A DNA stretch of 64,000 nucleotides from Proteobacteria bacterium UBA7415 (GTDB taxonomy: Bacteria > Pseudomonadota > Gammaproteobacteria > Arenicellales > Arenicellaceae): the NCBI GenBank assembly GCA_002470515.1, contig DKML01000031.1, forward strand, positions 248,001-312,000, written 5' to 3'. Every line of letters begins with the position of its first letter. The first letter of the stretch is position 1. The position numbers and the translations under genes are program-made. Positions 1 through 64,000 of the stretch are shown in pieces. The notes under the pieces were generated by a model. That model had not been told where the DNA came from. It saw only the letters and a program-made list of their open reading frames with translations, and ran no database searches.

Positions 1-314
1 TGATCGCCGGACGAACATAATGTAATAAACGTTGTGAACAAAGCCGACATTCCAGACGCAGTACAGATTGCTCCTGACCCTCCTTGCAGTGCAGCTAAGC
101 GTTGTTCCAAAACCGCAACGGTAGGATTAGATATTCGGCTGTATATGTGTCCGCCCTGTTCTACGTTAAACAAAGACGATGCCGAATCTACGCTATCAAA
201 CACATAAGAGGTTGTTTGATAAATAGGCACAGCGCGCGACCCATGCTCTGATTCAGGTGCATAGCCACTGTGTAATGCAATGGTTTCGGGTTGGTAAAAA
301 GAGGATTTGCTCAT
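1..314 (-). CDS. metY: O-acetylhomoserine aminocarboxypropyltransferase (MetY), 5' part only
   Basis: The first 104 residues of a PLP-dependent Cys/Met metabolism enzyme read from an ATG at 314 and run off the left edge. The N-terminus has the family features ETIALHSGY, the SRAVPIYQTTSYVF block, YSRISNPT, and the start of the cofactor domain (LAALQGGSGA). MetY makes homocysteine or, with methanethiol, methionine from O-acetylhomoserine in the cytoplasm. It lies downstream of the DmdA-type demethylase on the same strand, after a 209-base gap, which fits methanethiol capture from DMSP. The PLP lysine and the C-terminus are outside the window. MetZ or a gamma-synthase is possible but the N-terminal block looks most like MetY. 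Confidence 0.82.
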   Translation of the reverse strand, partial: MSKSSFYQPETIALHSGYAPESEHGSRAVPIYQTTSYVFDSVDSASSLFNVEQGGHIYSRISNPTVAVLEQRLAALQGGSGAICTASGMSALFTTFITLCSSGD

Positions 315-352
315 AACGTTATTGGCTTCATGGGTTTGGGTATTCGGTCCGG

Positions 353-399
353 CTATTCAATGTCATTATGCACACGCTTTACATAAAAACACTGAATAG
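353..399 (-). promoter_or_regulatory. Inverted repeat in the metY leader
   Basis: Eleven-base arms CTATTCAATGT (353-363) and ACACTGAATAG (389-399) are complementary except for one G-T position, with 25 bases between them. The element lies about 40-85 bases before the metY start codon. It could be a regulator site or an RNA hairpin in the leader. I do not recognise a SAM riboswitch here. Confidence 0.4.
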
Positions 400-523
400 C
401 GTCTACGCTGCAGTTCTGCGCACATCAATAGAGAGGCATTATGTGCATGTTAAAAACTAGGCTTGGTGCGGATGATGCCTTAATACTACATCACCCGGTC
501 CAAAAACGTCGTTTAGGCGAGAC

Positions 524-1657
524 TTAATGTCCCTCTAAAGCCGCCTTGAATAATGACAAAGGATGGATCGAACCATCTTGACCATTGACGGTAATCACAT
601 CGTTTGCGCGGATATACGACAAATCGAACATCGCGTACATCATGTACTTCTTATAACGGAATGACCATGTTTGAGAGCGAGCCTCACCCACAACAACACC
701 GTCTACAATCAGGTCGTAGCCTCCCTGAATATTAAAGTTATCTGATACGTCAACGGGCTCATCAAACAGCACACCCATTAATTTCTTAGTTTGCTTACCC
801 GCTAACTCTCGTAAGGCGGGCAAACTCAAACTATCAACCTGCGCGTCCAAATTTAGATAGCTGTCTAAACCACATTCAAACGGCGTTTCGTGCTCGTTCA
901 TATCAGAACCATACGATAGAAGACATGCTTCAAGACGCTCTGTACCGTGCGGAGAACCGGGCCCCACATCTAGATCTTCGCCTTTTTCAAACAGCTCATC
1001 CCATAGCGCTTCACCTAATTCACCTTTGTGCAAATAGATCTCAAAACCGCCTTGATGACTCCAGCCTGACCGCGCCACATAGATTTCCTCGCCATTCCAA
1101 GACAACATCTTGCCGTGGAAGAACTTAATACTGCGCACCTCTTCACCAAACACTCTCGCACACAATTCTTCGGCTTTAGGGCCTTGTACCGCGAGCGGCG
1201 ATACATCAGGTTCGAATACGTTTACATCCATACCGTACCCTTGCGCCAACCCTTTAGCAAAAAACTTTATGTCACTGTCGGCCAGACTAATCCACCAACG
1301 GTCTTCAGCCAGCTTAATTACGATTGGGTCATTTAAAATATGGCCTTGCGCATCGCAGATTGGTGCGTACTTGCCTTGCAATAAAGCGGTCTTGCTAAGA
1401 TCTCGGGGAGTCATCAATTGAACCAGTTTAGCCGCATCAGGGCCAACGACTTCAACTTGACGCTCAGCGGCCACATCCCATACCTGTACATGCTCACATA
1501 AGTGCCAGTAGTCTTCTTCTACGGTACGGTACAAGGCAGGCAACAACATATGGTTGTAGACTGAATAGGCCTTAACACCGGCTGCTTCAACTCGGCGGGA
1601 ATAAGGGGTGGCTCGCTGGCGTTTGGTAACGCTCAATAATTTGTTTTGCAGATTCAT
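524..1657 (-). CDS. dmdA: DMSP demethylase (DmdA)-type aminomethyltransferase-fold protein
   Basis: This 377-residue protein has the GcvT/aminomethyltransferase fold and matches the DmdA type in length and N-terminal layout: RRVEAAGVKAYSVYNHMLLP, then EEDYWHLCEHVQVWDVAAER, MTPRDLS, and DRWWISLADSD. DmdA moves a methyl group from dimethylsulfoniopropionate to tetrahydrofolate, giving methylmercaptopropionate. The start is supported by GGAGGAT just before the ATG. Upstream on the same strand are an aldehyde dehydrogenase and a DmdC-type dehydrogenase, and downstream is metY, all fitting DMSP demethylation. Related GcvT-fold demethylases act on other methylated compounds such as dimethylglycine, so the substrate is inferred from similarity and context. 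Confidence 0.7.
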   Translation of the reverse strand: MNLQNKLLSVTKRQRATPYSRRVEAAGVKAYSVYNHMLLPALYRTVEEDYWHLCEHVQVWDVAAERQVEVVGPDAAKLVQLMTPRDLSKTALLQGKYAPICDAQGHILNDPIVIKLAEDRWWISLADSDIKFFAKGLAQGYGMDVNVFEPDVSPLAVQGPKAEELCARVFGEEVRSIKFFHGKMLSWNGEEIYVARSGWSHQGGFEIYLHKGELGEALWDELFEKGEDLDVGPGSPHGTERLEACLLSYGSDMNEHETPFECGLDSYLNLDAQVDSLSLPALRELAGKQTKKLMGVLFDEPVDVSDNFNIQGGYDLIVDGVVVGEARSQTWSFRYKKYMMYAMFDLSYIRANDVITVNGQDGSIHPLSLFKAALEGH

Positions 1658-1778
1658 GCATCCTCCATAAGTTTTAACCTAATCTCTACTCGTTAACTGA
1701 ACTCTTATTGGTTCTAGATGCAGTGTTTTGAATTAGGGTTATCGAATTCGTCCATAGACGTTTGTGGTGTGTATTTAG

Positions 1779-3203
1779 CTAAGCTATAGAGAAACCTCCA
1801 AGCTTAGTTTCTAAATATTCTTGCAGGCCTTCTCGTGCACCTTCACGCCCTAAACCGCTTTCGTTCATGCCACCAAATGGGGCGGCCGCACTGGTTGGGT
1901 TAATGTCGTTGATGCCGATAATGCCAAAATTAAGTGCTTCGAACGCACGCATCGCGGTCGATAGGTTTTGTGTATAGACGTACGCTGCTAGTCCGTAATT
2001 AGTGTCGTTTGCTCGTTCTATAACTTCGTCATACGTATCAAACGGTATGATTGCGGCAACAGGTCCAAAGGTCTCTTCGCGATAAATCAGCATGTCTTCA
2101 TCCACTGAGCTAAGGACAGTTGGCGCATAAAAGTGACCATTAGATAGATCACCTTGGTTCAATCGTTGACCACCACAATGCAGCGCAGCGCCCTTATCAA
2201 CAGCATCGTTTACTTGCCGTTCGACTTTTGCTACTGCTGCCTCGTTAACTAAAGGGCCGATGCTGTTTGCTGGGTCTAGCCCATTGCCGGCATTCATTGC
2301 ATTTACGCGAGCAACCAATGTGTGGATAAATGGTTCGAGTATTTTGCGCTGTACAAAAATCCTATTTGGGCTAATACAAGCTTGCCCCGTATTTAAAAAT
2401 TTGACCAGCGATGCGCCTTTCGCCGCATGAACCGGATCTGCATCATCAAACACAATAAATGGAGCGTGTCCGCCTAACTCCATGGACACTCGTTTAACTT
2501 GAGCGGCCGCCTGTTGGGCTATTTTGCGACCTACCGCGGTGGAGCCCGTGAAGGTGATTTTTTTAACTTTAGGGTTAGTACAAAATTCATGTCCAATGTC
2601 AGTCGGATCACTAACCGTTATTAAATTAGCGACCCCGGCGGGAAGCCCAGCTTGCTCGAGAATCTCGAATACAGCCTTTGCGCACAATGGAGTTGCTTCA
2701 GCGGGTTTGAGTACCACTGTGCAGCCCGCCGCTAAAGCTGGCGCTAGCTTGCGAGTAAGCATCGAGATAGGATAGTTCCATGGGGTGATGGCGGCGACTA
2801 CTCCTACGGGCTGGTAGCGCACGATAAAGCGTTGATCTGCTCGGGCTGACGGAATAGTTTCGCCGTAGACCCGCTTAGATTCTTCGGCAAACCACAATAG
2901 AAAATCGGCGGCGTACTGAACTTCGTTCAAGGCAGCTTTAAGTGGCTTGCCTTGTTCGCGAGTCATCAGTTCAGCTAATGACTGCTTAGATGCAATCATT
3001 AGTTGGTGTGCTTTGAGTAAAATAGCGGCGCGTTGATATGCCGTTGATGCAGACCAATCTGGCAATGCTGTGGCCGCTGCCTCAATAGCATCGACCGCAT
3101 GACTGCGGTCTCCTTCGGCCATTTGGCCGATTACTTCGCCAGTCGCGGGATTAGTAACAGCAAACGTATTTTGCGTGGTAATCCAACGACCGTTGATAAA
3201 CAT
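1779..3203 (-). CDS. NAD(P)-dependent aldehyde dehydrogenase, succinate-semialdehyde dehydrogenase type
   Basis: A full-length 474-residue ALDH. Visible motifs are TPWNYP (N143), the cofactor block FTGSTAVG (219-226), MELGGH (E242), and NTGQACISPNR with the nucleophile C276. It resembles the GabD group. It starts 27 bases after the DmdC-type acyl-CoA dehydrogenase, so the two are probably co-transcribed. In DMSP demethylation the last steps release acetaldehyde and methanethiol, so this enzyme could oxidise acetaldehyde or a related short semialdehyde. That role is inferred from position only; the sequence alone suggests succinate semialdehyde or a similar aldehyde. Confidence 0.85.
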   Translation of the reverse strand: MFINGRWITTQNTFAVTNPATGEVIGQMAEGDRSHAVDAIEAAATALPDWSASTAYQRAAILLKAHQLMIASKQSLAELMTREQGKPLKAALNEVQYAADFLLWFAEESKRVYGETIPSARADQRFIVRYQPVGVVAAITPWNYPISMLTRKLAPALAAGCTVVLKPAEATPLCAKAVFEILEQAGLPAGVANLITVSDPTDIGHEFCTNPKVKKITFTGSTAVGRKIAQQAAAQVKRVSMELGGHAPFIVFDDADPVHAAKGASLVKFLNTGQACISPNRIFVQRKILEPFIHTLVARVNAMNAGNGLDPANSIGPLVNEAAVAKVERQVNDAVDKGAALHCGGQRLNQGDLSNGHFYAPTVLSSVDEDMLIYREETFGPVAAIIPFDTYDEVIERANDTNYGLAAYVYTQNLSTAMRAFEALNFGIIGINDINPTSAAAPFGGMNESGLGREGAREGLQEYLETKLGGFSIA

Positions 3204-3230
3204 GCTAATCCCTAGACCCTAGATCTTACG

Positions 3231-5012
3231 TCAGAACGCACTGGCTTCTAGCGTCATGATGCTGGCACTTCCCGCGTGTTGCATTTCGGCAAAAGCCAAG
3301 TAGCGAGGTAAAACATTGTTTATATAAAAATCGGCTGTGGCCAACTTTTGCTCGTAAAACGGATGGGTAGAATCCGACTTTCGTTGTTCAGCAACGGTTG
3401 CGCCATGCAACATCTGCCATGCGCCACACACGTAGCCCATGAACATCATATAGTTATAACTCACACTGCCGGCGTAGTTTTCGTCTTCCTGTGATTTGGC
3501 CAGCAGATCAACTTTAGCTTGTTCGAGCGCATCAATCGCCTTTGCAACTTTGGCTGCATTCGCCTGCAAGTGCTCGCTACCTTGCTGAGCAGCGACAACA
3601 ACATCACGCATATCAGCCAAAAGCGCATCCATAGCACGACCACCGTCAAACTGAGTCTTACGGCCGACTAAATCAGCGGCTTGAATACCATTAGTACCTT
3701 CGTAAATAGGCAGAATTCGAGCATCACGATAGTGCTGAGCTGCGCCTGTCTCTTCGATAAAACCCATTCCACCATGCACTTGAACACCAAGAGATGTGAT
3801 CTCTTGTGCTATTTCTGTAGTCCAGCCTTTAACAATAGGTGTTAACAGTGCAGAGCGATCAGAATGCTTAGCACTTAGTTCTTCATCAATCGCCTTATTG
3901 CGAAAATCAACACTACTGCATGCGACGTAGGCTAGAGCACGTGACGCTTCGGTCATGGAGCGCATAGTCAACAACATCCGGCGCACATCGGGGTGGTGAA
4001 TAATCGCTCCGAAGTCTTCCTTACCCGGCGCAATACCTTGAACTCGATCGTTCGCGTAATCGCGCGCCAGTTGATATGCACGTTCCGAGATTGCAACGCC
4101 CTGCAATCCAACAGTCAAGCGAGCATTGTTCATCATTTTGAACATGCACGATAAGCCTTGGTGCTCTTCACCGACTAAATAGCCGATGGCACCTTCGTCC
4201 TCACCAAAGCTCATTACACATGTTGGACTAGCGTGCGCGCCTAGCTTATGCTCAGTCGATACTACTTTGACATCATTACGCTCACCTAAACTACCGTCCG
4301 CATTGACCAGAAATTTAGGCACTAAAAATAAAGAAATTCCTTTGACGCCCTCAGGAGCATCTGGGAGTCGAGCCAACACAAGATGAATGATGTTATCCAC
4401 CATGTCGTGCTCTCCCCACGTAATATAAATTTTCTGGCCCTTAATACGATAGTAATCGTTCTCGCGCTCAGCTTTGGATTTGAGCGTGGCCATATCCGAA
4501 CCTGACTGAGGTTCAGTAAGGTTCATAGTGCCTGTCCATGTCCCCGCTACCATGTTGGGCAGATACTTTTCTTTGAGCTCTTCGCTGGCACTAGACTCAA
4601 TGGCTTCAATGGCGCCTTGAGTTAGCAATGGGCATAAACCCCAAGCCATGTTCGATGCGTGCCACATTTCTTGAACGGGTATCGTCAATGCAAACGGTAG
4701 GCCCTGGCCACCATGCTCTGGATCAAACTGAAGCGACCCCCAGCCCGCTTCAGCGTATTGCTGATAGGCTGCCTTAAATCCCTTTGGAGTTTTAACTTCG
4801 GCATCACCATGGACGTGAACGCCGGTTTGATCACCCACCCAGTTCAGTGGAGAAAGAACATTGGACGCCAGCTTATTGGCCTCGTCGAGGATGCTCTCTG
4901 CAAGTTCTATAGAAAAATCTTCATGACCTGGAAGAGCAGCTAATCCAGTAACGTCAACATGCTCTGCGAGCACAAAATTCATATCATCGAGAGGTGCTTG
5001 ATATTCGGCCAT
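3231..5012 (-). CDS. Acyl-CoA dehydrogenase, 3-methylmercaptopropionyl-CoA dehydrogenase (DmdC)-like
   Basis: At 593 residues this belongs to the long acyl-CoA dehydrogenase group that includes DmdC, not the ~380-residue short group. It shows TGTMNLTEPQSGSDM (160-174), IKGQKIYITWGEHD (190-203), QVHGGMGFIEETGAAQHYRD (411-430) and the catalytic-base motif YEGTNGIQ with E438. DmdC oxidises methylmercaptopropionyl-CoA to methylthioacryloyl-CoA using FAD. It is the first gene of the minus-strand run leading to dmdA and metY, and an inverted repeat lies in its upstream region. A general fatty acyl-CoA or aromatic acyl-CoA dehydrogenase is the alternative. Confidence 0.75.
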   Translation of the reverse strand: MAEYQAPLDDMNFVLAEHVDVTGLAALPGHEDFSIELAESILDEANKLASNVLSPLNWVGDQTGVHVHGDAEVKTPKGFKAAYQQYAEAGWGSLQFDPEHGGQGLPFALTIPVQEMWHASNMAWGLCPLLTQGAIEAIESSASEELKEKYLPNMVAGTWTGTMNLTEPQSGSDMATLKSKAERENDYYRIKGQKIYITWGEHDMVDNIIHLVLARLPDAPEGVKGISLFLVPKFLVNADGSLGERNDVKVVSTEHKLGAHASPTCVMSFGEDEGAIGYLVGEEHQGLSCMFKMMNNARLTVGLQGVAISERAYQLARDYANDRVQGIAPGKEDFGAIIHHPDVRRMLLTMRSMTEASRALAYVACSSVDFRNKAIDEELSAKHSDRSALLTPIVKGWTTEIAQEITSLGVQVHGGMGFIEETGAAQHYRDARILPIYEGTNGIQAADLVGRKTQFDGGRAMDALLADMRDVVVAAQQGSEHLQANAAKVAKAIDALEQAKVDLLAKSQEDENYAGSVSYNYMMFMGYVCGAWQMLHGATVAEQRKSDSTHPFYEQKLATADFYINNVLPRYLAFAEMQHAGSASIMTLEASAF

Positions 5013-5036
5013 AATGATTCCTTGTTAACTTGTCTG

Positions 5037-5135
5037 TAACTAGTGCTTTAACTAGTGCGGTTTTGTGAGAGTCATAGTGTAATCGTTTTTATGTGCAAAT
5101 TTTGCCGAGCCAATTGGTTTAGCTCTGATTTGCAC
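5037..5135 (-). promoter_or_regulatory. Direct and inverted repeats upstream of the DmdC-type gene
   Basis: Two copies of TAACTAGTGC (5037-5046 and 5049-5058) sit 12 bases apart. Beyond them is a nested inverted repeat: GTGCAAAT (5093-5100) pairs with ATTTGCAC (5128-5135), and GAGC (5107-5110) pairs with GCTC (5122-5125). All lie within 125 bases upstream of the start codon at 5012, where a promoter and operator are expected. The binding protein is unknown. Confidence 0.4.
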
Positions 5136-5251
5136 AAATTTGGGGCATAAACCCCGCTTATACCGATCTACACCTATCTTAGAATCAACATGCATTTGGC
5201 ACAGCTAATAGGCCAAATAATATGCAATCCAAAGACTTAAACACTATTACA

Positions 5252-6820
5252 TTATTCGATAATAGCGAGTAAGCGGCACAATTCGATGCTTGGATGCGAC
5301 ACAGCCTGAACGTTTTTACCTAAAGATATTGCCAATCGTTGGTCCTCACTGAACTCCGGCCATTGGGCTAACTCCTCGGTTTGAGGCGTACCTTGGGCCA
5401 CAAAAGCGGACCAATACTGAGCTATCTCGTTGGTAAGCTGAAGATCCTCAGCGTCTGTCGGCAACCAATCGTCATGGGTGTTAAAGATGTACGGTATCTC
5501 AGCACCGTGATAAGCGCCCATCTTGCTTGCCAATTCTCCTGTCCGCACTTTATTAAAATCATAAACCCAAGCACGCGAGCCATTGCTATTAATCTGCTCA
5601 GCCAACTTAAGCGTTGGGCAACCAAACTGAACCGCTGTAATCAAGCGGTCCACTTGCTCCAGCTCTGTAGAACCGTCGTTCAACACCGCTTTTATAGCGG
5701 CGACTGTCTCTTTATCACTTGGATTTTCGTCTATCCACTGCTGCACCGTTTGATCAGGACTCAGGTAGACCAAATATTCGTTAGTGTTAGAGCCCAGGAT
5801 CACATCAACATTGTGGAGTTTTCTGGCCTTGGCTACTTCGCGTAAACTAACGGGCACAACTGGGTCGCCAACCGACGGGCCAAAGCCGAGTTCGGCAAAT
5901 GCGATGTCAGCGGCTAACGCTAATTCTTGCGCGTCAATCTTTCTTAATTGCTCTAAGCTAGCGTTTTCATCACCCAACACCTCTATCGACAGCGCTTTGA
6001 TTTGATGTTCAACCTCTTTACGCTCGGGCATCGACACAATAGACCAACCGCCACTCTGAACAACCGCGCGATGAAAAAGCCCTTTTGCCATTGGCGAGCC
6101 AAGTAAAACTGCAATATTGTCTGCGCCAGCGGACTCACCAGCTAACGTTACGCGCGCTGGATCTCCCCCTACCGCCGCTATATTGTCTTGTACCCACTGT
6201 AGGGCGGCAATTTGATCGAGCAATGCGAAATTTACATACTCTGAATCAGCGTGTGGAAAAAAACCAAATACGCCTACGCGATACGGTATCGATACTACGA
6301 CCATGTCGCGTTCAGCCATTTTACGACCAATGTAATTTGGCTCGTATGACCAACCCGCTTTATTACTTCCGCCGTGCATATAAATATATACCGGTAATTT
6401 TTCTGCGTCTTTGTTTGAGGTTTTAGGTGCCCACACATTTAAATATAGACAGTCTTCGCTAAATTCAGGGGACGCGAACGTTTCGGGATCACCGCCAAAA
6501 TCTTCAATAACCCCTTTGTACCACTTAACAATGCGATCGGCTTGCATGCAGGCTGGCGCAAATTGTTTAACTTCGATTACCGATTCGCTTGGCGTATAAG
6601 GTTGTGTAGGCTGCCAGCGTAATTCACCTATGGGAGGGGCGGCAAACGGAATACCCAAATACTCATTAATCTGATCGTCACTCGAACTATTGCCGTTGTA
6701 AACCGTATCGTTAACACTAAAGCTGGCGTCATTAGTGGTCTCAGCGTTAGCGAGAACGCTCGGCGAATTCATTAGCATTGCCGTTGCAAGCACGAAAAAC
6801 GTATAGAAAGTTTTATTCAT
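5252..6820 (-). CDS. Secreted type B carboxylesterase
   Basis: A 522-residue alpha/beta hydrolase of the carboxylesterase/cholinesterase type. I chose the ATG at 6820 because an AGAGGGA ribosome site precedes it and a signal peptide (MNKTFYTFFVLATAM, hydrophobic, ending near ANA) follows directly. Family motifs are SEDCLYLNVW (121-130), the oxyanion HGG (149-151) and GESAG with nucleophile S230; a later GAYHGAEIPY supplies the likely catalytic His. It probably hydrolyses carboxylic esters in the periplasm or outside the cell. It is followed upstream by a thioesterase gene on the same strand. The substrate cannot be told from sequence. Confidence 0.85.
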   Translation of the reverse strand: MNKTFYTFFVLATAMLMNSPSVLANAETTNDASFSVNDTVYNGNSSSDDQINEYLGIPFAAPPIGELRWQPTQPYTPSESVIEVKQFAPACMQADRIVKWYKGVIEDFGGDPETFASPEFSEDCLYLNVWAPKTSNKDAEKLPVYIYMHGGSNKAGWSYEPNYIGRKMAERDMVVVSIPYRVGVFGFFPHADSEYVNFALLDQIAALQWVQDNIAAVGGDPARVTLAGESAGADNIAVLLGSPMAKGLFHRAVVQSGGWSIVSMPERKEVEHQIKALSIEVLGDENASLEQLRKIDAQELALAADIAFAELGFGPSVGDPVVPVSLREVAKARKLHNVDVILGSNTNEYLVYLSPDQTVQQWIDENPSDKETVAAIKAVLNDGSTELEQVDRLITAVQFGCPTLKLAEQINSNGSRAWVYDFNKVRTGELASKMGAYHGAEIPYIFNTHDDWLPTDAEDLQLTNEIAQYWSAFVAQGTPQTEELAQWPEFSEDQRLAISLGKNVQAVSHPSIELCRLLAIIE

Positions 6821-6845
6821 AAAATCCCTCTGATTACTAAATCTT

Positions 6846-7313
6846 TCAGTCTTCATCCACGGCCCAGTTAAGAGCCTCTAAACGACTATGCGTCGCAATT
6901 TCGGCGGGCATATCCGCCATGGTTAATTCCGCTTCGCACGCCACCCGGCCATCGGGCAAATAGATTTTGCCTTGGGCTTTCGCGATACGGCTCTTAAGTC
7001 TAAGCAGTTTTCCTTCGGCTTTAACTTTTGTGCCAACCAATACCGGTAGTCTAAACTGCACCTGCATATTTACCGTCATCATAAAGCGGTGGTGGTCGCC
7101 CGCCATAATAGACCGACCGACTACCTCATCTAAAATGGCCGTCAAAATTCCGCCATGAGCGATCTCTGGATATCCTTGGCAATGCTCTGGAATGACCACT
7201 TCGCTAACTACCGTATCAATCTCGTTGTCGTGAAAGCTCATCTTCAGCCCGGCAGGATTACTTCTTCCGCATACAAAGCACATTTCAGCGTTGGGTTGTT
7301 TTCGCATTTTCAT
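6846..7313 (-). CDS. PaaI-type hotdog thioesterase
   Basis: A 155-residue hotdog-fold protein with an N-terminal CFVCGRSNPAGL segment and the helix motif HGGILTAILDEV (74-85), both typical of PaaI-family acyl-CoA thioesterases. Such enzymes hydrolyse medium-chain, aromatic or blocked acyl-CoA to free CoA in the cytoplasm. The gene ends 25 bases before the carboxylesterase start on the same strand. It may recycle CoA from dead-end intermediates of the acyl-CoA pathways encoded nearby, but this is inference. Confidence 0.8.
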   Translation of the reverse strand: MKMRKQPNAEMCFVCGRSNPAGLKMSFHDNEIDTVVSEVVIPEHCQGYPEIAHGGILTAILDEVVGRSIMAGDHHRFMMTVNMQVQFRLPVLVGTKVKAEGKLLRLKSRIAKAQGKIYLPDGRVACEAELTMADMPAEIATHSRLEALNWAVDED

Positions 7314-7408
7314 ATCTCAAGTAATATCTTGCCCTAATACTCAGCACAGCATCGCAGATGTTTGTGAATCAGGTCACCACAATTGGTTAACAATTGATCA
7401 ACCATCGC

Positions 7409-9403
7409 CTAATAGTTATTGCGCGCATCACCTAGCGCATTTACAAGTGGCTGTAGGTGCTCTTCGAAATTACGCCATTGATCCATTCCCGTCGTATAAA
7501 TTGGTTGGCGTACTTGCTCCGAACTTGGTGTACGCACAGCACGTTCAGTTTTATGAAATTCTACGCAGTCGGCTTCGAACGGAAGCTCCAAATAATCTAG
7601 CATACGTCGCACTTGCCCTTCTAGATCTGCGATTACGTCTTCGTGCTGAACCTTCAATATGCGGCCGGGTAAAACGCTTTGATAATGATCCATAAGATCA
7701 ACATAGCCTCGGTAATAACGACCTATTGAATCTAAGCCGTAGCTGAACTCTTGCCCTTCGGCAAACAACTGCTTAAAGCCACTAAAGCAGCACGCCATTG
7801 GATGGCGCCGTGCATCAATTATTTTAGCGTTGGGCAGCATTAGATGAATCAGAGCAATATGCCTGAAATTATTCGGCATTTTATCTACAAAATGAATGCC
7901 GCCTTGGCGGTGAAACTCGGTGTCTTTAATAAAGCTTTGTCCAAACTCCGCAAACAATTCTGGTTTTAGACTTTCTAAGATACCTGGATAGGGTGTTTCT
8001 TCTTGTCGACGTTTTTTACCATTAAGGCGATGAGCCAAACCTATCACGTTGGCCAGCTCCATGGTGCCGTCGATCTGTGAATGCGATGCCAGTATTTGTT
8101 CTATCAGCGTTGATCCTGCTCGCGGCAAGCCAACAACAAAGATTGGCGCTTTATCCGTGCAGCCATAGTCTTGTCGGGCTGCGAAAAACTCTTTAGTAAA
8201 TAATAACTTCTGTTGTTCGAAGTCAGCCTCAAAACGTGCAGGATCATATCGAGTCTGAGATTGTTTTAGTTGATTACCCAGCTGATAAAACTTAAACGAC
8301 TCAGCAAATTCGCTGCGGTCTTCAAGTGCTTTACCAAGAGCAAAACAAATATGCACTCGGTCTGTTATAGACACACCCGCCTTAGACTCTTCTGCGCGCA
8401 TTTGATCTATTTCAGCTTCACTAAACTTATAAGTCTTTAAGTTAGCCAAGCTCCAAAAGGCGTCACCATAGTCGCTCTGAGATTCATAAGCCCGCTGATA
8501 GGTTTTAATCGCTTCGTCTGTGCGACCCACGGTTTTGAGCGCGTGGCCTTTGGCTGTTAACACCGATGGTAAGTCAGGCTGCTTTTTCAGCGCCGAATCG
8601 TAACTTTGCAATGCTTTGTCAAACTCTCCAACGGCTTGAAACTCGTTAGCGAGCGCAATTTCAAACGCTAGGTTTTCAGGCGCGAGTTCATACAAAATCT
8701 GCGCTTGGCTAAGCGCCTGCTGAAACTTCTGACGCTTGTGCAAGACTTGTACGTATTCCAAGCGGGCTCGGTGAAAGCTGGGATGAAACTCAACGCAGCT
8801 TTCTAATAAAAACTCTGCATCATCTAGAATTTGCAGTTTGCTACCGATCTCTGCTAGCAGACGCATGCCTTCCGGATGCTTTTTATCTTGGCGCAAATAT
8901 TGACGACACAACTGTTCGGCCAAAAACAGACGATCCTCATGAATCAGGCTACTAGCCGTCAGCAGCTCTTGCGGCAAGCTAGCCAATGCCTTTGCCTGTT
9001 GCATAGCTTGAATCGCCGCGTCTCGATCACCGCTGGCATCCAGTAGCTTAACCATGGCACCCCAACTACTGACTAGCGCAGGGTTTAATTCTACCGCTCG
9101 CTTATAAGCCGTTAGTGCCTCAGCCGCGAGGTCTTGTGAAAGCAGTAAATGACCTTGTTCTTGGTGACCTCTGCCGTAGTCGTTGTGATGCTTCAATAAT
9201 CTAGCAATTGCCTCATTAGCTGCGCTAACATTTTTTTGCTGGCGCTCGGCTACAGCGCTGTAGTACAAAGCCTCTCGGTGCGCTGGTTGGGACTCAAGAA
9301 TTTGCGTTAAACAATCCTTAGCTTCTTCCAAGTTATTTTGCTGCAAAAGCTTTTTGGCAGTCTGAAGCGTTTCGTTAATTGATTCGTGATCTGGTATTTG
9401 CAT
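7409..9403 (-). CDS. TPR-repeat sulfotransferase family protein
   Basis: This 664-residue protein has two parts. Residues 1-380 contain repeated tetratricopeptide units (for example around 40-110, 190-275 and 275-310). The C-terminal part is a sulfotransferase domain starting with the PAPS-binding loop VVGLPRAGSTLIEQILASH (GLPRAGST at 425-432), followed by DKMPNNF and the 3'-phosphate region DARRHPMACCFSGF. It would transfer sulfate from PAPS to an unknown acceptor. It lies just downstream of a TonB-dependent receptor, but a clear terminator separates them, so it is probably transcribed on its own. The acceptor and the role of the TPR part are not known. Confidence 0.85.
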   Translation of the reverse strand: MQIPDHESINETLQTAKKLLQQNNLEEAKDCLTQILESQPAHREALYYSAVAERQQKNVSAANEAIARLLKHHNDYGRGHQEQGHLLLSQDLAAEALTAYKRAVELNPALVSSWGAMVKLLDASGDRDAAIQAMQQAKALASLPQELLTASSLIHEDRLFLAEQLCRQYLRQDKKHPEGMRLLAEIGSKLQILDDAEFLLESCVEFHPSFHRARLEYVQVLHKRQKFQQALSQAQILYELAPENLAFEIALANEFQAVGEFDKALQSYDSALKKQPDLPSVLTAKGHALKTVGRTDEAIKTYQRAYESQSDYGDAFWSLANLKTYKFSEAEIDQMRAEESKAGVSITDRVHICFALGKALEDRSEFAESFKFYQLGNQLKQSQTRYDPARFEADFEQQKLLFTKEFFAARQDYGCTDKAPIFVVGLPRAGSTLIEQILASHSQIDGTMELANVIGLAHRLNGKKRRQEETPYPGILESLKPELFAEFGQSFIKDTEFHRQGGIHFVDKMPNNFRHIALIHLMLPNAKIIDARRHPMACCFSGFKQLFAEGQEFSYGLDSIGRYYRGYVDLMDHYQSVLPGRILKVQHEDVIADLEGQVRRMLDYLELPFEADCVEFHKTERAVRTPSSEQVRQPIYTTGMDQWRNFEEHLQPLVNALGDARNNY

Positions 9404-9489
9404 ATAAGGCGTCTGGGGCTAGCAATGTGGCCGTACAGTTCTTGAACGGCTCTAAGCAATAAGACAAAGAGCATACAATAAACGAGGTT

Positions 9490-9522
9490 AAAAAAAGGGC
9501 GTCTTCGTAAAAAGACGCCCTT
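9490..9522 (-). terminator. Rho-independent terminator of the TonB-dependent receptor gene
   Basis: A perfect 11-bp stem, AAGGGCGTCTT (9495-9505) with its complement at 9512-9522, encloses a six-base loop. On the minus strand it is followed by a run of T (A-run 9490-9496 on the plus strand). It lies 55 bases after the receptor stop. Confidence 0.9.
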
Positions 9523-9576
9523 CTCGCTAAGGCGAACCCTAGACTATTTTTACACTTCTAATTCCTGTGAATCGAA

Positions 9577-11931
9577 TTACTCGAAATCATAAGAGAAGCG
9601 AACACCAATCGTGCGAGGACGGTTTGGCGTGTTCTTCAAGATATCATCTTCGTTACTAATGAAGAGAACTGCCAATTCGTCTGTCACGTTTTCAATGAAC
9701 AACGTAGTAGACCAATTGTCTCTTGCGTAACCAATAGACGCATCAATTGTTGTGTAGCTAGGTTGCTCGAATAGAGCACCGGCGTTAATTGAACTAATGG
9801 TGTCGTCTGTGTACTGATACGAAACTTGACCATACGCTCGACCATTGGCCGTATCCCAGTCATAACGACCGCGAATTACGTACTGAAGCTCAGGCGCTAG
9901 GGCTAACGAAGAACCTACAGGTGCTAGACCAACAACGTTTGGCGGAACACGAGTCAATTCTGAATCGTTAAATGAGACGTTCGCGAATAGCGTAAAGTTA
10001 TCATTTGGACGATAGATTGAATCAATTTCAAGACCCTTAATTTCAGCATCAGCCGCGTTTGAAATAAACGCTAGGTTTGATACGTCGAAATCAAGTGTTT
10101 GAATTTGAATTCCATCCCACTCAATGAAGTAAGCCGCACCGTTAAAGCGTAGCTTGTCGTCAAGTAAGTTGGTTTTCCAACCGAACTCTAGATTGTTAAG
10201 TTCGTCTGATCCAAAGAAGTCTGGTACAAAAGGACCTACGCCAGCAACTAGGCTTGCACCACCATTACGGTTAAATCCACCAGCTCGGAAGCCTTCAGAC
10301 ATTGTTCCGTACAACATCACATTGTCATTCACTTGGTATTGCAAGTTCAACTTGCCGATAGTGTCTGAGAAGTCTGCAGGACTCGCATCACCAAGAATGG
10401 CATCAACGTTACGGCCTGAATCTCTATCAACACCACGGTTACCAAAGTTTGAGCTACCGCCCAATGACAATTCGATGTCATAACGACGTAAACCAACTGT
10501 TCCTGTTAACTTGTCTGTGATGTCATAAGAGAACTCACCAAAAAATGATGTTTCTTTTTTGCTACGCGTAAAGTCATTGAAGAACGCAACGCCAGGGTCA
10601 CGAGTATTAGGGTTAGAGTTGGTAGCGCCAGGAATTGGGTTGTTAGGTGCAAAACCTTGGCCGATAGTCGCTGGGTAGTTCCAATCGCCACGTTCAATCG
10701 TTTCGGTATCATCATTAAACACACCGAAAATAGCCTGCCAACGATTGTCTTCGCTAGTTGCGAAACGCAATTCGTGAGTCGTTCTCTCTACAAAGTATTC
10801 TTGGTCTAAGAAAAAGTTAGGCGCGCCGCAGGTTGCGTAACCTGGGTAAGAACAAATGTAGTAAGGAATAAACGGGCCTGAATCAGCATAGCCAGAGTAA
10901 TCAGCGATCTCGTCGACACTTCGATCTAAGTAAGATCCGGTATACACCATCTCTAAATTGGCGACACGACCGGTTACAGTCCATGACGTCATAGAGTATT
11001 CGTCATTACTGTAATCAGGAGCGAAACTTTGTGAGTTAAAGTCACCTAAGTCTGGTGCGTAATCCCATACGCCTTCACGATCAAGTTCTTGATCGAAATG
11101 CGACAGTAAAACTTCCCATTCGTCATTTGGTGAGTACTTTAAGCTTGCGCGGTAACCGGCATAGGTTGCTTCGTTAAAATCGTCACGTGCAAATTGTGAG
11201 TTGTAAACGGTTTCGCGAAAATCTGGAGCAACGGACAAACTTGGGTTCGTTAGAGCAATTTGCTTTGAACCTTTGATGTTGTCGATGTAGCCGCCTTCTT
11301 TAGCATTGAAGATTGCGATACGAGCAGACAGCTTATCGTCAATTAAAGGAAAGTTTAAGAACCCTTCAACCGAGTTGCTGTTACCACCACCTTTAGTGCT
11401 CGAGTAGCTTGCATCAAAGCCAGCATCAAAATCATTATGCTGTGGCTTGTTCGTAATCAGGCGAACTGTACCAGCTTGCGAACTCGCGCCGAACAGAGTT
11501 CCTTGCGGCCCAGGCAGTACTTCAACGCGCTGCATATCAGTCATGTATGGATCGATATTACGACCCGCTAGAGTAATTGGCGCTTCATCTAAATAGAGTG
11601 CCACGTTTGGCTCTGTTCCGATCGCACCAGCAATTTTGAAACCGCCTTTACCCGCTGATACTCCGCGAATAAAAATTTCGTTTCGACCAGGACCTCGACC
11701 ACCGGAAACAACACCCGCTAGGTTACGGATATAGTCTTTAAAGTTAGCAACACCTAAGTCTTCTAGGGCTTGCTCACCAATGGCTTGAATCGTTACTGGA
11801 ATAGTTTGAGCACTGGCACTACGTTTAGTCGCGGTAACCACAACCTCTTCGATAGCCGCCGATGCGGGTACTGCCGTGCCAAGGGCTACCGCAGTCGCTA
11901 TTGCGTAACTTAGCTTTTTTCGTTTAAACAT
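9577..11931 (-). CDS. TonB-dependent outer-membrane receptor
   Basis: A 784-residue receptor with a signal peptide (MFKRKKLSYAIATAVALG, cleavage near ASA), a TonB-box-like EEVVVTATKR at about 28-37, a plug domain with RVEVLPGPQGTLFGASSQAG, and a long beta-barrel ending in the aromatic-terminated strand GVRFSYDFE. It imports a large or scarce substrate using TonB energy. It is divergent from the SDR/FGGY/flavoprotein operon across a 367-base spacer, so it may supply that pathway's substrate. A ribosome site GAGGAAA precedes the ATG. It resembles the broad group used for organic substrates as much as iron receptors; the ligand is unknown. Confidence 0.92.
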   Translation of the reverse strand: MFKRKKLSYAIATAVALGTAVPASAAIEEVVVTATKRSASAQTIPVTIQAIGEQALEDLGVANFKDYIRNLAGVVSGGRGPGRNEIFIRGVSAGKGGFKIAGAIGTEPNVALYLDEAPITLAGRNIDPYMTDMQRVEVLPGPQGTLFGASSQAGTVRLITNKPQHNDFDAGFDASYSSTKGGGNSNSVEGFLNFPLIDDKLSARIAIFNAKEGGYIDNIKGSKQIALTNPSLSVAPDFRETVYNSQFARDDFNEATYAGYRASLKYSPNDEWEVLLSHFDQELDREGVWDYAPDLGDFNSQSFAPDYSNDEYSMTSWTVTGRVANLEMVYTGSYLDRSVDEIADYSGYADSGPFIPYYICSYPGYATCGAPNFFLDQEYFVERTTHELRFATSEDNRWQAIFGVFNDDTETIERGDWNYPATIGQGFAPNNPIPGATNSNPNTRDPGVAFFNDFTRSKKETSFFGEFSYDITDKLTGTVGLRRYDIELSLGGSSNFGNRGVDRDSGRNVDAILGDASPADFSDTIGKLNLQYQVNDNVMLYGTMSEGFRAGGFNRNGGASLVAGVGPFVPDFFGSDELNNLEFGWKTNLLDDKLRFNGAAYFIEWDGIQIQTLDFDVSNLAFISNAADAEIKGLEIDSIYRPNDNFTLFANVSFNDSELTRVPPNVVGLAPVGSSLALAPELQYVIRGRYDWDTANGRAYGQVSYQYTDDTISSINAGALFEQPSYTTIDASIGYARDNWSTTLFIENVTDELAVLFISNEDDILKNTPNRPRTIGVRFSYDFE

Positions 11932-12298
11932 GATTATGTTTCCTCTTTCTCTGGAATGTTTCGTTCGCGATATAATCCGAAAACGTTATTCTTGAAGGCG
12001 TAACCGACCTATCTTATCTTTGCTAAACACTTCGAATTTACATTCAAAATTCAAGCAAGTAGCAGGCTTAGGTTAAGCATAAATCGTGCGCACTTAAACT
12101 CACGTCAAAGACCCGAGCATACGCGCACCCATCTAGCCTACTCAACAACCGTCTTTGAATCAAGCTTTTCGACGTTCCAGACAAGTTTATGTCGTTTGCT
12201 AACGATTATAAATTGACGTTCTGGGCGTATGATCTGACAATTAGGACGGCCGATTTACCTTACCTTAACTCTTTTCCCCGCTCCAACGAGAATCCTAC
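11932..12298. promoter_or_regulatory. Divergent intergenic region, receptor and SDR operon
   Basis: No coding sequence is apparent in these 367 bases, which must hold the promoters of the receptor (leftward) and the SDR operon (rightward). A 10-base direct repeat with one mismatch, GACGTTCCAG (12171-12180) and GACGTTCTGG (12215-12224), is the only repeated element I found. I could not assign -35/-10 boxes with confidence. Confidence 0.45.
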
Positions 12299-13075
12299 AT
12301 GACAGAAAAACACTTTGGTCTCGGATCATTTTCATTAGCGGGTAAAAACGCTATCGTCACTGGCGGCAACAGTGGCTTGGGTCAAGCTTTTTCAGAAGCG
12401 TTAGCAAAGGCCGGCGCGAACATTCACGTTACGAGCATAATGCCGGAGACTGGTAAAACGAGATCGTTAGTCGAAGCGCAGGGCGTCAAGTACCGAAGGC
12501 TAGAAGCCGATATTACTGAAACGGGCGCCGTCGAGACCATAACCAAAGACTGCATCGAATCCCTGGGCAGTGTTGATATATTAGTTAATTGCGCGGGCAT
12601 TTCACTACTCGCCGACGTTCAAGAGTTTGGGCGTGATCAGTGGGACAAAATGGTAAAAGTTAACTTAACCGCTGCCTTTGAATTTAGCCACCATGTTGGC
12701 AATCACATGATCCAACAAGGCAGCGGCAAGATCATTAATATCTGCTCGATCTATTCGTTTCTTGGCGGCATAGGCGGAATCGCTTATTCAGCGACAAAGC
12801 ATGGCATTGCAGGGTTAACCAAAACCTATTGCGATGAACTAGCTAAGCACAATATTCAGGTAAATGGCATCGCTCCAGGTTATTTTAAAACCGCGCTCAC
12901 TGAAAAAACTTTTTCAGATCCAGCCAAAGCGCAAAAAATAGTAGAGCGCATACCTGCAGATCGTTTAGGCAACCCTGAAGACTTAATGGGCGCTATCGTC
13001 TTTTTAGCGAGCCCAGCTTCTAACTATGTTAACGGGCACATCTTGGCGGTTGATGGTGGCTACCTTGTTCGATAG
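12299..13075 (+). CDS. Short-chain dehydrogenase/reductase
   Basis: A complete 258-residue classical SDR. The NAD(P)-binding motif TGGNSGLG is at 21-28, NCAG at 97-100, and the catalytic residues are N122, S150, Y163 and K167 (YSATK). The C-terminus (NGHILAVDGGY) is the usual SDR ending. Its layout is like gluconate 5-dehydrogenase/KduD-type enzymes that oxidise sugar acids or polyols. It leads an operon-like run with an FGGY kinase and two flavoproteins, so it probably oxidises or reduces a hydroxyl of a sugar-like compound. The exact substrate is not readable from the sequence. Confidence 0.85.
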   Translation: MTEKHFGLGSFSLAGKNAIVTGGNSGLGQAFSEALAKAGANIHVTSIMPETGKTRSLVEAQGVKYRRLEADITETGAVETITKDCIESLGSVDILVNCAGISLLADVQEFGRDQWDKMVKVNLTAAFEFSHHVGNHMIQQGSGKIINICSIYSFLGGIGGIAYSATKHGIAGLTKTYCDELAKHNIQVNGIAPGYFKTALTEKTFSDPAKAQKIVERIPADRLGNPEDLMGAIVFLASPASNYVNGHILAVDGGYLVR

Positions 13076-13163
13076 AGCGATTTGACATGACCTTGCAACC
13101 AAAGCTCTCCAGCATGACTACACATTCACATTACGCTTGTAGTGCGCTTGCTAACCTCTGCTA

Positions 13164-14681
13164 ATGTCTGGTCCTTACATTCTTGCGGTTGATGGCGGCT
13201 CGCAGAGCACCAAGGTATCGATATTCGACACGCAAGGACGCGTGCATGCCCACGCGAGCGTTGCTTTGCAGCCGCTGACTCATCACCCAGATGGTCGAGT
13301 TGAACACCCTGGCGATGATCTATGGGACTCATTGATCAACGCCTGCCAGAGCGCGCTTTCACAATTTAACGGCAAACCTAGTGACATTGTAGGTATTGGT
13401 TTATGTACGATTCGATGTTGCCGTGCGGTACTCGGCAAAGATGGCCTCTTGGCCAGCCCAGTTATGTCATGGATGGATGTACGCTTGGGCGTACCGTATC
13501 AGGACACCGACGACGATATTCATTACGTGACTACGTCGTCGGGCTATATAAGTCATAGATTGACTGGCCTCTTTAAGGACACTGCTTCGAACTACGAAGG
13601 TCAATGGCCAATAGACAAGCTTACATGGGATTGGAGTGATGACGAGCAGGTGATTACTGAATTTCATGTTCCGCGCAGCAAGTTGTTTCAGCTAGTGAAA
13701 CCTGGGGATCAGCTTGGCTTACTCACTGAAGAAGCCTCATCAGTATTGGGCCTAACACCGAACACGCCTGTCATTGCTACAGCAAACGACAAAGCCGTTG
13801 AGGCTTTGGGTGCTGGGCTGAATACTGATGATCCTGATGACTCGAGTTGTCTTATTTCACTAGGGACTTATATCGGCGGTATGCGCACCATCAGCGGTAT
13901 GCGCTCCAAAAGCGGTATGCGCTCCAAAAGCGATGTAGAAAGTAATATTGATGGCGTTGAGCTGCAGTTGGACTCAGAACACTTTTTTTGCAATATGGCC
14001 AGCCAACCCAATGGGTATCTTTACGAAAGCGGCGGTATTCGCTTTGGTATGTCGATGGTGTCCTGGTTTAGAGGGCTGCTTAATGAAGGCAGAACTGAGT
14101 CTGAGCACTTAATTACCGACACACAACTCAATGACGAAGCAACTCAGCTTCCTGTCGGTAGTGAAGGACTGATTACTGTCCCTGAATTTTTGGCCTCCAC
14201 CAGCAAACCTTACCAACGTGGCTGCCTAATAGGCTTAACCGCGAAACACGAACGTGCGCATGTATTCAGATCTATCCTAGAGTCTATTGCTATGACTATG
14301 GTTAATCACGTAAACGCAATGAACGAAAGCTTGAGCGAGCCATGCTCAAAAGTGATTGTGTCTGGCGGTGGTTCTAAGAGCGATCTGCTGATGCAGATTT
14401 TTGCAGATTTATTTAATACAAACGTCGTTAGACCCATCAATAGCGACGCAGCAGGTCTGGGCGCAGCAATCTGTGCCTCGGTCGCTTTAGGTCTACACGA
14501 CTCATTCGCGTCCGCACAAGAACAGATGGTCCGATACGGCGATGTATTTCAGCCAAACGCTCTTCACGCCCATCAATATCAACGCCTAAATGATGTTTTT
14601 AAAACGGCCACGCGTCACACTGATCCGTTATTGTCTGACCTGTACCGTGTAACCCAATCCTTTAACGAAACCAAACCCTGA
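13164..14681 (+). CDS. FGGY-family carbohydrate kinase
   Basis: A 505-residue FGGY kinase. The N-terminal phosphate-binding strand is LAVDGGSQSTKVSIFD (7-22), the substrate-side ISLGTY block is near 231, and the C-terminal ATP domain carries VSGGGSKSDLLMQIFADLF. It would phosphorylate a sugar or polyol such as a ketopentose, in the cytoplasm. It follows the SDR by 88 bases and precedes the flavin oxidase by 11 bases. No clear Shine-Dalgarno precedes the ATG at 13164. Residues 239-256 are three tandem hexapeptides (GMRTIS, GMRSKS, GMRSKS), an unusual low-complexity insertion in the middle of the protein. Xylulokinase-like is the closest guess. Confidence 0.85.
   Translation: MSGPYILAVDGGSQSTKVSIFDTQGRVHAHASVALQPLTHHPDGRVEHPGDDLWDSLINACQSALSQFNGKPSDIVGIGLCTIRCCRAVLGKDGLLASPVMSWMDVRLGVPYQDTDDDIHYVTTSSGYISHRLTGLFKDTASNYEGQWPIDKLTWDWSDDEQVITEFHVPRSKLFQLVKPGDQLGLLTEEASSVLGLTPNTPVIATANDKAVEALGAGLNTDDPDDSSCLISLGTYIGGMRTISGMRSKSGMRSKSDVESNIDGVELQLDSEHFFCNMASQPNGYLYESGGIRFGMSMVSWFRGLLNEGRTESEHLITDTQLNDEATQLPVGSEGLITVPEFLASTSKPYQRGCLIGLTAKHERAHVFRSILESIAMTMVNHVNAMNESLSEPCSKVIVSGGGSKSDLLMQIFADLFNTNVVRPINSDAAGLGAAICASVALGLHDSFASAQEQMVRYGDVFQPNALHAHQYQRLNDVFKTATRHTDPLLSDLYRVTQSFNETKP
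13878..13931 (+). repeat. Three in-frame 18-bp tandem repeats in the FGGY kinase gene
   Basis: Units begin at 13878, 13896 and 13914. The second and third are identical and the first differs at a few bases. The period of 18 keeps frame, adding six residues per copy, so slippage would change protein length without breaking the gene. Confidence 0.9.
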
Positions 14682-14692
14682 ACGAATCCAAT

Positions 14693-16144
14693 ATGACTAC
14701 TCCTGATTTGACCAAAGAACAAATTGTTGCCGACCTAGAATCCATGCTCGGCAAAGGTAAAGTGATCACCGACGCTGAAGAACTCAAACTGAGCAGTATC
14801 GACCGCTTTCGACGGTTCGAAGGATTTCATGGGGTATTTCGCATGCCAATACCCGCAGCCATCGTTATGGCCGAATCCAGTGACGATGTTGCTCGTGTGA
14901 TAGAGTTTGCCAATCAAAATCTGATCAACGTAGTACCACGCACGGGACGCTCAGCAACTGAGGGCGGACTAGAGACAGCGGTTAAGAACTCGATAGTGCT
15001 CGACGGTTCGCGCATGAACAAGATCGTCAGCATTGATATCGAGAACATGCAGGCTACAGTGGAGTGCGGCGTGTCTTTACAAACCCTAGACGATGAACTT
15101 CAAGCGATGGGTTACACCACGGGGCATTCGCCACAATCTAAACCGCTCGCTCAATTTGGTGGCCTAGTGGCAACCCGTTCTATAGGCCAACTCTCCACAC
15201 TGTATGGCGGTATCGAAGATATGGTGGTTGGGCTAGAGGCGGTATTTCCAGAAGGCGGCCTGACCCGCATTAAAAACGTACCGCGCAGAGCCGCAGGCCC
15301 TGACATTCGCCATGTGATTATCGGCAACGAAGGCGCCTTGTGCTACATCACTGAGGTGACTGTTAAAATTTTCAAACACTTTCCAGACAGCCTACAGTTT
15401 ATTGGCTACACGTTAGACAACATGAAAACTGGCTTTGAAATTCTGCGCGAAGTAATGGCAGAAGGTTATCGCCCTTCTGTCGCGCGTTTATATGACGTTG
15501 AAGACGGCGCGTATCACTTCTCACACTTTGCGCAAGATAAATGCGTGTTGATCTTTGTTACCGAAGGCCCACCTCGTATTGCCCAAGCAACAGCAGATGC
15601 AATTAACGAAATCATTGCCAAGCACAGCGAGTGCGTTGCGGTAGAAAGTGACTTAATCAAAACTTGGTTTGCACATTTGAACTGGGACCCAAGCAATTTG
15701 ATCGAAGAAAGACGCGAGATTGTTGAAACTCAGAACATTTGTAACACAACTGAAATCTCCGCCAACTGGAGCGTGATCAACGAGATTTACGAAGTGTGTA
15801 TGGAGCGAGTACGTAATGAGATTCCTGACCTCACTCTATTAGGAGGCCACTCGTCGCACAGCTACCTAAACGGGACTAACTTGTACTTCGTCTATTTTTA
15901 CGATGTGAAAAACCAACAACCCGAAAACGAATTAGACGACTACCATTTGCCAATCAAGAAGATCATAGTCGAAGAAACCATCAAACGTGGTGGGTCTATG
16001 TGCCATCACCATGGTGTAGGCAAACATCGCACGCCGTGGGTTAAACAAGAATATGGTTCTTCGTATTACATTCTCGAACAACTTAAAAAGGCATACGACC
16101 CTAACGGCATAATGAATGCCGGAACGATCTACCCGTTAGATTAG
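14693..16144 (+). CDS. FAD-linked oxidase, alkyldihydroxyacetonephosphate synthase/GlcD-like
   Basis: A 483-residue VAO/PCMH-family flavoprotein. The FAD-binding segment has VVPRTGRSATEGG (about 81-93) and LAQFGGLVATRSIGQLSTLYGG. Near the C-terminus is CHHHGVGKHR, with the triple His at 438-440, a motif typical of alkyl-DHAP synthase, and the end PNGIMNAGTIYPLD is shared with GlcD-type D-2-hydroxyacid dehydrogenases. The chain is shorter than eukaryotic AGPS. It lies between a sugar kinase and an FAD oxidoreductase, so a catabolic oxidation of a phosphorylated or hydroxyacid intermediate seems more likely than ether-lipid synthesis. Substrate unknown. Confidence 0.8.
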   Translation: MTTPDLTKEQIVADLESMLGKGKVITDAEELKLSSIDRFRRFEGFHGVFRMPIPAAIVMAESSDDVARVIEFANQNLINVVPRTGRSATEGGLETAVKNSIVLDGSRMNKIVSIDIENMQATVECGVSLQTLDDELQAMGYTTGHSPQSKPLAQFGGLVATRSIGQLSTLYGGIEDMVVGLEAVFPEGGLTRIKNVPRRAAGPDIRHVIIGNEGALCYITEVTVKIFKHFPDSLQFIGYTLDNMKTGFEILREVMAEGYRPSVARLYDVEDGAYHFSHFAQDKCVLIFVTEGPPRIAQATADAINEIIAKHSECVAVESDLIKTWFAHLNWDPSNLIEERREIVETQNICNTTEISANWSVINEIYEVCMERVRNEIPDLTLLGGHSSHSYLNGTNLYFVYFYDVKNQQPENELDDYHLPIKKIIVEETIKRGGSMCHHHGVGKHRTPWVKQEYGSSYYILEQLKKAYDPNGIMNAGTIYPLD

Positions 16145-16188
16145 AGAGTATGTAAGCGCCCAAAAAGCCAACATTTGAGATAAGGACC

Positions 16189-17550
16189 ATGACAACCATA
16201 AAGGAAGCTGCACGCGAAGTTCCAGTAATTCACCACACAGACGTGTTGGTAGTCGGCAGTGGTCCTGGGGGGCTAGCCGCCGCACTAGCGTCAGCGCGTA
16301 TGGGGGTGAAAACAACTCTGCTAGAACGTTATGGCTGTTTCGGCGGAAATATTACTCAGGTAGGCGTAGAAGGTTTCGCATGGTATCGACATAAAGATAC
16401 GGTAGACAGCGAAGGCATTGGCATTGAATTTGAAGAACGTGCCAAGAATATGAATGCGGCAGTCCCGGAACCTCAGTCAGACAGTCATGCGATTGACGGC
16501 GAAGCGTTCAAATATGTGGCGGATGTATTAGTGCAAGAAGCCGGTATCGTACCGATGCTACACCGCATGATGGTCGCGCCGATTGTCGAAGGCGGTGTAA
16601 TCAAAGGGGTAATCGTTGAGAGTAAGTCAGGGCGCGAAGCGATACTGGCTGAACGCATTATTGATGCTACCGGCGACGCCGACGTAGCGCATCGCGCGGG
16701 CGCCATTACGCACAAAGCCAAACGCGAAAATCTCATGGCCGCATCGGTTATGTTCTCGATGACGGGCGTTGATAAAGCGCGTTTTTTGGACCACGTTAAA
16801 GCCGACCCACAAACCTATGCCGATTGGGCTGGCGGCGAATGGACCATTGAAACGACCGGCAAGGAAGACAAAATGTTTTCGCCGTTCATGAAGAAACCTT
16901 TTGATCAAGCCATCGCGGCTGGTCTTATCCCAGCCAACCTCAACACCATTAATGGCACATGGGGAGCCATCTACGACCAAGGCGATTTAACCTATCTAAA
17001 CCTAGTGCACCTCGCCGAGATCGACGGCACTAATGCCGACGACCTAACCAAAGGCGAAATGGAAGGTCGACGCCAAGCCATGCTTGCTATTGAGGCGCTA
17101 CAGAGATTTAACCCTGGTTGCGAGAACGCCAAGCTAAGAAATTTCGGCATGACGCTCGGGATTAGAGACACTCGCAAGATCGACGCTCATTACAACATGA
17201 CCGCCCACGACGTACGCCAGCAAGGCCGCTTCGACGACAGCATTGGCATTTTTCCGGAATTCATAGACGGATACGGAATACTCATCCTCCCAACAACTGG
17301 CCGGTACTTCCACGTACCTTACCGCTCAATGCTACCCAAAGGCGTAAAGCATTTAATAGTGACGGGCCGAAGTATAGGCGGCGATACAGACTCGCATGCG
17401 GCTGTAAGAAATATGATGTGCTGTGCAGTAAGCGGGCAAGGCGCTGGCGTGGCTGCTGCTTTAGCCGTAAAGACTGGGGTTGATTTTGATGAAGTAAATA
17501 TCAATGAGCTACAAAAAGAGCTGGTTGCTCAAGGAGCACGAATCAATTGA
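16189..17550 (+). CDS. FAD-dependent oxidoreductase (FAD_oxidored type)
   Basis: A 453-residue flavoprotein with an N-terminal Rossmann motif VVGSGPGGLAAALASARMG (21-39) followed by LLERYGCFGGN, and a C-terminal FAD motif ILPTTGRYFHVPYRS...HLIVTGRSIGGD. This arrangement is typical of the PF12831-like group often found in polyol and glycan catabolic clusters. It starts 44 bases after the flavin oxidase with AAGGA before the ATG. It is the last gene of the plus-strand run. The CFGG motif suggests a redox or FAD-contact cysteine, but its partner and reaction are unknown. Confidence 0.82.
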   Translation: MTTIKEAAREVPVIHHTDVLVVGSGPGGLAAALASARMGVKTTLLERYGCFGGNITQVGVEGFAWYRHKDTVDSEGIGIEFEERAKNMNAAVPEPQSDSHAIDGEAFKYVADVLVQEAGIVPMLHRMMVAPIVEGGVIKGVIVESKSGREAILAERIIDATGDADVAHRAGAITHKAKRENLMAASVMFSMTGVDKARFLDHVKADPQTYADWAGGEWTIETTGKEDKMFSPFMKKPFDQAIAAGLIPANLNTINGTWGAIYDQGDLTYLNLVHLAEIDGTNADDLTKGEMEGRRQAMLAIEALQRFNPGCENAKLRNFGMTLGIRDTRKIDAHYNMTAHDVRQQGRFDDSIGIFPEFIDGYGILILPTTGRYFHVPYRSMLPKGVKHLIVTGRSIGGDTDSHAAVRNMMCCAVSGQGAGVAAALAVKTGVDFDEVNINELQKELVAQGARIN

Positions 17551-17576
17551 TTCAACCACCGTGATCAACTAAACAA

Positions 17577-18437
17577 TCAAACATCTATGATCACAGGAAC
17601 ATAACTAGTCTGTTTATAAAGTGGTGCCCCATCAATTTTGGCATTAGGACCAAACCATCGGCTGGGCATCGTTACGGTCTTCTCGGGGTTTGTATTTAGC
17701 CATGCGGCCCACCATGAAAAACTCGAATTGGCCATTACGGTTCCTAACGAGCAGCGACTCATTAATTGTAGAGATTGAAATGCCCCTAGATCTGCACTTA
17801 CAAAATGTGCTCTATCTACTAAGTCCTGCTCTTTTTTGAACTGAGCACGACACCAATCGATGTCATCACTAAAAACCGCAAACGGAGCGTCTTTAGGAAA
17901 GCGCGTCGCCGCCTCTCTATAATAGGAATGGAGCTGGTCATCACCGATAAGGACTTCGTGATATTTGTGACCAACATAATCTGATCTTCGCACGTGTACG
18001 GCGTATCTCATCGACTCAGAAGAATTCATCTCTTCTATGGCCCCTGGCCAAGTGAACCAATCTTTAATTGTTGCCGCTTCAGACGGCGAGCTCAAATAGG
18101 CCTCACCTTGAAAATAGCCCCGCAACAATACGATGGCGCTTTGAGTAGGATTGAGATTCTCAAGAGCACGCTTTATACGAATCACCAAGCCTTCTGGTTT
18201 TTCACCCCAGTGCTCAGCAACGGTTACCACTGCCGCGTCGCTATCAGTAGGTAAGCGCGCTACATGGCGAAAGTACCAGTTGTTCTCTGGATCATGACCA
18301 TGCGCATTAACGCCAGCGAACGTCGCGGACAGTGCGAGCTCGGACCCCGTTGCTATAGCGACATGCCTAGCAGCAGCCAATTGGAAAAGCCTGTTTCCGA
18401 CTCCGCCAACCAACTTTGGAACAATAGTTATCGTCAT
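17577..18437 (-). CDS. Glycosyltransferase family 11 (alpha-1,2-fucosyltransferase-like)
   Basis: A 286-residue protein with GT11 motifs in order: GGVGNRLFQLAAARHVA (11-27), HVRRSDYVG (148-156, the GDP-fucose-binding HxRRxDY motif), FAVFSDDIDWC (186-196), and MANSSFSWWAAWL (235-247). GT11 enzymes add fucose in alpha-1,2 linkage from GDP-fucose to a glycan. The gene is convergent with the FAD oxidoreductase and has no glycan-synthesis neighbours, so its acceptor is unclear. The family includes many bacterial LPS/O-antigen enzymes. Confidence 0.85.
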   Translation of the reverse strand: MTITIVPKLVGGVGNRLFQLAAARHVAIATGSELALSATFAGVNAHGHDPENNWYFRHVARLPTDSDAAVVTVAEHWGEKPEGLVIRIKRALENLNPTQSAIVLLRGYFQGEAYLSSPSEAATIKDWFTWPGAIEEMNSSESMRYAVHVRRSDYVGHKYHEVLIGDDQLHSYYREAATRFPKDAPFAVFSDDIDWCRAQFKKEQDLVDRAHFVSADLGAFQSLQLMSRCSLGTVMANSSFSWWAAWLNTNPEKTVTMPSRWFGPNAKIDGAPLYKQTSYVPVIIDV

Positions 18438-18759
18438 TTTCTATGCAAGTTGAGTCTTCGGATTTGATCTTTGAATTCGGCCAACCAGACCCAGTCAACA
18501 TCTTATACCTTTATGGCAACGCACTGTGTAAGCATGTTGCAAGAGATCGCTATATACCACTTATACGCTACCAAATCTCTTCCTTGTGTAGCTTCGTCAT
18601 TCTTTGGGAAATATAAGCAATTTCGGCTCGCGCTTAATGAGTTGGTTTCGTATTAGTTCAGAGCGTAAGCTGACCATCGCGTTAAGCCTATTAGCAGAAA
18701 AGTTACCTACTCATGCCAACCAAGTTATTAAACCTAATAGGTCTTGTGTGGTGAATATG
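18438..18759. other. Intergenic stretch without a gene
   Basis: No convincing gene, terminator or RNA was found here. The only structure is an 8-base inverted repeat, CCTATTAG (18687-18694) and CTAATAGG (18734-18741), too widely spaced to call. The region probably contains the promoter of the GT11 gene. Confidence 0.5.
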
Positions 18760-20409
18760 TTATTGACTCAACAACTTAGCGTGTTCGCGTAAAACGAATT
18801 TCTGTAGCTTACCCGTTGATGTTTTCGGCAAGGCTTGAAAGACAATTCTACTTGGCACTTTATAGCCTGCCAACGATTGCTTACACCATTCGATAAGCTC
18901 CGCCTCGCTAGCCTGTGCTTGGCTACTTAGCTCAATAAAGGCACAGGGGGTTTCGCCCCACTTTTCATGTGGCATCGCAACAACCGCCGCGACTTCGACG
19001 CTTGGATGTCGATAAAGCGCTTCCTCAACCTCGATTGAAGAAATATTCTCTCCGCCTGAAATAATAATATCCTTAGATCGATCCTTCAGCTGCAGGTAAC
19101 CGTCTGGGTAGATAACGCCAAGGTCTCCTGAACGAAACCAACCGCCTTTAAACGCTTTTTGGGTTGCTTCAGGATTGCGAAAATAGCCTTTCATAACCAC
19201 GTTGCCTCGGAACATTACTTCGCCTAATGTCTCCCCATCCCGCGGTACCGGCTGCATAGTCTCTGGATCTAATACATCCAGTTGCTCAAGCGGCAAATAC
19301 CGCACGCCTTGACGTGATTTTAATGTGGCTTGCTCTTGTGACGGTAATTTTGACCATGCTTGATGCCAATCGTTGACTACCGCTGGACCGTAGGTTTCGG
19401 TTAACCCATAAAGATGGGTTACCTCAAAACCAGCAGATTGCATTTCAGCAAGTATTGTCTCAGGTGGAGGTGCGGCGGCAGTAAAAAATTGGACTGTTTG
19501 TTTAAGATCACGTTTAATCTCTTGGGGCGCTCTCACGATTAATGACATAACAATCGGGGCACCACACAGATAAGTAACTCGGTGCTCGGACAACGCAGCC
19601 CAAATCGGTTCAGCGCGTACCTCACGCAAGCATACATGGGTACCGATTAATGCCGATAACGTCCATGGGAAGCACCAACCATTACAATGAAACATCGGTA
19701 GCGTCCACAGATACACTGGGTGTTTCGGCATTGAGGTCGTTAACGCATTCCCTTGCGCGAGCAAGTAAGCTCCGCGGTGATGCGATACCACGCCTTTCGG
19801 GTCTCCTGTTGTTCCAGAGGTGTAATTGATTGAGATAGCATCCCACTCATCTTCTGGCATTAACCAGTCGAAATTTGGGTCACCCAACGACAACAACTCC
19901 TCGTAATCAGCCGCTTCCGCCCTCATTCCAGACTCTTGAAATTCAGGGTCATCGTATTCAACCAGTATCGGCTTGACCGTAGCCAGACCAAGCGCTTGTT
20001 GCATTAAGGGCATTAATTGCCGGTCTATGATCACTACCTTAGACAATGCATGATCAAGCTGAAAGGCGATCGTAGCCGCATCAAGGCGGGTATTAATCGA
20101 GTGCAAGACAGCGCCGCTCATCGGCACACCGTAATGGCATTCCAGCATTGCTGGCGTATTGGCTAACAGCGCAGATACAGTGTCGCCACGCGTAATGTCA
20201 TATTGCCGAGCCAGCGCGCTAGCCAGTTGTCGTGAGCGGGCGTAAAATTGCGAGTAAGTGCGCCGCAGAGTGCCGTGCACGATGGCAACGTGCTCAGGAA
20301 ATACGGTCGCGGCACGCTCCAAAAATGTAAGCGGCGTTAGCGGTTGGAAGTTGGCTCCACAGCGTTCTAAACCCTCATTAAAGGGGTTAGGGGTTGGCAA
20401 CTTAAGCAT
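18760..20409 (-). CDS. Acyl-CoA ligase, methylmercaptopropionate-CoA ligase (DmdB)-like
   Basis: A 549-residue class I adenylate-forming enzyme. Motifs are ISINYTSGTTGDPKG (P-loop), the TETYGP core motif, WFRSGDLGV and DRSKDIIISGGENIS, plus TSTGKLQKF with the catalytic Lys near the end. The N-terminus (NFQPLTPLTFLERAA) and the MFHCNGWCFPWT block are typical of the medium/short-chain ligase group that includes DmdB. Its ATG lies inside the 3' end of the upstream crotonase gene (8-bp overlap), so the two are translationally coupled. With DmdA- and DmdC-type genes in the same window, DmdB is a reasonable assignment. Other short-chain or branched acids remain possible. Confidence 0.75.
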   Translation of the reverse strand: MLKLPTPNPFNEGLERCGANFQPLTPLTFLERAATVFPEHVAIVHGTLRRTYSQFYARSRQLASALARQYDITRGDTVSALLANTPAMLECHYGVPMSGAVLHSINTRLDAATIAFQLDHALSKVVIIDRQLMPLMQQALGLATVKPILVEYDDPEFQESGMRAEAADYEELLSLGDPNFDWLMPEDEWDAISINYTSGTTGDPKGVVSHHRGAYLLAQGNALTTSMPKHPVYLWTLPMFHCNGWCFPWTLSALIGTHVCLREVRAEPIWAALSEHRVTYLCGAPIVMSLIVRAPQEIKRDLKQTVQFFTAAAPPPETILAEMQSAGFEVTHLYGLTETYGPAVVNDWHQAWSKLPSQEQATLKSRQGVRYLPLEQLDVLDPETMQPVPRDGETLGEVMFRGNVVMKGYFRNPEATQKAFKGGWFRSGDLGVIYPDGYLQLKDRSKDIIISGGENISSIEVEEALYRHPSVEVAAVVAMPHEKWGETPCAFIELSSQAQASEAELIEWCKQSLAGYKVPSRIVFQALPKTSTGKLQKFVLREHAKLLSQ

Positions 20410-21202
20410 CCTGCCACTCTGGTGAGCGCTTCTCTATAAACGCGTTTATTCCTTCTTCAGCATCCTGCGCCAGCATATTCTCTACCATCACCTTAGAGGC
20501 GTATTCATAAGCCTCTGCCAAGGTCATTTCGCGTTGCGCGTAAAAAGCACGCTTTCCTGTCGCCAAAGTCATGCTTGATTTAGAGGCAATCTTACGCGCC
20601 ATTGCCATGGTCTCTTCGGTGAGTGTATCGGGGTTAACAGCATGATTGATCAAACCGATTTCAGCGGCACGACTCGCAGCAGTCATATCCCCTGTTAACA
20701 ACATTTCCATAGCATGCTTGTTGGCCACGTTGCGCGACAAAGCCACCATTGGCGTAGAACAAAACAAGCCAATATGAACGCCAGGCGTGCTGAACATAGC
20801 GGTGTCCGCCGCCATCGCAATGTCACAGCTCGCAACCAATTGACAACCAGCGGCCGTGGCAACACCCGTCACCTCGGCGATAACGGGCTTAGGGCAGTGC
20901 ACGATTGACCGCATTACGCCCGCACAGAGCTGCATAATTTTACTAAAATAAGCTCTACCATGATCAGCATCAGAGCGGCCAGCCGTCATTTCTTTGAGAT
21001 CATGACCTGCACAGAATGCGGGGCCATTTGCCGCCAGTACGATAACCCTAACTTTAGCGTCCTTGCCAGCGTCAGCAAACGCCGCGCCCAACTCATTGAG
21101 CATCGCTTCTGACAGCGCATTGCGTCTCCCAAAATCATCAAGGGTGATTCGTAAAACCCCCTCATCATCCAAAGCCAGCAACAGTTTTTCAGTACCCTGC
21201 AT
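20402..21202 (-). CDS. Crotonase-fold protein (ECHDC3-like), catalytic glutamates absent
   Basis: A 266-residue enoyl-CoA hydratase/isomerase family protein with the oxyanion motif GPAFCAGHDLKEM (60-72). Where typical hydratases carry GGGCEL and QPE, this one has AAGCQLVASCD and STPGVHIGLFCSTP, so both usual catalytic Glu positions are Gln and Gly. That pattern matches the ECHDC3 subgroup. It is therefore unlikely to hydrate methylthioacryloyl-CoA as DmdD does, and its reaction is unclear. Translation starts after a strong AAGGAGGA site. It forms a two-gene operon with the overlapping ligase. Confidence 0.85.
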   Translation of the reverse strand: MQGTEKLLLALDDEGVLRITLDDFGRRNALSEAMLNELGAAFADAGKDAKVRVIVLAANGPAFCAGHDLKEMTAGRSDADHGRAYFSKIMQLCAGVMRSIVHCPKPVIAEVTGVATAAGCQLVASCDIAMAADTAMFSTPGVHIGLFCSTPMVALSRNVANKHAMEMLLTGDMTAASRAAEIGLINHAVNPDTLTEETMAMARKIASKSSMTLATGKRAFYAQREMTLAEAYEYASKVMVENMLAQDAEEGINAFIEKRSPEWQDA

Positions 21203-21243
21203 GAAAATCCTCCTTTTTTAAAAATACGTCGAGTCAATAGTGC

Positions 21244-21314
21244 GGTAAGTTCTCTTCAGTAAAGAATTTACCCTAAAGACCTAGTCAGAACATCCTATCA
21301 GCGAGTTCACTCGC
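21244..21314 (-). promoter_or_regulatory. Inverted repeats upstream of the crotonase-ligase operon
   Basis: GGTAAGTTCT (21244-21253) pairs with AGAATTTACC (21263-21272) with one mismatch. GCGAGT and ACTCGC form a second perfect dyad with a two-base spacer at 21301-21314. Both are 40-115 bases upstream of the start at 21202, where operators are expected. Confidence 0.35.
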
Positions 21315-21418
21315 GATACAACGTTCAAATTGCAACAGTTATAACAAGCTAGTTACTTAAGGGCCGTACTGGCTCCTCTAAACCTTAATTCATTTTATGC
21401 TCTATTCGAGCCACGCGA

Positions 21419-22165
21419 CTAAATCGCGTGCTGCGCCATTGCCTGATAGTCAGGCAAACATTCTTCGACAACTTGAAGCTCGGCGGAACTGAGCTTGGGA
21501 TTCTTCGGTTTATAGGCCCCGAAGCCAGTCGACGCTTCAACCTTGTTGTACCAATGCGGAGCCCATACACCGTCTGACTCGCGTCGGCCTGAAGGCCAGC
21601 TCAGCATTGCGTCATTAAACGGAACATCTAATGCGGCACATAAAGCGCTGAGGCTTCCTCGAGGGTCTTTGAGTACGGTTGATGATCGAATCACTGGAGG
21701 GATTTTGCCTGTGGCTTCCTTTGCCATTTCAAACAGCTCGCACTGTCGAGCAAAACCAACGTCTTCCGCCCCCACACTTCCGCGCTTTTCTTTGTACGAT
21801 GCAATGACATCCGCAGGGTGACGAATCAAAAACGCGTGCCGCAAGCTTGCAAACCACTCCATATCAATCGGCGCAACCATGTGCTGGGTCATATGTTTTT
21901 GATATTGAATAGTGGCCGGGAATTCTAGATCTTGACTTAATTCCTGATCGATAACGGTCTGCCAATTACTGGACTGGCTCGCTAGCACCTCGTCCTGCAT
22001 AGGGTGGATGATTCCCGTAGCGGTTAAAAAACACGCGTAAAAGGGTTCGTCTACCACTTGGGTATCTGGGCGGTTTTCCCACGAGCGCATCATTGCCGTA
22101 GAGATATTCCTTGGACCGCTCCACATTGCGATTCGAATCGAGGGACTAATAACGTCTTTAGGCAT
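21419..22165 (-). CDS. Sulfotransferase-like protein
   Basis: A 248-residue protein, taking the ATG at 22165 because AGGAGT lies just before it and the frame upstream has no similarity to the family. It opens with RIAMWSGPRNISTAMMRSWENR, the 5'-phosphosulfate-binding-loop variant of a sulfotransferase-like family, then has an FLIRHPADVIASYKEKRG block (PAPS 3'-phosphate region). The start overlaps the aminotransferase stop by 8 bases, so the pair is translationally coupled. The acceptor is unknown, and true sulfotransfer has not been shown by anything visible here. Confidence 0.75.
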   Translation of the reverse strand: MPKDVISPSIRIAMWSGPRNISTAMMRSWENRPDTQVVDEPFYACFLTATGIIHPMQDEVLASQSSNWQTVIDQELSQDLEFPATIQYQKHMTQHMVAPIDMEWFASLRHAFLIRHPADVIASYKEKRGSVGAEDVGFARQCELFEMAKEATGKIPPVIRSSTVLKDPRGSLSALCAALDVPFNDAMLSWPSGRRESDGVWAPHWYNKVEASTGFGAYKPKNPKLSSAELQVVEECLPDYQAMAQHAI

Positions 22166-23075
22166 TGCGGCACTCCTGGTCCAGCAACTCCATGTAATGT
22201 TGTTGCAACTGTTCAACCATTGGGCCACGACCGCCATTGCCAATTTCTCGGCCATCTACCGAACACACAGGCACCAGACCCGCAAACGTTCCTGTCACAA
22301 ATGCTTCGTCGGCGTTATAGACGTCAGACAAAGAAAACGCAGTTTGGTCGTGTTCAATGCCCTGCTCGCGACATATACGCAACACTGCACCACGAGTAAC
22401 ACCGTCTATGCAAAACTGACCCGTTGATGTCATTACTTTGTTGTCTTTAACAATAAAGAAGTGAGTGCTGTTACACGTTGCTACAAAGCCAAATGGGTCT
22501 AGCATCAATGCTTCATCAGCACCCGCTTTAGTCGCCTGAATACAGGCGAGGATGCAGTTAATCTTAGAATGGCTATTAAGCTTAGGGTCTTGCACATCTG
22601 GAAAACCACGTCGCACATGCACAGTAAACAAGTTAACACCCTTGGTTACTGTTTCTGGTAAAGCTTCTTTGTACTCCGGCACTATTACAATGGTAGGCGC
22701 GGTAATTGTTACTCTAGGGTCTTGATACGGCGTAGATTTGGTACCGCGGCTAACCATTAAGCGAAGATGCACACCTTCGCTCATATTGTTACCCTCAAGT
22801 GTTTGGTAAATTCGTTGGGTAAGCTCTTCTTGGGTCAGCCCTGGATGAAAGTCCAATGACTTAGCGCCAGCATACAAACGGTCGAGATGCGTTTGCAAGA
22901 ACGCCACTTTACCGTGGTGAACACGCAGCCCTTCCCAAACTCCGTCGCCCAACATAAACGCCGAATCAAATACCGATACTTTGGCTTCGTGACGCGGAAA
23001 CAATTCTCCGTCAATATTAATCAGGATGCCCTGATTACGGTCGTCGTCGTTATAGGTATGCGTTGAATGGCTCAT
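22158..23075 (-). CDS. Class IV aminotransferase (branched-chain or D-amino-acid type)
   Basis: A PLP-dependent fold IV aminotransferase of about 305 residues. An upstream GTG at 23099 would add eight residues; the ATG at 23075 seems more likely. It has FDSAFMLGDGVWEGLR, HLDRLYAGAK, the Schiff-base lysine in LNSHSKIN (K179 counted from the GTG), and ADEALMLDPFGFVATCN with the cofactor-binding Glu. It transfers amino groups between amino acids and keto acids in the cytoplasm. IlvE- and D-alanine-transaminase-like enzymes cannot be separated here. It is coupled to the downstream sulfotransferase-like gene. Confidence 0.85.
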   Translation of the reverse strand: MSHSTHTYNDDDRNQGILINIDGELFPRHEAKVSVFDSAFMLGDGVWEGLRVHHGKVAFLQTHLDRLYAGAKSLDFHPGLTQEELTQRIYQTLEGNNMSEGVHLRLMVSRGTKSTPYQDPRVTITAPTIVIVPEYKEALPETVTKGVNLFTVHVRRGFPDVQDPKLNSHSKINCILACIQATKAGADEALMLDPFGFVATCNSTHFFIVKDNKVMTSTGQFCIDGVTRGAVLRICREQGIEHDQTAFSLSDVYNADEAFVTGTFAGLVPVCSVDGREIGNGGRGPMVEQLQQHYMELLDQECRNA

Positions 23076-23204
23076 TTTGGAATCCGGGTTGTGGGTCACA
23101 CTTTTAGTTTTTTAAGATTCTAACAGGGCTTATTGGTTTTAAGGAAGTCGGAAAGCTATCAGTTAGCCATACCGTTGGGACTACAACTGCCAGCAAATAA
23201 TCAG

Positions 23205-23816
23205 CTACCCAAGCACAAGCCAAAATGCCACGCCAACCATAAGCCCAGCTGCGATACGATTGAGCCATTGACCAAGACCTCTGTTGGCTAGGTAGTCGCG
23301 GAGCATTCGGCCGCCTTGCGCGTAAATTAGTAGGCAGATGAATTCAATAACAACCATCACACTAAGCAAGACTACGGCTTGCGGGAGTAACGATTGCTGC
23401 GGGTCTATAAAGGGAGGGAGTAAGGCCGCAAAAAATATCCACGCTTTGGGGTTTGAAACGGCTGTTATAAAACCCTGAGAAATAAGCCCTTTTGTGCTGA
23501 CCTCATCCGACGCTTGGCTCAATGCAATCTTTACTGGCGAGCGCCATGCTTTGACCGCAGACCAAATTAAATAAGCAGCGCCAATTACCTTTGCGACCAT
23601 AAATGCTTGCGGCGCGCTCAATAAAAGTGCCGCTACCCCGCCTAGCGCGGCGGCACCAACAAGCGCAACGCCTACTAGCTCGCCCAGCATCATCCACAAC
23701 GCGCGGCGTACGCCAACGCTAACCCCAAGCGACATAGACAACGTCATGCACAGCCCCGGACTCAAGGAGATCATAAAAAAGGTCGCGCAGAACGTTAGAA
23801 ATCTAGCGGCATCCAT
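23205..23816 (-). CDS. LysE/RhtB-family amino-acid exporter
   Basis: A 203-residue inner-membrane protein with about six hydrophobic segments and LysE-family features: a start with ISLSPGLCMTLSMSLGVSVG, the AYLIWSAVKAWRSP segment, and SNPKAWIFFAALLPPFIDP in the middle. The family exports amino acids such as lysine, threonine or homoserine lactone. It stands alone between an aminotransferase and an RNA-binding protein, so its substrate is not indicated. Confidence 0.85.
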   Translation of the reverse strand: MDAARFLTFCATFFMISLSPGLCMTLSMSLGVSVGVRRALWMMLGELVGVALVGAAALGGVAALLLSAPQAFMVAKVIGAAYLIWSAVKAWRSPVKIALSQASDEVSTKGLISQGFITAVSNPKAWIFFAALLPPFIDPQQSLLPQAVVLLSVMVVIEFICLLIYAQGGRMLRDYLANRGLGQWLNRIAAGLMVGVAFWLVLG

Positions 23817-23843
23817 ACCTAGAACTTGTTCACTAGTGAATTA

Positions 23844-24092
23844 TTACGCACTTCTATCTTCGGCTTTCTTAACGCGTATTTTATTAGCACCTACTAACTT
23901 GCCATTCAGATTTATCAGCGCTGCCTTGGCATCCCCAACTTTGGGCATTTCAACAAACCCAAAGCCTTTAGACGCTCCAGTTGTTACGTCTTTGACCACA
24001 GTGCAAGACTGAATGGTTCCAAACGCCTTAAATAAGTCGTGCAACTCGTCGGCGGTCGTTGATCGATCTAAATTGCGTACTAATAATTTCAT
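23844..24092 (-). CDS. RRM-type RNA-binding protein
   Basis: An 82-residue single RNA-recognition-motif protein. RNP-2 is KLLVRNLD at the N-terminus and RNP-1 is KGFGFVEM around residues 43-50, with the expected beta-alpha-beta-beta-alpha-beta order and a basic C-terminus. Small RRM proteins in bacteria bind single-stranded RNA and are often cold-related. It lies 28 bases from the LysE gene on the same strand. Confidence 0.9.
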   Translation of the reverse strand: MKLLVRNLDRSTTADELHDLFKAFGTIQSCTVVKDVTTGASKGFGFVEMPKVGDAKAALINLNGKLVGANKIRVKKAEDRSA

Positions 24093-24174
24093 GCTTACCT
24101 ATTAATTTTGAATTGTACAGACAGGGAATAACATTGTACTGATGGGAACAACAATGGTCGATTCCCACGTAGGG

Positions 24175-24687
24175 CTATTCGTGATTAACGAATATCAGCT
24201 CTTGGCTGTTATAGCCATACCCTTCGATTTTTTTGAGGAAATTCTCTTTAACCAAATCGCTTATTTTGGGTTTTCTCGACAGTAGCCATAATGTGTTCTC
24301 GCTGCCTGTGATGAATGCGTATTGGTAATTGTCTTTATCCAATTCAAAGATAACGTACGAACCGAAAAACGGGCCAAAAAAGGATACTTCCAAATAGCCA
24401 ACATCGGTGTTTCCGGCAAATCTTGCTTTACCAGTAGCATCTTCCCATTTGCCACTTTTAGTGGAAAACCCGCGATTTACAACTCTGACACTTCCATCGT
24501 CGTTCATCGAGTAAGTCGCCGTAACCTGCTCTAGCCCTCTCTCAAAGCGATGATCTAACCTAGCAATCTCGTACCACTCACCAAGATATCGATCTAACTT
24601 AAAGTTAGTGACCGGCTCAATGCCTTTGGGTAGCCCTGCACAGCCTGATAGCAGAAGAGAAAATAGGATGAGGCAGATTGATTTCAT
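24175..24687 (-). CDS. blc: Outer-membrane lipocalin (Blc-type lipoprotein)
   Basis: A 170-residue lipoprotein with a lipobox LLLSGC (C16) and the lipocalin signature GEWYEIARLDHRFERGL just after it, followed by VNRGFS and the C-terminal WLLSRKPKI. Blc-type lipocalins are anchored in the outer membrane and bind fatty acids or lysophospholipids during stress. The length equals that of the family. It borders the accessory region. Confidence 0.9.
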   Translation of the reverse strand: MKSICLILFSLLLSGCAGLPKGIEPVTNFKLDRYLGEWYEIARLDHRFERGLEQVTATYSMNDDGSVRVVNRGFSTKSGKWEDATGKARFAGNTDVGYLEVSFFGPFFGSYVIFELDKDNYQYAFITGSENTLWLLSRKPKISDLVKENFLKKIEGYGYNSQELIFVNHE

Positions 24688-24858
24688 AGAGGTTCTTTAT
24701 CGCAGAAACATCGACGTTGGAAAGTTGATTAATCTAAGCATACACCCAAATTTACTAGGGCTCTTATATCTCTTCCAAGCTTCGGGCAATAGCGTAAAAA
24801 CTTTTCATGAATCATCGGAATCAGAAAGTTCGAACTGAATACCACCTATAAACGAAGC

Positions 24859-24886
24859 CAGCTTAAAGCGACTGCCCGCGTTAATC
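24859..24886. repeat. 28-bp repeat, copy 1 (possible attC remnant)
   Basis: Matches the copy at 26959-26986 in 26 of 28 bases, with a shared AAGCGACTG core. It lies 22 bases past the stop of a minus-strand gene. The next copy lies past the stop of a paralogue, 2100 bases away. Confidence 0.6.
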
Positions 24887-24907
24887 GTCCTACCTAAGGT
24901 CATAGCG

Positions 24908-25426
24908 CTAAGACGAACTATCGTCCAGCATCTTAAGTGCGGCCTTCACAGATTCTACGTAGCCTAAAGCTGAATCATCGTCTTCATCAGTGATCGGTAA
25001 AAGGATTTCGCGCGACTTTTCTAGGCGCTCTTCACGCTGCTCCCATACGATCCTTGCACCAGGGTTGTTATGCAAAAAAATAGCAAAATCACTAACGACC
25101 ACATTTATCTTGCTTGTGCCTATCAGTTGGTCTTGGCTAATGCTGATAAAGAATGCTAGATCGTTAACGTTAGTCACTAGGTTCTCGAAAACCACGCGTT
25201 CCACTGGATTAAGCTCGTCGCCCGACAGCCCCTTAGCCCATGTGGCGGCGTTTTGATTGATATCCGCCCTCATTGATATCGTACTTTGCAACGATATTAG
25301 ATTTGTTTCGTTAATCCCAATTTGGAGAGATTGACGAACCTGTAGTCCAACGAATATCAGCGATGCCACAATGGATACGGCCCCTAAGAATTCAACAAGA
25401 TTCTTCCACTTCAATGTAATTTGCAT
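24908..25426 (-). CDS. Single-TM protein of unknown function, paralogue 1
   Basis: A 172-residue protein with one N-terminal transmembrane helix (LVEFLGAVSIVASLIFVGLQ, about 11-30) followed by a soluble, helical domain of about 140 residues. The helix end, SLIFVGLQVRQ, recurs in the genes at 27086 (as a weaker variant) and 28212. I recognise no enzymatic motif. Similar small proteins are common as orphan genes in marine bacteria. The soluble part probably faces the cytoplasm, judged only from the charges flanking the helix. Confidence 0.6.
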   Translation of the reverse strand: MQITLKWKNLVEFLGAVSIVASLIFVGLQVRQSLQIGINETNLISLQSTISMRADINQNAATWAKGLSGDELNPVERVVFENLVTNVNDLAFFISISQDQLIGTSKINVVVSDFAIFLHNNPGARIVWEQREERLEKSREILLPITDEDDDSALGYVESVKAALKMLDDSSS

Positions 25427-25590
25427 AAAGACCTGTAAATAAATGTTGGGTTGATCTGGAATCCAGATTTTTGCAAAGCATCCAGCTTAAACTTTAATAA
25501 TAGACTATTGAAGGTTTGAACGAGCTAAATACACGCTCTTAGTCCATTTGAAGTGTGCGGCACATGTGCTGTCGAACTTTAACAAGACAT

Positions 25591-26280
25591 TTACGCAGCC
25601 ACGCCAAATGCTCGACCAACCATTGCCGTTACAACCATAGCTAGAGCACCCCAGAACGTTACACGCATCGATCCTATTAGAACGGATGCTCCACCAGCTC
25701 GAGCGGCCAACGCCCCGAGAGATGCCAGAAACAATAAAGACGAGACTGCTACTGATGAGATTAGTTGAGGTCCGGGCACAACCCATGCTAAAGAGAGGGG
25801 AAGAGCAGCGCCGACTGTAAACGTGACAGCAGAAAAGAAGGCGGCTTGTATGGGTTGCGCACCATTACTTTCCGATATGCCTATTTCGTCTCGCAGGTGT
25901 GTACCAAGAGCGTCGTGTGCCATCAATTTTTCGGCAACCTCACGCGCCAAATCAGTTTCAAGCCCCCGATCTTCATAAATGTGCGTTAGTTCTTCAACCT
26001 CAAGATCAAAATCTTCTTCTAGCGCTTTTCTCTCAAGCGCTATATCCGCATTTTCGGTATCAGATTGAGAACTCACAGACACATACTCACCAGCCGCCAT
26101 CGACATAGCACCAGCGACTAAACCTGCAACTCCGGCAAGAAGAATACTCTCTTGTGTTCCACCAGCCGCTGCAACACCAATAATAAGACTGGCTGTGGAT
26201 ACGATACCGTCGTTGGCGCCTAAAACAGCGGCACGCAACCAGCCAACTCTATGCGAGCGGTGCTCTTCATGATGACTCAT
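25591..26280 (-). CDS. VIT1/CCC1-family Fe2+/Mn2+ transporter
   Basis: A 229-residue membrane protein with five predicted helices. The N-terminal block HRVGWLRAAVLGANDGIVSTASLIIG and the MSMAAGEYVSVSSQSDTE motif are hallmarks of the vacuolar iron transporter family. The loop between helices 2 and 3 (about 80-130) is acidic, with repeated Glu that bind metal in this family. It would move ferrous iron or manganese across the inner membrane, probably outward for detoxification. Confidence 0.92.
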   Translation of the reverse strand: MSHHEEHRSHRVGWLRAAVLGANDGIVSTASLIIGVAAAGGTQESILLAGVAGLVAGAMSMAAGEYVSVSSQSDTENADIALERKALEEDFDLEVEELTHIYEDRGLETDLAREVAEKLMAHDALGTHLRDEIGISESNGAQPIQAAFFSAVTFTVGAALPLSLAWVVPGPQLISSVAVSSLLFLASLGALAARAGGASVLIGSMRVTFWGALAMVVTAMVGRAFGVAA

Positions 26281-26378
26281 ACTTTTCCTCGATCGGTCTT
26301 AGCCATAACGTTTTACCTTTTAGTTTTGCACCTAGGTTTTGCATCCAGGCACTCTACCTAGCCCAACTACGTAGCGTA

Positions 26379-26861
26379 CTATCTGACTTGCTCACTCGGA
26401 TAGAACAACAGCAAATATAAATTATGTACGCCTGTACAAATACCGTAGAGAAGGCTAAGGCCGAATGCAAGCTCATGGTATGGCGTGTAATTGAATATGC
26501 TCGCTAACAGAAAAAGCAAAATGAGTATAAAGATCGTAACCATTATCTTATGAGTAGAGGTCACGCCCGAGCTGCTCCCACGGACGATGAAGGCACTAAA
26601 ACCGACCAAGTGAAACACCGCAAGGAGTGCATTTGAAGTTCGCCATAAAGATTCTTCGTTCAGAAAAAGTAACCCAAGAAGTATGGGCACAAACGCACCG
26701 AGTAATGACACGATGCTGGGCTCTACCAGAGTCCTCAATTGCAGCATCTCAGACGGCGTCCATTTGCCTTCGCCACGCCGACCCAATGCAATGACTACTC
26801 CGCTAAAGCCAATCAGAGCAATGGCAATGCTCGCAATGCCCAATAAAAAACCTTCAGTCAT
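26379..26861 (-). CDS. Membrane protein of unknown function
   Basis: A 160-residue protein with four hydrophobic segments, near 5-25, 49-70, 78-95 and 107-126, and a further one at 130-153. It begins with a helix containing IALIGFSGVVIALGRRGEGKW. No catalytic motif is visible. It is an isolated minus-strand gene with a 224-base spacer before it, typical of this accessory region. Confidence 0.55.
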   Translation of the reverse strand: MTEGFLLGIASIAIALIGFSGVVIALGRRGEGKWTPSEMLQLRTLVEPSIVSLLGAFVPILLGLLFLNEESLWRTSNALLAVFHLVGFSAFIVRGSSSGVTSTHKIMVTIFILILLFLLASIFNYTPYHELAFGLSLLYGICTGVHNLYLLLFYPSEQVR

Positions 26862-26958
26862 ATCAATAACTACCTTTTGTTACATCTAAAGCTACTTGGC
26901 TCCGTCAGCCTAATCGCAACCTTTGATTATCATTTATCGAAAAAGCACGATTAGTAAG

Positions 26959-26986
26959 CAGCTTCAAGCGACTGTCCGCGTTAATC
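26959..26986. repeat. 28-bp repeat, copy 2 (possible attC remnant)
   Basis: Same element as at 24859-24886 with two differences. It sits in the spacer 100 bases after the stop of the paralogue at 27086. A GCCTAAT close to an integron core lies about 50 bases further on. A related but weaker stretch, AAGCGACAGTCATGCG, occurs at 30464-30479. Confidence 0.6.
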
Positions 26987-27085
26987 CTGCCGTTCATTTA
27001 ATACTGCTAGTCAGCGCTGTTACCTATAAGTGTGGCTACTTTGCTTGCGATTTATTGCTCATGCCATTGATTGTAATGTTGTAAA

Positions 27086-27568
27086 TCACTGGGCTGTTAT
27101 TTCGTCCCACACAGTTCTCCAAACTGGGTTTGATGTGTCTCTGCTTATTCCTCGGGATTCAGCATAGTCAGCTACAAATGGAGCGAGTCCCGGGTAATCC
27201 GTAAACGTGGCTGCAATTCCGCTTTTCGCAAATCTCAAACTCGACTCAGGCAACAATCCCGTTGAATTCTGAACCACCAACTTTCCCCAGTTGCTGACAT
27301 AAAGCATTGTTAATTTTGCTGCGAGCTCTTTTTCAATGGCGTCTAATTGAGGATCAGGTTGCTTAAGTTTTACAGAGAGCTCCAACAATCTATCATTGGC
27401 AGAAATCACCTCTGCAAGCTGGAACTCTGCAGCTGTATTTCTGTCTCTAGCTTCACCTTCAGCAATTCGGTTAGCCTGATTTAATTCGGCCACTAAAAAG
27501 TAGATACCGATAATCACTCCAATACTGGCTAAGAAGTTAAGCAAATGATTTAGTTTTTCAATATTCAT
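27086..27568 (-). CDS. Single-TM protein of unknown function, paralogue 2
   Basis: About 160 residues from the ATG at 27568. One N-terminal helix (LNFLASIGVIIGIYFLVAEL) is followed by a helical soluble domain with AAEFQLAEVISANDRLLEL and a Trp-containing end PVWRTVWDEI. It has the same architecture as the genes at 24908 and 28212, though the similarity is limited to the first 35 residues. The weak core heptamer TCCTAAC (27592-27598) lies 24 bases before the start. Function unknown. Confidence 0.6.
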   Translation of the reverse strand: MNIEKLNHLLNFLASIGVIIGIYFLVAELNQANRIAEGEARDRNTAAEFQLAEVISANDRLLELSVKLKQPDPQLDAIEKELAAKLTMLYVSNWGKLVVQNSTGLLPESSLRFAKSGIAATFTDYPGLAPFVADYAESRGISRDTSNPVWRTVWDEITAQ

Positions 27569-27749
27569 ACTCAATTACTATTTACTTCATGTCCTAACGG
27601 CCAGGACTGGGTCTGTGTAGAACGTCGTTCTATTATGATAGCTTAACTACATGCGGTCTAAGCCCCTTGCAAGACAGAGTCACTATCTTCCATATTGCCT
27701 AAGGTTTTACAGTTTGCTCACACCTTATCAGTCTGAATGTTTGATGCGT

Positions 27750-28100
27750 TTAGTTGATTGAAACATATTCTTCTTTGATGATCTTTCGGTCTTTCCAAGT
27801 TTGAATATGCTTACCTGTAAATTCATTAACTTTTGAATCTGCACCCGTCATTTTGTAATGAAAGGTTAGCTCGGCTATGTTTTCGCTAATAACAGATGAA
27901 ACTAACCCAATATCAAAGTGTTGAATTGAACCCACGAAACCTTTTTGTTTATCGTAGGATTCTTGCATTGACGATGCAAACAGCTCGCCATTGTTCAACA
28001 TTAGAACGTTTTTATCGTAATACTTCTCGCACAACTCTAGAACGAGACCCGCCTTATTCATTTCAATAAAATCATTTATTAGATTTTGCAATTCTCTCAT
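27750..28100 (-). CDS. SnoaL/NTF2-like domain protein
   Basis: A 116-residue protein of the NTF2-like (SnoaL) alpha+beta barrel type: helix 1 LINDFIEMNKAGLVLELCEKYYDKNVLMLNNG, then GSIQHFDIGLVSSVISENIAELTFHYKMTG and the final strand TWKDRKIIKEEYVSI. Such proteins are small isomerase-, ketosteroid- or binding-type domains, and nothing here fixes the ligand. It ends 182 bases before the next minus-strand gene. Confidence 0.75.
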   Translation of the reverse strand: MRELQNLINDFIEMNKAGLVLELCEKYYDKNVLMLNNGELFASSMQESYDKQKGFVGSIQHFDIGLVSSVISENIAELTFHYKMTGADSKVNEFTGKHIQTWKDRKIIKEEYVSIN

Positions 28101-28211
28101 CCTTGTTTAAAACATCACGGCCCACCAAACGACATGGTTTTGCAGAGTCTAGTTTCAGTACGTTGCTAGACCGAGGTAATCATCTACCCACAATACTTGG
28201 TTTTCTACAGA

Positions 28212-28712
28212 TTACTCATCACCCAAAATACTATCCATTAGCTGTTGAAACTCAGGGTTGTAAATAAACTTTTCGCTTTTCCAAGCCCACTTCATAGCTA
28301 TACGTCTGCGGTCACTATCTATTAACGTATCACTAGATGCTTTTCTAGCATAAGTAGATATTTCCTGAATCACACCATCGTATAAAACGGGGTCTAATGT
28401 GCCATTCAAGAATTGCCTGTGGCCATTGGACCAAATATGGAAAAGGGCTCTATAGAGCCCAAGAATTTGGATTCTATCTTCTTGAGAGATGTCGTCTAGG
28501 TTTCCATCCAGTTGGGCAAGTGCTTTTGAAAGCGAAGGGCTGGACGCCACTACGAGGTTCAATTCTTGGAAACCAGATGCAAATGAGGAATTTGTTGCGG
28601 CTCGTATCGCAATAGTATTTTGCCGTTGTTCAAGGCCTACAAAAATTAGGGACCCAACAACACATACGAGACCAACTGTCTCAGCGACCATTCTAGGTGT
28701 GAATTTTTTCAT
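28212..28712 (-). CDS. Single-TM protein of unknown function, paralogue 3
   Basis: A 166-residue protein with an N-terminal helix (VAETVGLVCVVGSLIFVGLEQRQ) like that of the 24908 gene, followed by a helical soluble domain ending in YNPEFQQLMDSILGDE. The third of three such genes within 4 kb. The family is widespread in marine bacteria as uncharacterised proteins. No motif indicates a reaction. Confidence 0.65.
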   Translation of the reverse strand: MKKFTPRMVAETVGLVCVVGSLIFVGLEQRQNTIAIRAATNSSFASGFQELNLVVASSPSLSKALAQLDGNLDDISQEDRIQILGLYRALFHIWSNGHRQFLNGTLDPVLYDGVIQEISTYARKASSDTLIDSDRRRIAMKWAWKSEKFIYNPEFQQLMDSILGDE

Positions 28713-28829
28713 AAAAAGTATGCTGCCGAATTCATCTTATATTAAATGCAAACGATTGTGGTTATCTGGGGAGATTACAGCGGAAGCGAACCCTCAGCAA
28801 ATAAATGCCCCGCCACTTTTATATGATTC

Positions 28830-29260
28830 TTACAATGACGCGGTTGCGTACAATTTGTAGAGTTCAGCATAGTCCGGTTTCTTTTGATAAGACTTCAAGT
28901 TGGGGTCGATATAAACCCAAGGCTGGGCGCTACGAAGCCAAATATTTGCCACTGGCTTGAACCAAGAGCTATCGTCAAACGCTCCCGGGAAAATACAATA
29001 CGTATTGGGAGAAGCCTTCAATATCATCAGACTTTTGCAGCCAGCACAGTACTGCAATGTACGCCGTCTTTGGTAACAACATCATCAAAATCACTCTCAG
29101 TAATCTCTATAGATGTTGCCGGCACAAGCATTGACAGGCCAAAAGCAGAACCAGTGCGCTGTTGGCACGTTGTGCAATGACAAGCATAGACCGTGTAATG
29201 CTCTCCCGTGAATTTGTATTGAACTCCTCCACAGGCACATCTCGCTTCATGTGATTTCAT
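28830..29260 (-). pseudogene. GFA/CENP-V domain gene with a frameshift
   Basis: The first part (from ATG 29260) reads MKSHEARCACGGVQYKF, YACHCTTCQQRTGSAF: the zinc-binding cysteines of the glutathione-dependent formaldehyde-activating (GFA) family. It then stops after a short unrelated tail. Another frame, from about 29057 to 28830, carries the rest of the domain: YCAGCKS, GAFDDSSWFKPVANIWLRSAQPW and PDYAEL. The frame change is consistent with loss of one base (or gain of two) near 29050-29057. A sequencing error would look the same. If real, the gene is disrupted. Confidence 0.75.
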
Positions 29261-29357
29261 AGGGCCGTCCTATATTCGTAAAACCTTGCTAAGTGCCTCG
29301 AACGATGGCGCGAGCCGAGCGCATTAAGCAAATTTTAGTACCTTCATTGCAAGACTA

Positions 29358-29822
29358 CTAACTATCAAAATGCGGCCTTCCATTGTTCGGTATCAATAAA
29401 CCAACGCTCTCCAGAGCAGCTAGAAAATCCTCTGGCACCTGCATCTCGCTTACGGAATAAGCCTGATCCCAACGGCCGTCAGCTTTGGCTGCACGAACAT
29501 GAATGAGTCCAGACTCCTGCATCCGACCTTCAGCTATCAGGCGCCCCACATGCTCTGTATTCCTTTTTGACCAGTTACTACCGGCCTTTCTTGGGGTAAT
29601 TCGCTGTATGTAGGCTTGGTCATCAAGTGAATTCTTAATACCGTCAATCCATCCCCAGCATAGCGACTCAATTACCACTTCGTCCCAGTTAACACTCGGA
29701 ATACCAGAGCCCTTCTTGAACATCTTGATCAAAAGTTCACTTTCGGTAGCATGATTGTCTTGCAACCATTTACCTAGATCTATTGGCAACTCAAAAGTCA
29801 TTGTTTTATCAGAGTCAGCCAT
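29358..29822 (-). CDS. YdeI/OmpD-associated family protein, C-terminus short
   Basis: About 154 residues. A GTG at 29840 would add six residues; the internal ATG at 29822 is more likely. Features are ELLIKMFKKGSG, SLCWGWIDGIKNSLDD, QRITPRKAGSNWSKRN and PEDFLAALES, which match the YdeI family of unclear function, linked to peptide/antimicrobial resistance. The usual 40-60 C-terminal residues (a helix with AK...ETR motifs) are absent: after FLAALES the chain ends in unrelated sequence. It may be truncated or shuffled at the 3' end. It adjoins the NnrU gene. Confidence 0.75.
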   Translation of the reverse strand: MADSDKTMTFELPIDLGKWLQDNHATESELLIKMFKKGSGIPSVNWDEVVIESLCWGWIDGIKNSLDDQAYIQRITPRKAGSNWSKRNTEHVGRLIAEGRMQESGLIHVRAAKADGRWDQAYSVSEMQVPEDFLAALESVGLLIPNNGRPHFDS

Positions 29823-29839
29823 CGAATCAATGTTGTGCA

Positions 29840-30400
29840 CTACCTTACCGGCACTCCTGCAATGTAAGGGTGGATAAAGATCACAACGGCCAATACTACG
29901 AGACTTATAAGACCGCCCTTAATTTCTTGGCTCCATGAAGGACTTTCGGGCTTGATCCATTGGCCTTCACGCTTGTTGATGAAAATCATTTCTAAGATCG
30001 CCCATAAAGCCAGGCCACCAAATAGAACCACAGAACGTGAATCACCATTTATTAATAGGTGAGCAATAGCCCAAGTTGCAACACCCGTGAGTTGTGGATG
30101 ACGGATAAATCGTTTAACTCTAGTTACGTAATTTGCAGCACCTAACAGGAAGAAGGCAATAACGAGCAAAACCAGCGCCACAGGTTTTGCCACAGCTGGA
30201 AGAGTGTATAAGTACTCAGGCGTAGTACTGCGCCAGCCTAAGACCATTAACACGAGTGATAAAACAATGAGTAACGCGAACGTGGCCGCGTAAGGTTTTT
30301 CCCCAAGGCGCGCCACTAAAGAAGCTTTAAACGAGATCCCAATAGAGGGGATGAAATGAACGCTAGACCAAAGTAAAAGGCCAATGATAAGAAGTTCCAT
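29840..30400 (-). CDS. NnrU-family membrane protein
   Basis: A 186-residue inner-membrane protein with about five helices. It opens WSSVHFIPS and has the NnrU signature around YVTRVKRFIRHPQLTGVATWAIAHLLINGD, the block shared with methyltransferase-like membrane proteins. NnrU is linked to nitrite/nitric oxide reduction in some bacteria, but no denitrification genes are nearby. A perfect RYYYAAC-type heptamer (GCTTAAC) lies 22 bases before the ATG, at 30422-30428. Confidence 0.85.
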   Translation of the reverse strand: MELLIIGLLLWSSVHFIPSIGISFKASLVARLGEKPYAATFALLIVLSLVLMVLGWRSTTPEYLYTLPAVAKPVALVLLVIAFFLLGAANYVTRVKRFIRHPQLTGVATWAIAHLLINGDSRSVVLFGGLALWAILEMIFINKREGQWIKPESPSWSQEIKGGLISLVVLAVVIFIHPYIAGVPVR

Positions 30401-30487
30401 AAATTATCCTCTGATAGTTTGGCTTAACCATAGCGCCATTTGCAGGTGCAGTAAACCAGCGCGAAGCGACAGTCATGCGGAGTAAGG

Positions 30488-30516
30488 GGGGCATGGGCGG
30501 CATGTGAGGGCATGCG
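30488..30516. repeat. G-rich short tandem repeat, GGCATG units
   Basis: Three near-tandem nine-base units built on GGCATG at 30490-30516, preceded by a run of six G. They lie in a 257-base spacer between the DJ-1-like and NnrU genes. Purpose unknown. Confidence 0.5.
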
Positions 30517-30657
30517 ATCCCACGTCCATTCCTTATTAAACATACGCCTTTGTCGCGTCGGCTTAAAGTAGGACAGGAACCCTAAAGCTCACTGCTCCTT
30601 GCTCGTTTCTCGTTGCTACTAGGAACAAAGAAGACACCAGCCAACTGATAAACGCCT

Positions 30658-31407
30658 TTACAACTTGTTTTGGATTATCATTTCCTTTGCAACCAGAACC
30701 GCTGAAGGCAGAAACATGGTTGAAATAATGCGTTGATCTGTAATTACGGCGTTTTTATCTTTTAGCGTTTGCTTATTTTGAGCAATAGCGCCGTTCTTAT
30801 TAAGCTGACTTTCGATAAGAAAAGGTAGCAATGTGCCCTGCATGGCCCATGGCTTTTCTGTTTCAGTAGAGTTTGGAAATCCAGCTACTTTTTTCCCTTT
30901 CACCAGAAACTCGCCGTTAGACAATCTGACCTTGGCAATACCGGCAGAGCCATGACCACCAACCCCCACAACCCCGCCTGACTCATAGACTGTACTGATA
31001 ATAGAATGGATTTCTTTGTTATCGGCAACGTCAAACATTACTCCGTAGCCACCACCAATATATACGCCCCAATAGTCGCTAGAATCAATTTGTGACGGCG
31101 TGAAAGAGCTGTTCGCCTTTTCTAAAAAACCTTCGTGTTTGATCGCATAGCTACTGATTCCTAGTGGGTCCATCATAAACTCAACTTCTCCACCATCAGG
31201 CGACACAAAGTCGACTTCAAAACCATGACTAACAAAAATGTGAAAGGGAGGCGCGACTTCCCAGAGATTATTTCTAGCGTCGTGTTTTTCAGAATCCCCC
31301 ATGTCTACCATGTTCGAAACCACGATAAGCACTTTCTTGGTCGGTTCTGCCGCGGCATTTGTGGCAAACAACGCCGCCGTTAGTAAAATAGTGAGAAAAA
31401 TTTTCAT
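30658..31407 (-). CDS. Secreted DJ-1/PfpI-like protein lacking the catalytic cysteine
   Basis: A 249-residue protein with a signal peptide (MKIFLTILLTAALFATNAAA). The mature part has the DJ-1/PfpI fold of Hsp31/glyoxalase III type: VEVDFVSPDGG-like strand (FEVDFVSPDGG), YIGGGYG, and SGGVVGVGGHGSAG at the nucleophile elbow, then SNGEFLVKGKKVAGFPNSTE. The elbow usually reads xCHGP; here it is GGHGS, so the cysteine is replaced by Gly. Loss of the nucleophile argues against amidotransferase, protease or glyoxalase activity. A periplasmic binding or structural role is possible. Confidence 0.8.
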   Translation of the reverse strand: MKIFLTILLTAALFATNAAAEPTKKVLIVVSNMVDMGDSEKHDARNNLWEVAPPFHIFVSHGFEVDFVSPDGGEVEFMMDPLGISSYAIKHEGFLEKANSSFTPSQIDSSDYWGVYIGGGYGVMFDVADNKEIHSIISTVYESGGVVGVGGHGSAGIAKVRLSNGEFLVKGKKVAGFPNSTETEKPWAMQGTLLPFLIESQLNKNGAIAQNKQTLKDKNAVITDQRIISTMFLPSAVLVAKEMIIQNKL

Positions 31408-31739
31408 TGTCTTCCTTTTTAAATAATTGGATTTACTAGTTAGACGACACTAGTAGGCAAAAGGTTTCAATGCTGATACGGGAAAAATCAAAAGGGAAAA
31501 ATCTAAATCAAATATCTAATCTTCATGTGCTTTACGTCTTGCTAGGGGGTGCACTTTAGCGCGTCCAATTCAGGCCACTATTGAGTCAGAGCTGTATTTG
31601 AGCAATTTGCTATGAACTTCATTTCAACAATAACGAAATGAAGTTGTAGGCACTGGGCTAGCTTATTGAAATCAGCGGCCTTTTCTCAATGCAGCTGATA
31701 TTTTGGGGACGCGCTTAGTGAGCACTCCAAACCCATTTA
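31408..31739. other. Intergenic stretch with an 11-bp perfect hairpin
   Basis: No gene seen in 332 bases. At 31615-31645 the arms AACTTCATTTC and GAAATGAAGTT form a perfect 11-bp stem with a nine-base loop. No T-run follows on either strand, so it is not a standard terminator. It lies about 95 bases after the stop of the gene at 31740. A GTTAGAC heptamer (31439-31445) resembles an integron core but points away from the neighbouring gene. Confidence 0.55.
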
Positions 31740-32147
31740 TTAAAACGACGTGCAGGTAAAGCCTGGTAGCATTGCCCCAGAAGTAGGTCTAATTTTTGGG
31801 CTCGTGATGTTGTGTTCTTTAACGAATTTGGGGTAGAGAGTGTCGATTCGCTCTACAGCCTCACCAAATATAACGCCGACAGTACCGCCTTCAGAGGCGC
31901 TGTAGATATGGTCAAATTTCGGGTGTTCATCAAGTACAATATTTTTTTCTACTCGAGTGACCTCATACCGTAGGACGATAAGTTTGTTTTCGTTGATAAC
32001 GAAAACCATATCACCCACACTGATTTTTGAAAATTCATCCCAGCCGAACTGTGTTTCATCCAAATCAAATATGGCGTCTTCTGCAAGCGCCTCATATATT
32101 TTGTAATGATTGCGTCCTTTGACATTATTGACTAGGTATCTATTCAT
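31740..32147 (-). CDS. Hypothetical protein, possible PUA/EVE-like fold
   Basis: A 135-residue protein that I do not recognise. The middle (WDEFSKISVGDMVFVINENKLIVLRYEVTRVEK) looks like a beta-rich PUA- or EVE-type small domain that binds modified bases or RNA, but this is only an impression from the strand pattern and the GDMVF turn. No membrane segment or signal peptide. It is flanked by long spacers. Confidence 0.5.
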   Translation of the reverse strand: MNRYLVNNVKGRNHYKIYEALAEDAIFDLDETQFGWDEFSKISVGDMVFVINENKLIVLRYEVTRVEKNIVLDEHPKFDHIYSASEGGTVGVIFGEAVERIDTLYPKFVKEHNITSPKIRPTSGAMLPGFTCTSF

Positions 32148-32307
32148 AATTTATCCATTTGCGTATATCGCCCGACTAATAGGCCCGACTAACAGGTCCG
32201 AACTACTCACCAAGCGGCGCTGGTTTGCTTTGCTATCGAGAACCATCTCGACAATAAGGCTGGCTCTCTATCATTTGTAACACAATTTGGTTTGAATGTT
32301 ATATGTA

Positions 32308-33195
32308 TTATGATTTAGGTCTAAGAGTCTCTATAAACTGTGCATCCACCCAATAGATATCAACATTTGGAAGTTCATCACCAACGCCTGGATTTATCAG
32401 TCGGTTAAAAAAGAAATATTTTCCGTCAGGGGTAACGTATTCGGCCGCGTCCCAAGCACTTGTATTTATTTTATCGCCCAAATTTATAGCGTCTCCCCAA
32501 TCGCCATCGTTTTGTCGATAACTGATATAAAGATCAGAGTCACCATACCCGTCACTTCTTACTGCATCCCAAATTAAATACGACTCATCAGGGGCGATAT
32601 AAGGGTGGTTTAACTGCGTTCCTGTATTAATTGTCTTGCTCAATGGTTTAGGGTCTTCATACTTTCCTTCTACAATTCGTGAATAACGTATTGGAAAGTC
32701 CTCATTTGATTCATCCCATGTATCAAAATAGTAAGTGCCATTTGAGGCTGATGTAAGACGCATGATCAGAATGTCAGTGAAAGGTAAATCAAGGTTCTTC
32801 CTCTCTGACCAGTCGTGATTGATACGCTCTATATATCGCCTACCTAAATGCATGATTTTACCATCAGGAGAGATAGTGGGTTGCCCTATTCTAGGAGACT
32901 TAACCTCGCCAAACCATTGATCATCCGTTTTCTTATAAGTAACAAACTCTTGGCTTGTATTGTCTTCGCCACCTCTAATGAAATAAAACTCATCCATGTC
33001 TGGAGTAAAAACGCCGCTATATTCATATCCCTCTGTTGAGATAACACCAGGAGCGAATGGCTCTGGAGTTAAGCCAGGGGGCTTTTGTCCTATGTAGTCC
33101 CCAACAAGTACCGGCAAGTTGTCCTGAGCGTGACTGATATTGCTCACCATTAGTGTCAAAAACAGTAGAACATTTAAAACAACATTCTTATTCAT
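32308..33195 (-). CDS. Secreted PD40/TolB-like beta-propeller protein
   Basis: A 295-residue exported protein (signal peptide MNKNVVLNVLLFLTLMVSNISHA). It carries repeated PD40-type blades: SGVFTPDMDEFYFIR, QPTISPDGKIMHLG, HPYIAPDESYLIWD, YVTPDGKYFFFNR. This repeat (x-x-SPDGxxLxF) builds TolB-like propellers that bind other proteins or ligands. No catalytic domain follows. Role in this region unknown. Confidence 0.75.
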   Translation of the reverse strand: MNKNVVLNVLLFLTLMVSNISHAQDNLPVLVGDYIGQKPPGLTPEPFAPGVISTEGYEYSGVFTPDMDEFYFIRGGEDNTSQEFVTYKKTDDQWFGEVKSPRIGQPTISPDGKIMHLGRRYIERINHDWSERKNLDLPFTDILIMRLTSASNGTYYFDTWDESNEDFPIRYSRIVEGKYEDPKPLSKTINTGTQLNHPYIAPDESYLIWDAVRSDGYGDSDLYISYRQNDGDWGDAINLGDKINTSAWDAAEYVTPDGKYFFFNRLINPGVGDELPNVDIYWVDAQFIETLRPKS

Positions 33196-33266
33196 ATATT
33201 TGTCCTATTTGAAATTCAGCAAACACTTAGCAAGAGGCGTAGCGAAGCTATGTCATGCTCAGAAAG

Positions 33267-33305
33267 TGCTAGCGGCGATTGCTAGCGGGACATGCTAGCG
33301 GGACA
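33267..33305. repeat. Three 13-bp tandem repeats before the transposase gene
   Basis: Units TGCTAGCGGCGAT (33267-33279), TGCTAGCGGGACA (33280-33292) and TGCTAGCGGGACA (33293-33305). They end 74 bases before the REP-associated transposase gene. The GCTAGC core is itself palindromic. They could be targets or marks of the element. Confidence 0.85.
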
Positions 33306-33379
33306 CACACTTTTAAGACTATCACTTATCACGTAATCTGTTTATAACTAAGCGATATGAATCTCGATGAGCCAACGGA

Positions 33380-34351
33380 ATGACTCAGCCCAGAAGCACG
33401 CTTATCTCTCTTTCAGATACGCCCTACTACCACTGCGTCTCACGTTGTGTTCGTCAGGCCTTTTTGTGTGGCGAAGACCGTAAGTCAGGTAAGTCGTATG
33501 AACACCGCCGAGAATGGCTTGAACAAAAGCTATTGTGTACGGCTGACTCGTTTGCCATCAGAGTGTGTGCTTATTCTATAATGAGTAATCACTACCACGT
33601 TGTTCTAAGAGTGTGCCCAGAACAAGCTGATGAATGGTCTTTTAAAGAAGTCGTATTTCGATGGCATTCGCTCTATTCGGGAACTGTCTTTTCTAGACGA
33701 TTCATGGCTGGCGAAGCACTATCGACTGCTGAGCGTCACGAGTTAAATCAATCGGTTACGATATGGCGTGAGCGGCTAACAAACATTTCGTGGTTAATGA
33801 AAATTGTAAATCATGCCTTGGCTCTTATGGCCAATGAAGAAGACCAGTGCAAAGGTCATTTTTGGGAAAGTCGCTTTAAGAGCCAAGCGCTCCTAGATGA
33901 TCGAGCCCTACTAGCCTGTATGGCGTATGTGGACTTAAACCCCATTCGAGCTAAGCTAGCTCGTACGCCAGAAGATTCAGACCACACGAGCATCAAGAAC
34001 CGCATTGATTCAATTGCCAAAAAGACAACGCCCGTAAAGTGTTTAGATGACTTCGTAGGTATCAAGAAGGATGTTGATGGTATTCCGTTTAAGCTTGAAG
34101 ACTACATAGATTTGGTTGAATGGAGTGGACGTATTATCCATCCCAACAAACGAGGATTTATAAAAAGCGACGAACCAGAAATGTTAAGTCGGTTGAGTTT
34201 AGACAAAGACGCTTGGCATACACTCGTTACTCAGTTTGAGCAGCAATTTGGTCATTGGGTCGGCTCAGAACATATTGTTCGGCAGGTATATGAAGACCAC
34301 CATTACCAGCGTACCCCCAGTACCAGATCTCATCGTTGCTTATTCGGCTAA
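33380..34351 (+). CDS. REP-associated tyrosine transposase (RAYT, Y1/HUH family)
   Basis: A 323-residue Y1_Tnp (IS200-like) protein. The HUH metal motif is in SIMSNHYHVV (H71, H73), and the conserved AYVDLNPIRAKLA block follows the CKGHFWESRFKSQ helix. This longer group is common in marine and other gammaproteobacteria as single-copy, usually domesticated transposases linked to REP-type palindromes. It is the only plus-strand gene in the accessory region. The start ATG at 33380 is assumed from the reading frame and alignment of TPYYHCVSRCVRQ. Tandem repeats lie just upstream. Confidence 0.88.
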   Translation: MTQPRSTLISLSDTPYYHCVSRCVRQAFLCGEDRKSGKSYEHRREWLEQKLLCTADSFAIRVCAYSIMSNHYHVVLRVCPEQADEWSFKEVVFRWHSLYSGTVFSRRFMAGEALSTAERHELNQSVTIWRERLTNISWLMKIVNHALALMANEEDQCKGHFWESRFKSQALLDDRALLACMAYVDLNPIRAKLARTPEDSDHTSIKNRIDSIAKKTTPVKCLDDFVGIKKDVDGIPFKLEDYIDLVEWSGRIIHPNKRGFIKSDEPEMLSRLSLDKDAWHTLVTQFEQQFGHWVGSEHIVRQVYEDHHYQRTPSTRSHRCLFG

Positions 34352-34704
34352 ATACGCACCTTAGAGAAATTTAAATCTAACCGTTTAGTTAGGTGAGTGA
34401 CTTTCTTATTTAATATTTAAGCTTCTAACGAATCCTCTACAATATTGAAGCGTTTAGTGTTGGTTTAAGTCAAAAACACTCGCCATATCTCTGATAAAGA
34501 CAAATTGCAAATCGCTTCAACCTTGATTTTGATGTTTCTTAAAGTTTTGATGGGTGTCCAGCATTGGTCACCACAGACAACGAAGAACTGTGTGTTCCAA
34601 TTAAGACCTCCAATAACGCCGTTGCAGTAATTTGTTTATAACTGATCGACTCGCTAGGCAACATCACAAACCTATGATGTTGCCTAGCCATCAGGTATCT
34701 ATGG
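34352..34704. other. Intergenic stretch with a 14-bp perfect hairpin
   Basis: No gene in 353 bases. At 34653-34688 a perfect 14-bp stem (GCTAGGCAACATCA and its complement) with an eight-base loop ends 16 bases past the TPR gene stop. No T-run follows. A similar TTGCCTAGC-containing hairpin is at 39934-39951. It may be a REP-type palindrome or an unusual terminator. Confidence 0.7.
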
Positions 34705-35190
34705 TTACATCCAAATTCGATCTAGGTCATCCGAGTACAACTCAATAGCGGTTCGATATTTCTTAATCGAATCGTTATCTGTTGTAGACACAATTAAAGA
34801 TAATAGTTGACTAGTGGCTTCTTTGTGCCGACCTAAGTTGTATAAGCACATTGCATAGAAGGGCTGAATTTCAATAGCTTCAGGGTATTCAACTAAAATA
34901 CACTCAAAATAATTAAGCGCGTCTTCGTAACGCCCTACACTGCGCAATGTGCTTGCTAATCCAAATAGAGCATCGAATATCTCTGCTTTACTAAGCTGCC
35001 CATCAATTGCTAATTCATAGTGCTCTATAGCGGCTAACTCTTGGCTTTCGTTGTCGTACGACCAAGCAATCTGTAAATGCGCTTTTGCGGCGAACTCAGG
35101 CTTGGGTAGCAAGTTGGTGAGTAACGCCCTTGATGCTGCGTACTCACCTTGCTTGCGCAGCTCAATTGCTTCTTTGATTATTGCATTCAT
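34705..35190 (-). CDS. TPR-repeat protein
   Basis: A 161-residue soluble protein made of tetratricopeptide repeats: LRKQGEYAASRALLTNLL (near 12-29), HLQIAWSYDNESQELAAIEHYELAI and LASTLRSVGRYEDALNYFECIL, then QPFYAMCLYNLGRHKEATSQLL. It is a bacterial small-TPR group of the kind often annotated as bacterial TPR family. TPRs bind protein partners. No other domain is present. Confidence 0.8.
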   Translation of the reverse strand: MNAIIKEAIELRKQGEYAASRALLTNLLPKPEFAAKAHLQIAWSYDNESQELAAIEHYELAIDGQLSKAEIFDALFGLASTLRSVGRYEDALNYFECILVEYPEAIEIQPFYAMCLYNLGRHKEATSQLLSLIVSTTDNDSIKKYRTAIELYSDDLDRIWM

Positions 35191-35240
35191 TAACTTTCAC
35201 GTACGCGACCGCGGACAAACAGTGGCTATTATTTAGCCCG

Positions 35241-35891
35241 CTAGAACTTAAACGGTATTGCTGCATCTATGAGCTGGTAGATATGCCCCGCTTCACCCAT
35301 CCAAATAAGGTACAGGACAGCCGCGACATTCAAGAGCGCAGTAAACCAAAACCCTGTTAAAAAAGACGTCTTGCTTGATTTGTGACGTAATTGACGCTGA
35401 GCCAATAACGCACCTGGCCAACCGCATACAAGAGCCAAAACATGTAAGTTAAATTCTGGAATGCGCCACCGATCAGACTGTGCCGATGCTTTATCTATAG
35501 CATAGGCTAGATATGTGACTAAGCTCGCGGCTACAAACAAAAACGCTACTGCGTAATGCAGTCGACCAATTGCGGTAGAAACAATCACAACGCAAAGAAA
35601 AAGCAGTGTGAGCTGAATAGCAAGCTTACTCTCTCCTGAACCGCTATTATGCGAACGGTTTTCGGTTTTGTGCTTGGCGGCAGCCTCACCCACAAATCGC
35701 GCATTTTCCGCTCTAGGACGTCCGTCTTTATCCCTGGCTAATTCGTAGGTAACACGGTCACCTGCATAGGGTCTGCGAACTTTTGTCTCGAAACTCTTTA
35801 TGTGTAGAAATACAGAGTCTTCATCGTCGGAGGCAATAAAACCGAAACCTCTTTTGTCGACCCAGCGAGTTATTTTTCCTTCATGGCGCAT
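35241..35891 (-). CDS. Cold-shock domain plus DUF1294 membrane protein
   Basis: A 216-residue protein from the ATG at 35891. Residues 1-66 are a cold-shock domain (GKITRWVDKRGFGFIAS with the RNP motif, DSVFLHIKSF). The rest has three to four helices and the DUF1294 pattern YAIDKASAQSDRWRIPEFNLHVLALVCGWPGALLAQRQLRHK. This fusion is common in proteobacteria. The start is favoured by GGAGAG 10-15 bases upstream; a longer TTG-start frame exists. Function of the membrane part is unknown. Confidence 0.88.
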   Translation of the reverse strand: MRHEGKITRWVDKRGFGFIASDDEDSVFLHIKSFETKVRRPYAGDRVTYELARDKDGRPRAENARFVGEAAAKHKTENRSHNSGSGESKLAIQLTLLFLCVVIVSTAIGRLHYAVAFLFVAASLVTYLAYAIDKASAQSDRWRIPEFNLHVLALVCGWPGALLAQRQLRHKSSKTSFLTGFWFTALLNVAAVLYLIWMGEAGHIYQLIDAAIPFKF

Positions 35892-35912
35892 ATTTTTGGC
35901 TCTCTCCAAATT

Positions 35913-36647
35913 TTATTTATTGGTATTTTGCTCGACTACACCCATGGTGTGGTCAAGCATCGTGGCATCACCTGGCTTCCCGTGACCTGGCACCACTAGA
36001 GTAATTGGGTTGAATTTATCCTTTACTTTTTGTACCGAACTCGCCCAACGGCCAATACTGGCATCACCCGTAAACCCAAGGCTACCCCACTCAAAGCTTC
36101 GGATCAAACATCCGCCAAACAAGACTTGTTGTTCTGGCAGCCAAATCACTAAATTGTCTTTTGCGTGCCCTTCGCCAGGATAAAATGCCTGAACGCGACC
36201 GCCCAACATTTCAAAGCTCTCTCCTGAAAACGAATTCAATGCTCTGGTTTTTCCTTTCTCAAGAAGAATCTCATCTGTCATCTTAGAAGTGTACGTAGGT
36301 ATCGACTTTGAGTTGAGTAACGCTATGCCTGCGGTTCGATCATCATGAAAGTGGGTAGAAATACTCCCTTGCAATTGCCACCCCTGGCCGGCAATCCACT
36401 TTAGTAACAGCTCAGTGTCCGTTTCTGACCAAGGAGTGTCAACGATAAAGGCTTGATCTTGATGCACTACAACAAGGCCATTGGAATCTATCCACCCCGA
36501 TCTCTCAAAGTGCTTGTATGAAGTATGTACATATACGCCATCTGTAAGAGGCTCTACCCTCAGCGGCTTATGAACTTCGTTCGCGTGGAGATGCTGGCAA
36601 ACAGCTAATGTGAAAAGCAGAGGTAAGACGACTAAATACTTATTCAT
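35913..36647 (-). CDS. Subclass B1 metallo-beta-lactamase
   Basis: A complete 244-residue metallo-beta-lactamase with a signal peptide (MNKYLVVLPLLFTLAVC). The zinc ligands are all in place: HFHDDR (H99, H101, D103) and H161 in GEGHAKDN, C180 in GGCLIRS, and H222 in PGHGKPG. The Zn2 Cys and this spacing mark subclass B1, and HFHDDRTAGI plus GGCLIRS are close in pattern to VIM-type enzymes. It should hydrolyse penicillins, cephalosporins and probably carbapenems in the periplasm. Some B1-fold proteins have other substrates. It is adjacent to the cold-shock/DUF1294 gene and has no mobile element touching it. Confidence 0.88.
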   Translation of the reverse strand: MNKYLVVLPLLFTLAVCQHLHANEVHKPLRVEPLTDGVYVHTSYKHFERSGWIDSNGLVVVHQDQAFIVDTPWSETDTELLLKWIAGQGWQLQGSISTHFHDDRTAGIALLNSKSIPTYTSKMTDEILLEKGKTRALNSFSGESFEMLGGRVQAFYPGEGHAKDNLVIWLPEQQVLFGGCLIRSFEWGSLGFTGDASIGRWASSVQKVKDKFNPITLVVPGHGKPGDATMLDHTMGVVEQNTNK

Positions 36648-36712
36648 TTCTGGGATAGTAGGGTAGTTTTTGACAAGGTTTATTCGTGCTTCGATTATCT
36701 AAGCAGCAACTC

Positions 36713-37258
36713 TCACTCACCAACCATGTTCGTTAACTTTTCTACCGTATTCCAATTTCTTGCGGTGGCCGGCACACCGATTAGCTTCTCTGCAGAAGCA
36801 GCAAGCTTGGACTGGCCTATTCCGTCAGGTGCATATAGATAAAACACTGTATCGGTTAGTGTAAATTGCTCTGACTTAATTTTTAGAGCCTCTAGTTTCT
36901 CAAGATTGGGCGTAGCAGCGGGAGCATCCAGAAAATAGAAATGCACTACCTTTCCAATGTCGACTGGGTAAGGATTTTTGCTCACAGCGGTGGCAAGCTT
37001 CTCTGCTCCCATTAGCAACACGGTCGGCTTAAAACCCATCTTGTTTTGAATCGCTTTGCTGATTTTTACCGCTTCATTCGCGCCAAGTTTACCCACTGTT
37101 TCAAACGCGACATTGCCGCTTTGAATATAAGTTCTAATATTTTCGTACCCAAGCCCTGCCAAAATCTCAGAAAGATCTTTCATTGGCAGTTTGTTGTTAC
37201 CGCCCACATTTATGCCACGAAATAGCGCTATATGAGTAGTCACTTTATTTATTTCCAA
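36713..37258 (-). CDS. DUF1697 family protein
   Basis: A 181-residue protein with the family features HIALFRGINVGGNNKLPMKDL and NIRTYIQSGNVAFET near the start and VPATARNWNTVEKL at the end. Function is not established for the family. The start overlaps the stop of the VOC gene by 10 bases; a GTG at residue 6 is an alternative start, closer to family length. Confidence 0.88.
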   Translation of the reverse strand: MEINKVTTHIALFRGINVGGNNKLPMKDLSEILAGLGYENIRTYIQSGNVAFETVGKLGANEAVKISKAIQNKMGFKPTVLLMGAEKLATAVSKNPYPVDIGKVVHFYFLDAPAATPNLEKLEALKIKSEQFTLTDTVFYLYAPDGIGQSKLAASAEKLIGVPATARNWNTVEKLTNMVGE

Positions 37259-37629
37259 ACATTCGCCATCTTCTCAAGGTCTGACCGAATAGGTTCAATA
37301 ACACAAAATCGATGTTTGCTCTGCGCTTCCATAACCACCCACTTTTCCATCCACTCAACGACGCTAGCCCCAGCGGCTTCCAACCGTTTAACTTCGGCGT
37401 CAATATCGTCTGTTTCGATAGCAGAGAGAACTCCACTCGGATGCTCCACTTTTTGCAGGAGTACTTGCGCTTCTGATGGTGCGCCGTTTAGTCGAATATA
37501 TTTTGAGTTAACCTGGATTTCTTGAGATTCGGGCTGTGTTCCTAAAGCGGCTACCCAGAAACGAGCCTGGTCTGCTTGGTCATCTGACTGACAATCTACA
37601 ACTAGTGCGCCTAATCTGCTCTTATGCAT
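37249..37629 (-). CDS. VOC-superfamily (glyoxalase-like) protein
   Basis: A 126-residue single VOC domain with LVVDCQSDDQADQARFWVAALG at the N-terminus and VEHPSGVLSAIETDDIDAEVKRLEAAGASVV in the second half, ending near a variant of the metal-Glu strand. Members include glyoxalases, dioxygenases and resistance proteins. The metal ligands are not all clear, so no reaction is assigned. It overlaps the DUF1697 gene and follows the TetR gene by 13 bases. Confidence 0.78.
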   Translation of the reverse strand: MHKSRLGALVVDCQSDDQADQARFWVAALGTQPESQEIQVNSKYIRLNGAPSEAQVLLQKVEHPSGVLSAIETDDIDAEVKRLEAAGASVVEWMEKWVVMEAQSKHRFCVIEPIRSDLEKMANVWK

Positions 37630-37642
37630 AAGTCACTACGGT

Positions 37643-38281
37643 TTACCCTTTACAGGCTTCTTTAAAACCAGCAGCCACAAATGGAATCATGATTCCATAC
37701 GCAGTCTGAAAGTCGGAGCTGTGACATTTGTTGTTCGATAGCCGGTCTATACGTCCGGTTTGAGCCAGGGTTAGCGTAAGCGCGCCCGAAAGATTGTGAT
37801 AACACCAATAGATTTTTTCTTCATCTGCGTCAGGCATCGCTTTTTTAATTGCAGCCAGAAACTCTAGAACGAGCGCATCAAAAGTAGATGACATTAACTT
37901 CTCACCCCATACTGCAGAATTATTCACATATGCAATAAGTGCCAGATAGTTTTTCCAGCCTGGGTCTGGGCTTTCTTGCGCTATTTCTAAAGGCAGAAGA
38001 AAGGCCTCAATGATTTTTTCGATGGTAGGGCCAGACTTGCCAGCCTCGGCTTGAACTTTTTGTAACGCCTCTAAGCGTGTTCTATTGAGCTCTCCTGCGC
38101 GACGTTGAAAAACGGCTTCGAATACATCCATCTTTTTACCAAAATGGTATCCAGCTAAGGCTAGATCCACGCCCGCCTCGGAGGCGATTTTACGCATGGT
38201 TACGCCATCATACCCATGATAGGCAAACAAGGCTTCGGCCGCATCCAAGATCTTATCTTTCTTTTCTATTTTTGGGCTCAT
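37643..38281 (-). CDS. TetR-family transcriptional regulator
   Basis: A 212-residue TetR/AcrR repressor. The N-terminal HTH has KILDAAEALFAYHGYDGVTMRKIASEAGV (about 10-38) and LALAGYHFGKKMDVFEAV, the recognition helix. The C-terminal part is helical and would bind a small ligand. It is divergent from the Na+/solute symporter gene, with a perfect 7-bp-arm palindrome between them, and the same palindrome occurs before the receptor at 40117. It is therefore a good candidate regulator of both and probably of itself. Confidence 0.88.
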   Translation of the reverse strand: MSPKIEKKDKILDAAEALFAYHGYDGVTMRKIASEAGVDLALAGYHFGKKMDVFEAVFQRRAGELNRTRLEALQKVQAEAGKSGPTIEKIIEAFLLPLEIAQESPDPGWKNYLALIAYVNNSAVWGEKLMSSTFDALVLEFLAAIKKAMPDADEEKIYWCYHNLSGALTLTLAQTGRIDRLSNNKCHSSDFQTAYGIMIPFVAAGFKEACKG

Positions 38282-38422
38282 GCTCGGCCGATAGAGTCGT
38301 TTTTTATGGTTAGTTCAACTTAGCACAAAAGTCATTTAGAGTCTCTTTTGCGCTTCTAGAGCGCCTCTCTGGCGCATTTATTCAGTTTCTTTTACAAATT
38401 ACACGAGTATTATATTTGTAAT

Positions 38423-38438
38423 TTCAACAAATGTTGAA
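38423..38438. promoter_or_regulatory. Palindromic operator between TetR and symporter genes
   Basis: TTCAACAAATGTTGAA has 7-base arms with a two-base centre, followed by TATA. It lies 38 bases before the symporter ATG and 142 bases from the TetR start. The core recurs before the TonB-dependent receptor at 40040-40055. Candidate site for the TetR protein. Confidence 0.75.
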
Positions 38439-38475
38439 TATATTTTGCCCTGCCTAACTTTCAAAGAAGAAAACC

Positions 38476-39903
38476 ATGACACCAGAAATCTTTAAGTACT
38501 TACTTACCTTCTCTTATCTAGTTCTTGTTCTGTGGTTATCGTTCATTGGAATGCGGCGCACAACTGATCTCGCAAGCTTTGCGATTGGCGATAAGCAATT
38601 CAGCCCTTATCTGATTGGCTTAACATTGTCAGCGTCTATAGCGTCTACAGCGACCTTTGTGATTAACCCCGGGTTTATATACGTACATGGTTTATCCGCG
38701 TTCTTTCATTTTGGCATTGCCGCTTCGGGCGGAATCCTCACTGCGTTCTTAGTTCTCACCAGAGGCTTCTTAAAGTTTGGCACATCGAGTAATGCCGTCA
38801 CCATTCCGCAATGGGTATACCATCGCTATCAGAGCGGCGAGTTGCGTTTGTTCTTTGCTGTTATTAACTTACTTTCAATTGCCTTTGTTGTATTAATCTT
38901 AGTAGGTTGCAGTCTTTTAGTAAGCGGTATGTTTCCAGTAAGCCAGAAGCTCGCATTGGTGCTCGTCATGCTGTTCGTTTTTTCATACGTGTTAACGGGC
39001 GGCACCTATGCCCATGCCTACACCAACGCATTGCAGGGTGGCATGATGTTGCTCATCGCGATTTTTCTATTTGCCGATGGGATTGGCACAATGGGTGACG
39101 GTTTTGTTAGTTCTTTACGCGCCGTAGGTCCGGATTTCGCCAGCGTGTTCAATCCGTCATCTGATCTGTATTACGACTTTTTCTCGGTTTTTGTGTCGGG
39201 CTTTGTCGTTACCTTTGCGCTGATGCTACAGCCGCATATTCTGACCAAGATTCTTTATTTGCGCGAACCGAGTGACATAAACAAGTTTATCTGGACCACG
39301 GTCTTAGTCGGCTTTGGCTTTAGTCTAATTTTAATGATTGGATTTTTCGCTCGCTTTTCTGGCCTAGAAATCCCCATGCAAGATCAAGTCGTGCGCGACT
39401 ACCTTGTGTTCCGTTTTATGGGTACCGAAGCGGGCGCTTACCTGCTTACTTTTATTTTTCTCACCTTACTCGCAGCCGGTATGAGCACGCTAGACGGTAT
39501 ATTAGTGTCGCTGTCCGCTATGGTTATTAACGACATCGTTGTGCCATTAACGGGTCGAGCTGACCAAGGCCTTATGTTTTCGCGTATCTTTTTAATTGCG
39601 CTGGGCTTAGTTGGCGTTGCTCTAGCCTGGAACCCCCCAGCACTTGTCGGATTATTTGCGCAAAAAGGAGTGTATGGTTTGGCGGCCGCGTCAGCTGCGC
39701 CTATCCTTATCGGCGTTTTATACACTAAGCCGATACCCGCATGGATCGCGTTAAGCTCAGCCTTCGTCGGGCTATTCACCCATTTAGCCTTGAATCTTGG
39801 CTATGGCGTCAGCAATCCAGCCGTATCGGCAACATTGGCTATCTTTGCCTCGTTTGCGGTATTCGGAACGGGCTTATTGCTGAACAAAACTCGCCAAGCT
39901 TAA
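38476..39903 (+). CDS. Sodium:solute symporter family permease
   Basis: A 475-residue inner-membrane carrier of the SSS/SLC5 type with about 12-13 helices. Family features include GMRRTTDLASFAIGDKQFSPY, SIASTATFVINPGFIYV (helix 2 region), and LAAGMSTLDGILVSLSAMVINDI near 330-352. It takes up an organic solute, perhaps a carboxylate or a zwitterion, with Na+. An AAGAAG site precedes the ATG and a candidate operator lies 38 bases upstream. Downstream are a TonB-dependent receptor, ligase and hydrolases, which suggests that it carries the catabolic substrate or its product. Confidence 0.85.
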   Translation: MTPEIFKYLLTFSYLVLVLWLSFIGMRRTTDLASFAIGDKQFSPYLIGLTLSASIASTATFVINPGFIYVHGLSAFFHFGIAASGGILTAFLVLTRGFLKFGTSSNAVTIPQWVYHRYQSGELRLFFAVINLLSIAFVVLILVGCSLLVSGMFPVSQKLALVLVMLFVFSYVLTGGTYAHAYTNALQGGMMLLIAIFLFADGIGTMGDGFVSSLRAVGPDFASVFNPSSDLYYDFFSVFVSGFVVTFALMLQPHILTKILYLREPSDINKFIWTTVLVGFGFSLILMIGFFARFSGLEIPMQDQVVRDYLVFRFMGTEAGAYLLTFIFLTLLAAGMSTLDGILVSLSAMVINDIVVPLTGRADQGLMFSRIFLIALGLVGVALAWNPPALVGLFAQKGVYGLAAASAAPILIGVLYTKPIPAWIALSSAFVGLFTHLALNLGYGVSNPAVSATLAIFASFAVFGTGLLLNKTRQA

Positions 39904-39933
39904 CCGTTCCTTAGTTAAAGTTTGTTTGACATT

Positions 39934-39951
39934 GCCTAGCGATGGCTAGGC
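39934..39951. terminator. Short hairpin after the symporter gene
   Basis: GCCTAGC and GCTAGGC flank a GATG loop, starting 31 bases after the stop. No T-run follows. It shares TTGCCTAGC with the hairpin at 34653-34688, so it may instead be a dispersed palindrome. Confidence 0.45.
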
Positions 39952-40018
39952 TTCTGCTCGCTTTCGCAATCACTATGAACTTACCTTAACGGACCATCGC
40001 ACCATTCCCCATTGACAT

Positions 40019-40055
40019 TTCAACGCTTGTTGAGTATTTTTCAACAAACGTTGAA
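40019..40055. promoter_or_regulatory. Two operator-like palindromes before the TonB-dependent receptor
   Basis: TTCAACGCTTGTTGAG (40019-40034) and TTCAACAAACGTTGAA (40040-40055) begin 21 bases apart, two helical turns, and both have the TTCAAC-N4-GTTGA pattern of the site at 38423. The second copy matches it in 15 of 16 bases. They lie 62-98 bases before the receptor start. Confidence 0.75.
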
Positions 40056-40116
40056 TAGAAGATACGCGTTGCTTTAAATAATAATACTCATGAACACCCT
40101 TACTGGAGGACTCCCC

Positions 40117-42396
40117 ATGAAAACATTAAGACTCAAAGCGTCCGCACTTGCTGTGGCATCGCTGGTCAGCTTTGGCGCTGCTTTACCCGCACAAGCACAA
40201 TCAAGTGACGGCGCAGGCGAACAAGCCAAGCTGGAAGAAATTGTAGTAACCGCACGTCGTCGCTCAGAATCTCTACAAGATGTGCCGATTGCCGTAACAG
40301 CGATTACAGGCGACCAATTATCACTTAGAGGCGCTGCTGATATTTCTGAGCTCACTCAATCAGTACCTAGTCTCACGGTTGAAGCATCGCGTGCAACTAA
40401 CTCTACACTAACCGCGTTTATCCGCGGCGTTGGTCAGCAAGACCCTTTGGCTGGCTTTGAGCAAGGTGTTGCTCTTTACATCGACGACGTCTACATGGCT
40501 CGCCCTCAAGGGGCATTGCTAGACATCTATGACGTTGAACGCATCGAAGTATTGCGTGGCCCTCAAGGCACATTGTACGGACGTAATGCTGTTGGCGGCG
40601 CAATTAAATATGTTACTCGACGTCTTTCTGACGAACCTGAGTATCGCGTAAAAATGTCAGTCGGTGAGTACAACCAAGCAGACTTAGTAGCAACGGCGTC
40701 TTTGCCAATCAGCGACACATTTCGCGTTGGCGGTACATTCGCTACGCTTAACCGTGACGGTTATGGCGACAACTTAACGACCGGTGCAGGCAACTACGAT
40801 AAAGATGTAACGGGTATACGCCTAAGCGCCGAGTACGAGCCAAGCGAAGACGTATTAGTTCGTCTTAGCTACGACAATACAGACGACGACTCGTCTCCTG
40901 TTGCTGGCTTTAGACCATTCGCAGGTGCCTTTACGGGCTCACCAGTGTTGAGCAACGTTCGCGATACATTTGCTGGCGCTGCAATCAGCCCTTCTACAGC
41001 CGGCATTAACGGTAATAATTCAGTAGAAAGCGAAGGCATCCATTTGTCAGTAGATTGGGCAATTAACGACAATCTAACGTTCCGTTCTATCACAGCCAGC
41101 CGCGAAGACTTCACCGAGTCCGTCATTGATTTTGACAGCCTTGCGTCGCAAGATTTTGACGCTCAAGTGGTTTACGACAATGAGCAGTTCAGCCAAGAAT
41201 TTCAGTTGTTATACGACACAGACCGCCTAAATGTAGTCACAGGTTTTTACTACCTAGATGCCACTGCATCAAATGACTTTGACGTAGTACTAGGGCAACT
41301 AGGCGTTTTAGCTTTTGGTGCTCCATTAACCGCGTACACAGGCGGCGTGGTTGACACCGAGTCTTGGTCAGTATTCGCTGATGCGACTTACGCTCTTAAC
41401 GATCAGTGGAGCCTAACTTTAGGCGGTCGTTATACCGAAGACAAACGAAGCGCGGATATCTTTAGAGCCAACTACTTAGGTACAGGTTCACCACAATTAG
41501 GTAACCCTAGCGCGTTTTTCTTAGCCGCAACCAGTGATTTTGAAGCTAATCGTAAGTTCGATGACTTTACGCCCCGCATTAATATCGCGTATACGATCAA
41601 CGACAATATGAATGTCTATGCTGGCTACAACCAAGGCTTTAAAGCCGGTAGCTTTGATCCGCGTGGGGCCAACTTTGCAACGGCTGAAGTAGTGAATGGT
41701 TTTGAACCAGAAACGATCGACTCTTTTGAGCTGGGCTTTAAAGCCACTTTGCTTGATGGTCGTGCAACCACTAACGTTGCGGTGTTCCAATCTGAGTACA
41801 AAGACATGCAAATCCCTGGTTCAATTGGGGTAGACACAACGGGCGACGGCAACAACGATTCGTTTGTTGGGTCTGTAACCAACGCAGGTCAAGCCGACAT
41901 CAACGGTGTTGAATTTGAAGGTAACTTTTTATTGACCGACAACTTGTCATTGCAATTAGCGGTTAGCTTGCTAGACGCTGAGATTAAAGAGTGGATCGTT
42001 AACGGTGTTAACGTAGCCGCTCAGCGCGAGGTTCAAAACACGCCAGAATCTATGGCTTTTATTGGACTCAACTACACTAAGCAATTGGCATCTGGCTCGC
42101 TATACCTTGGGGCCAACTGGTCTTATCGCGACGATACGTTCCAGTTTGAGTTGCCTACTCCTGTGTTGGATCAAGAATCTTACGACGTAATCAATGCAAG
42201 CATCGTCTGGTCTAACGACGCAGAGAATGTGCGCTTTGGTTTACACGGCAAGAATCTTGGTGACGAAGACATTAAAACGTCTGGCTACTGCTTTGGTTCT
42301 GGTGGTTGCCCATCAACGCTTGGCTTAGAAGACAACACTACTGTGTTCTACGCGCCGCCACGCACAGTGACAGCGACGCTAGAACTAACATTCTAA
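40117..42396 (+). CDS. TonB-dependent outer-membrane receptor
   Basis: A 759-residue receptor using the ATG at 40117 (GGAGGA precedes it; a 9-codon-longer frame has no ribosome site). It has a signal peptide (MKTLRLKASALAVASLVSFG, cleavage near AQA), the TonB-box region EEIVVTARRRSESLQDVP, and plug motifs FIRGVGQQDP and RIEVLRGPQGTLYGRNAVGG. The barrel ends TVTATLELTF. This type is widespread in marine bacteria for organic nutrients. It is preceded by two operator-like palindromes shared with the symporter promoter. Ligand unknown. Confidence 0.93.
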   Translation: MKTLRLKASALAVASLVSFGAALPAQAQSSDGAGEQAKLEEIVVTARRRSESLQDVPIAVTAITGDQLSLRGAADISELTQSVPSLTVEASRATNSTLTAFIRGVGQQDPLAGFEQGVALYIDDVYMARPQGALLDIYDVERIEVLRGPQGTLYGRNAVGGAIKYVTRRLSDEPEYRVKMSVGEYNQADLVATASLPISDTFRVGGTFATLNRDGYGDNLTTGAGNYDKDVTGIRLSAEYEPSEDVLVRLSYDNTDDDSSPVAGFRPFAGAFTGSPVLSNVRDTFAGAAISPSTAGINGNNSVESEGIHLSVDWAINDNLTFRSITASREDFTESVIDFDSLASQDFDAQVVYDNEQFSQEFQLLYDTDRLNVVTGFYYLDATASNDFDVVLGQLGVLAFGAPLTAYTGGVVDTESWSVFADATYALNDQWSLTLGGRYTEDKRSADIFRANYLGTGSPQLGNPSAFFLAATSDFEANRKFDDFTPRINIAYTINDNMNVYAGYNQGFKAGSFDPRGANFATAEVVNGFEPETIDSFELGFKATLLDGRATTNVAVFQSEYKDMQIPGSIGVDTTGDGNNDSFVGSVTNAGQADINGVEFEGNFLLTDNLSLQLAVSLLDAEIKEWIVNGVNVAAQREVQNTPESMAFIGLNYTKQLASGSLYLGANWSYRDDTFQFELPTPVLDQESYDVINASIVWSNDAENVRFGLHGKNLGDEDIKTSGYCFGSGGCPSTLGLEDNTTVFYAPPRTVTATLELTF

Positions 42397-42473
42397 GCTT
42401 GGATTTAAAATCTAGACAATTAGCACGGCCTTTCTCCTAGGGTCCCTACCTGGAAACTCAGGTAATGCAAGAC

Positions 42474-42509
42474 GATGAGCCGGCGCAAGTAGTTTGCGCC
42501 GGCATCATC
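42474..42509 (+). terminator. Hairpin after the TonB-dependent receptor gene
   Basis: GCCGGCGCAA and TTGCGCCGGC (42479-42503) pair perfectly around GTAGT, and GATGA/TCATC extend the stem past one bulged A. It is 80 bases after the receptor stop and 70 before the ligase. There is no T-run, so it may only pause or protect the transcript. Confidence 0.6.
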
Positions 42510-42581
42510 TATCTAAACTACTTAACACCCGTGTGCGTTTTGGCTTAACAGCTCAGATCCACACCTTTACTTAGCCTGACT

Positions 42582-44162
42582 ATGGACTACTTCCCCTCAG
42601 AAGCGCCTTTGTTGCCCGAAATTCTTGCCCTACATGGCAAGTGGCGTAACACTAAGACTGCAGTCATTTGCGATGACATGTCTCTAACATGGCGTGAATT
42701 TACCCACAGCAATCATAAACTTGCCAATGGACTGCTTGCGCGAGGGTTGAGCACGGGCGACACCATTGCAGTCGTTATGTCTAACGGCATTCCTATGTTA
42801 ACTACCCTAATGGCTTGCATGACCGCCGGCTTAGTGTCAGTGCCCATTAACCTCTCGGTTAACGACGATGCGCTCGTCAACATGATCAACGACGCGAAGT
42901 GTAAAGCTGTAGTGGTTTCCGAAGACCAACGAGCACGCTTGGAACTAATTCGCCATCGTTTAGATAATTCGCAATTAAAATTGTTAAGCGACACACCAGC
43001 AAAAGGCTGGCAAACGATTGACTCGTTACAGAACGATCAATCTACCGATTTACCCAATACTCGCATTCCCGATGATGCAACGCTGAACGTAATTTACAGC
43101 TCTGGCACCACGGGCATGCCCAAAGGCATATTGGCAACTCAGCGTGGACGCCGCGACTGGGCATACGACCTCGCTATTGCCTTGCGCTATCACGGCGCGG
43201 CACGAACATTGTTAAGCATTGGCCTTTACTCAAACATTTCTTGGGTCGCCATGCTCAGCACCTTATTGGCGGGCGGCTGCCTAGTCATTACTAAACAGTT
43301 TGATGCCAGTGCTGCACTGCGCCTAATCAAACAGCAAAAAATAACCCACTTCGCGATGGTGCCCATTCAGTTTCAACGACTGATCGAAACCCTAGAGAGC
43401 GCGCCACAAGACTTTGATGTGGCTAGTGTGCAAGCATTAATGAGTTGCGGTTCACCGTTGCACGCCGACCTAAAGCGAAAGATATTCGAGTATTTTAGCT
43501 GCGGTATCGTAGAGCTTTATGGCCTTACCGAAGGCGTGATCACGACCATTGACCCAGAAGACGCTGAGGGTCTTTGGAGCTCTGTAGGCAAACCGTTAAT
43601 AGGCACCGACATAATGTTGATCGATGACCAAGACAACGAGGTTGCCGCCAACCAAAGTGGCGAGATCGTATCGCGCGGGCGGATCACTATGCCAGGATAC
43701 TTAAATCGCGAAGACGCTAACGCCGAAGCGTGTTTTGACGACGCCTCGGGCCGACGTTGGTTACGCACTGGCGACATCGGTTATTTAGATGACGATGGCT
43801 TTTTGTTTATCGTCGATCGCAAGAAAGATATGATCTTGACCGGTGGTCAAAACGTTTATCCTCAAGACATTGAAGCTGTTTTAATTGCGCACCCACAAGT
43901 AAACGACGTTGCTGTGATAGGCGCTAAGAGTGCACTTTGGGGAGAAACCCCAATCGCAATTGTCGTAGTTGAGTCTGATACAGTTGAAGATGCAGATAGT
44001 TTTAAGACAGACCTCATCGCATGGACTAATCCAAAACTAGGCAAGCAGCAAAGAATTGCAGATGTTGTTATTATTGATGAACTACCACGCAACCCTAACG
44101 GTAAGATTCTAAAAAGAGAGTTGCGCTCCACACTAGACCTACCTGTTTATCATCAGTCTTAA
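42582..44162 (+). CDS. Class I adenylate-forming acyl-CoA ligase
   Basis: A 526-residue ligase with the P-loop VIYSSGTTGMPKG, the YGLTEGV core motif, GYLNREDANAEACF, WLRTGDIGYLDDDGF and DRKKDMILTGGQNVYP, plus the C-terminal NPNGKILKRELR with the catalytic Lys. It activates a carboxylic acid with ATP and CoA in the cytoplasm. Its place between a TonB-dependent receptor and two ester hydrolases, with a CaiT-like carrier downstream, suggests a substrate made by ester hydrolysis. Its N-terminal half differs from the DmdB-like ligase at 18760, so the two probably have different acids. Confidence 0.87.
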   Translation: MDYFPSEAPLLPEILALHGKWRNTKTAVICDDMSLTWREFTHSNHKLANGLLARGLSTGDTIAVVMSNGIPMLTTLMACMTAGLVSVPINLSVNDDALVNMINDAKCKAVVVSEDQRARLELIRHRLDNSQLKLLSDTPAKGWQTIDSLQNDQSTDLPNTRIPDDATLNVIYSSGTTGMPKGILATQRGRRDWAYDLAIALRYHGAARTLLSIGLYSNISWVAMLSTLLAGGCLVITKQFDASAALRLIKQQKITHFAMVPIQFQRLIETLESAPQDFDVASVQALMSCGSPLHADLKRKIFEYFSCGIVELYGLTEGVITTIDPEDAEGLWSSVGKPLIGTDIMLIDDQDNEVAANQSGEIVSRGRITMPGYLNREDANAEACFDDASGRRWLRTGDIGYLDDDGFLFIVDRKKDMILTGGQNVYPQDIEAVLIAHPQVNDVAVIGAKSALWGETPIAIVVVESDTVEDADSFKTDLIAWTNPKLGKQQRIADVVIIDELPRNPNGKILKRELRSTLDLPVYHQS

Positions 44163-44189
44163 AACGAGCTTGTATGTAGGAATACGATC

Positions 44190-45053
44190 ATGGCTAAATT
44201 CACTAAACACCTGTACCAAAGTAACGATGGCTTAACGCTCTACGCGCGATACTATGACTGTCAGGGTCTAGAACAAGGCGTGATTCTCTGCATGCACGGG
44301 CTCACACGTAACTCTGCTGACTTCGAGCCAATTGTAGACGAACTGGTCAAAACACATCGAGTAATTACCGCAGACCAACGCGGACGTGGCCGTTCGGCGT
44401 ATGACCCTAATCCAGACAACTACAATCCGGCTGTGTATGTAGCCGATATGTTTAGCTTGCTGGACTCGTTGAAGCTCGACAAAGTAATTCTGTTCGGTAC
44501 ATCCATGGGCGGCTTAATGGCCACCATGATGAAAGCCACGCAACCCGAGCGATTCTCTGCTCTGATCATCAATGATATATGTGCTGACATAAATCCAGCT
44601 GGACTTGAACGAATAATGAGTTACGTGGGCACTCAAGAAGCCATTACTGATTGGGACGCTGGGATTGCTGAGATAAAACGCTTAAACGCTGGAATCTTTC
44701 CCAATTTAGACGAAGACGGTTGGTTAGCCTTTGCGCAACGCATCTTTATTGAATCACCTGATGGCGGTTTGGAGTTTGATTACGACCCAGCAATTCGTAA
44801 ACCACTAAAGGCCAACGAAGAAAATGCGGCTCCACCAGACTTATGGCCGGTTTTTCAAGCAGCTGGTAGCACGCCTGTAATGTTAATTCACGGTGAACTG
44901 TCTGACCTACTGGTCGAAGAAGGCGTTAACAAGTTTAAAGACTTAGTACCCAACTTAAAATATGTAAAGGTCAAAGGCGTAGGCCACGCGCCAATATTGG
45001 ACGAGCCTGAGGTAGCACCCGCCATAAAAGCTTTTCTTGCGCAGTTAGTGTAG
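44190..45053 (+). CDS. Alpha/beta-hydrolase, esterase/lipase type
   Basis: A 287-residue cytoplasmic hydrolase with no signal peptide. It has CMHGLTRNSADFEP, ADQRGRGRSAYDP, the nucleophile elbow GTSMGG (S105), and GVGHAPILDEPE with the catalytic His near the end. A Asp acid is likely in HGELSDLL. A TAGGAA site precedes the ATG. It starts 27 bases after the ligase stop, so they are probably co-transcribed and act in the same pathway, cleaving an ester or similar bond. Confidence 0.87.
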   Translation: MAKFTKHLYQSNDGLTLYARYYDCQGLEQGVILCMHGLTRNSADFEPIVDELVKTHRVITADQRGRGRSAYDPNPDNYNPAVYVADMFSLLDSLKLDKVILFGTSMGGLMATMMKATQPERFSALIINDICADINPAGLERIMSYVGTQEAITDWDAGIAEIKRLNAGIFPNLDEDGWLAFAQRIFIESPDGGLEFDYDPAIRKPLKANEENAAPPDLWPVFQAAGSTPVMLIHGELSDLLVEEGVNKFKDLVPNLKYVKVKGVGHAPILDEPEVAPAIKAFLAQLV

Positions 45054-45176
45054 TTCTTCCAATTTCTTATTCAGGTATGTGAAGGGGCTTGCCGTAGCGC
45101 AAAACATCCAGTACCACCTGCCCTCGATGTTCTGATACTCTTGTTCTCCCACGCTTTAGATCAAAGGAGAACTCAA

Positions 45177-46697
45177 ATGATGCAACCCCTCTTAGTACGC
45201 ATTGCAGCGCTCGCACTTTTAGCTATAGGCCACGTTCAAATGAGCGCCGCGTCTACTGATTCTGATACCCACTCTCATACTCCCTACGCGGTTGGTGTTA
45301 AGACTCTGTTTATTCACGATGAGTCGCGCCCCTATGATGCCCTTGCCGGCGTAAACGTGGGGGTTAGGTCGCTGCTTACCGAAGTCTGGTATCCGGTAGA
45401 TCATTCAAGCTTGACCAACGAGAAGGAGAGTGAGGCACCAGCCTATCAACAAGCGATCTTCGGTGATTACGTTTTTGGACGACGCGATATTCATAAAAAG
45501 ATGATGACGCAAACCACGTTCTTTCATCTAACGCCACAAACGGTACGCGATGGTGTAACTAAAGAACAAATGGATGCGGCAATGGCGGAACTGTTTGATC
45601 GCCCACGTAACGCTTACATTAATGCGCCATTGGCAAAAACCGACCAGCCGTTCCCCATAGTAGTGATGACCCACGGCGATGCTGGCAGTCGCTACAATAT
45701 GGAAACCGCCTGCGAAGCACTAGCCGCACAAGGCTATGTGGTCATAGCACCGGAACATACCGGCAACACGCCTTTTGCGCTTACGGGCGAAGACCCTGCG
45801 CTTAAAGAAGGCTTTGCAGATGCTGAGTTAGCCAAGAAAATGGCCGAAGTTAAGGCGGTGTTGAACACAGATGGAACCTATGGACCTGAAGATAGCTATG
45901 GCCAAACCTACACGCCGCTAGCAAGCTCAGACGAAACAGGTATGGCATTTATTCAATTAGACAAATCACTGGTCGAACGCGTTAACGATCTACGTGCTGC
46001 ACTAACAACGTTAGAGCAGTGGAATACGTCTGGTGAGTTTGCAGATCGCCTAGACATGCAGCGTATTGGAGTGATGGGTCGATCGTTTGGCGGCATGACC
46101 ACTTTGGCGGCGCTGGGCTTAGAAAATCGCTTTGTAGCTGGCGTAGCCGTTGTACCGCTAGTGTTTCCTGATTTTCGGCCTGCCTTACCAAAAGAAGCAT
46201 TAATCGGTGAAGAAGGCGAAACGGTGTTATTGGATCGCGAAGGCGATATCACCCTGAATACAGTACACAAGCCGACGCTGTATTTAAGTGGCGCCGAAGA
46301 CGCCCTAATTATTGGTTCGGGCATTCGGATGGCACAAAACTTTGGTGGCCCAGTTCCATCTCAAAATAATCCACACGCGGTTTTACGAGCGTCATATGAA
46401 AGTACAGATCTGCCTGTTTATTGGGGTTTACTGAAAAACTCGAATCACTCAAGCTTTGGAATATCAGGCGGTTATTGGTGGCCTGAATTAAAGCCTGACT
46501 CGCAGACGCGCACATTTTCACCGGATGAAAAATTTACCTTAGTTGCTCCTATTTTGGCGCATGAGATTCAACAAGAGCGCGTTGTAACGTTTTTTGATGC
46601 CTATCTAAAGGAACAGAGCGATGCCATGCAGCGCCTGAGAGAAAATCCGTTTTCTGACGGCGGGTTTGAGTACGAATATCGCAACGCTGGCGAATAG
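45177..46697 (+). CDS. Exported alpha/beta-hydrolase, PAF-acetylhydrolase/dienelactone hydrolase-like
   Basis: A 506-residue protein starting at the ATG at 45177 after AAAGGAG. It has a signal peptide (MMQPLLVRIAALALLAIGHVQMSAAS). The catalytic region contains YPIVVMTHGDAGSR-type oxyanion segment (FPIVVMTHGDAGSRY), IGVMGRSFGGMTT with the nucleophile Ser, and a long insert typical of the large PAF-acetylhydrolase-like group. It probably cleaves esters in the periplasm before uptake. It follows the cytoplasmic hydrolase by 123 bases, and the BCCT carrier follows it by 58 bases. Confidence 0.8.
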   Translation: MMQPLLVRIAALALLAIGHVQMSAASTDSDTHSHTPYAVGVKTLFIHDESRPYDALAGVNVGVRSLLTEVWYPVDHSSLTNEKESEAPAYQQAIFGDYVFGRRDIHKKMMTQTTFFHLTPQTVRDGVTKEQMDAAMAELFDRPRNAYINAPLAKTDQPFPIVVMTHGDAGSRYNMETACEALAAQGYVVIAPEHTGNTPFALTGEDPALKEGFADAELAKKMAEVKAVLNTDGTYGPEDSYGQTYTPLASSDETGMAFIQLDKSLVERVNDLRAALTTLEQWNTSGEFADRLDMQRIGVMGRSFGGMTTLAALGLENRFVAGVAVVPLVFPDFRPALPKEALIGEEGETVLLDREGDITLNTVHKPTLYLSGAEDALIIGSGIRMAQNFGGPVPSQNNPHAVLRASYESTDLPVYWGLLKNSNHSSFGISGGYWWPELKPDSQTRTFSPDEKFTLVAPILAHEIQQERVVTFFDAYLKEQSDAMQRLRENPFSDGGFEYEYRNAGE

Positions 46698-46755
46698 ACA
46701 GCCAGCTTGAAAGCTCTCTTTTTAAAAAGTAGTCCAAAATAGGAACGCATAGCCA

Positions 46756-48318
46756 ATGAATAACTTAAGCTCACGCAGCGATTCTCTGCGCCCTTATCTA
46801 GACACTAAGGTTTTTATAATTTCGATTATAGCTTTGTTTTTTGTCAGTGGAGTATTAATCACACTACCAGAACAAACGGCAACGGCCGCCAACTCCGCCA
46901 AAACGTGGATCACAACTCAATTCGGGTGGTTGTATTTACTCACGGGTGTACTGCCACTGGCTTTTGCTGGTTGGCTTGCGTTTGGACCTTATGGACAGAT
47001 TAAGCTTGGCGCCGAAGACGAAAAACCTGAGTATTCTAATGCCAGCTGGATTGGCATGATGTTTACTGCAAGCATGGGGGCGAGTCTAATAGCTTGGGGC
47101 TTTGCGGAGCCAATCTTTTATATTCAAACGCCACCGCTAGGCATAGAACCTAATTCAGCACGAGCATTTGAGTTCGCACACATGTACCCCTTGTTTCATT
47201 GGGGTGTTGTACCTTGGGCAATCTATTGCCTACCAGCCGTGCCGATAGCCTACATGCTATTTGTTCGCAAAAAACCTAGCTTGAAGATTAGCGATTCTTG
47301 CGAAGAGGCCCTGCCAAAACGCGGCCGCAACGCCTGGCGTATGGTGATTGATATTTTTGTGGTTATCGGCATCGTTGGCGGCGTTGCAACCTCCCTAGGG
47401 TTTGGCGTGCCATTGGTTACATCATTAGCCGTTGAGTTATTAGGTGTGCCCGACAACTTAACTACGCAGATTGCAGTAATTGCCTTATGGACAATGATCT
47501 TTGGTACCACTGCGTATTTAGGTCTAAAGCGCGGAATTAAGGTGTTGGCCGACGTTAACCTTGTTCTGATGTTCTTTGTGATGGCCTTTATTCTATTGCT
47601 CGGCCCCACCGTTTATATCCTGTCGCTAACCACCAACTCATTTGGTTTAATGCTCAATAATTTTCTGCGCATTAGTTTTTGGACCGATCCAATTGCAGCC
47701 AGTGGCTTTCCCGAAGACTGGACCATTTTTTACTGGGCGTGGTGGATTGCCTACGCGCCCATGATGGGGTTGTTCTTTGGCCGCATTTCACGTGGTCGAA
47801 CCATCAAAAACGTAGTGGTAGGCATTATAGGCTTTGGTGCGTTGGGGACTTTCTTGTTCCTAAGTATCGCGGGCGCCTACGTACTTTATTTAGAAAGCAA
47901 TGGCTTGTTGGATGCGTCAGCGATTATGGCTGAACAAGGCATGGCAACATTAGTGGCCACCGTAATTGCTCAGCTACCCTATAAGATATTTATCTTAGGT
48001 GTCGTTACCGTGCTGTCAGTCATTTTTTACGCGACTACATTTGATTCCGCCGCTTACATTTTAGCCAGTGTGTGCACTAACGATTTACCCAGCGATGCCG
48101 AACCCGGGAAATTAAACCGCGTGGCTTGGGCAATGGGGTTGGGTGTAATGGCTGTTGGACTAATGGTGGCGGGCGGCATTGAAACCGTTAAAGCCATGTC
48201 AGTGGTCTCTTCCCTGCCGATCATCCCCATCGTATTTATGATGTGCTATACGCTTTATAAATGGATTAAAGCGGATTTTCCTGAGCTTGGAAAGAAAGAA
48301 GTCTATACGCTTGATTAA
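46756..48318 (+). CDS. BCCT-family carrier, CaiT-like
   Basis: A 520-residue inner-membrane transporter with about 12 helices. The BCCT signatures are SMGASLIAWGFAEPIFYI and FYWAWWIAYAPMMGLFFGRISRGRTI. The stretch from FGPYGQIKLG through SNASWIGMMF to LFHWGVVPWAIY resembles CaiT more than the betaine uptake carriers, so a carnitine-type or other quaternary ammonium or DMSP substrate is likely. CaiT is an exchanger; whether this one exchanges or uses a Na+ gradient cannot be read. It ends the plus-strand catabolic run. Confidence 0.88.
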   Translation: MNNLSSRSDSLRPYLDTKVFIISIIALFFVSGVLITLPEQTATAANSAKTWITTQFGWLYLLTGVLPLAFAGWLAFGPYGQIKLGAEDEKPEYSNASWIGMMFTASMGASLIAWGFAEPIFYIQTPPLGIEPNSARAFEFAHMYPLFHWGVVPWAIYCLPAVPIAYMLFVRKKPSLKISDSCEEALPKRGRNAWRMVIDIFVVIGIVGGVATSLGFGVPLVTSLAVELLGVPDNLTTQIAVIALWTMIFGTTAYLGLKRGIKVLADVNLVLMFFVMAFILLLGPTVYILSLTTNSFGLMLNNFLRISFWTDPIAASGFPEDWTIFYWAWWIAYAPMMGLFFGRISRGRTIKNVVVGIIGFGALGTFLFLSIAGAYVLYLESNGLLDASAIMAEQGMATLVATVIAQLPYKIFILGVVTVLSVIFYATTFDSAAYILASVCTNDLPSDAEPGKLNRVAWAMGLGVMAVGLMVAGGIETVKAMSVVSSLPIIPIVFMMCYTLYKWIKADFPELGKKEVYTLD

Positions 48319-48323
48319 GCGTT

Positions 48324-48369
48324 AAAAAAGTTGCGTATCAGCGCAGAAGACATTTCTACGCTGTTACGC
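48324..48369 (-). terminator. Terminator of the serine hydrolase gene
   Basis: An imperfect hairpin (GCGT-CAGCG paired with CGCTG-ACGC, and an inner AGAA/TTCT) spans 48333-48369. On the minus strand it is followed by a T-run (A-run at 48324-48329). It sits 33 bases after the serine hydrolase stop and may also act weakly for the convergent BCCT gene. Confidence 0.7.
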
Positions 48370-48374
48370 TCGCA

Positions 48375-48409
48375 CTTATTCTTTTCTCTTATTCTTTTCT
48401 CTTATTCTT
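48375..48409. repeat. 13-bp tandem repeat at a gene end
   Basis: Two full units CTTATTCTTTTCT (48375-48387 and 48388-48400) and a partial third reach the stop codon of the serine hydrolase gene. Copy-number change would alter only the last codons. Confidence 0.8.
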
Positions 48410-49673
48410 GGTCGTCTAGCTGATCAATTCCGTGCTGCGTTTCCACACGCAACAATCGATCAAGTTCCCAAGGGTGGCGTGCCAATTGAACCATAGCCAC
48501 TGCGGCCAAATTTTGCGAGGGATCAATAAAAAATTGCGTGGCTGCCAATCCACTCCATGCGACTTCGCCTTGAGAATACTCTTCTGGCAATTGAGTTTCG
48601 TCATACACGATTGAAAAACCCAACCCCATGCTCGTGCCGTCATAAATATTAATGTCTGGGTAAGGACCGCCTGCCGATCGAACTTCGGGCGTCATGTGGT
48701 CAGTCATCATCAAAGCCACCGTTTCTGCTTTAAGTAAACGTGCTCCGTTGCCCTCACCACCATTGAGTAACATTTGGCAGAATTTTAGGTAGTCTCCTAA
48801 ACTAGACACTAGCCCTCCACCACCTGAGTACAATGCTACCTTAGTTAGATCGTTCTGGTACTCAGTTGGCATCATATCTATTTGCTTAGTCTCTGGATTC
48901 CAATACTGAAAACTCGCTACTCGGTGCATCTTCTCAGCCGGCACTCTAAAGAATGTATCCGTCATAGCCAAGGGGGTAAAGACTCGTTCCTTAAAGAACG
49001 CCTCCAATGATTGACCGCTGATTTTTTCGACAATGGCACCCACCACATCGATCGAAACACTGTATCGGTATTGTGTGCCTGGTTCATGCTTTAACGGTAG
49101 AGCCGCTACGTTGTCGATAAAGGTATCAAGATCTGGTGAGCGGAAAAACAACTGTGCTTCAAAATAAGCTTTGTCGACAATACTGTCGGGTGCAAAACCA
49201 TACGTAAAACCAGCGCTATGCGTAAGGAGCTGGCGAATAGTCATTACATTTTTGGCAGGCCGCGCAATACCGTCGTCCCCCATGACCTGTGGATTTTTGA
49301 ATTGAGGAAGATAGTCCGCGACCGGATCATCTAAATCAAACTTTCCTTCTTCATGCAGCATCATTGCCGCTACAGCCGTAATAGGCTTGGTCATCGAAAA
49401 AATTCTAAATAGCGTATCTTCAGCTATCGGCTTGGGGTTATCGATACCGTAAACACCGTGCATACTCGAATGAATTTGCACACCATCTTTTATTACAGCA
49501 AACGAAGCACCCGCGAACTTTTTCTCAGCGACCAAACTATCGCCTAATTCAGTTAGTGTCGCCAACGAAGATGGTGAAGCCACCTCTGGAGCGAGCACCT
49601 GAACAGGCTGAGATTGACACGCCGTAATGAGGAGTGCGGTAAATAGTACGGTAATTAGCTTTATTGGGTTCAT
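48402..49673 (-). CDS. Class C beta-lactamase-family serine hydrolase (lipoprotein)
   Basis: A 423-residue lipoprotein (lipobox LITAC, C19) of the beta-lactamase/penicillin-binding superfamily. The nucleophile motif is SMTK (S93, K96), YRYS (Y204) replaces YxN, and a C-terminal block LAATQFFIDP follows. Such proteins are mostly esterases or D-aminopeptidases, not true beta-lactamases. It lies in the outer or inner membrane facing the periplasm. A terminator follows. It is divergent from the MFS gene. Confidence 0.85.
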   Translation of the reverse strand: MNPIKLITVLFTALLITACQSQPVQVLAPEVASPSSLATLTELGDSLVAEKKFAGASFAVIKDGVQIHSSMHGVYGIDNPKPIAEDTLFRIFSMTKPITAVAAMMLHEEGKFDLDDPVADYLPQFKNPQVMGDDGIARPAKNVMTIRQLLTHSAGFTYGFAPDSIVDKAYFEAQLFFRSPDLDTFIDNVAALPLKHEPGTQYRYSVSIDVVGAIVEKISGQSLEAFFKERVFTPLAMTDTFFRVPAEKMHRVASFQYWNPETKQIDMMPTEYQNDLTKVALYSGGGGLVSSLGDYLKFCQMLLNGGEGNGARLLKAETVALMMTDHMTPEVRSAGGPYPDINIYDGTSMGLGFSIVYDETQLPEEYSQGEVAWSGLAATQFFIDPSQNLAAVAMVQLARHPWELDRLLRVETQHGIDQLDDQE

Positions 49674-49864
49674 CGTTTTATCGGGCTCACAGATTTTTCA
49701 AACTTGGGGGTGACATAAAGGAATTCGACATTCAGTAGCAGTACAGAGTAAAGTAGACGCTATTATTTGATAGTATAAACCACCGATTGAAAATTGGCTT
49801 TGACGCGAGGCTCACGAGCAATGCAACTTAAAAGGCGGTTTAGACATTCTAACAAGGACATTGC

Positions 49865-51178
49865 ATGACATCTTCTTCGACTACAACACCCTCTACTCCT
49901 TCAGCCACACCAGCAAATGAAGAGAGCTTGACCAGCCGCTATATAAAGCTCGGTATTCTAGTGGTTATCGCTGGAAACATTTATCCACTGATATACCTTC
50001 GTCAGAACTTTGAGCAGAGCATGTTGGAGTCATTCGGACTCACTGCCGCTCAGCTTGGACAGAATTACAGCATGCTGGGAATCTTATATATGCTGACCTA
50101 TATCCCAAGCGGTTGGTTAGCGGACAAAGTGTCTCCGCGTATTTTGATGAGCTTTTCGCTCGCAGGCTGCGGCGCCTTAGGAGTGTGGTACAGCACATTT
50201 CCGGACTTTACGTCTACTCAAATCATCTTTGCAGGCTGGGGCGTTTTTGCAGGTCTAACATTTTGGTCCGCAATGATTAAGGCCACAGCCTTGCTTGCTA
50301 AACCAAATGAACAAGGTCGATTTTTTGGCATTCTTGATGGCGGTCGTGGCCTAGTTGAAGCAATCATCGCAACAATCGCTGTAGCCATGTTTGGGTACTA
50401 CTTAAGCAGCACTGGCGGTGATACGCCAACAGCCATGAACCGAGTGATCTGGTTGTATGTTGGCCTTCAGTTAATCTTAGCCCCCATCGCTTACTTTGCC
50501 CTGACAGACAATGTTGATGATGAAGAGTCTACCACTCAAAAATACAACGTAATTAGAGATCTAAAAACCATCCTTAAAAAGGAAGAAATTTGGTTGTGTT
50601 GTATTATCGTTCTTACCGGTTATCAATTGTTCTTTGCCACCTACTCGTTCTCTGCTTACATCCAAAATCACCATGGACTGGGTGCCGTGGCGGTTGGTTG
50701 GGTCACAGTAGCCAAGCTTTGGATGCGGCCCATCGGCGGCATTAGCGCTGGTTTTGCAGCAGACTTCTTAGATCGTGAAAAAGTACTAGGCTGCTTAATG
50801 TTAATCGCTTCTTTGGCTTTATATGGGTTAACGGTTTTACCCACCACAGCAGGACAAGCCTCACTGTTGGTGGTCGTAATGATAATCGGTGTTATGACGT
50901 ACGCGGTTCGAGGAATTTATTGGGCAACCCTAGAAAGCAGCGGCATATCCAATCGGATCAAAGGTCTCGCGATTGGGTTTATATCGCTCGTTGGATTTTC
51001 TTCAGATGTGTACCTGCCCTTCTTCGAAGCTAAGTTGTTAGCCGCTTTTCCAGGGAAAACAGGTTCAGACTACTATTTCACGATCATTGCCTTAATGGGT
51101 GTTCTTGGAGCATTGGCCGCTTGGAGGCTCAAAATTTTGACGCTACGACGAGATGCTGCAAAAGCAGAGAAAGCCTAA
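49865..51178 (+). CDS. Major facilitator superfamily transporter
   Basis: A 437-residue 12-TM MFS carrier with a short hydrophilic N-terminus. The helix 2-3 loop has [11 protein letters not shown] (MFS motif A), and the loop between helices 8 and 9 has [14 protein letters not shown]. An AAGGAC site precedes the ATG. It overlaps the BetA-like gene end to end (convergent, 4 bases). Transport could be of the choline-related substrate or something else; the sequence does not say. Confidence 0.85.
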
Positions 51179-52911
51179 ATAGGCTTTCTCAACACTTTAG
51201 CTTCTATGTCTTTTAAGCTGCGTTGCGGTCTTTGTGCACGCTGAGTCGTTTCCCAATTAGGTTCTACCCAAACTGAGACATCGGTTGCAGCTAGAGGTGT
51301 TTTTCCTAAAATAATATCGGCCGCTTTCTCGGCCACCATCATGGTTGGTGCGTTTAAATTGCCATTAGGAATAGTCGGAAAGATCGACGAATCCACTACC
51401 CGTAAATTAGTCACGCCACGCACCAAACAATTAGCGTCTAACACGGCCATTGGATCATCATCTGCACCCATCTTAGCGGTGCATGAAGGATGATACGCAC
51501 TCTCAACATTCTGTCGCACCCAGGAATCTATGTCGTCGTCACTGCGCACTTTAATGCCTGGCTGAATTTCGCCACCACGATAGTCATCAAAAGCAGCCTG
51601 CCCCATAATCTCGCGAGTTAGCCGAATAACATGACGCCAATCCTCTACATCGGCTTTTGATTGTAGATAGTTAAAGCGAATTTGCGGCACATTTGAATTG
51701 GGATTTTGCAGCATCACTGAGCCGCGGCTATGTGGTTTATTCGGCCCTACATGCACTTGATACCCATGTCCTTTAACCGCACTGTTGCCATCATAGCGCA
51801 TGGCAGCAGGTAAAAAATGATACTGGATGTCAGGCCATTTCTGCCCTTCTTTTGAACGAATAAACGCGCACGATTCAAAGTGATTGGTGCTGCCTAAGCC
51901 GGAGCGCAAGAAAAACCAGCGTGCGCCGATCATACCCATACTAATGAGATCTAAACTGCCATTGAGCGATATAGGCTTCTTACAATGAAACTGAAAGTAA
52001 ACTTCAAGGTGATCCTGTAGGTTTTGCCCAACACCTGGTAGGTCTTTTAAAACCTTAATGCCAAGCGCCTGTAAATGCGCTGCAGGACCAATACCTGAAC
52101 GTTGCAACAACGTGGGCGAGCCAATTGATCCAGCCGCCAGAATCACTTCCTTTGAGCCTTTGGCAATGTATGTTTTGCCATGCTTAGTGAAGTGCACTCC
52201 CGTGGCGCGCTTACCTTCAAACATTACTTGCTCGGCTGAGGCGTGTTTAATAATGCGCAAATTGGGGCGGCGGCGCACCGGGTCTAAGTACGCGCGTGCA
52301 GTTGATTCGCGCACACCAGAACCAACATTCATATGCATAGCGCCAAAGCCTTCTTGCTGAGCACCATTATAATCTTGAGTGTACGGATAGCCAGCTTGCT
52401 TGCCGGCGTCGACAAAGGCTCGATACAAAGGATTGCGCATATCGTTGCCGTTATTGACTTCAACAGGGCCGTCATTTCCGCGATAGTCGTCTCCGCCCTT
52501 GTACCATTTCTCTAGCTTTTTAAAATACGGTAAGCAGTTTCTATATCCCCATCCTGTGGCTCCATGTTGCTCCCACTCATCAAAATCCAACGCATGCCCA
52601 CGTACAAACACCATACCGTTAATAGAAGAAGAGCCGCCCAACACTTTGCCACGTGGGCAATGCAGGCTGCGTTGGTCTAAATGTGGTTCGGGTTCGGAAT
52701 GAAAATCCCAATTATACTTCTTGGTATTCATTGGGTAAGAAAGCGCAGTTGGCATTTTAATAAAAATGCTTTTATCGCTGCCGCCAGCCTCTAACAAAAT
52801 AACTTTATTATTTGGGTCTTCGCTTAAGCGATTTGCCAAGATACACCCTGCGGAGCCCGCACCAACAATTACGTAGTCGGCATTAAGATCAGTCATTTTT
52901 GGTTTTATCAT
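51175..52911 (-). CDS. GMC oxidoreductase, choline dehydrogenase (BetA)-like
   Basis: A 578-residue GMC flavoprotein. The N-terminal ADP-binding motif is [21 protein letters not shown] signature 1 is [15 protein letters not shown], signature 2 is [16 protein letters not shown], and the catalytic His sits in [12 protein letters not shown]. Many segments, such as [14 protein letters not shown] and [15 protein letters not shown], match BetA. Choline dehydrogenase makes betaine aldehyde from choline. No betaine-aldehyde dehydrogenase or choline regulator sits next to it, so other alcohols are possible. The start may be the ATG five codons in. Confidence 0.85.
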
Positions 52912-53072
52912 GGCGCACTCTACCCGTAATTTACTGGGGATGGTTTATATGAGAAGGTTTATACGACTTGTTATGACCAACTAAGATACTCGCTGGCCAC
53001 CAAAATACAAGAGTGTTAGAAAGCTAGACTGCTGCATTCTGGGTAAACCAAGTCGTTCTTGGCACAAACGAG

Positions 53073-55208
53073 TTAAAATTCGCGGCGCGCGCTAATAAAG
53101 AACGTTCGTGGTTCACCTGGAAAATAGCGCTGTTGAGTAAAGCTCGTGTAGTCTGCTCGTTTAGCATAGCGCGCATCCAATACATTGAGCAACCGTGCTG
53201 ACAGCGTCCACTGTGCATTAAGCTGTTTGCGTGCATAGAGGTTCACGATCTCATGTCCCGCATACTCAAAAGCATTTGTGGGCTCAAGAAAATAACTGGC
53301 TTCGTGTTGCAATTCGGCCGTGACCGAGTATCTGTCATTAGGTGCGAATCGTAATCTTAGCGAGCCTGCCGTCTTGGGCGCTGTATCAACAAATAACCCA
53401 CGCACTGAAGACCCATCTATTATTTGATCCGAAGCATATTTATGCTCTGCATAAGTGCCGTTCAGTTGCAGCGACCACTCAGTGTTGATCGACCAGTCGG
53501 CGGCAAACTCTAGGCCTTCTGACTCAGTGGCATTGCCGTCTACGCTGAAGAAGTCTGAATCGCGAATAATTACATTATTAAGATCCAAGCGATATATCGA
53601 TGCGTTCAAACTCAGCGTGTCGGATTCATATACCACACTGATTTCGAGATTATCGGCCGTAACACTATCAAGATCCGCAACCTGCTGCTCTCGTTGCAGG
53701 CGGTAAAGCTCAGTTGCCTGCGGTGCACGTGCCGATTCGGATGCGGCAACGTAGGTCTGCCACTGATCGTTTACCTGATACCTGACTTGTAGTTTGGTTG
53801 ACCAATCGGTGAATGTGTCATCGCGGTCCGCAGGCCTAGAATATCGACAACCACCAAAGCCACAATCAGTGCCATCGTCGCGTGTTCGGCCATCAAGCGT
53901 TAGATTGTCATACTCATAATCGAGCCGCTCGCCACGTATCCCAGCTATTACTTGCCAGCGGTCATTGGGGGTCCAGCGAACATGCGAAAACGCCGCCAAC
54001 TGTTTTGCGACAACCGCGTAATCGTACTGAATGCCCGCAGGGATCGTTGCCACCAAAAATGGCGATCCCGAAGTAGGGTTCTCTTGCGACTGGCGTAACT
54101 CTCCATCTGACCAGTCGCCGTCAATACCCACCACACTGGTAAAGTTGTTGCTGTGCTCAGTCGTTAACGCCGATTGCCAACCCACACCCGTTTGCGCATT
54201 TTGCTCCAATGGATCCCCTGGCAAAAAATGCATACGGAAGTCCATATCGCTACTTCGTACATAGCTAGTGAGTTGTAGTTGTTGAGTATCGTTAAGCTGC
54301 CTATGCCATCGGCCCCAAGCACGAATCGACCGAGTATATCGAAACGCTTCTGGGTCTAAATTCTGGCGCGCCAGACGTTTATCTTGATACGCGTTCTCGC
54401 CAACGATAAAACCAGCCGTTTGTTGATCTAAGCTGGTAATGGTCAAGCCTGCATTAAAACCGTTATCAATGTCGCCTTGGGCATGCCGCCAACTTAATTT
54501 GTATTGCTCGAACCCTGCGTCATCGCGATACCCACCATCATGAGTTAGGCTGAGCGCTATACGATTACGGCTTTGTGTCGACAAGTTATAAGCGCTTTGG
54601 AGTCGCATATACTCATTCGACCCCGCCTCCATAGAAATGTAATTTGGTCCTTGCGTTGCAAGATTCACATTGACCATTCCGGTCAGCGCGTTGGACCCAA
54701 AGAAAGCCGTGCCCGGTCCACGAGTCACTTCAATCGATTCGGCATTTTCAAAATGCGTATCGAACAACTCGTTCACATTGCAAAAGGCAGGCCCGCGAAC
54801 AGGTATAGCGTCTTCCAACACTAAAACACTGCCACACGCTCCTGCTCCCGTCTGTACGGCCGAACGAATGCCTGGCAATGATTCTTGACCATTACCGCGC
54901 TGCGTTGTTACGCCCGGCACACGTGCAAGCACCTGCTGAATATGGACAGCGTTGATTTCTTGCAACTCTTGAGAGCCAATCTGGCTAATATTGAGAGGTA
55001 CGTTATCGGCACTCTCAGCCGTACGCGTTGCCGTGACAATGACCGTCTCAAGCACATCATTGTTTGCACTCTTGATAACAACATTGTTTTCAGCTTGGGC
55101 GTGAACCACTTGGATGTGGAAAAATATAGGTAAAGCAATAAGTAAAATTGCAGCACCCTTATTAAAGCCTAAGAAGGATTTCTTTGCGAATAGTGAGAGT
55201 TGGGACAT
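53073..55208 (-). CDS. TonB-dependent outer-membrane receptor
   Basis: A 711-residue receptor with a signal peptide (about 1-38, ending VVHAQA), a TonB-box region ETVIVTATRTAESADNVP, a plug with RVPGVTTQRGNGQESLPGIR and ESIEVTRGPGTAFFGSNALTG, and a barrel ending FISARREF. The carboxy-terminal Phe is typical of outer-membrane proteins. It is shorter than the other two receptors and carries a Cys pair (ACGSVLV, FCNVNELF) in the plug. It lies between the BetA-like gene and prpF. Ligand unknown. Confidence 0.92.
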   Translation of the reverse strand: MSQLSLFAKKSFLGFNKGAAILLIALPIFFHIQVVHAQAENNVVIKSANNDVLETVIVTATRTAESADNVPLNISQIGSQELQEINAVHIQQVLARVPGVTTQRGNGQESLPGIRSAVQTGAGACGSVLVLEDAIPVRGPAFCNVNELFDTHFENAESIEVTRGPGTAFFGSNALTGMVNVNLATQGPNYISMEAGSNEYMRLQSAYNLSTQSRNRIALSLTHDGGYRDDAGFEQYKLSWRHAQGDIDNGFNAGLTITSLDQQTAGFIVGENAYQDKRLARQNLDPEAFRYTRSIRAWGRWHRQLNDTQQLQLTSYVRSSDMDFRMHFLPGDPLEQNAQTGVGWQSALTTEHSNNFTSVVGIDGDWSDGELRQSQENPTSGSPFLVATIPAGIQYDYAVVAKQLAAFSHVRWTPNDRWQVIAGIRGERLDYEYDNLTLDGRTRDDGTDCGFGGCRYSRPADRDDTFTDWSTKLQVRYQVNDQWQTYVAASESARAPQATELYRLQREQQVADLDSVTADNLEISVVYESDTLSLNASIYRLDLNNVIIRDSDFFSVDGNATESEGLEFAADWSINTEWSLQLNGTYAEHKYASDQIIDGSSVRGLFVDTAPKTAGSLRLRFAPNDRYSVTAELQHEASYFLEPTNAFEYAGHEIVNLYARKQLNAQWTLSARLLNVLDARYAKRADYTSFTQQRYFPGEPRTFFISARREF

Positions 55209-55237
55209 AGCAGTACGGCACCTAATCTTGAATTTTT

Positions 55238-55263
55238 AAAGACCGCCGCGAACGGTCTTTTTT
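55238..55263 (+). terminator. Hairpin between prpF and the TonB-dependent receptor
   Basis: AAAGACCG (55238-55245) pairs with CGGTCTTT (55253-55260) around a seven-base loop and is followed by TTT on the plus strand. The neighbouring genes run on the minus strand, so on that strand only the stem, without a T-run, is present. It may end prpF transcription weakly. Confidence 0.55.
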
Positions 55264-55363
55264 GTGGATGGCGACTATACCACCCAGCATGTGTTTGGAA
55301 GATATCCGCACCACTCACTCAAGTGCTAACTGGGGCCAAAGGCGTGGCTATCGGAGAGTGAAA

Positions 55364-56539
55364 CTAGATTTGATCGTTAGGCACGTGCACAAAACCATCC
55401 ATCAATACGCGTGCAGAGCGCGACATTATTGCTTTTTCAGCACGCAACTGATCGCCCTGTTTGCCAACTTGCCCACCCACTTTCAACGTACCAGAGGGAT
55501 GACCAAATCGGACTGCTGGCAAATCACCACCGCCAGCAGCCAGATTAACCAATGTGCCAGGCACTGCACTAGCAATGCCTATAGCGACAGCCGCCGTGCC
55601 CATCATTGCATGGTGCAATTGCCCCATGGACATAGCTCTTACCAGTAAGTCTATATCGTCAGCGTTCACTGCAGCGCCACTAGACGCTGTATACGTTTGA
55701 GCAGGCGCTACCCACGCAACTTTGGGCGTGTGCTGGCGAGACTCCGCTTCGGAGATATCTTCAATGAGCCCCATTCTGACTGCGCCGTGTGCGCGTATAG
55801 TCTCTAAGCGTTCTAACAGCTCAGTGTTCGAATTAACGTCGGACTGCAGTTCCATACCCGTTAAAGCCAAATCAGCTGCGTTTAGAAAGATAGTTGGGAT
55901 ACCTGCGTTCACTAAAGACGCTTTCAGTAACTTCTCGCCAGGCACTTCGAGATCATCAACCACATTTCCCGTTGGGAATATGGCGCCATCGCCCGCTGGG
56001 TCCAAAAACTCAAGCTGCACTTCGCCCGCAGGAAAGGTAACACCGTCTAGCCAGAAATCACCGGTCTCTTGAACCGCACCACCACTCATTGGAATTCGCG
56101 CAATAATAGATTTACCGATATTCACTTGCCAGATTCGTACCGTAGCTATGCCATCGGTCGGTAAAGCGCTGGTATCAAACAATTTATTAGTAATGGCAAA
56201 TGCACCCACGGCTGCTGTTAAATTGCCGCAGTTACCACTCCAATCAACGAATGGTCGATCAATAGCAACTTGTCCAAATAGGTAATCAACATCGTGTTCG
56301 GGTTGGGTACTAGCAGACAGAATAACGGTTTTGCTAGTGCTGGAGGTTGCGCCACCCATTCCATCCGTTTGTTTTGCATACGGATCTGGACTGCCTATGA
56401 CTCGCAATAACAATGCGTCACGCTCTGGACCTGCTTGCTGTGCAAACTCAGGCAGATCATCCAGCTTAAAGAAAACACCTTTACTGGTACCGCCACGCAT
56501 ATACGTCGCAGGAATTTTGATTTGAGTTCTGGCTGACAT
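55364..56539 (-). CDS. prpF: PrpF, AcnD-accessory isomerase
   Basis: A 391-residue PrpF-family protein, starting MSARTQIKIPATYMRGGTSKGVFF, with SGNCGNLTAAVG (the DapF-like catalytic Cys strand) and the C-terminal AAGGGDLPAVRFGHPSG. PrpF isomerises trans-aconitate and supports AcnD in the 2-methylcitrate cycle. It starts 18 bases after the acnD stop, so the two form an operon, as is usual for this pair. Confidence 0.92.
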   Translation of the reverse strand: MSARTQIKIPATYMRGGTSKGVFFKLDDLPEFAQQAGPERDALLLRVIGSPDPYAKQTDGMGGATSSTSKTVILSASTQPEHDVDYLFGQVAIDRPFVDWSGNCGNLTAAVGAFAITNKLFDTSALPTDGIATVRIWQVNIGKSIIARIPMSGGAVQETGDFWLDGVTFPAGEVQLEFLDPAGDGAIFPTGNVVDDLEVPGEKLLKASLVNAGIPTIFLNAADLALTGMELQSDVNSNTELLERLETIRAHGAVRMGLIEDISEAESRQHTPKVAWVAPAQTYTASSGAAVNADDIDLLVRAMSMGQLHHAMMGTAAVAIGIASAVPGTLVNLAAGGGDLPAVRFGHPSGTLKVGGQVGKQGDQLRAEKAIMSRSARVLMDGFVHVPNDQI

Positions 56540-56557
56540 CTTTATTAGCTTCCTTGC

Positions 56558-59158
56558 TTATGAAAGAGTTGATTCTAAAAAGTCTTGGGCGAAGCGCTGT
56601 AATACACCGCCCGCTTGAAAAATAGTAACTTCCTCAGCTGTATCCAATCGGCACTTAACAGAGACTGTTTCGCTATCACCATTGGTGCGATTAATCTGCA
56701 CCTTAAGTTCCGCGCCCGCTTGTGGATCGCCGATAACATCAAATGTCTCGGTGCCATCAATCGAATACGTGTGACGCGTTTCGCCATTAGTGAATTCAAG
56801 CGGAAGAACGCCCATACCAATCAAGTTGGTACGGTGAATACGCTCAAAGCCTTCTGCCAAAATCGCTTCGACACCGGCTAGCCGCACACCTTTGGCCGCC
56901 CAATCACGCGACGAGCCTTGGCCGTAATCTGCGCCCGCCACAATAATTAGCGGCTGTTTACGCTCCATGTAGGTTTCGATAACTTCCCACATTCGCATGG
57001 TTGTCCCTTCTGGCTCTAAACGCGCGTGCGATCCTTGTACGATCTCACCGTCTTTGGTCACCATCTCATTCAACAGCTTAGGGTTGGCAAAGGTCGCTCG
57101 TTGCGCCGTTAAGTGGTCGCCGCGATGAGTTGCATACGAATTAAAGTCTTCTTCTGGTAAGCCCATCTTAGCGAGATACTCGCCGGCCGCACTAGACGCC
57201 ATAATGGCATTAGAAGGCGACAAATGGTCAGTCGTAATATTGTCTCCCAATACAGCCAGAGGACGCATACCTTTAAGCGTTCGCTCGCCTGCTAAGGCGC
57301 CTTCCCAATAAGGTGGTCTGCGGATATAGGTGCTCTGTGGTTGCCAATCGTATAGGGGCTTAGTCTTAGGGCCGGTGTTCACTTCGAGTTTAAACATCGG
57401 CTCGTAGACTTTTCGGAACTGTTCTGGTTTTACTGCGCTGGCGACAATTTCGTCAATCTCTTCGTCACTCGGCCAAATGTCTTTTAGGCGTACTTCATTG
57501 CCCTCTTGATCTAGTCCTAAAACGCCCTGCTCAATGTCAAAACGAATCGTGCCTGCTATCGCGTAAGCAACGACTAATGGCGGTGACGCCAAAAAGGCTT
57601 GCTTAGCATAGGGATGAATACGGCCATCAAAGTTACGATTGCCAGACAACACAGCGGTCGCATACAAGTCACGATCGATCACTTCTTTTTGGATTACAGG
57701 ATCAAGTGCACCGCTCATGCCGTTACACGTAGTGCAGGCAAAACCAACGATACCAAACCCAAGTTGTTCTAGTTCAGTTAGTAAGTCGGCCTCTTCCAAA
57801 TACAATTGCACCGCTTTAGAGCCTGGCGCGAGTGAGCTTTTGACCCAAGGTTTTCGCGTTAAGCCCAATCTGTTGGCGTTGCGTGCAATTAAGGCGGCGG
57901 CTATCACATTGCGTGGATTACTAGTATTGGTACAACTAGTGATTGCGGCAATGATGACCGCGCCGTCTGGCATCAAACCATCTTCTTCAACGTAGTCACC
58001 GACAATGCCTTGTTTAACAAGGTCACTTGTCGCTACGCGACGGTGCGGATTAGAAGGTCCAGCAAGATTGCGTACTACGCTGCTTAGATCAAACGTAAGC
58101 ACGCGTTCGTATTGAGCCGTGGCCATTGAGTCCGCCCACAAGCCCGCAGTCTTTGCGTAGTGCTCCACCAATTGCACCTGTTCTTCTTCGCGCCCCGTTA
58201 ATCGCAAATAGTCGATGGTTTTTTCATCGATGTAAAACATCGCCGCCGTTGCACCAAACTCAGGGGTCATATTGGAAATAGTCGCGCGGTCGCCTAGTGT
58301 AAGGGCCCGTGCACCTTCGCCATAAAACTCTAGATACGTCGAGACTACTTTTTGCTCGCGCAAAAATTCAGTAATCGCTAATACGATATCGGTAGCCGTA
58401 ATGCCTGGCTGACGTTTACCGGTTAGCTCAACACCAACAATATCAGGCAAGCGCATATACGACGCTCGGCCTAGCATGACGCTCTCGGCTTCTAAACCAC
58501 CAACACCAATTGCCATAACACCCAACGCATCAACATGAGGCGTATGGCTGTCTGTACCGACTAATGTGTCTGGAAATGCGACACCGTCTTTTACGTAGAC
58601 CACAGGCGACATACGTTCCAGATTTATTTGATGCATGATGCCGTTACCTGGCGGAATCACGTCTACGTTTTCGAAGGCTGTTTTACACCATTCGATAAAG
58701 TCGAATCGGTCTTCGTTGCGACGATCTTCGATTGCTCGGTTTTTCTCAAACGCGTCTGGATCAGCACCGCCGTGTTCAACGGCAAGCGAATGGTCTACGA
58801 TCAATTGAGTGGGTACAACAGGATTAACTTTGGCGGGGTCGCCGCCTTTTTCGGCAATCGCATCTCTTAGTCCAGCCAGATCTACTAGCGCGGTTTGGCC
58901 CAAGATATCGTGACAAACTACACGAGCCGGAAACCATGGAAAGTCTAGATCACGCTTTCGATAGATAAGTTGTTCTAACGAAGCTTTTAACAATTCTGGG
59001 GGACAACGGCGAACTAAGTTCTCGGCGAGTACTTTTGATGTATAGGGCAGACCCGCATAAGCACCGGGCTCAATTTCGTCGACAGCCGCTTGCGCGTCAA
59101 AGTACGATAGTTCGGTAGCGTAAAGAGGAATCTTAAACTGCTTATTCATAATTACCAT
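56558..59158 (-). CDS. acnD: AcnD, Fe/S-dependent 2-methylcitrate dehydratase
   Basis: An 866-residue aconitase-family enzyme. The [4Fe-4S] ligands are C409 (ITSCTNTSNP), C475 and C478 (FACTTCNG), and the swivel domain at the C-terminus has GADYGQGSSRDWAAKGVRLAGVEAI. With PrpF next to it this is the AcnD type that dehydrates 2-methylcitrate in propionyl-CoA degradation. The start is either 59158 or the ATG three codons in; neither has a good ribosome site. prpB, prpC and prpR are not in the window. Propionate could come from DMSP or acrylate breakdown, as inference. Confidence 0.92.
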   Translation of the reverse strand: MVIMNKQFKIPLYATELSYFDAQAAVDEIEPGAYAGLPYTSKVLAENLVRRCPPELLKASLEQLIYRKRDLDFPWFPARVVCHDILGQTALVDLAGLRDAIAEKGGDPAKVNPVVPTQLIVDHSLAVEHGGADPDAFEKNRAIEDRRNEDRFDFIEWCKTAFENVDVIPPGNGIMHQINLERMSPVVYVKDGVAFPDTLVGTDSHTPHVDALGVMAIGVGGLEAESVMLGRASYMRLPDIVGVELTGKRQPGITATDIVLAITEFLREQKVVSTYLEFYGEGARALTLGDRATISNMTPEFGATAAMFYIDEKTIDYLRLTGREEEQVQLVEHYAKTAGLWADSMATAQYERVLTFDLSSVVRNLAGPSNPHRRVATSDLVKQGIVGDYVEEDGLMPDGAVIIAAITSCTNTSNPRNVIAAALIARNANRLGLTRKPWVKSSLAPGSKAVQLYLEEADLLTELEQLGFGIVGFACTTCNGMSGALDPVIQKEVIDRDLYATAVLSGNRNFDGRIHPYAKQAFLASPPLVVAYAIAGTIRFDIEQGVLGLDQEGNEVRLKDIWPSDEEIDEIVASAVKPEQFRKVYEPMFKLEVNTGPKTKPLYDWQPQSTYIRRPPYWEGALAGERTLKGMRPLAVLGDNITTDHLSPSNAIMASSAAGEYLAKMGLPEEDFNSYATHRGDHLTAQRATFANPKLLNEMVTKDGEIVQGSHARLEPEGTTMRMWEVIETYMERKQPLIIVAGADYGQGSSRDWAAKGVRLAGVEAILAEGFERIHRTNLIGMGVLPLEFTNGETRHTYSIDGTETFDVIGDPQAGAELKVQINRTNGDSETVSVKCRLDTAEEVTIFQAGGVLQRFAQDFLESTLS

Positions 59159-59296
59159 AATTTGAATGAAAATAGTTTGATCGCTGCAAAGCCTTGAACG
59201 TTTCCCGTAGGAGAGCCCAACAGCTTCAGAATGGGGGCTATATTATACCTCAAACCAGCTAAGCTGCTTTAGAGTCTTAGCAAACCGACAGCTCAC

Positions 59297-62200
59297 TTAT
59301 GTGTGTTGCGCAGTCGGCTCGCCTTCAACGGTGCGTAGCGCGCGGTTCTCTAATTCTTTAGGGGAATGGTCTGACGCCAGCACCATGTAGATACTCGGCA
59401 AGACTAAGAGCGTAAATGCCGTACCGACGAGCATTCCAGCGACTAAAATAATACCTATACTGTTTCGAGCCTCAGCACCTGCACCCGACACTAACACTAA
59501 CGGAAAGTGACCTAATACGGTTGCACCAGTGGTCATTAGAACAGGACGTAAACGCGTTTGTGCGGCAAGGCGAATAGCCTTGAGTTTGTCGTGACCGAGT
59601 TTCTGCATATGGTTGGCAAACTCTACGATCAATATTCCATTTTTTGCGATCAAACCGACCAAAGTAATAAAGCCAACCTGCGAATAGATATTGATGGTCG
59701 TGAAGTCCAAGAAGGCAAAAACCATAGCGCCCGACAGGGCCAGAGGTACTGAGCCAAGCAAAACGACTAAAGGATCTCGGAAGCTATTGAACTGAATCGC
59801 CAGCACAAAAAATACAAATACGAGAGCAATAACCAAAACGCCTTCCAGAGTATTGCCCTCTAGACGAATCTGCCGTGATTCGCCGGCATAATCTATCGAA
59901 TAGTGCGCCGGTAAAATTTGAGCGGCTGCATCCTCTAGAGCACTTAGACCTTGCTCCTTAGTTGTGCCCGGAATCACTTCGCCATAAATACGAAACGCAT
60001 TCTTTTGCGCAAACTTGGACAAGAACCTTGGTGCCGTTTCGGTACGTAACGTTGCTATTGCTCGCAGCGGTATTAGATCGCCGGAAGGCGTTCTAATTTG
60101 CAGATCTAGCAGCGCTTCGGGGTTATCACGTTGCCCACTGGCGATCATAGGGATCACCCTATAGGCCCGACCGTCTTGGTTGTATCTATTTACAAAGTTA
60201 CCTGACAACAATGTGCCAAGTTGACGACTCACATTAGCTAGGTCTAAACCAAGGTCGGCGATACGTTCTCGATCTAAAACAAAACGTGCTTGGGGTAGAT
60301 CTAACTTAAGGTCGGTTGAAGCAAACAAGAATTTCTGACTGGCGTTAGCCGCCGCTACCATTTGGTTTGCGTACGACATCATTTCCTCATAAGGGTCAGA
60401 ACTCATGACCACTAGCTCTACCGAGAAATTGCCCGCCGTGGGCAATGCCGAACCAAGTACTGGAAATGCCTTAATACCATCCACCGAAGATAATTCGCCG
60501 AACGCTTTCCAGAACATATCTTGAACACCTTCTTCTCGTTCAGACAACGGAACAAAGTCAACACCACCAAACGCGCCCGTCGGGTTTACAACTTGCCACA
60601 TAAACTTTGCACCACCCAACTCAAGCATGGTGCTGACGACATCATCCATTTGCTCGGTGGTGTAATCCAAAGAAGCTTCAGGAGACGACTCCACAATAAC
60701 CGTGATCGATGACTCGTCCTCAGTAGGTGCTAGCTCTTTAAGAGACAATAAGTAGAATGGCACAGTCAACAAACTAAGAAACACTGCCATGCACAATATC
60801 TGTGCTTTGTAGTTGATTGAACTCTCGACAATGCGCCCATAGCGCTCTTGGAGGCTGGCAAATACAGCATTAACACGCAGAGTAAACTTGCCTTCTTTGC
60901 CACCTTCGGGACTCGCGTACGCGCTCATGATAGGCGACAGCGTCACTGCCACAATGCCGGAGATTAATACGGCTATAGCCAATGTGAATGCAAATTCCTT
61001 AAACAGAGCACCGGTTAAGCCAGACAACAAACCAATCGGTAAATACACCGCCGCAAGAGTGACGGTCATACTGATTATAGGAGCAAGCAATTGCCGTGAA
61101 CTGGCCAACGCGGCCTCAATACGGCTCATACCTTCGCGCATGTAACGCGAGACATTTTCGACTACGACGATGGCGTCATCCACCACCAACCCCACCGACA
61201 ACACGATTGCGAGCACAGTTAATAGGTTTAGCGTAAACCCCATTAGGGTCATAGCCGCCACCGCACCCAACAATGAAATTGGGATCGTTATCAACGGAAC
61301 TAGCGCGGCGCGGAATGAACCCATCATGACCAACACGACCAAGCCAACCAGAACGACTGTTTCGATCAAGGTGATAAAGATCTCACGTAGCGCATCACGC
61401 ATATATAAGGTACCGTCAAAACCGTCAGTGATGCTTAATCCCTGGGGAAGAGTGGTATTGATCTCGTCGATCATCACATACAGGCGGTCACCGATTGCAA
61501 TTTCGTTGGCACCTGGCAATGGCCACACAGAGATGTAGAGAACAAGCTCTTTATCTATTCGTGAATTTATCTGTCCTTCTTCTTCGCCAAGTTCTACCTC
61601 AGCTACATCACGTAATCTTATTTGTACGCCATCAACTTCGCGTACCACCAATTGCTCAAACTCAGCAACGCTAGACAGTGACGTATCTGTAAGCAAGCCG
61701 ACCCGTTGGTTCGCACTTTCAGATTGCCCTACAGTGGCTATCAAGTTGTTAGCTCGCAAGGCATTAGATACATCGTCGGCCGCTAGATTAAAGGCGGCCA
61801 TCTTTATAGGATCAATCCAAACCCGCATAGCAGGGTTACGACTGCCTTCCAGACCAATGCGCTGAACTCCAGGAATTGCCGTGAGTTCCGGCACAACATT
61901 TCTTGCCAAATAATCGGTTGCTTCAATACGAGAAATACCTGCAACGTCTTCGTCGTAATTAACTGTGAGGTAAAAAATAGCAATCGGTCGATCCGCTCTG
62001 ACCACTTGCACCGAAGGGTCTTCAGCGCCTTCTGGCAATTCAAATCTAATCTGATCTAACCGAGATGACAGCTCAGCTAAGGCTCGGGTACTGTCTTCAT
62101 TCAGGTTTAGCCATACGGTCACTGTACTCACGCCTGGCGTGGTGCGCGAGTCAACATAGTCAACACCAGGAACTGAAGACGCCGCGCGCTCTATGGGTTC

Positions 62201-62464
62201 GGTAATAAAACCTTGAACAACTTCAGCCGACGCGCCTATATAAGGCGTGGTAATAACCAGCGACGAACTCGATATCTTAGGGAACTGCAGGATCGGCAGC
62301 TCTAACGCAGCACGTAAGCCCATGAGCACGATGCCCAGCGACAACACAATTGAGAGCACCGGACGCGTTGAAAAAACGTCCATAATGCTCGGTTTGCCAT
62401 AACTAGACTCTTCCGAAAATTGCTGAGACGAATCTTGTTCAGACGCGTTAGGCTTACTGGTCAT
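59297..62464 (-). CDS. RND-family efflux pump permease
   Basis: About 1055 residues from the ATG at 62464, an HAE1-type RND transporter. A cytoplasmic N-tail is followed by helix 1 (SIVLSLGIVLMGLRAALELP), two large periplasmic loops and the helix 4 proton-relay pair DD (about 429-430) in SVGLVVDDAIVVVEN. Later ALSGAMVFAFLDFTTINIYSQVGFITLVGLIAKNGILIVEFAN marks helices 10-11. It exports drugs, detergents or metabolites together with the adaptor encoded just upstream, whose stop overlaps its start by 11 bases. No TolC-type gene is present in the window. Confidence 0.9.
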   Translation of the reverse strand: MTSKPNASEQDSSQQFSEESSYGKPSIMDVFSTRPVLSIVLSLGIVLMGLRAALELPILQFPKISSSSLVITTPYIGASAEVVQGFITEPIERAASSVPGVDYVDSRTTPGVSTVTVWLNLNEDSTRALAELSSRLDQIRFELPEGAEDPSVQVVRADRPIAIFYLTVNYDEDVAGISRIEATDYLARNVVPELTAIPGVQRIGLEGSRNPAMRVWIDPIKMAAFNLAADDVSNALRANNLIATVGQSESANQRVGLLTDTSLSSVAEFEQLVVREVDGVQIRLRDVAEVELGEEEGQINSRIDKELVLYISVWPLPGANEIAIGDRLYVMIDEINTTLPQGLSITDGFDGTLYMRDALREIFITLIETVVLVGLVVLVMMGSFRAALVPLITIPISLLGAVAAMTLMGFTLNLLTVLAIVLSVGLVVDDAIVVVENVSRYMREGMSRIEAALASSRQLLAPIISMTVTLAAVYLPIGLLSGLTGALFKEFAFTLAIAVLISGIVAVTLSPIMSAYASPEGGKEGKFTLRVNAVFASLQERYGRIVESSINYKAQILCMAVFLSLLTVPFYLLSLKELAPTEDESSITVIVESSPEASLDYTTEQMDDVVSTMLELGGAKFMWQVVNPTGAFGGVDFVPLSEREEGVQDMFWKAFGELSSVDGIKAFPVLGSALPTAGNFSVELVVMSSDPYEEMMSYANQMVAAANASQKFLFASTDLKLDLPQARFVLDRERIADLGLDLANVSRQLGTLLSGNFVNRYNQDGRAYRVIPMIASGQRDNPEALLDLQIRTPSGDLIPLRAIATLRTETAPRFLSKFAQKNAFRIYGEVIPGTTKEQGLSALEDAAAQILPAHYSIDYAGESRQIRLEGNTLEGVLVIALVFVFFVLAIQFNSFRDPLVVLLGSVPLALSGAMVFAFLDFTTINIYSQVGFITLVGLIAKNGILIVEFANHMQKLGHDKLKAIRLAAQTRLRPVLMTTGATVLGHFPLVLVSGAGAEARNSIGIILVAGMLVGTAFTLLVLPSIYMVLASDHSPKELENRALRTVEGEPTAQHT

Positions 62465-63593
62465 TGCCTTCACCTAATCCTTCAACCGAGCCTTCAACCA
62501 AGCTTTTAGCTGAGCTCTCTTCTGAGGACTCTTTAACCCAGATGCCTTCGCGCAGCTTAAACGCGCCTTTAGTAGCTATCCGTTCTCCAGCCAATAGGCC
62601 GTCTTTAACAATTGTATATTCCTGTTCTTTGCTACTCACAGAAACAGGCCTACGCTTGGCTCTAATCTTGCCTTCTGGGTCAGACTCTAAAACGAACACA
62701 TAAGGTCCAAAGGTATCTACACGAACAGCACTGCTCGGTAATGTAACCGTTTGGATCGGTTGACCAAGTGGTGTCGACACACGGACGATCGTACCTGGTT
62801 TAAGCGGTGAAATACCAGGTTCAAGCGCCGCTCGCACTTGTACAGCTCTGGAATGTCGAGATATTCCGCGCTCCACCGCTATCACCTTCGCGGGCACGTC
62901 CTGAACTTGGCTTTCGGGTGCGCTTACCGTCACTAGAGAACCAATCTCGATTCCTGAATACTGTTGGGGAATGGCAAAGTCGACCCACGACTCACCGCCA
63001 TCGCCCACTAGTCTAGTGACCATACTATTGGCCGACAAAAATTGACCGACTTCAAATTGATGAATGCTGCTGTAGCCTTTGAAAGGAGCGCGCAAAGTCT
63101 TGCGGTCGATAACACTCTGAATAGCACCAGCTCGGCCTTTGGCCATCAAGAATTCAGCTTTTGAGCGTTCAACCTGCTGGCGACTGACTGCATCAGGATT
63201 TTTAAATCCTGAAAACCTTTTATAATCGGCCTCGGCTAACGCCAATTCAGCTTGTGCACTTTGCAACTGAGCCGTTTCTTGACTGATATCCAGTTGCAAT
63301 AACAGATCGCCTTCTTCAACCAAGCTACCTGATGCAAAACCAACCTCAGCAATGACCCCTGGCAACTCATTACGCAACTCTACTTCGCGGCTAGCACGAA
63401 CATCGCCCACAACCACCATTCGCGGTTGCCAATCCGAAAATTCGACCGTGGCTATTTGTACTGTTTCGCTGGGCTCAGGAAAAGATTCACCAAAGGCAAT
63501 GGCCGCGCGAATTTGAGTGAATTTAATAAAACCCAATACCAACACCAAAACTAAACAGCCCAAGATCACAACTAACCAAGGTCGATTGCGCAT
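62454..63593 (-). CDS. HlyD-family periplasmic adaptor of the RND pump
   Basis: A 379-residue membrane-fusion protein from the ATG at 63593, with GTGGAGTG before it. An N-terminal anchor (WLVVILGCLVLVLVLGFI) leads to a barrel-sandwich hybrid with LRNELPGVIAEVGFASGSLVEEGDLLLQLD, a short alpha-hairpin, APFKGYSSIHQFEVGQFL, and a beta-barrel end VRVSTPLGQP. It joins the RND permease to an outer-membrane channel. The two genes overlap by 11 bases. The tail is rich in Ser and Glu. The start at 63605 would add four residues without a ribosome site. Confidence 0.88.
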   Translation of the reverse strand: MRNRPWLVVILGCLVLVLVLGFIKFTQIRAAIAFGESFPEPSETVQIATVEFSDWQPRMVVVGDVRASREVELRNELPGVIAEVGFASGSLVEEGDLLLQLDISQETAQLQSAQAELALAEADYKRFSGFKNPDAVSRQQVERSKAEFLMAKGRAGAIQSVIDRKTLRAPFKGYSSIHQFEVGQFLSANSMVTRLVGDGGESWVDFAIPQQYSGIEIGSLVTVSAPESQVQDVPAKVIAVERGISRHSRAVQVRAALEPGISPLKPGTIVRVSTPLGQPIQTVTLPSSAVRVDTFGPYVFVLESDPEGKIRAKRRPVSVSSKEQEYTIVKDGLLAGERIATKGAFKLREGIWVKESSEESSAKSLVEGSVEGLGEGNDQ

Positions 63594-63722
63594 ATAACAC
63601 TCCACTTAATTTATTTGCAGATCACCGACTAGTTAGGGTGAGTCCAACGAATTTATCTACTGCAATTTACGAGACGAGCTAACCGTCAATTAGTGACGAA
63701 AATACGTTTGAGGTACGACCAA

Positions 63723-64000
63723 TTACTTTGCCGAGCGCACCGCATTTAGCTTGGCGAGCATTTGCGCAAAATCCACTTTATCGTTATGCGCATGCGATAC
63801 ACGGTATTCATATTCTAGGGCGTCAGCGATTGGCAGGCCGTTGCCATGGTCAATGAGTGCACGAATGCCCTGGACAGATATGGTGTCGTTTGCGGCCATT
63901 TCTAATGCCAGGTCAATTATTGCTGGCATTAACTCATTGGCTGGAAACACTCGATTGACTAACCCCCAACGTTCAGCAAGTTGAGCATCAACCTTTCGTC
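63723..64000 (-). CDS. Enoyl-CoA hydratase/isomerase, C-terminal part (truncated by the edge)
   Basis: The 3' end of a crotonase-family gene continues off the right edge in the frame RKVDAQLAERWGLVNRVFPANEL, which is the usual GLV(N/D)xVV region, followed by the C-terminal helices ALEYEYRVSHAHNDKVDFAQMLAKL. At least 91 residues lie in the window, stopping at 63723. The catalytic Glu region is outside. It is on the same strand as the RND operon, 129 bases upstream of it. Confidence 0.75.
   Translation of the reverse strand, partial: RKVDAQLAERWGLVNRVFPANELMPAIIDLALEMAANDTISVQGIRALIDHGNGLPIADALEYEYRVSHAHNDKVDFAQMLAKLNAVRSAK

Follow-up and report, generated by a model that had tools for sequence, protein, structure and literature searches.

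Polysaccharide utilisation loci bring a regulator, a TonB-dependent outer membrane receptor, an inner membrane transporter and degrading enzymes under common control. Polyhydroxybutyrate (PHB), which bacteria store as a polymer, is also marketed as a biodegradable plastic; the literature searched, which was partly swamped by unrelated papers, gave neither a description of how PHB fragments pass the outer membrane of marine bacteria nor any account of extracellular PHB breakdown that involves a TonB receptor or is regulated by a TetR protein. In the available portions of a paper on PHA-degrading marine bacteria, no TonB receptor, TetR regulator or transporter is named (PMC7830162). For the regulator PsrA, an operator of the form C/GAAAC-N2-4-GTTTG/C and a response to oleate are described in the portions available of a second paper (PMC13104628).

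The window, a stretch of 64,000 nucleotides from the Arenicellaceae bacterium UBA7415, whose genome seems to be marine environmental, contains a divergent tetR gene and symporter gene followed by a gene for a TonB-dependent receptor, with three palindromes of the type TTCAAC-N4-GTTGAA in the two spacers. Judged from sequence, it is very probable that these palindromes are bound by a repressor controlling both the uptake and the breakdown of PHB fragments. The statement as a whole, a PsrA-like TetR regulon for the uptake and use of PHB or 3-hydroxybutyrate oligomers, in which we infer TetR binding, ligand and transported substrate, is considered reasonably likely; the predicted binding of the operators by this TetR is held with more certainty than the ligand. 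The features are as follows.

37643..38281, minus strand: PsrA-like TetR repressor gene, 212 aa (PF00440 and PF17939; nearest solved chains 2fbq/PA3006 and NicR)
38409..38437, minus strand: predicted tetR promoter, TCAACA-17-TATAAT (10/12 in a consensus scan), its -35 inside operator A
38416..38444, plus strand: predicted symporter promoter, TTGTAA-17-TATATT, its spacer being operator A
38423-38438, no strand: predicted operator A, TTCAACAAATGTTGAA, exact TTCAAC-N4-GTTGAA, kept in relatives
38476..39903, plus strand: SSS-family sodium:solute symporter, 475 aa (PF00474), present at 9/9 loci
40012..40040, plus strand: predicted receptor promoter, TTGACA-17-TATTTT, its spacer being operator B1
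40019-40034, no strand: predicted operator B1, TTCAACGCTTGTTGAG, one mismatch, the last base being G (GTTGAG)
40040-40055, no strand: predicted operator B2, TTCAACAAACGTTGAA, exact, overlapping the end of the -10 and the likely start site
40090..42396, plus strand: TonB-dependent receptor, 768 aa (PF00593 and PF07715), with a second in-frame ATG at 40117
42582..44162, plus strand: AMP-binding acyl-CoA ligase, 526 aa (PF00501 and PF13193)
44190..45053, plus strand: alpha/beta hydrolase, 287 aa, without evident signal peptide (PF00561)
45141..46697, plus strand: secreted-looking PAF-AH/dienelactone-hydrolase-like esterase (PF03403, 57.2 bits), a possible extra member of the locus

The TetR protein scored 48.8 bits against PF00440 (cut-off 24) and 112.5 bits against PF17939 (cut-off 26.3), and its structure is predicted to be helical throughout (pLDDT 92.6); one of its nearest chains, 2fbq (PA3006), is PsrA of Pseudomonas. 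General acyl-CoA ligases are the closest matches of the ligase, which also resembles fatty acyl-CoA synthetases; it is proposed to make the CoA ester of 3-hydroxybutyrate. The hydrolase, proposed to act on oligomers, has as its nearest solved chain a hydrolase of no assigned function (3bwx, 6e-56) and is weakly like PHB depolymerases (7e-9 to 8ynv). That the downstream esterase belongs to the locus is uncertain: BLASTP gave no relative of it at the other loci. It matches the type 1 PHA depolymerase model weakly (23 bits; cut-off 150) and could stand in for the depolymerase not found in this genome. A strong hairpin without a T run lies 3' of the receptor gene at 42471-42512 (RNA fold z of -5.6 over 42440-42530) and may separate the expression of receptor and ligase. 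Near tetR, 35913-36647 on the minus strand scored above the curated subclass B1 metallo-beta-lactamase model (NF033088, 247.8 bits; cut-off 200). Further along the window, two minus-strand open reading frames at 55364-59158 resemble, on inspection of their translations by eye, PrpF and an AcnD-type enzyme of propionate breakdown, and a second TonB-dependent receptor lies near them at 53073-55208.

The original prediction had placed one palindrome between tetR and the symporter and two, 21 bases apart, before the receptor, and on recount these coordinates proved right; the pair is 21 bp from start to start with a gap of 5 bp. That the same palindrome stands at all three sites holds for the exact copies at 38423 and 40040, but the copy at 40019 carries a mismatch that had gone unmentioned. 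A motif scan of the genome had been named as a check, and it gave only two exact copies in 3.43 Mb, both at the tetR/symporter/receptor locus, where a first-order Markov model expects 0.37 exact sites per genome and 4e-5 in the 380 bp of both spacers. With one mismatch or none, 12 sites were found genome-wide, 9 of them outside the locus. A wider regulon in this genome was rejected, since these 9 equal the count of a reversed control pattern (9) and 8 of them fall inside mechanically called open reading frames. The sole intergenic one-mismatch site elsewhere in the genome, TTCAACAAGTGTTAAA (contig C23, 1501-1516 of the extracted piece L011), lies 95 bp before a 343 aa open reading frame.

Orthologs of the TetR, defined by an E value of at most 1e-45 (identity about 60-72%; 67-68% over the match in that search), are encoded by four (G001, G003, G007 and G017) of the 20 other family genomes and at four loci of named or MAG genomes, from Seongchinamella unica, S. 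sediminis, a gammaproteobacterial MAG and Dasania sp. Each of these eight loci combines tetR, the SSS symporter and a TonB receptor, and has a single site ahead of the symporter and a pair ahead of the receptor; the layout of one plus two sites is thus present at 9/9 loci with the window included. The AMP-binding ligase comes next at 7/8 other loci, being absent from L023, and the alpha/beta hydrolase is likewise found at 7/8, the contig of L027 ending before it. A class-wide search of 369 evenly drawn genomes for the paired pattern together with a TetR gave matches only in the genus itself; the breadth therefore rests on one contig scan, which gave four loci, and one protein search, from which the best 120 of 2111 matches at 1e-30 were taken. 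On plasmids, two distant TetR relatives (44% and 33% identity) were seen. Across the 35 sites tabulated, positions 2-6 and 11-15 are invariant, a picture favoured by their choice at one mismatch or fewer; the outer T is kept in 29/35 and the outer A in 31/35, and the four central bases are loose, the first leaning to A (24/35) and the last to T (22/35).

The position of the operators relative to the predicted promoters was also conserved. At 9/9 loci the first receptor operator, O1, lies between a -35 hexamer TTGACA (8/9; TTGACT once) and a TAnnnT hexamer, 17 or 18 bp apart. The symporter operator occupies the same register at 8/9 loci, with weaker -35 boxes, the exception being L023, whose symporter promoter is without clear -35 and -10 boxes; the elements on the tetR side are clear in the window and not uniform among relatives. 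Because the promoter scan overall was no better than shuffles (9 against 11.5), weight is placed on the conserved register. One operator fixed in the 17-18 bp between -35 and -10 indicates repression by steric blocking of RNA polymerase. In the proposed mechanism, the PsrA-like TetR (37643-38281) would use the palindromes as its operators. A single dimer would occupy the stretch between the -35 and -10 of the symporter promoter and overlap the predicted tetR -35 as well; two further dimers would lie within and directly behind the promoter of the receptor, and RNA polymerase would be kept out. Binding of 3-hydroxybutyrate, its oligomers or their CoA esters in the C-terminal pocket would then release the repressor. 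The TonB-dependent receptor would carry PHB oligomers across the outer membrane and the SSS symporter would bring monomers or short oligomers into the cell, where the alpha/beta hydrolase would cut oligomers and the AMP-binding ligase would form the CoA ester; in relatives, the same operators would also turn on secreted PHB depolymerases.

The substrate, PHB or 3-hydroxybutyrate oligomers, is the new part of this reading and goes beyond the original prediction. A secreted PHA depolymerase under the same operators is present in the relatives G001, G003, G007 and G017. L025, L027 and L028 each have an additional operator pair, which lies before a gene for a type 1 extracellular PHA depolymerase (NF050058; 167, 171 and 167 bits; cut-off 150). 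In G003, on a contig other than that of the tetR locus, a pair 28 bp apart precedes a 372 aa PhaZ7-type depolymerase (NF050060, 500 bits; cut-off 450; 8e-114 to PhaZ7, 2vtv); this genome also has a type 1 depolymerase, whose contig begins just 74 bases ahead of the gene, and those bases contain no site. At L023 the place of the ligase is taken by a 3-hydroxybutyrate dehydrogenase (1e-84 to 2yz7), which scored 309 bits against NF009093 (cut-off 258) and 294 against TIGR01963 (cut-off 307). In four congeners the shared operator is separated from tetR by a short-chain dehydrogenase gene; two of the four were scanned, and both products are FabG-like and stay under the cut-offs of the acetoacetyl-CoA reductase models. 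That one type of operator precedes depolymerases of two families as well as a 3-hydroxybutyrate enzyme points to PHB and its oligomers. Among the family genomes, 4/5 with tetR have a type 1 depolymerase that passes the cut-off, as against 3/16 without it, and the depolymerase genes of the latter three (G013, G014 and G020; L056-L058) have no operator at two mismatches or fewer within 2.5-3.8 kb, as the model predicts. In the genome of L023, 2.1 kb around a depolymerase-like gene below cut-off (L108) likewise held no operator. By eye, the type 1 gene of G014, a genome without tetR or operators, adjoins an SSS-transporter-like open reading frame (L056, 172-2473).

The main competitor keeps the operators and the repressor and proposes a different ligand and substrate, for example long-chain fatty acids or acyl-CoA (the case of PsrA) or some other ester; the depolymerases of the relatives would then be a side branch. 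It draws on the PsrA-like fold and domain of the TetR, on the likeness of the ligase to fatty acyl-CoA synthetases and on the response of PsrA to oleate described in the portions available of its source (PMC13104628). It also draws on the genome of the window, which has the transport module without an over-cut-off match to either depolymerase family. The scan covered these two families only, type 1 and PhaZ7. No protein of this genome, of the Seongchinamella pair, of the MAG or of Dasania scored above either cut-off (best type 1 scores 46-100 bits), and a search of the window's genome for a 3-hydroxybutyrate dehydrogenase gave no match at 1e-60. Against this competitor stand the depolymerases of two families that the same operators precede and the operon that includes a 3-hydroxybutyrate dehydrogenase; it is judged unlikely, with perhaps a quarter of the weight.

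The original prediction had also proposed cooperative binding at the receptor promoter. The pair of operators is kept before the receptor at 9/9 loci, the 21 bp of the window are two helical turns, and several pairs at 32 bp would be about three. However, the nine spacings (21, 25, 26, 26, 28, 32, 32, 32 and 34 bp, the second operator always behind O1) include 25, 26 and 28 bp, which are near the opposite face, and at the PhaZ7 promoter the second site is on the upstream side, not the downstream one. Fixed-phase cooperativity was tested with 13 pairs and dropped: no common phase emerged, the helical-phase resultant R being 0.28, which 55% of random spacing sets reach (nine receptor pairs alone: R 0.24, reached by 73%). 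With spacings of 21-34 bp and no fixed helical phase, cooperativity as a conserved feature was not borne out, and that two dimers cooperate through a conserved geometry is improbable; since 21 bp is two turns, cooperative binding at the window's own pair is possible.

It is considerably less probable still, and in our judgement very unlikely, that the sites serve a regulator other than the neighbouring TetR. Among the 21 family genomes, 15 exact sites occur in the 5 with tetR against 6 in the 16 without it (binomial, 7e-5), where the control pattern gave 3 and 7, respectively (0.59). The 6 sites in genomes without tetR would speak for another regulator, but 5 of them lie inside mechanically called open reading frames, and all 15 in genomes with tetR are at the tetR locus or before the PhaZ7 gene. 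Moreover, over 16-20 kb, sites with at most one mismatch were absent from the locus of a G007 TetR paralog at 46% identity and from those of two TetRs at 29-30% (G005 and G010), and the 16 bp symmetry with its AAC-N4-GTT core suits a PsrA-like dimer, as far as PsrA is described in the portions available of its source (PMC13104628). With exact sites that track tetR and a layout common to 9/9 loci, the small regulon of TetR, symporter and TonB-dependent receptor that was originally predicted is strongly supported. Coincidence has a negligible claim: loose matches in the window (three mismatches or fewer) did not exceed shuffles (43; mean of the shuffles 34.6), but the rarity of exact sites in the genome, their expectation in the two spacers and the one-plus-two layout at 9/9 loci place the pattern far beyond chance, which conservation already contradicts.

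The window's receptor shares 63-66% identity with those of Seongchinamella and L023 compared to 41-42% with those of its congeners, and in a tree of the nine loci it groups with the Seongchinamella and MAG type (support 100/100). In the symporter tree, the five genus members are separated from the remaining four loci (100/99), a split towards which the TetR and ligase trees also lean (83/93 and 90/92); the hydrolase tree gave no resolved grouping. With the same operator layout under both receptor types, the receptor seems, from the nine loci, to have been exchanged beneath conserved operators with its control kept. Transfer of the whole locus was set aside in favour of receptor exchange, given that the symporter tree, with TetR and ligase leaning likewise, conflicts with the receptor tree.

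If true, import without a depolymerase would represent a scavenger's life on fragments that neighbours release. We offer more tentatively, as a possibility below even chances, the broader idea of a polyester utilisation locus, in which a TonB-dependent receptor actively imports PHB oligomers under a PsrA-like repressor responsive to 3-hydroxybutyrate, species such as this one have kept only import and live on oligomers that their neighbours' depolymerases release, and the receptor is exchanged beneath conserved operators. The conserved operator may also serve as a DNA marker for more parts of the pathway, having already led to the PhaZ7-type depolymerase on a separate contig.

Compared with described regulators, the TetR of this locus shares 24% identity with PsrA and does not reach the cut-off of the curated PsrA model (NF053516, 98.3 bits; cut-off 300). 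As far as the PsrA operators are given in the portions available of their source, the AAC-N4-GTT core is common to them and the window's palindrome, but their consensus is not matched here, as the pair next to the core differs, TCAAC replacing AAAC (PMC13104628). Unlike that of PsrA, the regulon would comprise local transport and PHB functions. NicR2, the repressor of nicotine degradation genes, is about 21% identical to this TetR and serves a different pathway. In relatives, the same operators stand before genes for depolymerases of these described kinds, PhaZ7 and the type 1 extracellular PHA depolymerases. The closest likeness in organisation is to polysaccharide utilisation loci, with which the locus shares the same co-regulated kinds of parts; the polymer, however, would be a polyester, and an SSS symporter, an acyl-CoA ligase and a TetR repressor would distinguish its handling.
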